Below the pieces are notes generated by a model. It had not been told where the DNA came from, did no database searches, and saw only the letters and a list, made by a program, of their open reading frames with translations. The translations under genes were made by a program, and so were the position numbers. Below, piece by piece: positions 1 to 38,490 of a DNA stretch of 38,490 bases (the stretch's first letter is position 1; the number at the start of each line of letters is the position of its first letter). The DNA lies in the NCBI GenBank assembly GCA_017860575.1, contig JAGDMS010000057.1:1-38490 (forward strand). The letters are read 5' to 3'. The DNA is from Deltaproteobacteria bacterium (GTDB lineage Bacteria > Desulfobacterota > Binatia > HRBIN30).

Positions 1-318
1 GCGGGCTGCAATCCTCTGTCCTGCAACCCCGTCTCGAAGACCTCGCAGTCTGCCTATGCCCTGGAGATCTACCGCGACGGGCAGAAGGCCCTCGAAGAGG
101 CCATGAAGCTGATGGAGGCCGGTTACCCGTCAGCCGCCATGTCGAAGCTGGTCGCTTGGGACAGCAAGGCTGCGGATGCCATTCAGAAGATCGAGCGGGA
201 TCCGATGCTGACGCCTGCTGACCGGAAGGAACTCGTGCGGAAGACCAACGAGATCCGGGAGACCGTCGGTCAGTTGATCCGGGCGATCGCGGCGGGTGAC
301 CAGTTTCGTCGCCCGTGA
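1..318 (+). CDS. Small putative lipoprotein, 5'-truncated by window edge; C-terminal part of uncharacterised family
   Basis: Frame 1 is open from base 1: AGCNPLSCNPVSKTSQSAYALEIYRDGQKALEEAMKLMEAGYPSAAMSKLVAWDSKAADAIQKIERDPMLTPADRKELVRKTNEIRETVGQLIRAIAAGDQFRRP*; AGC resembles a lipobox end; paralogous to 17841-18184. Confidence 0.75.
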   Translation, partial: AGCNPLSCNPVSKTSQSAYALEIYRDGQKALEEAMKLMEAGYPSAAMSKLVAWDSKAADAIQKIERDPMLTPADRKELVRKTNEIRETVGQLIRAIAAGDQFRRP

Positions 319-513
319 GCGCGAGACACAACCAGTGGCCATCGCGCTCGGCGTGCACGAGGGATCCGTTGGCTTGCGGGTTCTCGCGCCGGCCGTGCCG
401 AACGAGCACGGCCATTACCAAGCTCAGGCACGTTCAGCCTCACGAGTTTCGGGGGGCGTCAACATCGTCTCGATCGTGCGGGTCTTGGAGCAGGGTCTTC
501 GTCCCACCGGCCC

Positions 514-1758
514 TCATTCCCCGCCGTGCCGCCTGGCGACCTTCTCGTTTGCCTCCATCACGCGCAGGACGTTCTCGCCGAGGATGTTCCGGACGTCTTT
601 CTCGCTGTACCCTTTTGCCAGGAGCGCGGCCGTGATCTTCGGCAGCATCGTGCAGTCCTCCATGCCGGTCGGCATGAAGGCGCCGTCGAAGTCCGATCCC
701 AGGCCCACGTGCTCCGAGCCCACGAGCTTCACCGCGTGGTCGATGTGGTCGATGATCTTCTCCCAGGAGGTGGTGCCGACCGAGCGCTCTTTCATCTCGA
801 CTGCCTGCATCGCCGCGGCGAGCTTCTGTGCGTTCTCCGGCCCCGGGAACTTCTCCCGGGCTTCGCGCCGCATCCGGTCGAGATCCGGTTCGAGCGCCTT
901 CTGCTTCTGGTACAGCTCCTCGTCGAGGAAGCCGTCGTTGAAGTTGATCTGGATCGTGCCGCCCTTGGCCGCGAGGGCTTTGATCATCTCGTCGGTCATG
1001 TTCCGCGGGTGGCCGCACAGGGCGCGGCACGACGAGTGCGACGCGATGACCGGCGACTGGCTGACCTCCAGCACGTCCCAGAACGTCTTGTCCGAGACGT
1101 GCGAGACGTCCACCATGACGCCCAGGCGGTTCAGCTCGCGGATCACCTGCTTGCCGAAGTCGGTGAGGCCGTTGTGGGCCGGTTTGTCGCCCGACGAATC
1201 CGCCCAGTCCGTGTTGACCATGTGCGTGAGCGTCAGGTAGCGGGCGCCGCGGAGCGCGAAGTCGTCGAGCACCGCCAGGTCGTTGTTGATCATGTGGCCG
1301 CCCTCGACGCCGATCAGGACCGCGATCTTCTTTGCCTTGTGCGCAGCTCGCACATCGGCGGCCGTCGTGCAGACGACGAGGTCCTTTGGATGGCTGGTCA
1401 GGAGGATGTAAATCGCATCGAACTGCCGGCGCGCCTCGCTGACGGCGTGTGTGCCCGTCACTGTTCCCGCGATATACACCGAGAAGAAGGCGCCGTCGAG
1501 GCCGCCTGCGCGGATGCGCGGCAGGTCAACCGAGGTCCCGTCCGGATGCTCGGGCGAGTACGGCGTGCCGCGTACATCGAATCTCCAGCCTGTGGGGTGT
1601 GATCCACTGAACGTGTCGACGTGGGTGTCGAGCACGATGGCATCCTGGTGGATGCGCAGCGCTCGCGCGTCGGCAGCCTGCTGAGCCGGCTGGCCCACGG
1701 CAAGAACCAGGCCGGCAAGGGCCATCAGGAAGAGAGGTAACACCAGTGTGCGCTTCAT
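514..1758 (-). CDS. Membrane dipeptidase (peptidase family M19, renal dipeptidase-like), secreted
   Basis: 414 aa with signal peptide; LDTHVDT, GVEGG, DVSHVSDKTFWD, IASHSSCRALCGHPRNMTDEMIKALA, HVGLGSDFDG motifs typical of M19. Confidence 0.93.
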   Translation of the reverse strand: MKRTLVLPLFLMALAGLVLAVGQPAQQAADARALRIHQDAIVLDTHVDTFSGSHPTGWRFDVRGTPYSPEHPDGTSVDLPRIRAGGLDGAFFSVYIAGTVTGTHAVSEARRQFDAIYILLTSHPKDLVVCTTAADVRAAHKAKKIAVLIGVEGGHMINNDLAVLDDFALRGARYLTLTHMVNTDWADSSGDKPAHNGLTDFGKQVIRELNRLGVMVDVSHVSDKTFWDVLEVSQSPVIASHSSCRALCGHPRNMTDEMIKALAAKGGTIQINFNDGFLDEELYQKQKALEPDLDRMRREAREKFPGPENAQKLAAAMQAVEMKERSVGTTSWEKIIDHIDHAVKLVGSEHVGLGSDFDGAFMPTGMEDCTMLPKITAALLAKGYSEKDVRNILGENVLRVMEANEKVARRHGGE

Positions 1759-2259
1759 TGAAATTTCCGGACTGTCCGAGGGACGCCCCGAAGACTGATT
1801 CTATCGGTCGACGGTTAGCCTCCGCAACAGCAGGCCGCCAGACTGAACTGCGGTCCGCGCCCTGTCGCCGACTGGCACAACGTGCGACATCGTCGGTGTG
1901 CTAGGCTCTCGCCGGTGATCCGCAGGAGCTCCGTTCCGCGCTGTTGGAACATGCATCGATTCCATCAGCTCGAACCATGGCGGATCGCCCTCTCCACAGG
2001 TGAGCGCGGGCATTCAGTGTTGTCGTCGGCCTTCCGATATGAGAGGAAGATGCAGGAGAACCATCCAGGATATTCCAGTGCGGATCTTCCTCTCGACGAC
2101 GTCGAACTCTGGCTCGCTGGACCGGACGCCAACGATGCCGACGCAGAGTGAGTGTGCGGGTGACTCCCTCGCCTCGTGGTTTCAAGTCTTCAAAATCACG
2201 CCACGCGTTGTGCGCCTTGATCCTTCGGACCGCACAACACCGTGTCGAATGCCGCGAGG

Positions 2260-3018
2260 CTAGAAATCCGAAAAGAACCGCCAATCCCTATGATCGGCGC
2301 CGACCTTCTGAAACACCGCAGCGTTGGGAACCGCAGAATCACGTCTCGCAAAGTCGGAACGGTTCCGTTCGACGTATCGCACGACCTTTCGAATTGCCGG
2401 CATCCACATGTCATCGAAGATGATGTAACCGCTGGACGCACAAACACGATCGGAAAGCACGAAGTCGAGCAGCACATCCTCGAACTTGTGGCTTCCGTCG
2501 ATGAAAACAACATCGAACTTCTGCCCTTCGTTCTCGAGACTCGGAAGTGCATGGACTGACAGTTCGCTGACAAACCGGAAACGGTCTTCCATCCCAACTT
2601 CGCGCACTTTCTCCATGCCGATCCCGTTCCAGTCGGTCATCTCAAAGGGATCAATGACGACATGCTGACCACCGGTCGCCGCAGCTGCGGCTAGGAAGTA
2701 CAGCGTACTGTACCCATAGGCGAACCCAACCTCCATCGTTCTTCTCGCATTGATCTTGCGACAGGTGTCGTAGATCAGGATCCCTTCGGCGGGGGAGATC
2801 CCCGTGATCTGGTCAAGTTCATGGAGCTTGCCGTCTAGCCCCCGCTGAGGCCGATGCTCATACATCGAAAGCAGCGCCGTGGCAAACCTCGGTTCAAGGC
2901 GTTTCGCAAGATCCATCTCCGGTTCACCGGCCCTTGCCCTCAGGATCAAGAGGCCAACGGCGGAGCCAATCAGCACGCCGGTCAAACAGACTAGAACCAG
3001 CACGTAGACTTTCCTCAT
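2260..3018 (-). CDS. Class I SAM-dependent methyltransferase (Methyltransf_24-like) with N-terminal TM anchor
   Basis: Start chosen at MRKVYVLVLVCLTGVLIGSAVGLLIL; then MEVGFAYGYSTLYFLAAAA, HVVIDPF, FDVVFIDGSHKFEDVLLDF, SGYIIFDDMW. Confidence 0.85.
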   Translation of the reverse strand: MRKVYVLVLVCLTGVLIGSAVGLLILRARAGEPEMDLAKRLEPRFATALLSMYEHRPQRGLDGKLHELDQITGISPAEGILIYDTCRKINARRTMEVGFAYGYSTLYFLAAAAATGGQHVVIDPFEMTDWNGIGMEKVREVGMEDRFRFVSELSVHALPSLENEGQKFDVVFIDGSHKFEDVLLDFVLSDRVCASSGYIIFDDMWMPAIRKVVRYVERNRSDFARRDSAVPNAAVFQKVGADHRDWRFFSDF

Positions 3019-3130
3019 TGCAAACACCTTTCTGCCCAGGAATCGACGTGTTCGCATGTGCAAACCAGGCCCCTTCTACGAGGGCGTCTCCTTAGGCGGG
3101 CTACTTCCCATGCCGCCACCGGTCCACTCT

Positions 3131-4181
3131 CTAGTTCGCTTCCATGACGCGCAGGATGTTCTCGCCAGGGATCTTCCGGACGTCCTTCTCGCTGTGCATC
3201 TTCTGCCAGGAGCGCCGCCGTGATCTTCGGCAGTATTGTGCGGTCCTCCAAGCCTGCCGGCATAAAGGCACCGTCGAAGTCCGATCCCAGGCCCACGTGC
3301 TCGAAGCCCACGAGCATCGCCGCGTGCTCAATGTGGTTGATGATCTTCTCCCAGGACGTCCTGCCGGCCTTGGCGGCCAGCCGTTTGATCATCTCGTCCG
3401 TCATGTTCCGCGGGTGACCGCACAGAGCGCGGCACGAGGAACGCGAAGCGACCACGGGCGACTGGCTCACCCCCACCACCTCCCAGAGCGTCTTGCCCGA
3501 GACCTGAGACACGTCCACCATGACACCCGGGCGTTTCGGCTCTCGGACCACATGCTTGCCGAAGTCGGTGCGGCCATTGTGGGCCGGCTTGTCGCCCGAC
3601 GAATCCGCCCGGCCCGTGTTGACCATGTGTGTGAGCGTCGGGTACCGGTGTTTCCGAGAGCGTGAAGTCGTCGGGCACTGCCAAGTCGTCGTGGATTACG
3701 TAGCCGCTCTCGACGCCGACCAGCACCGCGATCTTGTTTGCTTTGTGGGCAACTCGCACGTCGGCGGCCGTCCTGCAGGGTGCGATGTCCGCCGGATGGC
3801 TGCTCACGAGCGCATGGATCGAGTCGAACTGCCGGCGCGCGGTCCTGTTACCGTCCCGGCGATGTAGACCGAGAGGAGCGCGTCATCCAGACCGCCTTCG
3901 CGCATGTGCCGCAAGTCCACCGAGCTTCCGTCGGGATGCTCGGCCGAGAACGGAACGTTGCGCGCATCGAACTTCCAATCCGGTAAGTGGGGCTCGCTGA
4001 GCGTGTCGACGGGGGTGTCCAGGACAAAGCCATCGTGGTGGACGCGTAGGACTCCCGCATCAGAGGCGTGCCAAGCCGGCGCGCGCACAGCAGGAACCAA
4101 GCCGGTGAGTGCAAAGACGCCTGGACCAGACACGAGCCCTGGCTTCGAGAGAAACTCCGGATGACTGCGGGAATCTCTCAA
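3131..4181 (-). pseudogene. Degenerate M19 membrane dipeptidase (second copy)
   Basis: Similarity to the 514-1758 product runs through ORFs 3804-4181, 3328-3807, 3015-3626 and 3131-3331 (all minus), needing at least three frame changes, with a ~55-codon internal deletion after KRLAAKAG and loss of metal-ligand histidines. Confidence 0.9.
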
Positions 4182-4756
4182 GTGATTCTATAAGTAGCCC
4201 GGACCGCTAGCAAGGTCCGCTGGAACGCGGTATCCTCGCTTCGAGGGTCGTTGGCTGTCTCATTTGAGTCTGGTTAACGCGCAGGGAATGCGGATCTCTC
4301 AGGGGCGACTACTTTCGGTCATCCACGGGTCATGTGATTCGAGCCGTTGTTGATCGAGGCCGGGTTGTCCGAATCTAAGGTCCTTCGTGGATTCATCGCC
4401 GAGAGGAAGTCGTCGGAATCTGCCTAGATCGAGATGCACCAGAATGTCCCGCAGCAGATTCTTCGGCCCTTTTGGTCAGAAAGGGGCGCCCGCCAGCCAC
4501 GCAGGTGTCAGGCCGACGGAGCTGTGCGCGTCCAGCCATGGGTTCACCTGGGTCACCTCACTATCTCCCCGAGCGCATGACCGAACCGCGCTGCAGAATG
4601 GCCGTCCAGACTGGTCGGCTGCTCGACGACGCCGATAACGTCGGTAGCGGGGAATTCGCATTGCAGAGCCATCATGGATTGACGGATGATCTGACGCGCT
4701 GCGCGAGCCGCCAAGCCCAATAAAGTAGAATAAGCCCAATGTGCAGCTGAGGGTGG

Positions 4757-5557
4757 GTGACCAATATGCGAAAGCGGACTTTCGATCTATTCGAGTTGAT
4801 TCTCATAGTACTCTTCGCGGTGCTTATCGTTTCAGCGTGGCCGAGATCCATACCGCCGCCGTCAAGGTATGAGGATGCGCGAACCCAGGAGCAAGCGTCC
4901 GCACTCAAGGAGAAGTACGGTCCAACGCGGAACTCACAGTACGAGGAAGAATGGATTGTCAGGGACTTCTTCAGGGACAGCCACAACGGCGTATTTGTGG
5001 ATGTGGGGGCCAATCACTATCAGGCGGGCAGCAACACGTACTATTTGGAGGAACACCTCGGATGGTCGGGGATCGCCGTAGAGCCCCAGCGCCAGTTCGA
5101 GGCCGACTATATAAGATACCGGCCGCGCACGCGATTCTATCCTCTGTTCGTGTCTGACGTGTCAGACGAAAAGGCTCGTCTTTATGTCCTGGCACAGAAC
5201 TCACTCGTCTCGTCCTCCAGTCAGTCATTCACGAAATTCTTCGGCAAGGATGCGCAGCCGATCGAAGTTCAGACTATAACGCTTACGGAACTGCTCGAGT
5301 CGGTCAAGCTGGGCTCGATCGACTTTCTCTCGATCGACGTTGAACTTTCGGAGCCGAATGTCCTGGCAGGTTTCGACGTCGAGAGATTCAAGCCTGCGTT
5401 TGTTTGCATAGAAGCGCACCCGGAGGTCCGACAGCAAATCCTCGATTATTTCACCACGCATCGCTATGTGGTCGTGGGAAAATATTTGCGAGTAGATACG
5501 CAAAACCTCTACTTCGTTCCGCTAGGGGGAACCGCAGCGCCGACGGCGGGTTCTTGA
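4757..5557 (+). CDS. FkbM family methyltransferase with N-terminal TM anchor
   Basis: LFELILIVLFAVLIVSAW TM, then EEEWIVRDFF...GVFVDVGANHYQAGSNTYYLEEHLGWSGIAVEPQ...DFLSIDVELSEPNVL; paralog at 15148-15972. Confidence 0.88.
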   Translation: MTNMRKRTFDLFELILIVLFAVLIVSAWPRSIPPPSRYEDARTQEQASALKEKYGPTRNSQYEEEWIVRDFFRDSHNGVFVDVGANHYQAGSNTYYLEEHLGWSGIAVEPQRQFEADYIRYRPRTRFYPLFVSDVSDEKARLYVLAQNSLVSSSSQSFTKFFGKDAQPIEVQTITLTELLESVKLGSIDFLSIDVELSEPNVLAGFDVERFKPAFVCIEAHPEVRQQILDYFTTHRYVVVGKYLRVDTQNLYFVPLGGTAAPTAGS

Positions 5558-5770
5558 GATCCTGCGTGCGTCCGCGTGTGACAGGAGACAGACCGACTCA
5601 TGCGCCACTGGTGTTGACACAGCACTGTCAGCTGAGCGGCGCGTCGGCACCTCGCTGCGATAGGATTATCGCAATCCACTTGCTCCACCAACGTCAGACA
5701 CACCCGTACGACCTGACGTTGCGAATGACGGTCTGCAGGGGCCGAGAACGGCCCATTGACGCCACGGGAT

Positions 5771-7576
5771 TCATCGTAAACGATCTCCCGGCTCCGCTCC
5801 AACCACAACAGCGTCGGAATAACCCCGCAGCGCGCCGAATTCGCGGTATGTCCGCAGCTTGGCGCGCGAGCGCGCGATGATGTGCGGACGGTAGATGACT
5901 CGCCCGTCCGTTGCGAAGGTAGCCGTACCAATCGCTTCGATCCACTCCCTGGGGTCGTCCATATTGTAGTACTCAACGGCCGGCTCCGAAGGTTCGGGAC
6001 GTGAGCGGTCTGGGAAGCCGGCGATGGGGCCAAGGTCGAGTAGTGAGATCGGAGCCTGCGCGTCGCCGGCCGGCATCCCAAATGTAGCAAGCACGACAGT
6101 GTAGTATTTCCGCTGTCCGAAGTTGGAGCTGACAAGTTCCCGCCTGTTCCCGTGGTCTGAGAAGACTACCAGTCGGTTCTGACGGGCCGGTGCGAGAAAA
6201 TCGGTCTCGCGAAGGACATCAGCGACCAACCGTTCCAGATTCTTGATCTTCCAGCGGTAGATCCCAATCACGTCGCCTTCGACCTTCGGGTACTGCCAGT
6301 TAAGGCTGAGATCTTGTACGGCAACAAGTGGCGAAAGCCGTAGCGAAGACCGTTCGTCTGCGCTCAACTCCGACATTCGTGGGTATGCCGCTTGGTGAAG
6401 GTAGTCAAGTTGTGCTGCCACGAATGTCGGGCGTTGTGCCTGTGTCCTCGTGAGGATCTCTCGTAGCTCAGCCCGCAGGTCATACGAGTAGGTGTTGGCC
6501 TGATTCCGCGGAGTGTGCCAGAAGGCGACCTCGGGTAGGCGAGACATCAACATCGGCAGCAGTACACTGGCGTTCTTAACTGTGGACGTGGACAGCTGAA
6601 GCCAGCCGAGCGGTCCACTACGGTTGTGCTCGAAACCGGCAGTGGTGCCAACGTAAGTAGTGAATTGGTCGCCGAAGTAACTCCATGTTTCGTAGCCACG
6701 CCGCTTTGCTTCGCCGATCAGCTGATATTGCGACCCGGTCCAATCGACCGCTTGATAGGTCAGTAGTACTCCCGTTTCTCGCACAGGGCGGTGCATCAAG
6801 ATCGCTGGCCAGACGGCGTTTGTCAGCAAGCCTGGCGTGATGGCGTTCTCGTAGAAGGTTCCGGAGTGGTCGCGGGTCAACTCGCGAAGAGCTGTGACGT
6901 CGTCAGTGGTGGACAGTGAGTCCAATCCGACGAGTACAACGCCACGAGAACCTACTTGCCCGACCACCCCCGGCATCGGTAGCACCGCTAGTCCCCATCC
7001 CCAGATCACCAGCCCAGCCACTGCCAAAGGGTAGAACCCCATCCCGATGCGCGGTCTGGCAACCCAACCGAGAAGGAAGCCCGCGAGCAGGAGGAGAACT
7101 GGCAGGAGGATCTGAATAAGGAGCACCTTTTGGTGGCGCAGAAGAGCGAGCGATGGGTGACTCAAGACCGCGGGGAACTCCATCGCGATGCCGACTGTCA
7201 CCGCACCGAAGACCAAGATCGGCTCAAGGAGACACACGATCGCGGGCCTGCGCCCCCCGCCAGTTGGTGCGAACACCGCAATGCTAATGCCCAGCATCGC
7301 GAGCCCGGAAGCGCCAAACTCGGGCCACATCTCAGCCAGCCCAAGAACAGACGCTGACAGAGCAATGGGGAGCGGAACGGCTGAGGTTAACGGGTCACGA
7401 CGGATGGTGACCGCTGCCATCAAGACGGCGAACAGCGGCCATGCCAAAAACCAGACGAGAAAATGAAAGAACACCTGCCGCCGGTCCGGCATCCACGTCG
7501 ACAGTTGCCGAACGGGGCGTGCTTTCATGCGCAACGACCCGGTAGCATCGCGTCTTTCACTCGCATATTTGCTCAC
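5771..7576 (-). CDS. Polytopic membrane protein with C-terminal alkaline-phosphatase/sulfatase superfamily domain
   Basis: N-terminal multi-TM; VVLVGLDSLSTTDD, ITPGLLTNAVWPAILMHRP, RLVVFSDHGNR motifs; start uncertain. Confidence 0.7.
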   Translation of the reverse strand: MSKYASERRDATGSLRMKARPVRQLSTWMPDRRQVFFHFLVWFLAWPLFAVLMAAVTIRRDPLTSAVPLPIALSASVLGLAEMWPEFGASGLAMLGISIAVFAPTGGGRRPAIVCLLEPILVFGAVTVGIAMEFPAVLSHPSLALLRHQKVLLIQILLPVLLLLAGFLLGWVARPRIGMGFYPLAVAGLVIWGWGLAVLPMPGVVGQVGSRGVVLVGLDSLSTTDDVTALRELTRDHSGTFYENAITPGLLTNAVWPAILMHRPVRETGVLLTYQAVDWTGSQYQLIGEAKRRGYETWSYFGDQFTTYVGTTAGFEHNRSGPLGWLQLSTSTVKNASVLLPMLMSRLPEVAFWHTPRNQANTYSYDLRAELREILTRTQAQRPTFVAAQLDYLHQAAYPRMSELSADERSSLRLSPLVAVQDLSLNWQYPKVEGDVIGIYRWKIKNLERLVADVLRETDFLAPARQNRLVVFSDHGNRRELVSSNFGQRKYYTVVLATFGMPAGDAQAPISLLDLGPIAGFPDRSRPEPSEPAVEYYNMDDPREWIEAIGTATFATDGRVIYRPHIIARSRAKLRTYREFGALRGYSDAVVVGAEPGDRLR

Positions 7577-8016
7577 TTATGTCGTTCCTGCCAAATCAGC
7601 CGTGATCCCAGCCAAAGCACAACAGTGAGACTGGAGACCCGATCAGCGGCAATGAAGCCGGGCATGATACATGAAGGACTTGGAGCGCGCACATCCACGG
7701 AGACTGGACGCAGGTCAGGACGACCCAAAACATCGCAACCCTGAAGATGACACTAGTCGCATGCTCGTCGCAAGAGCCAGCCTGTCACTCGCCGGGTAGG
7801 CAGCCATGGTGACCGTGCGGTTCTTGTGGTCACTGCTCGATGCGAGCAGAGCCGGCGCAGTTGGGAACGCGACTCTTCGCTCCTCCAATAACCCCAGCGA
7901 CATATCTGCAGGTCGGCAAGCCGCGCTCAGGGGACATGTCGGCGTCATGCGCTGTCGCTGACAGGTTGGCTTGCGTTACTGGTACGTAGCTGTCTTGAAT
8001 TGGCTACAATTGACCG

Positions 8017-8409
8017 GTGACTGCAAACATGTTTCTGAAGCCGATGCTGGACACGCCCGATGCTCCGTGGACGCTTCGGAACGCCCGCAACGGGCTTGTG
8101 CTGGCTCGGAAGCTCGAACCTGCATTCGACTCGAAAGCCCGGCGCCGAGGCCTCCTCGGACGGCAAGGGCTTGATGTCGGTGCGGCGCTGATCATCGCAC
8201 CCTGCAACAGCATCCATACGTTCTTCATGAAGTTCGCGATTGACGTCGTTTTCGTGAGTCGCGATGGACGTGTGGCCAAAGTATACCAGGCGCTGCCGGC
8301 ATGGCGCATCGGGGTTTGCTGGAACAGCTTTGCGGTCATCGAGTTAGCGGCGGGAGCCGCCGCGCGGGCGAAAACCCGAGTAGCGGACGATCTCCAGATC
8401 GTTCGATAA
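8017..8409 (+). CDS. DUF192 family protein
   Basis: RRRGLLGRQGLDVGAALIIAPCNSIHTFFMKFAIDVVFVSRDGRVAKVYQALPAWR is typical of DUF192; GTG start or ATG at 8029. Confidence 0.88.
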   Translation: MTANMFLKPMLDTPDAPWTLRNARNGLVLARKLEPAFDSKARRRGLLGRQGLDVGAALIIAPCNSIHTFFMKFAIDVVFVSRDGRVAKVYQALPAWRIGVCWNSFAVIELAAGAAARAKTRVADDLQIVR

Positions 8410-8449
8410 ACGTACCGGTAATCGCGTGTCGGAAAGGAGTCGCACGACG

Positions 8450-9832
8450 ATGCCCGACACCACAAGGCCAACGGACGCGCCCGCCGACGCCCTCGAAGAC
8501 GCGGAACCAGTGCCGCTGTCCGTCATGACGGCCTCGGGGGCCCGATTCGATTGGCACGAGGGCACCGCGGTGGTGCAGGAACTCTGTGCTCTCATCGGTA
8601 GCGCCGAGACGGCTGCGTCGATGATTCTTCCAGATCAAGCACACGTCCTGGTTCAACCCGACGGATCGTTATCCCTTTCGTCCACGGGCCAGCGGACAGC
8701 GAGGTCCGCGGGAGCACAGGTGACAGCTCTTGGGCAACTCCTGTTGTCGCTGGTTTCGGAGAGCGAGATGCCGGTCAAGCTGAGGCTCATGCTGCTCTCT
8801 GCGATCTCCGACGCCGCGCCGTTTGCCACTACCGCTGCCTTCTCACGTGCGCTGGCCTATTTCGAGCGTCCGGGACGTGCGGCAGACATCCGCGCGGTGT
8901 TCCTCCGCTGGCGTCTGCACCCCCCTGAATCTCCCGCAGCCGGGCCTCCGTTGCCGGGAGCCGCGCCAACGAAGCAGGACGAGCCGCCTGTGCCGTCCAG
9001 GTCCCGCCGTCAGCGCTTCGCAATCGTGTTGGCGGCCCTCATCCTGCTCATCGCCAGCGGGGCTGCAGCCTGGTGGTTCTCGGAACGGCCGGGGGTCGCG
9101 CCAATGGCGACGATCGCCCACACCGCCACCGACCTGGCGTCTCGAGCGTCGGTGGCTGTTAGGGGCTTGGCGGCATCTGGCGCGGCAACCGTTCGGTCTG
9201 CGGTAGGTGGCACACCTGAACCAGCGCCCGCGGGATCAGCGGCCGATGCTGGCAAGGTGGCTGAGAAGCCTGAACTCGCGAAATCGCCAGTTGCGAAACG
9301 AGGTTTGAAACCAGGAGGGGCCATTGGTGCAACGCCGGGACAAGGTGCCGACGCGATTGTGGTACCCCCGTCCCAGCCTGACCTTCCTCCCTTCAAGGCA
9401 TTCGATCTCAGCACGTCGCTGGTTGGGCGGCTTCCCACCGGAGAGGCGGCGCTCCCACCCGCACCCTCCTTGCAGCCCGAGGCCGGGCGTCCTGCAGGAA
9501 TGGCGCCTCGAGGTGCCGACCTCACCGCTCCGATCTACAGCATCGCCGATCGTGACGTTGAGCCGCCTGTCCCGGTGAAGCCCAAGATCGCAACCGTGCT
9601 GCCGGCAGGCGAACGAGAGGAGAATCTGACCGTTGTGGATCTGATGATCTCCGACGACGGGCAGGTCGAGTCGCTCAGGCTGGTCCGACCTGTGCGAGGC
9701 GTTCGCGAAACCATGATACTGAGCGCCGTCAAGGCATGGCAATTCAAGCCGGCGCTGAAGGACTCGCAACCGGTCCGCTACCTCAAGCGAATCTGGATCA
9801 GTCTGTCGCCGATTGGGGGAGTTGGTCGGTAG
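8450..9832 (+). CDS. TonB C-terminal domain protein with large cytoplasmic N-terminal region and single TM
   Basis: GGAAAGGAG RBS before ATG 8450; TM FAIVLAALILLIASGAAAWWF; Pro/Ala-rich linker; C-term LTVVDLMISDDGQVESLRLVRP...MILSAVKAWQFKPALKDSQPVRYLKRIWISL. Confidence 0.8.
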   Translation: MPDTTRPTDAPADALEDAEPVPLSVMTASGARFDWHEGTAVVQELCALIGSAETAASMILPDQAHVLVQPDGSLSLSSTGQRTARSAGAQVTALGQLLLSLVSESEMPVKLRLMLLSAISDAAPFATTAAFSRALAYFERPGRAADIRAVFLRWRLHPPESPAAGPPLPGAAPTKQDEPPVPSRSRRQRFAIVLAALILLIASGAAAWWFSERPGVAPMATIAHTATDLASRASVAVRGLAASGAATVRSAVGGTPEPAPAGSAADAGKVAEKPELAKSPVAKRGLKPGGAIGATPGQGADAIVVPPSQPDLPPFKAFDLSTSLVGRLPTGEAALPPAPSLQPEAGRPAGMAPRGADLTAPIYSIADRDVEPPVPVKPKIATVLPAGEREENLTVVDLMISDDGQVESLRLVRPVRGVRETMILSAVKAWQFKPALKDSQPVRYLKRIWISLSPIGGVGR

Positions 9833-9855
9833 GCCGACGAAGGGAATCCCCAGAT

Positions 9856-11547
9856 ATGCGACGCTCCTCCCTCGAGATGATGGCCTGGGCGGGCCTGACT
9901 GCGTGCCTGTCAGCCGCAATCTTCGCATCACTCGATTCCAGAGTCCTGGGCCTGTTCCACGACGATGGCCTGTACGCGGTGCTGGCCAAGACGCTCGTCG
10001 AAGAAGGCCACTATCGCTTGGCCAGTCTGCCCGCTGAGCCCGTTCAGACCAAGTACCCGCCAGTCTATCCAGCCCTGCTGGCAACTGTTTGGCGAGTTGA
10101 TCCGGACTTCCCCCGCAACATCATCTGGTTGAAAGGGCTCAACGTCTCGTTCATCGCATGCACCCTGCTCGGCGTGGCATTGCTTGCACGGCAGGCACTG
10201 GCACGGTACCGTACAACCGCGTCCTTTTTCCTCATCACGCTCGTTGGAACAAACCCGGGCATCGTTGCCTTCGCGGACTACACGATGACCGACACGCTGT
10301 TCCTGACGCTTGTCGTGTGGGTACTTGTCTGCCATGGCCGGATTGCGAAGGAGCCTGGCCGGGGGCGGGAGGCTCTTCTCAGTTTGTTGACTTGCGCGGC
10401 CATCCTGACTAGAAGCGTTGGAGTCTGTCTGGGTGCGGCGATAGTGATCGAGTATCTGGTGAGTCGCAGGCTGCGGTTGGCCGCCTTCCATGCGGCAGTC
10501 TATACAGCAGTCTGCGCCGCATGGTACGTGTGGGGCCTGGAGTATCGGAGTCCCGTCGGCACAATCATCGCGTACTACCAGGCCTATGAGCAGTCGGCAA
10601 TCGAGGTGATCGGATCCGCACCCGCACTCGCCGGTGCCATCATCGCCGGGAACGCGAGAATGGCCGCGGAAACAGCTTGGTTGGTGCTTGGCCCGGCCTG
10701 GGCGTTCTGGCCAGTGCTTGTGCCGTTAGCGTTGGTGGGTATGTGGTGCATGGCTCGCAGCGATCAGCGGGTGTCCTTGCTCTTTGCTGGGACTTACTCC
10801 GCTGTCCTCCTGGCCCATCCATTCTCGCCCCATCGCTATCTCATACCCTTGACTCCTATCTTCTACATGGCGGTCTTGATGGGAGCGGCACGGGTTGCAG
10901 ACCAGCTCAACGCCACAGTCGTGCGACCTCAGATTCGACAACTGCCATACGTTGCCGTCGTCACGACGGCGGTCATCCTTCTTGTTGGCAACAGCCTCTG
11001 GTTTCAATATCGTCTCAGGCCCCTATCCCAGGGCCATGTCAAGGGGTGGTATGGCATCGACATGGGCTACAGCTGGAGTGGCTTCCAGGAGACTTTCGAG
11101 TGGATTCGCGCGAACACTCCGCCAGATGCACGGCTCGGCACCATCTTCGACCCCATGTACTTTCTCTATACGGGCCGACAGGCCGTTAGGCCGTGGTTCC
11201 ATCATCCTGAGACATACTTCTATCCTTACGGAAAGGCAAAGGCGTTTGTGGGCGCGCCACCAGAGGTGGCGGCCGAGCTGTTGACCCTTAGAATCGACTA
11301 CCTCGTTCTCGACCCGCCCAATGGCTACGCAGAAGGCAACGCGGCGGTCGCATTGCTCCGCGACATTCTTAACCTGCCCCAGATCAGCGGCTCTCTCGTC
11401 TTCCGAAGCAGCGACGGTCGACACGAAGTCTACCGGCTCATCGGACGCCACTCTGCCTCCGGTCAGCTCCGGCGTCGTACGCCGCGAACAAGTGGCAGAC
11501 CGTCGACCGTTCGAGCCACGCAGCGGCGCCCAGGCGACCTTGCATAG
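9856..11547 (+). CDS. GT-C fold membrane glycosyltransferase-like protein (ArnT/GT39-like)
   Basis: Multi-TM; FHDDGLYAVLAKTLVEEGHYRLASLPAEPVQTKYPPVYPALLATVW near the N-terminus resembles GT39/ArnT-type. Confidence 0.8.
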   Translation: MRRSSLEMMAWAGLTACLSAAIFASLDSRVLGLFHDDGLYAVLAKTLVEEGHYRLASLPAEPVQTKYPPVYPALLATVWRVDPDFPRNIIWLKGLNVSFIACTLLGVALLARQALARYRTTASFFLITLVGTNPGIVAFADYTMTDTLFLTLVVWVLVCHGRIAKEPGRGREALLSLLTCAAILTRSVGVCLGAAIVIEYLVSRRLRLAAFHAAVYTAVCAAWYVWGLEYRSPVGTIIAYYQAYEQSAIEVIGSAPALAGAIIAGNARMAAETAWLVLGPAWAFWPVLVPLALVGMWCMARSDQRVSLLFAGTYSAVLLAHPFSPHRYLIPLTPIFYMAVLMGAARVADQLNATVVRPQIRQLPYVAVVTTAVILLVGNSLWFQYRLRPLSQGHVKGWYGIDMGYSWSGFQETFEWIRANTPPDARLGTIFDPMYFLYTGRQAVRPWFHHPETYFYPYGKAKAFVGAPPEVAAELLTLRIDYLVLDPPNGYAEGNAAVALLRDILNLPQISGSLVFRSSDGRHEVYRLIGRHSASGQLRRRTPRTSGRPSTVRATQRRPGDLA

Positions 11548-11664
11548 AGAAGTGGGACGAACACCGGGAGCCAAGCGCGACGCCTGGAATAGTTGTGGAA
11601 TACACAGTACGTACCTGGGTCACGCTGTGTTTGCACTTGCGTGGATCGGTATTGCGTCAATGGT

Positions 11665-12942
11665 CTAGCGAATCACAGCATCCAGCGGCCCTGCATTTGC
11701 GGTCGAGTAGGTGCTGCGATGCCGGCTGAGCAGCCAGACCAGAAAAGTCCAGCTCGCAAGCATCGCGACGTTCGGAACAGGAAGCAGCCGTCCGAACCGC
11801 CAGAAATGGTCCCAAGGCAAGGCGACGTATCCGAAGATGAATAGTCCGGCGGCAACGGCCTTTTCACGTCGCGTGAGGCCCTCCCAGTCGGAGACCAGCG
11901 CCACAAGGATGGGCACCATCATCAACAGCTCATACTGGAAGAGGTGCGGGTTGATCCACAACGACACCAACAACGAGCACGCCCAGAGGCGGCGGAATTC
12001 CATTGACCCTGGCCGCCAAGATCCCCGGGTGACCGACCAGGTGACGCCTGCCAACAAGACCGCGGTTCCCCAACCGAGCCAATCAGCCCAGGCCCCCAAA
12101 CCCAGCCACTTCCGGAAAACCGAGAGGCCGCTGTACTGCAGGGCCAACACGTAGCCCGGCTCGCGGTACATGTTGGACAGCTCGATCAATCGGCTGGCAA
12201 ACGACACGAACGGTCCGGGTCCCATCGCTGCCATCGTTGCGAGATTGAGTGCTGTCGCTGCGACAAGCATACCCGCCAGAATGCGCCAGCGTCGGTGAGC
12301 GAGTGGGATCCACCCGACCGCCAGGAGCCATTGGGGTTTGCAGGTCAGCAATCCCAGGATCACGCCCGCGGCAAAATCTCGTTGCTTGTTGCACAGCGCC
12401 CAACCGGCCGTGATGACCGCGGTGGTCAGAACGGCGTTCTGGCCCAGTGCCAGGTTCTCGAAGAAAGGGGGGGATGCGAGGAAGGCCAGGCACACGGCAC
12501 TCCACGGCGGTCGGTTGAGCGCCCCGCGCGACAACCACCATGAGAGCGCCAGCACGAGAAGAATGTTGAGGTACGCATTTGCCACGGACGCTGTCGCGAG
12601 AGGCAACCAGGCCGTGAGCGCATAGAACCACGCCATCGGCGGTGGGTAATAAAAGCAACCGACCTCCCGAAAATGCTCGGTCCAGACTCGCGGCGACTCG
12701 CCGGCGGGATTGGATCTTCGATAGACGAGCTCCTGTGTCTCAGGATTGTACAGGTCCTCAGCATGGCCGGACACGACCATGCGGCCGCCCAGCCACAGGT
12801 GACTGAAGTCCTTGTTGTCGAACTGCGCCGTGAGGGGCGCGAGCCTGGCTCCGTACCAGTAAAGGACAACGAGCAACAGCGGGCCGATGACCACGACCCG
12901 CAACTTGGGCCGCCGCCGCAATGTCTCTGTCAATCCAGTCAT
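11665..12942 (-). CDS. GT87-like (DUF2029) polytopic mannosyltransferase family protein
   Basis: MTGLTETLRRRPKLRVVVIGPLLLVVLYW start; KDFSHLWLGGRMVVSGHAEDLYNPETQ, FYYPPPMAWFYALTAWLP, TCKPQWLLAVGWIPL motifs. Confidence 0.78.
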   Translation of the reverse strand: MTGLTETLRRRPKLRVVVIGPLLLVVLYWYGARLAPLTAQFDNKDFSHLWLGGRMVVSGHAEDLYNPETQELVYRRSNPAGESPRVWTEHFREVGCFYYPPPMAWFYALTAWLPLATASVANAYLNILLVLALSWWLSRGALNRPPWSAVCLAFLASPPFFENLALGQNAVLTTAVITAGWALCNKQRDFAAGVILGLLTCKPQWLLAVGWIPLAHRRWRILAGMLVAATALNLATMAAMGPGPFVSFASRLIELSNMYREPGYVLALQYSGLSVFRKWLGLGAWADWLGWGTAVLLAGVTWSVTRGSWRPGSMEFRRLWACSLLVSLWINPHLFQYELLMMVPILVALVSDWEGLTRREKAVAAGLFIFGYVALPWDHFWRFGRLLPVPNVAMLASWTFLVWLLSRHRSTYSTANAGPLDAVIR

Positions 12943-13143
12943 GTCGCCGTCGGCGACATCATACACGCCCGTGCTACCTGTGGGCGTGTTGGGCAGCGGG
13001 ACACCGTCGCCAAGGACGCCGTCGTCCCGTCGATCGTGGGGACCGATCTCCGGTATCATCTGGTGTCACATACTTCGGCCAGGCGCCACCGGACGTTGGG
13101 CAAGGCGAACCGAAGATCCCCGATGAAGCCGAGTGGTCAGTGA

Positions 13144-15147
13144 ATGATCGAATCCCTTGTCGGTAGCCTCTCAGCGGCGATCATCGCATCCGGTTTCGTC
13201 TTTAGCGCCTATGTTCTGTCTCTGAGGCTCGTCGGATCCCGGCGGATTTGGATTCGCTGGGCGGGCACGATTGCGGGCGTGATCTGGCTCGCCACGGCGT
13301 TGTTCCATTTCCTTTCTTTTCTTCGTCTCTTCAATCGCAGCTGTGCGGTAGTTTCGGTTCTTGTGCTCTCTCTGGCTGTGTGGTCTTGCTGCGGGAAGGC
13401 CAAAGAACTGCTTCGGGCTCTCGCTCATGACCGAACGTTAATGAGGCGAACAGGTCGGCTCTGCCTGCGGAGTCGTCACAGGGTGATGGCTGCACTCGTC
13501 ATCGCCTTCGCCTTGCCGGGTCTGTTCCGCGCGCTCCTGCTGCCGCCCATCGGTTGGGACAGCCTGACGTATCACGCCGTCAAGGCCGGTATGTGGGTGC
13601 AGAGCGGGGGCGTGGACTCGATGAATGGACCGGGCCCCTGGGCGTATCACCGGAACATGCTGGCTGGAGGCGAGGTGTTCCTCGCCTGGGGCATGCTCCC
13701 ATTCCATTCGGATGTCCTCACCTCCGTCGTGGAGGTCTCACAGTTCATGGCCCTGGGTCTCTGTGTGATGGTTCTTGCACGTCAACTCGGTCTGCGAGAG
13801 CCATTTGCCACAACCGTCGCAGGATTCGTGCTCGCGTTGCCCACCGTGCGACTCCTGGTGGGAAGCGGGTACGTCGAAATCGGACTTCTGCTCGCCTTGG
13901 TGAGTGGCCTCGTCCTCGGCCTCGGAGCGGAAGGACCCAACGCGAACACCCTGGTCCTGGCGGGCGGCGCCCTCGGCGTTTCGGCCGCCACGAAGCTCCC
14001 GATGGTGCCGCTGTGCGGGCTGCTGCTCCTCGTCTTCGTGGCCCGAAGTGTCTTCCAGGGTCCCGGGTCCGCTCGAGCCTGGTCCATTGCGGGCGCAGTG
14101 GCGTTCTGCATCGCGCTCTGCCCCTGGCTGTTTCTGGCCTTCGAGAGGACAGGGTATCCGTTCTCGCCTGTGCCGATCGCCTTTGCCGGTGTAGTTCTGG
14201 GGAGGGCGACGCCAGAGGTTGCCTGGTACCTCCAGCTGCCCGGATCACTGCCGAATGGGCTGGCTGGCGAGGTTCGCGTTCTCCTCAGTGTATTCGGCCT
14301 CCCAGTTGTCCCCAACGAGGCCCTTGGAGCGCTTGCGCTCGTTCCACTTGTCGGCGCTCCGTTTGGCATGACTGCGCTGATTCGGAAGGCTCCATCGTAC
14401 GTGCTGCCAGTCTGCGTCGTGATCGCTGCGTGCGGAGTTGCCTACTTCTCTCCGAGTTTTGCAGTCGTCCGCCACAATTGGGTGGTCATGTACGGCGATC
14501 TCCTGCTCGCGCTGTCCCTTCTCAACATGGCCCGGCTCGCCCTCTATGGCTTCTCGGGGGTATCTCTATGGGCGACCCTTCTCGTTGTCGTTGGGCTTGG
14601 CACGCTCGCGATCCTGGCACGGAGTGCGTGGCGACTGCGAGGGCTCACGGTCAGACTGGGGTGTCTGGTTCTTCTGGGAGGAATCGCGACCGCTGCCTTC
14701 GGGACACTCCGGGGGACACTGCGCGACGATTTCTGGCGAGACGATTTTGCGATCCACGCAAGGCCGACATACTGGGTGACTGCCTTGCCCTACGTTGATC
14801 AACCTGGCGTTGTCCATCGGATCGCCCTGACATCGGGACCGCTCCAAGCGCTCGACAACTGGGGCGCCTATCCCTTCATGGGCCGTGCCCTCCAGAACGA
14901 GTTGATCTATGTTCCCGTTTCCAGGGATGGCAACATTCACCACTTCGGGGACGACGCCCGGAACCGTGATCTGGTCGAGACGGCAGACTACGAAAGCTGG
15001 TGCAAGCGGCTCGTCGATGAAGGCGTGACGGAGGTGATGAGCTTCAGTCCATCCTCGCTCGAACTGCGGTGGATGGGGCAGCACCCCGAACGGTTCGAAC
15101 CGCTGGCCGGCGAGGAAGGGAATTGGGGGTTGTTCCGCCGCCGATAG
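13144..15147 (+). CDS. Large polytopic membrane protein, GT-C-like
   Basis: 667 aa, many TM segments; GWDSLTYHAVKAGMWVQSG loop after the early TMs resembles GT-C acidic loop. Confidence 0.7.
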   Translation: MIESLVGSLSAAIIASGFVFSAYVLSLRLVGSRRIWIRWAGTIAGVIWLATALFHFLSFLRLFNRSCAVVSVLVLSLAVWSCCGKAKELLRALAHDRTLMRRTGRLCLRSRHRVMAALVIAFALPGLFRALLLPPIGWDSLTYHAVKAGMWVQSGGVDSMNGPGPWAYHRNMLAGGEVFLAWGMLPFHSDVLTSVVEVSQFMALGLCVMVLARQLGLREPFATTVAGFVLALPTVRLLVGSGYVEIGLLLALVSGLVLGLGAEGPNANTLVLAGGALGVSAATKLPMVPLCGLLLLVFVARSVFQGPGSARAWSIAGAVAFCIALCPWLFLAFERTGYPFSPVPIAFAGVVLGRATPEVAWYLQLPGSLPNGLAGEVRVLLSVFGLPVVPNEALGALALVPLVGAPFGMTALIRKAPSYVLPVCVVIAACGVAYFSPSFAVVRHNWVVMYGDLLLALSLLNMARLALYGFSGVSLWATLLVVVGLGTLAILARSAWRLRGLTVRLGCLVLLGGIATAAFGTLRGTLRDDFWRDDFAIHARPTYWVTALPYVDQPGVVHRIALTSGPLQALDNWGAYPFMGRALQNELIYVPVSRDGNIHHFGDDARNRDLVETADYESWCKRLVDEGVTEVMSFSPSSLELRWMGQHPERFEPLAGEEGNWGLFRRR

Positions 15148-15972
15148 TCACGGCTTTTGCGGCGTGAAATAGAGATTCTGTGTGTCGACTCGGAGGTACC
15201 GCCCGATCACCACGTAACGGTGCGCAGCGAAGTAATCGAGAATCTGCTGCCGAACATCAGGGTGCGCTTCGATGCACACCATGGCGGGCCGGAACCTGTC
15301 GATATCGAAGCTGGCGAGTACCTTGGGTTCAGAGAGTTCCACGTCGATCGACAGGAAATCGACGCTCGTCACGTGGAGTTGGTCAAGCAAGTCGGTGAGG
15401 GAAATCGTGGGAGCAGTGAACTCCCTGACTTGGTCCCCGAAAAGCTGAGTGAAGCTGCGATCGGCCGACACCGCAGAAAGGTTTCCACCGGCGATGTACA
15501 GCTTTGCCGACTGGTTCGACACATCTGACACGAACATCGGAAAGAAACGCGTCCGCGGGCGGTACTTTCGGTAATCGGCCTCCAAAATGACCTGCGGATC
15601 GACGGCGATTCCCGACCAGTTCAGCCGGCTCTCCAAGTAGTACGTGTTGCTGTTTTGCTGGTAGTGACTCGCGCCGATGTCAACAAAGAACCCTCCTGCG
15701 CGGTCTTTGAAATAGTCACGGATGATCCATTCCTCCTCATTTTCGGAGAACCTATTGGGCCCGTACGCCGCTCTCAGCCGTGCAGCCTCGACTGCCGTGG
15801 TGTACTCTGGATACCTCAAGCGTCCGCCGATAGCTTTGCCAAGCAGCAGGCCACAGACACCAGCAAGAAGACCGACGAGACACAACTCGATCAGATCGAA
15901 CCGTCGCAGATTCCACGATCTGCGCATGGAAGCACCCCGCCTGGAGGAAGCCGGTGGTTTCGGTCGCTCCAA
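15148..15972 (-). CDS. FkbM family methyltransferase with N-terminal TM anchor
   Basis: Strong similarity to the 4757-5557 product over the full catalytic domain, e.g. SGIAV[ED]PQ, DFLSIDVELSEP, RQQILDYF, LRVDTQNLYF. Confidence 0.88.
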   Translation of the reverse strand: MERPKPPASSRRGASMRRSWNLRRFDLIELCLVGLLAGVCGLLLGKAIGGRLRYPEYTTAVEAARLRAAYGPNRFSENEEEWIIRDYFKDRAGGFFVDIGASHYQQNSNTYYLESRLNWSGIAVDPQVILEADYRKYRPRTRFFPMFVSDVSNQSAKLYIAGGNLSAVSADRSFTQLFGDQVREFTAPTISLTDLLDQLHVTSVDFLSIDVELSEPKVLASFDIDRFRPAMVCIEAHPDVRQQILDYFAAHRYVVIGRYLRVDTQNLYFTPQKP

Positions 15973-16375
15973 TTGGATATCTTACACCCTCTGGGCTTCG
16001 TTCTCGGTACTCGCGACGAGAAAACTGGCCATCGCGTTTCCGGCCGAGTCGATGCAGCAGCGTCGGGTGAGCAGTCAGACCCGAACAAACCAGGTCCCAA
16101 GGATTGCAGGATTAGAAACGGGACACCAGTGCCCTCCTCTGTAGCGAGCAGCAGTGACGCAACGACCACCGGCCGCAACACCGTCCGCCGCCACATTTCT
16201 GTCGATCCTGTCATGTTTCAGATGGCGCCATCATACACACGCGCGCTGTCCGTAGCCCTGATCAAAGAGGATGAGGTGGCCGCCTTCCGACGTGCCGTCC
16301 CGCATGCTGGGGCGACGCGCTGTAAGGGCTCACAATGTGCCTTCAGAAGGTGGAGTGGGTCGAACCTCAAGACGC

Positions 16376-17638
16376 CTAACCTCCGGATCGGTCGTGCTGC
16401 AGAGATGAGCCAGCAGACCGTTGACGACTGGTGGCGGGCGGCAATCGGCCACCGTGCAAGCTGCACGCCGCAGAGGCCATCCGCGCGCAGATAGAGCAGC
16501 CTTCGGGCGGCACTCGTGCCGCCAGCAGCGCCAGCCCAAGAAAGAGATAGAGCAGTCCCAGCACCCGTCCGTAGCTGATCAGCGCCTCCCAGACCAATGC
16601 GGCTGTGCTGAACATCGCGGCGGCCTGCAGCCACAGCTGCAGACTGAAGACGTCACGGTGGAGGATCAAGCGAGTCAAACCGAGCAGGATCACCGCTACA
16701 CTCAATCCGACGAACACCAACTCAGGGAACGGACTGGCCGGGGCCGTCTCGCCCAGTAATGGCACCTGCCAGCCGAGCAGCACGCCAGCTCGGTAGATTG
16801 CGCCGCTGAACGGTAGCCCGAAATTGGGCGGCGCTTGGGCGGCCGGGAGCACGCCGAAACGGGCCCAGATCCAAAGATACCAAGCTGCCGGCACAGCCTG
16901 GGGCAGAGCATAGGCGGAGCTCTCGCGCCACTGTCGCCTCCAAACCGCGTGCAGGAAGAAGCCGAGCGGCACCAGGAGCGATGTCTCGCGGGCCAGTGTG
17001 GCGAGGGCGAGCGTCCAGCCCGCCGCCCGATGTCGCCCGCGTAGGTGCAGCGCCACGCCAATCGCAACCAGCGCAAATGTGGTGGGCTCGGTCAGATCGG
17101 CGACCAGGCCCACCATGACCGCCGGACTGAAGGCGAAAACGAGCGCCAACCAGCGCGAGGCGCCCAGCAAGCGCACTACGTCGACTGCCGCGACGGTACC
17201 GATAACCACCGCGCCGAGACTGACGCCAAGCAACATCCAGGGAATGGCACTGGCCTGTCCTAACGCAGCCGCCCAGGCCAGCAGCGGGTAAAGGACCCTC
17301 GCATAGCGGTAAGCGGGGCGGTCGAGAAAGCTCCCAGGGTCGGACGCCCGCAACAATGGGTCGCGCGCCAAGTAGTAGTAGAACTGTCCATCGTAACCGA
17401 CACCCGGGTGAACAACGGTGGACTGGTCCCAGAAACGCCGCCCGTCGAAGTGGCGGCCAATATGAATGGGACCGGTCGGATTGAAGGCGACCTCGGCGAG
17501 AAGGACGTACAGAAGCAGCGCGTAGCCGATTGCGACCACCAGCAGCGGACCGCGGCAGGCAACAAGCAGTGATTCCGCTGACGCACCCGGTATTGAGCCG
17601 GAAGGCCGCACCTTCAGTGAGCGGAATAAGCTGGACAT
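16376..17638 (-). CDS. Polytopic membrane protein (GT-C-like)
   Basis: Multi-TM; HPGVGYDGQFYYYLARDPL and YRYARVLYPLLAWAAALG motifs; start chosen at MSSLFRSLKVRPSG rather than upstream in-frame codons. Confidence 0.7.
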   Translation of the reverse strand: MSSLFRSLKVRPSGSIPGASAESLLVACRGPLLVVAIGYALLLYVLLAEVAFNPTGPIHIGRHFDGRRFWDQSTVVHPGVGYDGQFYYYLARDPLLRASDPGSFLDRPAYRYARVLYPLLAWAAALGQASAIPWMLLGVSLGAVVIGTVAAVDVVRLLGASRWLALVFAFSPAVMVGLVADLTEPTTFALVAIGVALHLRGRHRAAGWTLALATLARETSLLVPLGFFLHAVWRRQWRESSAYALPQAVPAAWYLWIWARFGVLPAAQAPPNFGLPFSGAIYRAGVLLGWQVPLLGETAPASPFPELVFVGLSVAVILLGLTRLILHRDVFSLQLWLQAAAMFSTAALVWEALISYGRVLGLLYLFLGLALLAARVPPEGCSICARMASAACSLHGGRLPPATSRQRSAGSSLQHDRSGG

Positions 17639-17840
17639 TCGCAGGACCCGCCGCCCGTCATTCGCGGTCACAACTTCCACCTCAGTATAGACGCTGTCGA
17701 TTACGGTACGAGCATCAACTCTATTCTCAGTGTCCCGGAGCAGTATCCTCCGAGTAGTGTTCTCGAACTCATCGCCTCGTCCCCTCGCGATGCTATACTC
17801 CGCACGCGCCTCGCTGTTACCTTCGACACGGAGGCTCCTC

Positions 17841-18184
17841 ATGCCGTTGCGCACTTTCCTGGCAGTGGTCGGCGACCTGGCGCTGGCTGGCTGCAACCCT
17901 GTGTCGAAGAGCTCGCAAGCCGCCTATGCTGCGGAGATCTCGGTCGAAGGTCAGAAGGCTCTTGGCGAGGCAATGAAGCTGATGGAGCTCGGCCACCCGT
18001 CAATGGCCATCGAGAAATTGGCAGCCTGGGACAGCAAGGCGGCCGATGCCATCAAGAAGATCAAGGGCCCCGACACTCAGCCCGACAGACAAGAAGGAGT
18101 TGCTGCAAAAAAACGATCGACCTGCGAGAGAACGTGCAGGCGATCATCCGGGCGATTGCCGCCGGCGATCCCTACATCCGCTAA
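17841..18184 (+). pseudogene. Small lipoprotein, paralog of 1-318, with two apparent single-base insertions
   Basis: MPLRTFLAVVGDLALAGCNPVSKSSQAAYAAEISVEGQKALGEAMKLMELGHPSMAIEKLAAWDSKAADAIKKIK in frame of 17841, then LSPTDKKELLQK in the next frame, then TIDLRENVQAIIRAIAAGDPYIR* in the third frame; shifts map to GGGCCCC (~18065) and A7 (~18107-18113). Confidence 0.8.
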
Positions 18185-18264
18185 TCACTGACGCAAACAG
18201 CCCTGGGGCGTACGTCGCATGTGCGTGACAGGCGGTTGCCGAGTATTTCACAAGGAGTGTCTTC

Positions 18265-19986
18265 ATGCGTCATTTTCTGAATCACACGTCCTGGTTTGGA
18301 TTCATGGCCGTGGGATTCACAATGGTGGTCGCTGGCTGCGCACCCAAAGTCGAGCTGGCGGATATGGTGCTCCACAACGGCAAAGTCGTCACCGTTGATC
18401 CGGCAAAGCCCGAGGCGCAGGCAATCGCAATCCGCGGGGACGTTATCGTCGCCGTGGGGACCAACGACGAGATCCATGCCTATACCGGCAAGAATACCGA
18501 AGTCATCGACCTGGCTGGGAAACTCGCGATTCCAGCCTTTATCGACAGCCATTTGCACTTCACGGGCATCGGCCAGAACAAGCTCCAGCTCGATCTCATG
18601 AACGTGAGGAACTGGGATGAGGTCGTCGTGCTGGTGGCCGACGCAGCGAAGAAGGCGAAGCCGGGCGAGCTCATCAGCGGCCGCGGCTGGCACCAGGAGA
18701 AGTGGCACAGGAAGCCGGAGCCGAACGTCGAGGGGTTTCCGACCCACGACTCCCTGAGTAAGGTGTCGCCGGATAACCCGGTCGTATTGCGGCATGCCAG
18801 CGGCCACGCCACGTTTGCGAACAAGAAAGCAATGGACCTCGCCGGCATCACCAGGAGGACACTGAATCCGCCCGGCGGCGAGATTCTCAAGGACAAGCAG
18901 GGGAATCCGATCGGTGTCTTCCGCGAATCCGCGTCCGGCCTGCTATCGAGTGGACTCGCGTCACTGCCGAAGCCGACGGCAGAGGAACAGGAGGCGAAGC
19001 AACGTCAAATCATCGAACTATCAGCGCAGGACTGCCTGCGAAACGGCATCGCTAGCGTGCACGACGCCGGTGTTGGACCCGACACGATTGACGCCTACAA
19101 GAAGATGATCGACGCTGGCAAGCTGGGCGTACGCATCTACGCAATGCTGCAGGGCAGCAACGAGAACCTGGCAACCGACCTCCCTGGCCGCAAGATTATC
19201 GACTACGGCAACAGGCACCTCACCGTCCGATCCATAAAGCGGCTCATGGACGGCGCGCTTGGTCCACGGGGCGCGTGGCTGCTCGAGCCTTACGCTGACT
19301 TGCCCAACAGCACCGGCTTGAACACTGATTCAGTCGAAAACATCACTGAAACCGCGCGCCTGGCAATCGAGAACGGATTCCAGCTCAACGTTCACGCGAT
19401 CGGCGACCGCGCGAACAGCGAGACGCTGAGCGTCTTTGAGGGGGCATTCAAGGCGCATCCCGACAAGAAGGACCTCAGGTGGCGCATCGAGCACGCGCAG
19501 CACATCAGCGCCGCCGACATCCCGCGCTTCGGCCAGCTTGGGGTGATCGCATCGATCCAGGCTATTCACTGTACGTCGGACGCGCCGTACGTGCTGCAGC
19601 GTCTCGGGCCGGAGCGCGCTGAGGACGGCGCCTACGTGTGGCAGAAGCTGATGAAGGCAGGCGCCGTCATCGCCAATGGCACCGATGCCCCTGTCGAGTA
19701 CGTGGACACCATGCCCGGCTTCTATGCTTTCGTCACGCGGAAGATGAAGAATGGCCAGGGCTTCTTCCCGGACCAGAAGATGAGTCGCGCCGAAGCGCTC
19801 AAGGCGTACACCTACAACGGCGCCTATGCCGCCTTCGAAGAGAGCATCAAGGGCTCGCTGACCGTGGGTAACCTCGCGGATATCGCCGTCCTGTCGAATG
19901 ACATCATGACGGTCCCCGAAGAGGACATCCTCACAACCGAGGTGCTCTTCACCATCGTTGGCGGACAGGTGCTGTTCAAGAGGTAG
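18265..19986 (+). CDS. Amidohydrolase family 3 (YtcJ-like) lipoprotein
   Basis: Lipobox VVAGC; ADMVLHNGKVVTVDP, IPAFIDSHLHFTGIG, NVHAIGDRAN, RIEHAQHI, NGTDAPVE motifs. Confidence 0.93.
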   Translation: MRHFLNHTSWFGFMAVGFTMVVAGCAPKVELADMVLHNGKVVTVDPAKPEAQAIAIRGDVIVAVGTNDEIHAYTGKNTEVIDLAGKLAIPAFIDSHLHFTGIGQNKLQLDLMNVRNWDEVVVLVADAAKKAKPGELISGRGWHQEKWHRKPEPNVEGFPTHDSLSKVSPDNPVVLRHASGHATFANKKAMDLAGITRRTLNPPGGEILKDKQGNPIGVFRESASGLLSSGLASLPKPTAEEQEAKQRQIIELSAQDCLRNGIASVHDAGVGPDTIDAYKKMIDAGKLGVRIYAMLQGSNENLATDLPGRKIIDYGNRHLTVRSIKRLMDGALGPRGAWLLEPYADLPNSTGLNTDSVENITETARLAIENGFQLNVHAIGDRANSETLSVFEGAFKAHPDKKDLRWRIEHAQHISAADIPRFGQLGVIASIQAIHCTSDAPYVLQRLGPERAEDGAYVWQKLMKAGAVIANGTDAPVEYVDTMPGFYAFVTRKMKNGQGFFPDQKMSRAEALKAYTYNGAYAAFEESIKGSLTVGNLADIAVLSNDIMTVPEEDILTTEVLFTIVGGQVLFKR

Positions 19987-20509
19987 CGAGGGTCTCGCGT
20001 TCGGCGCGGGAGGGGGCACCCTCACTCACAGTCCGGGATGACGCGGCTGGGTCGGAACCGGGCCGACGGGTGATACCCTCCCGGCTGACAACCAACCGGA
20101 TTCTGACAAAAGTCGGCTCTGGCGGAGACCGCCTTTACGGGAACGCGGGTCACTGGTCCACGGCAGACCTAGCATGCAGCGGAGGTGCCCGCCGGGTCAT
20201 TCGCCGTAAGTCACTCCAATAAATGGTGTTGTCTGTATAGGAGCACGGCACGAACTGGGACCGTTGGGAGCGCTGGACCGTCAAGAGAACATGGTGACTT
20301 TGAGGATGACAGTGGCGAGGTTTTTGCCTCAGATCTCTGCTCTAGAGTCCACTCGGGGCCCGCGCGTCGGGGTTTCTGGTATTGCCGACCGTGGTTTCGG
20401 TCGATAATCGTTGAGGCGAAGCCATGTGATCCGTGCACGGGAGGCGGGAGACACTTCCCCAGCGGGGCGCACGGCTGAGCGTGAGAGCTGAGAGCTATCC
20501 GGTAGGAGC

Positions 20510-21685
20510 ATGGCCATGTCAAGCGATCAGGGAGCAGGACTAGCGACCCGTGAGAATGCAGACCGGCAGGACAGGGGGGCTATCATCCTGTTCGTGGCGG
20601 TGGGCCTTGTCGTTCTAGTTGGGATGATCGGTTTGGCGGTCGATCTGGGCCACGCTTACGTCAACAAGTCCCAGCTCCAGAACATCGCGGACGCCTGTGC
20701 CCTCGCGGGGGCGTCGGCGCTGAATGGCACAGCGGCGGGTATTCAGGACGCCGAAAACCGAGCCACGGATTATGGGATTCCCACTCAGTATCTTGCCAAC
20801 CGCTCGGAGTTCAATACGCAAGCTATCGCAATCCCCACTACGGCGGTGACGTACTCGGCAGCGCTGGGAGGCCCCTGGCTTGACAAGGCAACGGCTCAAG
20901 GCGTCGCAGATACGATCCGCTTCGTGCAAGTCGTCGTGCCGTCTCAGCCGACGGAAGTCTTCTTTGCCAAGGTCATCCCGGGCATTTCAAGCGTCATGAA
21001 CATTGGAGCGGACGCCGTCGCTGGACAGGAGCCGCAGACAGACGTGTGCCAAGGGCTGGACCCGTTCTCTCCGATAGCCCTGGATCTGAATGATCCGGAC
21101 AACTTCGGTTACTTGGCCGGGCAGACCTACTCTATGCGCCTGTCCCCGGGCGAAGCGGACAAGAACTGTTCGGACTATGGGCTAACCGGCAGCGTCACGG
21201 GGAATTTCGGCCTCGCCGACCCATCTGCAACGCAACCCAGCCTGACGGTCTTCAGGAACAACTTGCTCAATGGCGACTACACCCATTGCGTCCCGGTTCT
21301 GAGCGACAATGCACTGGACACGACCACAGGGAATATGGGGAACGCCGCCCTGACGGCAATGGGAGAGCGCTTTGACCAGGACTTCAACCTTAACCCGTAC
21401 CTGGGTGATCCTGCTTCCGTTTACAGCCAATACCAGACCCAGTACCTTACCTCAAACACTAATTTCCGACGGATTATCAGAGTTGCGTTCAACAACGGAG
21501 ACATTCCACAAGGAAACCACGAGTACACCGTCGTGGGCTACGGCTGTTTCTTCTTGCCGGTCCGACCCACTGCCGAACCGCCATCGGGGGCAATCTGCGC
21601 GATGTTCGTAGGCGCGTGTGGTCAATCAGGTGCGCCCACCGGAGGCCACCACGCGAGCATCACGAAACCTGTGTTGTTCCGCTAG
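20510..21685 (+). CDS. TadG-like protein with N-terminal Tad (TadG/Flp-like) domain
   Basis: DRGAIILFVAVGLVVLVGMIGLAVDLGHAYVNKSQLQNIADACALAGASALNG. Confidence 0.9.
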   Translation: MAMSSDQGAGLATRENADRQDRGAIILFVAVGLVVLVGMIGLAVDLGHAYVNKSQLQNIADACALAGASALNGTAAGIQDAENRATDYGIPTQYLANRSEFNTQAIAIPTTAVTYSAALGGPWLDKATAQGVADTIRFVQVVVPSQPTEVFFAKVIPGISSVMNIGADAVAGQEPQTDVCQGLDPFSPIALDLNDPDNFGYLAGQTYSMRLSPGEADKNCSDYGLTGSVTGNFGLADPSATQPSLTVFRNNLLNGDYTHCVPVLSDNALDTTTGNMGNAALTAMGERFDQDFNLNPYLGDPASVYSQYQTQYLTSNTNFRRIIRVAFNNGDIPQGNHEYTVVGYGCFFLPVRPTAEPPSGAICAMFVGACGQSGAPTGGHHASITKPVLFR

Positions 21686-21715
21686 CGTCTGGCCCGTTGA
21701 AGAGGCGAGCGTCCA

Positions 21716-22183
21716 ATGACCAGAACAAGACATCACCTATTCCGGGATCAGCGAGGCCAAGAACTGATCGAGTTTGTCCTCGTGATGCCTCTCCTCGTGT
21801 TGATGCTCGCCGGGGGTGTGGAGTTTGGAAGGGCGTTCTATACCTACAACATTCTCACGAAGTCCGTTCGGAACGCCGCAAGATATCTCTCCGACACCCA
21901 GATTTCTCCCGTTGGGCCTGGGGTCATAGCTGCGTCATACGTGACCAAAGCCCAGAACCTTGCTGTGTTTGGAACTGTGTCCGGTACGGGCACAAGGATC
22001 GTCCCCGGTCTCCTGACGAACCAGATCAACGTAGCAACGGCCCAACCCCGGCCTGGCCAGTTCTATGTCACGGTCACCGCCAATTACCCCTACCCGCCAG
22101 TCTTCGGGTTCCTGCTCCCAGGGATTACGTTTCGACCGAAGGTGACCATGCTGTTTGTGGGGGTTGTTGTTTACGGAACATAG
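21716..22183 (+). CDS. TadE-like pseudopilin
   Basis: DQRGQELIEFVLVMPLLVLMLAGGVEFGRAFYTYNILTKSVRNAARYLS. Confidence 0.9.
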   Translation: MTRTRHHLFRDQRGQELIEFVLVMPLLVLMLAGGVEFGRAFYTYNILTKSVRNAARYLSDTQISPVGPGVIAASYVTKAQNLAVFGTVSGTGTRIVPGLLTNQINVATAQPRPGQFYVTVTANYPYPPVFGFLLPGITFRPKVTMLFVGVVVYGT

Positions 22184-22208
22184 GGTGGGCCGAGGGAGAA
22201 GGTGAACG

Positions 22209-22676
22209 ATGATCCGCAGGGTTTCAGCTAAAGACGACAGGGGTCAGGCCCTCGTTGAGATGGCCCTCGTGGCCGTGATGTTCTTCTTTGTGTTCTTTGG
22301 AATCCTCGAGTTCTCGCGGGCACTGTTTACCTACAACACCATCGTGCAATCGACCCGTGCCGCGGCGCGCTGGGCCGTGGTCAACGTCGGCAGCAACGCC
22401 GACGCGGCCAACATCACAAAGACAAAGAACATCGTCGTCTACCACAATCCCGATGGACTTGGCACCCCCATCTTGAGCGGCCTCACGCCGTCCCTCGTCA
22501 GTGTCTCAGTTCAGACAATCGAGAGCGACAGTCAGGGCCGAGCAATTAGCCAGAAGATCTTGGTGAAGGTTACAGGTTTTCAGTTCCGATTCGTGCTGCC
22601 GATTGTCGGCACCATCACGATCCCAGCGTTTGAGACGTCTTTGTACACCGAGAGCATGGGCTTCGTTCCAAGCTAG
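22209..22676 (+). CDS. TadE-like pseudopilin (second)
   Basis: DDRGQALVEMALVAVMFFFVFFGILEFSRALFTYNTIVQSTRAAARWAV. Confidence 0.9.
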   Translation: MIRRVSAKDDRGQALVEMALVAVMFFFVFFGILEFSRALFTYNTIVQSTRAAARWAVVNVGSNADAANITKTKNIVVYHNPDGLGTPILSGLTPSLVSVSVQTIESDSQGRAISQKILVKVTGFQFRFVLPIVGTITIPAFETSLYTESMGFVPS

Positions 22677-22682
22677 CCTGTT

Positions 22683-24194
22683 CTATTCCTGTCCCGCCGA
22701 CCCCGCTGATCTGATGACGGCCCACTGGCTGTCGCGGTAGGTCAATAGCCATCCTTCCCGCCCAAGCGCTGAGACCGCTGACGAGTCGGGCCGGACGACT
22801 GCGCAGCGGATTCGGTACTGGTCAAAGAGCGTTCGATAAGACCCCGTAAGCACCGCCTCATCTTCCGCCTGGCTGAGCAGGATCGGATAGGGATCCTGGC
22901 GGCTGTCGATGAAAACCTTCTGTTCCGGAACGAACCAGATGAGGAACCCTCCGTCGTTGTAATGGTTGTAGATGGGGCCAGGGCAGTCGCGGATGGCCGC
23001 AGCAGCCTCACGTGACACGGGCGCCCACGCGGAGGGCGGAGGGTCGGCCGTCCATCGGTGATACACGACCAGCACGGCAACCAGGATGGATAACGCCAGC
23101 GTCAGGGCTCGGACGAGCGAGGCGGCTTGGTACCCCCTCGCATGAGTGACCTGAGGCGTCTGCTCCTTGAACCACACGAGTCGACTCATCGCTGGCGCTG
23201 CGACGAGTGCAAAAGGTGCCATATTTCGCATCGACCGGACCGCGAGGGTCATTAGAAGGAGCGAGACCACCGCGAGGGTGCGATCTTGGTATCGCCTCGC
23301 ACGCCTCCAGTGCGTGACAGCTAGCCACAGAAGCGCGACGACGACCAGCCAGAAGACTGCGTAGCCGATGCTGAGCGTAGGCGGCTGCCACTCGGTGATC
23401 CGATTGACGCGCGATCGCTGCAAGGACCGCCAGACCTCAGGCCACAACGAGAGCCCCAGTGGCGTCAACATGGTGGCACCGAGTGATAGCACGCCAGCCG
23501 CAGCTCGACGCCTCAGGTCGCGGCGAGCCACCACCGCAGCCACAAAATCGCCACCCAGGACAATCAGCCCAAGCGCGACTGCGGAGTGGAGATTCGCCCA
23601 TAGGCAAAAGACGAGCGGCAACGCCCAGAACCGTTCTCGAAGCACGAGGTGAACAACCAGCACCAGGATGACAAGCGTGAACGCCTGTGGCCGCAATGAC
23701 CATTCGGGAGTGACAAGCGGGAACGCCAGCGCGAAGATCAAGATTCGATCTTCAATGGGCCCACGCATGAGCCTCCAGGCCAGGACGCAGGCTCCCGCGA
23801 GCAACAGCGCGCACAACGCCGTCAGGAGGGGCATACCGCCAAGGTGATAGGCTTGGTAGAAGATGATCTGGCTCAGCCACCCATTGTTGGCCCAGCGCGA
23901 CCCGTATGCGGTGTGCGAGAACTGCTCGGTCAGCATGACGCGACCGTCAGCGACCATGGCACGCCCGGCAGCGAGGGCCCACCAGGTATCGTTCTGGGGC
24001 GGCGCAAAGCAGGCGAGGGTGACGAGCAGCACCAGGCACTCTGCCGCAATAAAACGGCGGGCATCGAACGCCCCGAGCGACGACAGAATGCCGTTGACCG
24101 GGGGACCCGGGTGCACACTTCCCGCACCGGCAAGCGATGCGACGCTTCTGCCGTCGTGAGTGACTATGGGACTCTCGCCATCGTGACTGCGCAT
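22683..24194 (-). CDS. Polytopic membrane protein, GT-C-like
   Basis: Start chosen at MRSHDGESPIV; NDTWWALAAGRAMVADGRVMLTEQFSHTAYGSRWANNGWLSQIIFY; many TMs; upstream extension of ORF to 24641 looks non-coding. Confidence 0.75.
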   Translation of the reverse strand: MRSHDGESPIVTHDGRSVASLAGAGSVHPGPPVNGILSSLGAFDARRFIAAECLVLLVTLACFAPPQNDTWWALAAGRAMVADGRVMLTEQFSHTAYGSRWANNGWLSQIIFYQAYHLGGMPLLTALCALLLAGACVLAWRLMRGPIEDRILIFALAFPLVTPEWSLRPQAFTLVILVLVVHLVLRERFWALPLVFCLWANLHSAVALGLIVLGGDFVAAVVARRDLRRRAAAGVLSLGATMLTPLGLSLWPEVWRSLQRSRVNRITEWQPPTLSIGYAVFWLVVVALLWLAVTHWRRARRYQDRTLAVVSLLLMTLAVRSMRNMAPFALVAAPAMSRLVWFKEQTPQVTHARGYQAASLVRALTLALSILVAVLVVYHRWTADPPPSAWAPVSREAAAAIRDCPGPIYNHYNDGGFLIWFVPEQKVFIDSRQDPYPILLSQAEDEAVLTGSYRTLFDQYRIRCAVVRPDSSAVSALGREGWLLTYRDSQWAVIRSAGSAGQE

Positions 24195-24337
24195 CAGATC
24201 AGCCTCCGACACCTGAACAGGGTGGCGATGCCGTGGGCGGCGGCATTGTAAGCCGAGCCCTGTTCTGCGAGCCGCCATGAGGGATTCTCGCATTCGTGGA
24301 GGTGGACAGCCCAGCCGGCGGCCGCCGTGGTCTGGCC

Positions 24338-25306
24338 ATGAAGTTGCCCTGCACGACGCTACTGACCGATATACTAGGCGAAATGGCCGACAATGAGGCG
24401 GTCGTCGTGCGGCGCCTGCACGATGCCATCGTCGCTGCGCGCCACGCGGATGGGGGTTGGGGGTACGGTGCCGACAAGGCTGCCCGCCTCGAGCCCACGA
24501 GTTGGGCACTGCTCGCGCTGCTCGACTGCGGCATTCGATTACCAAACTCGGACCTGAGCGGCGGGGTGAGCTCCCTTTCGCGCTGGCAGCAGTCGAATGG
24601 TCTTCTTTCGGATGCGCCTCACGGAATGCCGAATCTCGCATTCAATGGGTTGGCTGCGCTCGTTCTGCGTCGGATGCAGGAGCAAACTGTCGTAAACGCG
24701 CCGGGGGACGGGCACGTCGAGACAAGATTGCTCGAGGGCATTCGTGCGACGAAGGGCGTTCGGACCGGTGCAAGTACCTTCAATCGCCAGGACAACCGCC
24801 TCCAGGGGTGGCCGTGGGTCAATCGGACATTCAGCTGGGTCGAGCCGACGGCCTGGTGCTTGTTGGCGCTCAAGAAAGCACGGCGTGCCACGTCAGACGG
24901 TCGCTTCGACGCGCGCATCGATGAGGGGAATCGGCTGCTTATTGACCGTTGTTGTCGCGAGGGGGGGTGGAACTACGGCAACTCGAACATGTTCGGGAAG
25001 GAACTCCATCCGTATGTCCCGACCACCGCAGTTGCGCTCTTGGCTCTCCAGGATCATCGTTCAGCCCCGGAGGTGTCTCGCAGTCTGCGGTGGATCAGGG
25101 AGAACGGGAATGGCGAGTCGTCGGGTTTGGCACTGTCGCTCGCGCTGATCCTGGCCCACGTGTATCACGAACCGAACGAGGGCCTGGAACGGTGCCTGTG
25201 TGACGAGATTGCCCGGAAGGGGAGCCCCGCAAACCCCGCGACAACGGCCATGGCGCTGTATGCGCTAACAGGGTCACATCATGCGGCAGCAGCCGTCACA
25301 ATCTAG
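24338..25306 (+). CDS. Prenyltransferase/squalene-oxidase repeat (alpha/alpha toroid) protein
   Basis: Repeats HADGGWGYGADKAARLEPTSWALLALLDCG, FSWVEPTAWCLLALKKA, CREGGWNYGNSN...YVPTTAVALLALQDH. Confidence 0.85.
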   Translation: MKLPCTTLLTDILGEMADNEAVVVRRLHDAIVAARHADGGWGYGADKAARLEPTSWALLALLDCGIRLPNSDLSGGVSSLSRWQQSNGLLSDAPHGMPNLAFNGLAALVLRRMQEQTVVNAPGDGHVETRLLEGIRATKGVRTGASTFNRQDNRLQGWPWVNRTFSWVEPTAWCLLALKKARRATSDGRFDARIDEGNRLLIDRCCREGGWNYGNSNMFGKELHPYVPTTAVALLALQDHRSAPEVSRSLRWIRENGNGESSGLALSLALILAHVYHEPNEGLERCLCDEIARKGSPANPATTAMALYALTGSHHAAAAVTI

Positions 25307-26282
25307 ACCGACGCGCCGCCAGCTGCTCGCTGCGGTGCCGCTCACTCTTCTCGCCGCCTGCCGCAGGTCACCGTACAACAAAGCCGACTTCGTCGTAGCG
25401 CCTCAATCGACGATGGCGCTGCTCCCGGCGGCGAGCTACTCGATCGACATCTCGAACATCATCTCCCGCGGCCTGGACCTTCTCGGTCTCTCCGTTCGCG
25501 GACGACGGGTCCTCCTCAAACCGAATCTTGTCGAGTACGAAGCGGGGATGATGATCAACACCAACTCTATGGTGATCGCGGCCGCAATAGATGCGCTCCG
25601 CAGGGCTGGCGCCGGCGAAGTGGTCGTGGCGGAAGGGCCTGGCCACAGGCGCGACACGGAATACCTGTTGGCAGCCAGTGGTCTGGCCAATCTGCTGCAG
25701 GAGCTCCGTGCGCCGTTTGTGGACCTCAATCTCGATGACGTACGACCGACAAAACTGCGGAGTCGGTTCAGCGGCCTCGAGGAGTTGTCACTGCCCGTGG
25801 AGGTGCTCAGGTCCGACTTCGTGGTGTCGATGGCGAAGCTCAAGACACACCACTGGGCGGGCATGACCGCGAGCATGAAGAATCTCTTCGGCGTCGTGCC
25901 GGGCGCCGTCTACGGCTGGCCCAAGAACTTCCTCCACGCGCATGGCATCGAGGAGTGCATAATCGACCTCACCGCGACCATTCGCCCGGCGTTCACCATC
26001 GTTGATGCGGTCGTTTCGATGGAAGGCGACGGACCAATCATGGGCCAGCCGCGGAACACGGGCTTCCTGGCGATGGGCACCGATCTCGTCGCCGTGGATT
26101 CCACCTGTGCGCGAATCATCGGGTTGGATCCGAGGAAGATCGGGTACCTTCGGGTGGCATCGCAGTTTCTGGGGAACTCCGAGCCCGGACAGATCCGACA
26201 GCATGGGGAACCGCCAACGCGCTTCGCCACGACATTCGACATCGTCGAGCCACTCCGATCGTTACGGCTTGAGGGGCGATAG
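25281..26282 (+). CDS. DUF362 domain protein with twin-arginine-like lipoprotein signal
   Basis: TRRQLLAAVPLTLLAACR; LLKPNLVEYEAGMMINTNSMVIAAAIDALRRAGAGEVVVAEGPGHRRDT; KLKTHHWAGMTASMKNLFGVVPGAVYGWPK. Confidence 0.85.
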   Translation: MRQQPSQSRPTRRQLLAAVPLTLLAACRRSPYNKADFVVAPQSTMALLPAASYSIDISNIISRGLDLLGLSVRGRRVLLKPNLVEYEAGMMINTNSMVIAAAIDALRRAGAGEVVVAEGPGHRRDTEYLLAASGLANLLQELRAPFVDLNLDDVRPTKLRSRFSGLEELSLPVEVLRSDFVVSMAKLKTHHWAGMTASMKNLFGVVPGAVYGWPKNFLHAHGIEECIIDLTATIRPAFTIVDAVVSMEGDGPIMGQPRNTGFLAMGTDLVAVDSTCARIIGLDPRKIGYLRVASQFLGNSEPGQIRQHGEPPTRFATTFDIVEPLRSLRLEGR

Positions 26283-26431
26283 GGACCCTTTCTTGAATCC
26301 GTTCCTTTGGGGCGTTCAAGACGTCGGCGCCAAGCTCATGCCTAGCGCGCCCTCGCGGGTGTTTAGCTACGCGGAGGCGGAGGCGACACGCCTGAAGACG
26401 TGGTTTGGCGACTCTCTGTCCGGGGTAGTGT

Positions 26432-26487
26432 TCGTCGCCTTTCGATTGGATTTACTGAAAAAGGTCGTCGCCTGATTGGACTTTCTG
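26432..26487 (+). repeat. Pair of imperfect direct repeats upstream of flp promoter (candidate enhancer/UAS)
   Basis: TCGTCGCCTttcGATTGGATTTACTG (26432-26457) and TCGTCGCCTGATTGGACTTTCTG (26465-26487): 21/23 matching positions with a 3-nt gap. Confidence 0.6.
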
Positions 26488-26553
26488 CCCGGTTTCGAGG
26501 TTTGATTCATAGTAGCTACCGAGAAAACCCAAGAAAACGCAGCCGCAAGGGAG

Positions 26554-26569
26554 TGGCACTCTGATTGCT
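26554..26569 (+). promoter_or_regulatory. Sigma-54 (RpoN) -24/-12 promoter for Flp pilin
   Basis: TGGCACTCTGATTGCT matches TGGCAC-N5-TTGCW with canonical spacing; 207 nt upstream of the pilin ATG. Confidence 0.75.
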
Positions 26570-26776
26570 AAAGTTCTGTGCAATGGCATGGAGGCGGCAA
26601 CGGGCCGACTGAAATGCGTGGGGAATTGTGATGACCAAACCTGCTGTTGCCCCATCCGTTGGCCGCCCTCCCCCGGGATGTTGAGCTGGAGGACTCTCTC
26701 GGGTACCACGACACGAGGTTCATGTTCTGAGAGTGTTTTGTATCGTTAACTCGACCGTCAAGATGAGGAGTCAGTC

Positions 26777-26950
26777 ATGAAGCAGCTTCTAGTTCGGTTC
26801 ATCAGCGAAGAGGAAGGCCAGGATCTGATCGAGTACGCGTTGCTGGCCGCCATCATCGCCCTCGGGGCCACTGTCGGGATGATCGCCCTTGCGGGTGGCA
26901 TCAACACGAAATTCAACGACATCAGCACGACCCTGGGCACCGCGTCGTAG
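26777..26950 (+). CDS. flp: Flp/Fap-type pilin
   Basis: 57 aa, not in ORF track: MKQLLVRFISEEEGQDLIEYALLAAIIALGATVGMIALAGGINTKFNDISTTLGTAS*; EEEGQDLIEYALL is the classic Flp prepilin site; GATGAGGAG upstream. Confidence 0.96.
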   Translation: MKQLLVRFISEEEGQDLIEYALLAAIIALGATVGMIALAGGINTKFNDISTTLGTAS

Positions 26951-27007
26951 TTCAGCTCGATCGCGCTCGGAGCCTCGCTCGAGTTGTCACAGGTGCGAGG
27001 AGACTGA

Positions 27008-27042
27008 CCAGGCGGGCCTCGGGGCTCGCCTGGGCTGTTTTT
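27008..27042 (+). terminator. Rho-independent terminator/attenuator between flp and prepilin peptidase
   Basis: CCAGGCGGGCC-TCGG-GGCTCGCCTGG, 11-bp stem with one G-U, followed by GCTGTTTTT. Confidence 0.75.
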
Positions 27043-27110
27043 GGGCCTTCGGCTCTCAGCGCTCTTCTCGTTTGTTGCGGTTTTGAGTCCCAGCCTCGCG
27101 GTTAGCGGAT

Positions 27111-27638
27111 ATGACCTTGGATGCGCATACAGCCGCTTCATTCTGCGTAGCAACCGTCTGTCTTATTGCGTGCGCGTACGACGTCCGCTTCCGGCGGATT
27201 CCGAACGCACTCACGTTGGGAGCCGCCGCTGGCGGCTTGGCATTCAACGTGTTTCTTGCAGGTCTTCATGGCGCTGGCGCCAGCCTGGCTGGCTTGCTGG
27301 TCGGAACCGCTCTCTTCTTTCCGTTCTTCGCCCTTGGGGGGCTGGGAGCGGGTGACATTAAGCTCATGGGCGCGATCGGCGCATGGCTTGGCCCGACTGC
27401 CGCTCTGTGGGCATCGCTGTTTGCGGCCATGGCGGGCGGGGTGTTCGCACTCCTGCTAGCCCTCTACCATGGCTACGCGCGAAAGATGCTCGGTAATCTC
27501 TGGCTCCTTCTCGGTCACTGGCGCATGTTTGGCATCAAGCCAATGCCGGACCTGACGCTGGCTGCGTCCAGAGGGCCTCGGCTTGCGTATGCCCTGCCCA
27601 TCACTGTCGGAACACTGGTCGAGCTCTGGCTGCGGTGA
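27111..27638 (+). CDS. cpaA: Prepilin peptidase CpaA/TadV (A24)
   Basis: ACAYDVRFRRIPNALT and GLGAGDIKLMGAIGAWLGP active-site aspartate regions. Confidence 0.92.
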   Translation: MTLDAHTAASFCVATVCLIACAYDVRFRRIPNALTLGAAAGGLAFNVFLAGLHGAGASLAGLLVGTALFFPFFALGGLGAGDIKLMGAIGAWLGPTAALWASLFAAMAGGVFALLLALYHGYARKMLGNLWLLLGHWRMFGIKPMPDLTLAASRGPRLAYALPITVGTLVELWLR

Positions 27639-27998
27639 GCAGTGCACCGTGGTGCAGGGGCTTGACAATTCTCCCCTCAGCCATCGACATAGTGGATCGA
27701 ACGAGAGTAAAATCCGCCAGCGAAGTGACATTGCGGATCAGGTTTTGTGTGAGGAGATGGAGTGTTCGCTTTCCCTTCGCTTGTCGCAGGCGCACCACCA
27801 CGCTTTCTGTAATGTGACGCGCACGGCCGTGTGCAGCTCCGACACACACGAGCCGATATGAGAGTTGCGACTCGGCCCTGGCACCGCAGCGCCTCGACAC
27901 GAGCATCCGCTATGGCGGCGGATCGATTGCAGGAGTCACAGGGGAGTCGGGGTCCTAGCGGCTGGAGCCTGAGAGCCGACTTGTAGGGGGTACGCTAT

Positions 27999-28850
27999 AT
28001 GAATCGTGGCCTTCGGACGGTGTTGGTGCTTGTGGTAGCACTCACGATGGCGGGGCTGGCCAGCTACGCCGTGTACCGTGGTATCCAGAATATCCCGGTG
28101 CGTGAGGTCGAGGTTGCCCAGGCGTTCACCGTGGTCGCAACGAAGAGTCTGCCGGTCGGAGTCATGATTTCTCGCGACGATGCGAAGGTTGTGCCCTGGC
28201 CCGCTGCGAATCCCATCGCGGCAGGCTTTTCGCAGGTGGACCAGGTCGTGGGAAGGGGTCTGATTGCGCCGGTCGCGGAAAACGAGCCGATTACCGAACC
28301 AAAGCTCGCCCCGCGCGAAGCAGGGGCAGGCTTGGCGCCGTCAATACCTCCTGGCATGCGGGCGATTTCCGTGAGGGTCAACGACGTGATTGGCGTGGCC
28401 GGTTTTGTGGTGCCGGGCAGTCGCGTCGACGTGCTCGTCACGGTGCGGCAACAGGACGACATGATGAACCGTGTCGTCGTTCCCAACGTGCTGGTTCTCG
28501 CCGCTGGTACCCGCTACGATTCGGCGCAGGCGAAGGACGGAAAACCGATACCGACGGCGGTTGTGACGTTCGCCCTGACGCCACAGGATGGTGAGCGAAT
28601 CGCTCTCGCCTCGACCGAGGGGAAGATCACTCTGGCCCTGCGCAACCCGCTCGACGCCCAACCGATTGAGACGCCGGGTATTCGTCTGAGCAGACTCCTT
28701 GGATCAACGCCAGCGCCGCCCGTTGAGACGAAGGTCAGAGGCATCAAGATGATGGTCGCGGCCTCGCCGCCGCCGCCACCACCTCCTCCGCCGGTCTACA
28801 AGGTCGAGATGATCAAGGCCGCCAAACGTACAGAGGAGGTCGTGAAGTGA
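27999..28850 (+). CDS. cpaB: Flp pilus assembly protein CpaB/RcpC
   Basis: N-terminal TM, SAF-like LPVGVMISRDDAKVVPWP, MRAISVRVNDVIGVAGFVVPGSRVDVLVTVR. Confidence 0.93.
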   Translation: MNRGLRTVLVLVVALTMAGLASYAVYRGIQNIPVREVEVAQAFTVVATKSLPVGVMISRDDAKVVPWPAANPIAAGFSQVDQVVGRGLIAPVAENEPITEPKLAPREAGAGLAPSIPPGMRAISVRVNDVIGVAGFVVPGSRVDVLVTVRQQDDMMNRVVVPNVLVLAAGTRYDSAQAKDGKPIPTAVVTFALTPQDGERIALASTEGKITLALRNPLDAQPIETPGIRLSRLLGSTPAPPVETKVRGIKMMVAASPPPPPPPPPVYKVEMIKAAKRTEEVVK

Positions 28851-30301
28851 AACACAACGCCCTGAGACCTCGACGAGTCGCCTCGCAGGCGGCGTTGTGC
28901 CTGACCCTGGCGTTTGGGGCCGCGACCCCGCTTGCGCAGGTCGCACCACCACCGTCATCACCGCCTCCGGCCGCGCAGAATCCAACCGCCATAGAGAAAG
29001 TGTCATTGACGTCCGGTCGCTCGACCGTACTCATGACCGATTTTGATGTTGTCCGCGTTGCGGTATCCAACCCTGCCGTCGCAGACGCCACCGTTGTCGC
29101 GCCACGGGAGGTCCTGATCGATGGCAAAGGGAGCGGGACCGTCAGTCTGGTCATCTGGGGAGCAGCTCGTCGCAACCAGTACGACATCGTCGTCGAACCG
29201 GCTATTTCGACGCTGCAACAGAACCTCCAAACGCTGTTCCCCGGAGAAGACATCCAAGTCAACCTCAATGACGAGGCAATCGTGCTGACCGGCCGCGCCT
29301 CGAGCACGGCGGTCATGCTCAAGGCTGGCGAAATTGCGGAGGCCAGTTCCTCCAAGAACAACGTCATCAACCTTCTGCAGTTACCGGGTGGGATGGTGAG
29401 CCAGCAGGTCATGCTGCAGGTCAGGTTTGCCGAAGTGAACCGCCGCGCCCTCACCGAGCTTGGCGTTTCGTTCTTTATGGGCCAGAACAGCCAAAATGAC
29501 TGGGCGGGTCGGACGACGACAGGGCAGTTCGCTGCTCCTGGTTTTGACCAGAACAATACGACGTTCAGCGATCTCCTGAATCTGTTCATCTTCAATACGA
29601 AGTACAACGCCGGCGCGGTGATTCGGGCCCTCAAGGACGGCGGCTACTTCCAGAGCCTTGCCGAGCCGAATCTGATTGCGTACAACGGCCGTGAAGCGAG
29701 CTTTCTGGCTGGGGGCGAGTTTCCCGTGCCGGTGGTGCAGGGTGGGACGGGTCTCGTCGGCAGTGCTGTTACCATACAGTGGAAGGAATTTGGCGTGAGG
29801 CTTAAGTTCACACCGACAATTGCGGGTGATGTTATTCGTTTGAAGGTCAGGCCGGAGGTCAGCGCCCTCGATTTCAACAACGGAATCACGCTCTCCGGGT
29901 TCCGTGTTCCCGCCCTGACGACCCGATGGGCCGAGACCGAGGTCGAGCTTCGGGACGGACAGTCATTCGCCATCGCCGGGCTGTTGGATAACATCTCGCA
30001 GGAGGACAAGCAGTCGGTTCCTTTCCTGGGGAGCATTCCGATCATTGGGTACCTGTTCCAGAGCAAGGCAGACCGAAAGGAGCGCACGGAGTTGATGGTG
30101 CTCATCACGCCACAACTTGTGCGCCCGCTGGAGCCCGATGAGGTGCCGCCTCTGCCAACTGACCTCAAACGGTTCCTTCCGGGCCTTGGTATCGGGTCTC
30201 AGTTGGAGGGAGGCGGCGGCCTCGTGGACGCCCCGTCAGAGAAAGCAGCTGACAAAGCGAAGCCGCCTGCTGAACCTGTAAAGCCTCCGGTGAAGAAGTA
30301 G
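28847..30301 (+). CDS. cpaC: Type II/III secretin CpaC/RcpA
   Basis: BON-like N-term, VMLQVRFAEVNRRALTELGVSF, ...AEPNLIAYNGREASFLAGGEFPVPV, FVPFLGSIPIIGYLFQS-type secretin C-term; GTG start overlapping cpaB stop. Confidence 0.95.
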   Translation: MKHNALRPRRVASQAALCLTLAFGAATPLAQVAPPPSSPPPAAQNPTAIEKVSLTSGRSTVLMTDFDVVRVAVSNPAVADATVVAPREVLIDGKGSGTVSLVIWGAARRNQYDIVVEPAISTLQQNLQTLFPGEDIQVNLNDEAIVLTGRASSTAVMLKAGEIAEASSSKNNVINLLQLPGGMVSQQVMLQVRFAEVNRRALTELGVSFFMGQNSQNDWAGRTTTGQFAAPGFDQNNTTFSDLLNLFIFNTKYNAGAVIRALKDGGYFQSLAEPNLIAYNGREASFLAGGEFPVPVVQGGTGLVGSAVTIQWKEFGVRLKFTPTIAGDVIRLKVRPEVSALDFNNGITLSGFRVPALTTRWAETEVELRDGQSFAIAGLLDNISQEDKQSVPFLGSIPIIGYLFQSKADRKERTELMVLITPQLVRPLEPDEVPPLPTDLKRFLPGLGIGSQLEGGGGLVDAPSEKAADKAKPPAEPVKPPVKK

Positions 30302-30315
30302 GGATAGGCGCACTC

Positions 30316-31467
30316 GTGGGTATGAGAGCGACAATCGTCGGCGCGGCTGACAAGCGGATTCAGGAGCTGCTGACAAGCTGCGGCATCAGTACGACCGCCA
30401 TCGCCGCCGCGGACTCGGCGAGCCGCATCCAGGCGGGACTCCCTTCCGCGGACATCTTCGTGCTGGACATGCGGGGACAGACCCGTATACCGGCCGCGCT
30501 TGTCAGTCTCAGGCAGCACCATCCCAGAACGCCGATTGTCCTGGTCGTCTCGAGCCTCGATCCGGTACTCATCCTGGAAGCGATGCGCGCCGGAGCCAGC
30601 GAGTGCCTGGTGGAACCGTTGAGCCAGGCCGAGACACAGGCAGCGATGACACGCGTCGCCGCCCACTTGAGCAGTGGCGTGAGTGGCCAGGTGTTTGCGT
30701 TTCTCGGCGCGAAGGGGGGCGTTGGGACCACGACTGTCGCCGTGAATGTTGCCACCGAGCTCGCTCGAATCGCGCCAGGCTCGACGTTGCTGATGGACCT
30801 GCACCTGGCGTATGGCGATACAGCGGTCTTCCTGGGTGCGGAGCCGCGTTTTTCCGTCATGGACGCGATTGAGAACACGGACAAGCTGGACAAGGCGTTC
30901 TTCCGAAGCCTGGTGGTACGGACGAAGGACGGTCTGGATCTGCTCGCATCGTCTGACCGTTCGATGATGGTGCCCATTGATGTCGAACGAGTGAGCCAGG
31001 TTGTGTCATTCGCGGCGCAACACTACCTCTATAGCGTGCTGGACGTCCCGCGTTCCGAACCGGCGGTTCTCGAGGGCCTGGAAGCGGTGAAGACGATCAT
31101 CATCGTGGCCAACCAGGAACTCGCGTCGGTGCGCAGCGCTGGTCGTATTGCGGCGACCCTGCGCCAACGCTACGGCAAGGACCGCGTCCGCGTCGTCGTG
31201 AGCCGATATGACCCGAAAGCCGAGATCGGTCAGGACGATGTCCAACGGGCCGTAAGCGAAACGATCAGGCATGTCTTTCCCAGTGACTATCGAACGGCCC
31301 TCGATGCAATGAACACCGGCCGTCCGCTGGTGCTGGGTAACCACAACCGGCTGTCAGCGTCGCTCGTCGCGCTCGCCCGCGATCTGGCCGGGATCGACGA
31401 GGCGGGCAGGCCAGTGCCGGCATCGGGCAGAATGTTCGAGAGATGGACCGGTCGGCGCAAGTCCTGA
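30316..31467 (+). CDS. cpaE: CpaE/TadZ family pilus assembly ATPase
   Basis: N-terminal receiver-like region, [25 protein letters not shown] Walker-A-like, [17 protein letters not shown]. Confidence 0.93.
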
Positions 31468-31490
31468 ACCCGGGGGAGAGGCGAGGAGCC

Positions 31491-32816
<1,326 letters not shown>

Positions 32817-32881
32817 CACTCCAACCCGCTCGAACAGCACACGATGTCGTTGCGCGACGGCTGCGCCACGGCACTTCGCCC

Positions 32882-33712
32882 ATGGTCACCCGCGCGGCGC
32901 TCCTGAAGGACGCGGCGCGCATGAGCGCTATCCCGGTATTGAATCAGTTACTCGGCCAGCGGAGGGCGTCCGTCGTCTCTCTGCAGAAGATGATCGATCA
33001 ATCGGGCGTGAGAACAAATGTCGGCACTGTGTTGCTGTCTTCGTTATGCCTTGGCCTGGCCACGTTCGTGATCGTCTGGTGGTTCTCGAGGGCTCTCCTT
33101 GTGGCACTTGGGCTTGGCTTGCTTGCCCTGACTCTGCCGTTCTTTCGCCTTCGGAGGGCGCGCGAGAAGCGGACGCGGAAATTCGAGGAGCTGTTTCCCG
33201 AGGCGATCGACCTGATTGCTCGTTCGCTGCGGGCGGGCCACGCCTTCACGACTGGACTTGCGATGGTTGCCGACGAGGTTCCGGATCCGGTGGGCAAGGA
33301 GTTCCGGCTGCTCTACGACCAGCAGAACTACGGTATGCCGATTCCCGATGCTCTCAGGACCTTTGGTGAACGCATACCGCTCCTCGACGCGAAGTTCTTC
33401 GTGACAGCGGTCCTCACGCAGCGCGACGCCGGCGGAAACCTCTCCGAGGTGTTGGACAACCTCAGTTCCGTCATCCGCGATCGCTTCAAGGTTAAGCGCG
33501 AGGTCCGCGCGAGAAGTGCCCACGGCCGATTGACCGGATGGATCCTGGCGCTCCTACCCCCGAGTCTGGCGTTGGCGCTCTATCTCGTGAGTCCCGAGTG
33601 GATGGGGTCGCTCGTCAAAGACCCTTTGGGTGTTAGGATGGTCATCGCGGCGATTGCCTTCCAGGTGATCGGCACGTTGATCATTCGGAAGATCGTGGAC
33701 ATCGAGTACTAG
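32882..33712 (+). CDS. tadB: TadB-like type II secretion F family protein
   Basis: KFEELFPEAIDLIARSLRAGHAFTTGLAMVADEVPDPVGKEFRLLYDQQNYGMPIPDAL; start uncertain (ORF open to 32741). Confidence 0.9.
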   Translation: MVTRAALLKDAARMSAIPVLNQLLGQRRASVVSLQKMIDQSGVRTNVGTVLLSSLCLGLATFVIVWWFSRALLVALGLGLLALTLPFFRLRRAREKRTRKFEELFPEAIDLIARSLRAGHAFTTGLAMVADEVPDPVGKEFRLLYDQQNYGMPIPDALRTFGERIPLLDAKFFVTAVLTQRDAGGNLSEVLDNLSSVIRDRFKVKREVRARSAHGRLTGWILALLPPSLALALYLVSPEWMGSLVKDPLGVRMVIAAIAFQVIGTLIIRKIVDIEY

Positions 33713-33727
33713 GGTCGGCAGACCGAG

Positions 33728-34660
33728 ATGTTGAACTTGCCCGTCAATCTGGTGGCAACGGTTGGGGCCGTCTTTCTGGCGGTTGCCCTGCTCACCGGCT
33801 TTGCCACCTATCGTGTTCTTCTCTGGAATGCGCCCGCCCGTCGTCGAGTCAGAGAACTCGCGCAACCACAGGGGAGAACCGTGTTATCCGACGTGGTCAC
33901 CGTCAGCCAGACGCCGTCGGCGTTGAAGCGGCTGTCCCGAATCGTCCCGAAGTCGGCCCGCGACATGAGCCGCCTGCAGCGGACGCTGGCGGCGGCGGGC
34001 TACCGCCGTCCCGGAGCGGCGGTTGTGTTCTCAATGGCGGAAGTGATCATCCCGGCCGTCTTTGCCGTTATTTCGATGCTCCTGCTCGGATTCCGCACGC
34101 GGACGGCATGGGGCGTGACCGCCTTTGTCGCTGTTGTCGGGTACTTCGTTCCCGGCGTGATTCTGGACCGGAAGATCGCTCTCAGGAGGAAGCAGATTCG
34201 GAACGGACTCCCCGACGTCCTCGACCTGTTGATCGTGTGCCTGGAGGCCGGGTCGAGCCTGGACCAAGCGATTGTGAAGGCTGGAGACGAACTGGAAATC
34301 ACGTACCCGATGTTGGCGGACGAACTTCGGACTCTCAATATGGAAACAAGGGCCGGAAGGCCTCGGATCGAGGCCTTCAGGAACCTCGCGCAACGCACGA
34401 AGGTGGACGACGTGCGAGCAATGGTGGCGATGCTGGTGCAGACAGACCGGTTCGGGACAAGCGTGGCACAAGCCCTGCGGACGTTCGCCGACTCGCTCCG
34501 GACCCGGCGCCGGCAAGAAGCCGAGGAACGGGCCGCAAAGGTCGGGGTCAAGCTCGTGTTCCCGCTCGTTCTGTGCCTGTTTCCCGCTTTTTTCGTTGTC
34601 GCTCTTGGTCCGGCGATACTCCGGTTCATTCATGTGTTCTTTGGAGCGGGGACACCGTAG
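33728..34660 (+). CDS. tadC: TadC-like type II secretion F family protein
   Basis: N-terminal TM; LPDVLDLLIVCLEAGSSLDQAIVKAGDEL; MLVQTDRFGTSVAQALRTFADSLRTRRRQEAEE. Confidence 0.93.
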   Translation: MLNLPVNLVATVGAVFLAVALLTGFATYRVLLWNAPARRRVRELAQPQGRTVLSDVVTVSQTPSALKRLSRIVPKSARDMSRLQRTLAAAGYRRPGAAVVFSMAEVIIPAVFAVISMLLLGFRTRTAWGVTAFVAVVGYFVPGVILDRKIALRRKQIRNGLPDVLDLLIVCLEAGSSLDQAIVKAGDELEITYPMLADELRTLNMETRAGRPRIEAFRNLAQRTKVDDVRAMVAMLVQTDRFGTSVAQALRTFADSLRTRRRQEAEERAAKVGVKLVFPLVLCLFPAFFVVALGPAILRFIHVFFGAGTP

Positions 34661-34727
34661 TGACTGCCGGCGGAGATTCCCACATTCTAACAGTCGTCGG
34701 AAATGAGTCCGACCGGAGGAGACACAG

Positions 34728-34817
34728 ATGTTGATGTACATCCTGCTTGGTGCCTTGGCCGTCGTGATCGTTCTCTACCTCATGCGCCGTCGCACACGCC
34801 TGAACAAAGATCAGTAG
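34728..34817 (+). CDS. 29-aa single-TM microprotein between tadC and tadD
   Basis: ATG with GGAGGAG at good spacing: MLMYILLGALAVVIVLYLMRRRTRLNKDQ*; hydrophobic segment then basic tail. Confidence 0.65.
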   Translation: MLMYILLGALAVVIVLYLMRRRTRLNKDQ

Positions 34818-34844
34818 CGCTGAGTCCCCGGATGTCGGTGCGCA

Positions 34845-35792
34845 ATGAGACACTCCCTTGGCTGCCTGTTCGTAACCGTCCTTGCGGCCGGGTGTGCGGC
34901 GCATCGGTCCCCTGACTTCAGCCTCTCGCCGGCGGTTCAATCCGGCTCTCTCGAATCATCGTCCAATGCTGCGACGACTGAGCCGGATTCCCTCTCCTCG
35001 TTCAACGCGAAGGTCAGGGCTGCCGTGGCCGCAGCCAAGCGGCCAGACAGGCCAGCGATCCCGACCATCGAGTCGGTGAATCCTGAGCTTGCGAGAGCGC
35101 TGGCCGCGTTGACGGCTTCGCCGACAGCCGCGAGCGAACGACGCGTTGCGGAGGCGTATCACAGCGTGGGTGTTCTCGACAAAGCCAACGACCACTTTGC
35201 CGAGGCCATTCGTCTGGACCCGAAGGACGGGTGGGCGTACGACGGGTCGGCACGCGTCTGGCGGGACTCCGGATTCCCGCAGTTTGGCCTTGGAGATGCT
35301 TACCGGGCGGTGTATCGCCTCCATGGCGCTCCTGAGTCGCTCAACACGCTCGGCACGATCCTCTTTGCGCTCGGACACTACTCCGAGGCGCAGGCGAGTT
35401 TCGAGCGAGCGCTCAAACAGCGTCAGGATGCGGCCTACGCTCTCAACAACCTTTGCTACGTTGCCCTGACGGTTGGCGACACCCCGGCTGCGGCTGTCGC
35501 CTGTCGACGCGCCCTCGAACGTGCGCCGGGTCTTAGGACCGCCCGCCACAACCTCGCGCTAACCTACGCGGCGAAAGGTGACCTCGCGGCCGCTGCATGT
35601 GAGTTCGCGGCCTCCGGGGATTCTGCGAGTCTTCAGTACAACCTCGGTGTGGTCCACCTCGCCTTGAGGCAGTACAAGGAAGCGGCGGTTGCCTTCAAGA
35701 CTGCGGGTCAACTCAATCCGGCGCTTCCTTTCGTGGGAGAGCGCGAGAGACAGGCGCTTGCGCTCGCAGGAGGAGCAGATGCTCGACGCTGA
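34845..35792 (+). CDS. tadD: TPR-repeat lipoprotein, TadD-like
   Basis: Lipobox VLAAGC; TPR-like repeats DKANDHFAEAIRLDPKDGWAY, LNTLGTILFALGHYSEAQASFERALK, YNLGVVHLALRQYKEAAVAFKTAGQLNP. Confidence 0.85.
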   Translation: MRHSLGCLFVTVLAAGCAAHRSPDFSLSPAVQSGSLESSSNAATTEPDSLSSFNAKVRAAVAAAKRPDRPAIPTIESVNPELARALAALTASPTAASERRVAEAYHSVGVLDKANDHFAEAIRLDPKDGWAYDGSARVWRDSGFPQFGLGDAYRAVYRLHGAPESLNTLGTILFALGHYSEAQASFERALKQRQDAAYALNNLCYVALTVGDTPAAAVACRRALERAPGLRTARHNLALTYAAKGDLAAAACEFAASGDSASLQYNLGVVHLALRQYKEAAVAFKTAGQLNPALPFVGERERQALALAGGADARR

Positions 35793-37104
35793 GACCTCAA
35801 CGGCGCCCACTATGCCGAGAGCACCGCGCACGCTCGAGGACACCGGCCTGAGCCCTGATCTCGTCCTCCAGATTGTCCTCAAGACGCTGCACCTCGCAGG
35901 GACGCTCAAGGGAACAGATCTGGCAGAGCGGCTGGGAGTGAACTTCCAGGTCATCCAGTCAAGCCTTGACGACTTGAAGTGGCAGCAGCACTGCGAAATC
36001 GTTGGCGCTGGCGAGACCGGGGCCCCATCCTTCAGATACCGTATCACCGACGCGGGTCGCGTGCGCGCGGCCCTGTTTCTTGATCAGAACCACTATGTCG
36101 GCAAACTGCCGGTGCCGCTCGCACAGTATCAGGCCTACATGGAGGATTTCCGGGCCGGCTTGCAGCGCCACATCACACCGGACCGTGTCCGGGAAGCGTT
36201 CTCGCATCTCGTTCTCAGTGATAGGGTTCTCGACCAGCTCGGACCTGCGATCTGTTCTGGCGACTCACTATTCGTCTACGGGCCGCCGGGAAACGGCAAA
36301 ACGGTGATCGCGCAGGCCATTGGGAACCTGCTCGAGGGCGATGTGGCGATCCCTCACGCGCTCGAAGTCGAGGGCGGCATCATCCGCATGTTCGATCCCG
36401 TCAGCCACAAGAGCGTGGTGCAGGAACCTGCTGCTGACGAGCCGTCGCTCGATCGAGCTGAGAAGGCCGACCGGCGGTGGATGCTCTGCAAGCGGCCGAT
36501 CGTGACCGTCGGTGGCGAGCTGACGCTGCAGGCCCTGGATTTGAGTTTCAGCGCGACCACAGGCTTCTACCACGCGCCCGTCCAGATGCTCGCCAATGGT
36601 GGCCTGCTCGTGATCGACGACTTCGGGCGGCAGCAGTGTGCCCCTCGCGACCTGCTGAATCGCTGGATCGTGCCGCTCGAGAGCCGTGTAGACTTCCTGA
36701 CCTTGCAGACTGGGCTGAAATTCGAGTTTCCTTTCGTCGTTCTGGTTGTGTTTGCCACCAACATCAAGCCCGTCGAGCTGGTGGACGAGGCCTTCCTCCG
36801 TCGTATCCACTACAAGGTCTTCGCCGAGAGCCCGACAACGCGTGACTTCGTTCAGATCTTCCAGAACTACTGCGACCTGGTTGGCGTGCCGTTCGATCCG
36901 CCTGTCGCCGACAGCCTGTTGCAGAACGTCCTGCATCCCCGGAAGATCCAGCTCCGCGGTTGCCAGCCCAGGGATCTGATCAACCAGGCGCTCGCACTCG
37001 CGGAGTATTCAGGTCAACCCCGGCGCCTGACGCCAGCCCTGCTGGAGGCCGCGTGCGACAGCTACTTCGTGGACGATCGGGAAATGCCGATCGCGCGCGT
37101 GTAG
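35779..37104 (+). CDS. AAA+ ATPase with N-terminal winged-helix-like domain
   Basis: Start at ATG 35779 with AGGAGG RBS; LAGTLKGTDLAERLGVNFQVIQSSLDDLKWQ (HTH-like); Walker A GPPGNGKT; Walker B LLVIDDFG; FATNIKPVELVDEAFLRRIHYK sensor region. Confidence 0.88.
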   Translation: MLDAETSTAPTMPRAPRTLEDTGLSPDLVLQIVLKTLHLAGTLKGTDLAERLGVNFQVIQSSLDDLKWQQHCEIVGAGETGAPSFRYRITDAGRVRAALFLDQNHYVGKLPVPLAQYQAYMEDFRAGLQRHITPDRVREAFSHLVLSDRVLDQLGPAICSGDSLFVYGPPGNGKTVIAQAIGNLLEGDVAIPHALEVEGGIIRMFDPVSHKSVVQEPAADEPSLDRAEKADRRWMLCKRPIVTVGGELTLQALDLSFSATTGFYHAPVQMLANGGLLVIDDFGRQQCAPRDLLNRWIVPLESRVDFLTLQTGLKFEFPFVVLVVFATNIKPVELVDEAFLRRIHYKVFAESPTTRDFVQIFQNYCDLVGVPFDPPVADSLLQNVLHPRKIQLRGCQPRDLINQALALAEYSGQPRRLTPALLEAACDSYFVDDREMPIARV

Positions 37105-37118
37105 GCGGCTCGCACGAC

Positions 37119-38490
37119 ATGCGATCCGCACCGACGGGCGCATGGCCCTCCCCTTGGATGGCGCGGGTCCTGGTGTTCGCAGTTCTCCTGGCGTTCTCGC
37201 CGGCCGCGCACAGCGTACAACAGCCTGGCCTCACCGTTCGCATCACATCTCCGCTCGGACGGTCGAGTAGCCCGACGAAGGTGCGCATCGTGGCGCAGGT
37301 TCAAAAGGCGGATGGGCGATCAGTGGCGGCGGTCCGTTTCTCGGTTGACGGCGTTCTGCTGGACACCGTGAGGAACGGCCCGCCATATGCGGTCGAGTGG
37401 GCGGACGAGAACCCGTTCGAGAGACGCGAAATCCTTGTCGAAGCCGAAGACGAGCAGGGCGAACTCTACCGTGACACGGTCATCCTGAAACCGTTCGAGA
37501 TCACAGAAGCGACGCAGGTCACGAGCGTGCTGCTGGACGCGGCCGTCTACGACAAGAAGGGGCGGTTCGTCACAGGGCTCGATCAGAAGTCGTTCTACCT
37601 GTCCGAGGACGGCGCGCCCCAGAAGCTCGACATGGTCGTGAGCGAGGGGATCCCCGCGACGTTTGCCCTCCTGGTCGACAGCAGCCAGAGCATGTCGAGG
37701 AGGATGGACTTCGTTCGCGAGGCCGCCGGCCGGGTGGCGTCGTACCTGAGGCCCGACGATCGCGTGATTGTCGCGCCGTTCTCACGGACGATTAGCGCCA
37801 CGACCGGGCCAACGAACGATCGCGCGACGGTGATGGAAGCGGTGTCGGCGATTCAGGCTGCGGGGGGCACCGCGATTGCCGACTCGCTGGTGGCGATCGC
37901 CGAGCGGTTGGCGGCCGTCCCCGGACGCGCCGTGGCTGTGCTCATCACGGACGGCTACGACGAGAACAGCAAGAGCGTGCCCGAAGATGCAATCACCGCG
38001 CTCAAGGCCGCCCGCGTCACGACCTACGTCGTCGGCATCGGCGGTGTCGCGGGCATCTCCCTCAAGGGAGCGGAGTTTCTGAAGCGACTGGCCACGGAAA
38101 CGGGCGGCCGGGCGTTCTTTCCGCCACGAATCGAGGAACTCGCGCAGGTCTATGACACGCTGACGGTCGATGCCCAGAACCGGTATCTGATCACGTACAC
38201 CCCTGCCAACCAGAAGTGGGACGGCACCTGGCGGACGGTGGCGCTGACAACGTTCACACCCGAGCACCTTATTCAGACGAAGAGAGGGTACTTCGCGCCA
38301 AAGCCGCCGCCCATCCGCCCATCACTCGAGTTCACGGTGATGGATCTCCAGAGCCAGTACCTGGAGATCTCGCGCGACGACCTGACCGTCCTCGAGGACG
38401 GCGTGGAGCAGAAGATCGACAGCTTCCAGGAAGCGGTGAACCCGGTGTCCATCGTGCTGGCGCTGGACTCGAGCGGGAGCATGAAGCCCA
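37119..38490 (+). CDS. Secreted VWA-domain protein (VWFA-related), 3'-truncated by window edge
   Basis: Open frame to window end, not in ORF track; signal peptide MARVLVFAVLLAFSPAAHSVQ; FALLVDSSQSMSRRMDFVREAAGRV, VAVLITDGYDENS; second VWA begins IVLALDSSGSMKP. Confidence 0.88.
   Translation, partial: MRSAPTGAWPSPWMARVLVFAVLLAFSPAAHSVQQPGLTVRITSPLGRSSSPTKVRIVAQVQKADGRSVAAVRFSVDGVLLDTVRNGPPYAVEWADENPFERREILVEAEDEQGELYRDTVILKPFEITEATQVTSVLLDAAVYDKKGRFVTGLDQKSFYLSEDGAPQKLDMVVSEGIPATFALLVDSSQSMSRRMDFVREAAGRVASYLRPDDRVIVAPFSRTISATTGPTNDRATVMEAVSAIQAAGGTAIADSLVAIAERLAAVPGRAVAVLITDGYDENSKSVPEDAITALKAARVTTYVVGIGGVAGISLKGAEFLKRLATETGGRAFFPPRIEELAQVYDTLTVDAQNRYLITYTPANQKWDGTWRTVALTTFTPEHLIQTKRGYFAPKPPPIRPSLEFTVMDLQSQYLEISRDDLTVLEDGVEQKIDSFQEAVNPVSIVLALDSSGSMKP

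Follow-up and report, generated by a model that had tools for sequence, protein, structure and literature searches.

The window (the whole stretch of DNA analysed, 38,490 bases) contains a short gene, flp, whose product is recognised as a short pilin by a GxxxxEY motif and a hydrophobic stretch, and which matches PF04964 with an E-value of 1.9e-7 (31.2 bits, 1 bit under the curated cut-off of 32.2). Because the neighbouring genes are tadV, rcpC, a secretin gene, genes for TadZ-like and TadA-like ATPases and two T2SSF genes, the flp neighbourhood is identified from its gene content as a Tad locus (Table 1). The two T2SSF proteins, a TPR protein and a winged-helix AAA ATPase make up the rest of the machinery region. 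At the end of the tad cluster, positions 35689-37104 encode the last of these, with an apparent N-terminal winged helix, the AAA ATPase and weak Pfam/NCBIfam matches. Elsewhere in the window, positions 13144-15147 encode a 667-aa protein with zero Pfam matches, whose only relatives are distant ones (~32-34%) in two genomes of the order.

Table 1. Positions of features around flp in the window.
Feature	Position	Strand	Remarks
GGCGAC/GTCGCC repeats, tentative enhancer candidate	26382..26472		not significant
-24/-12 sigma-54 promoter element TGGCACTCTGATTGCT	26554..26569	+	exact consensus; conserved in relatives
Predicted 5' leader of flp mRNA, 197 nt	26580..26776	+	+1 predicted from -12 position
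flp, Flp/Fap pilin, 57 aa, begins MKQLLVRFISEEEGQDLIEYALLAAIIALG	26777..26950	+	PF04964 match
Intrinsic terminator (predicted): 11-bp GC-rich stem, 4-nt loop, T-run	27008..27043	+	after flp
Prepilin peptidase TadV/CpaA	27111..27638	+	PF01478
Sigma-70-like match TCGACA-18-TAAAAT	27684..27713	+	weak: 1 found, 0.5 expected
tad machinery	27999..37104	+	RcpC/CpaB, secretin, CpaE/TadZ-like ATPase, TadA/CpaF ATPase, more

The -24/-12 element and its conservation before Flp pilins

A DUF362 gene precedes flp and ends at 26282, and the 494-nt intergenic region between the two genes contains the -24/-12 element, with exactly the sequence and coordinates of the original prediction. It conforms to TGGCAC-N5-TTGCW with the fixed spacing, the GG of -24 lying at 26555-26556 and the GC of -12 at 26567-26568. 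When both strands were scanned, TGGCACNNNNNTTGCW was the single exact match in the window, which confirms the claim of a canonical consensus with correct spacing. By chance a mean of 0.02 exact matches would be expected in the window (2 of 100 dinucleotide shuffles have one). The weighted motif scan that had been proposed as a check gave 17.7 bits for the element and 12.7 bits for the runner-up, at 34464 (the matrix weights were an approximation of the published sigma-54 consensus). With up to two mismatches allowed, the motif carries no signal in the window (19 matches, while 18.0 are expected). Across the genome, matches with at most one mismatch numbered 171 vs 227 for a reversed control pattern, and loose-motif enrichment was rejected as evidence.

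Taking C26568 as position -12, the spacing places the predicted +1 near 26580, in agreement with the original prediction. The leader, put there at ~195 nt, was nearly right in length and comes to 197 nt when counted to the start of the pilin ORF. No Rfam family matched the leader up to E = 1, and its first 150 nt fold no better than shuffles; the idea that it contains a riboswitch or other known RNA was rejected.

To assess conservation, pilin genes were gathered from 150 class genomes, 396 phylum genomes and 80 GTDB loci. A site of at least 13 bits was found within 350 nt upstream of 61 of the 181 distinct pilins (vs 1 in reversed and 2 in complemented sequence). To be independent of these approximate matrix weights, a de novo search tallied every 4+4 dyad (gaps of 0 to 15) across the upstream regions of 83 non-redundant class pilins. 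The top dyad, GGCA-N7-TGCT, corresponds to the -24/-12 element and occurs in 34 of these regions vs 0.82 expected (log10 p = -41.7); the five best dyads are all registers of the same element, while the best of five shuffled sets reached a log10 p of -6.3. Secondary dyads (CAGA.GATG and similar) were set aside, since they derived largely from the coding region of the pilin paralogue in front. The original prediction had made conservation upstream of orthologous flp genes its test, and the element proves to be conserved, though not universal. In other genomes of its own family and order no Flp pilin was detected, so that the comparison includes no close orthologue.

Sites of at least 13 bits are present in 39 of the 83 class regions, and among the other 44 are later members of tandem arrays as well as some solitary pilins. 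In 20 loci of ~20 kb, about 29 of 50 such sites (counted by hand) have a pilin gene starting no more than 250 nt downstream. In the aligned sites, which were selected by score, the boxes are conserved and the spacer and flanks are near background. Tandem flp paralogues often carry their own -24/-12 sites in which the boxes are kept and the spacer bases changed, as in L255, where two paralogues have TGGCACGCAGCTTGCT and TGGCACACGGGTTGCT. Tandem flp genes in which most copies have their own element were seen in L255, L256, L258, L259, L260, L262 and L269. The distance from the element end to the start codon falls mostly into two groups among class sites (~45-145 nt and ~190-255 nt); in most site-bearing relatives the element ends ~45-110 nt before the ATG, and the window, with 208 nt, belongs to the longer-distance group. 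The element also precedes pilins of named Acidobacteriota (L078, L095, L103); among the Burkholderiales and Rhodobacterales pilins examined none showed it upstream, nor did most of the phylum-level ones. Judged from these upstream regions, the element is a lineage feature and not a general property of Flp pilins. We tentatively propose, at a little below even odds, that regulation by sigma-54 is ancestral for Flp pilins in the class and is their main control, wired gene by gene through duplicable, movable cassettes of promoter, pilin and terminator. If so, pilin dose could be tuned, or pilins chosen between, through activators.

RpoN and candidate activators

The genome encodes one complete RpoN with AID, CBD and DBD domains (TIGR02395, 443 bits), whose gene is preceded by an ABC ATPase gene and followed by a ribosome hibernation/S30AE gene. 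Across the class, RpoN was found in 144 of 146 genomes. One genome, G069, has pilin-linked -24/-12 sites (L270, L271) yet no RpoN match; its completeness is 87%, and rpoN may be absent from the assembly through incompleteness.

About 15 full sigma-54 interaction domains of activators are present in the genome, and none of the genes in the window encodes an activator. The product of 35689-37104 is not a sigma-54 activator, as it is without GAFTGA. In a more distant genome, G188, flp is immediately preceded by the gene of an NtrC-family response regulator (L283:3025-4419, minus strand; the same gene in L267), a likely pilin activator; DVU2114 of Desulfovibrio vulgaris is comparable. Activators also occur within about 10 kb of a pilin in L264 and L270. 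A similarity search with the L283 regulator singled out no activator in the window's own genome, the best candidate reaching 44% and several others 40-41%.

Upstream of the -24 element, GGCGAC/GTCGCC occurs in four copies (26382, 26407, 26434 and 26467, about 80-175 nt away). A 6-mer with at least four copies is found in about 9% of shuffles and the repeats are absent from relatives, which leaves them at most a tentative enhancer candidate; no significant enhancer repeat was found upstream of the element.

Elsewhere in the same genome, contig C601 (L238, L276) carries response regulator and histidine kinase genes, an exact sigma-54 site and, 193 nt downstream of that site, an ORF for a BON-domain protein. 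The regulator is of the NtrC family, and judging from gene order the set is probably another sigma-54 operon, in a layout usual for a sigma-54 regulon.

The second part of the original prediction, that pilin transcription would depend on RpoN and an enhancer-binding activator, is thus supported by a conserved element, a complete RpoN and plentiful activators, from which the dependence is predicted.

A proposed pilin transcription unit and alternative readings

The hairpin stretch directly after flp (51 nt) has a folding energy of -26.9 kcal/mol (z = -2.8), and terminator-like hairpins occur 3' of class pilins in 11 of 76 downstream regions vs 1 in the reversed control. In this way, promoter, flp and terminator fit a self-contained unit. 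The sigma-70-like match TCGACA-18-TAAAAT sits within the 360-nt gap before rcpC and is a possible separate promoter for the machinery operon. Together, the hairpin and this match speak for a monocistronic pilin transcript and separate transcription of the machinery genes, with readthrough possible. The proposal that pilin expression is separated from the rest of the tad machinery gains support from the terminator right after flp and from its counterparts in some relatives.

The main alternative accepts the promoter as real and has it drive the whole tad operon by readthrough of the hairpin, which would make RpoN a joint master switch. It is consistent with the shared strand of flp and the downstream genes, with the weakness of the sole other promoter-like match before rcpC, and with the predicted DVU2114 sigma-54 operon of D. 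vulgaris, which runs from the pilin through the tad genes (DORF39640-DVU2129, PMC4641369). However, the strong 11-bp stem with its T-run stands directly 3' of flp, and relatives have terminators following their pilins well above the reversed control, so that we consider readthrough into the whole operon unlikely, if still a serious contender.

It is quite improbable that the element is a chance match and that flp has a housekeeping (sigma-70 type) promoter, or another alternative one, missed by consensus scanning. Exact matches do arise by chance, since the 5.8 Mb draft genome contains 13 of them, several inside ORFs, and other sigma factors are possible, since tad flp1/flp2 of Bdellovibrio are under FliA and not RpoN (PMC5430801). 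Nevertheless, the position and spacing of the element, its conservation in class relatives and the low number of exact matches expected in the window argue for a promoter, and a crude consensus scan found no sigma-70-like promoter on either strand between 26283 and flp.

The origin of the locus bears on a further alternative. The tad locus, which in the window spans 20510-22676 and 26777-37104, is patchy: among 15 further genomes from the family and order, neither a Flp pilin nor a close RcpC homologue was detected. The assembly contains no 16S rRNA, and the nearest named relatives of TadA are from Acidobacteriota MAGs, with about 60-66% identity. The tetranucleotide profile of the contig correlates with the rest of the genome at r = 0.95, where halves of the rest correlate at 0.99. 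The locus may have been acquired; misbinning is less likely, and a plasmid origin was rejected (positions 26283-27200 matched nothing at the DNA level in the plasmid collection). A transferred or misbinned locus at which RpoN binds without productive transcription would agree with the missing relatives and the slightly deviating profile, but it is very improbable, as RpoN is nearly universal in the class, so that any host there could read the site, and the pilin ORF and machinery are intact. Because of this distribution of RpoN, the conclusion is independent of acquisition or misbinning.

The element as a working sigma-54 promoter for flp, including separate control of the machinery, is the best explanation of the locus, with a probability of roughly 0.9. 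The RpoN holoenzyme would bind the -24/-12 element in a closed state, which a bacterial enhancer-binding protein would open by ATP hydrolysis; this activator is probably a response regulator of the NtrC family whose gene lies in another part of the genome. Transcription would then run from ~26580 through the leader and the 57-aa pilin and mostly stop at the hairpin, so that the cell could produce its abundant pilin when needed, independently of the machinery operon starting downstream. The original prediction is right about the site and probably about the mechanism. Expression of the pilin very probably answers to a signal-dependent activator of its own and is controlled apart from the machinery.

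Tad/Flp pili drive biofilm formation and the attachment of cells to surfaces. If their pilin promoter is conserved and activator-dependent, pilin synthesis would be expected to wait for a signal, with the assembly machine built independently. The element could also serve comparative genomics as a marker in the search for the activators, with RpoN as the first gene of interest.

Comparison with known systems

Sigma-54 control of a Tad-type pilin is already known from D. vulgaris, which makes the present case less surprising than first thought. There, the sigma-54-dependent response regulator DVU2114 binds upstream of the pilin genes DORF39640-DVU2116 in a Cpa/Tad-like locus (Rajeev 2011, PMC3333781), and a paper on the sigma-54 regulome assigns it to pili (Kazakov 2015, PMC4641369). 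Both systems have sigma-54-dependent control upstream of Cpa/Tad-type pilin genes; however, D. vulgaris belongs to another lineage and its activator is known, with targets mapped by binding, whereas the locus in the window has no linked activator and has a terminator after the pilin.

For type IVa pilA, sigma-54 control is classical (PMC2725144), and the same paper cites a 5'-RACE mapping of the pilA start in Geobacter sulfurreducens. The likeness to pilA of G. sulfurreducens, Pseudomonas aeruginosa and Myxococcus xanthus (PilR, RpoN) lies in a -24/-12 pilin promoter with an NtrC-type activator, although type IVa pili are another class than Tad/Flp pili and the Geobacter pilR adjoins pilA. In Bdellovibrio, too, Tad pilin genes (flp1/flp2) answer to an alternative sigma factor, and one pilin, flp4, is regulated apart from the tad operon (PMC5430801); FliA differs in being of the sigma-28 type, with no activator requirement. 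Dedicated signal-dependent control of Flp pilins is also shared by the flp/tad systems of P. aeruginosa (PprB) and Pectobacterium (a two-component system, PMC3767616), which as far as described are not sigma-54 systems; in Pectobacterium, flp/tad genes were unchanged when the sigma-54 activator VasH was deleted (PMC3767616).

The main texts of a comparative sigma-54 study (PMC3162934) and of a 2025 regulon comparison (PMC12316311) make no mention of flp or tad. In the literature searched, which took in few subscription journals, class-wide and copy-by-copy conservation of the element before Flp pilins is undescribed. From the genomes compared here, a known kind of control is extended by an element that is conserved, and often repeated for each pilin copy, across a largely uncultured class.
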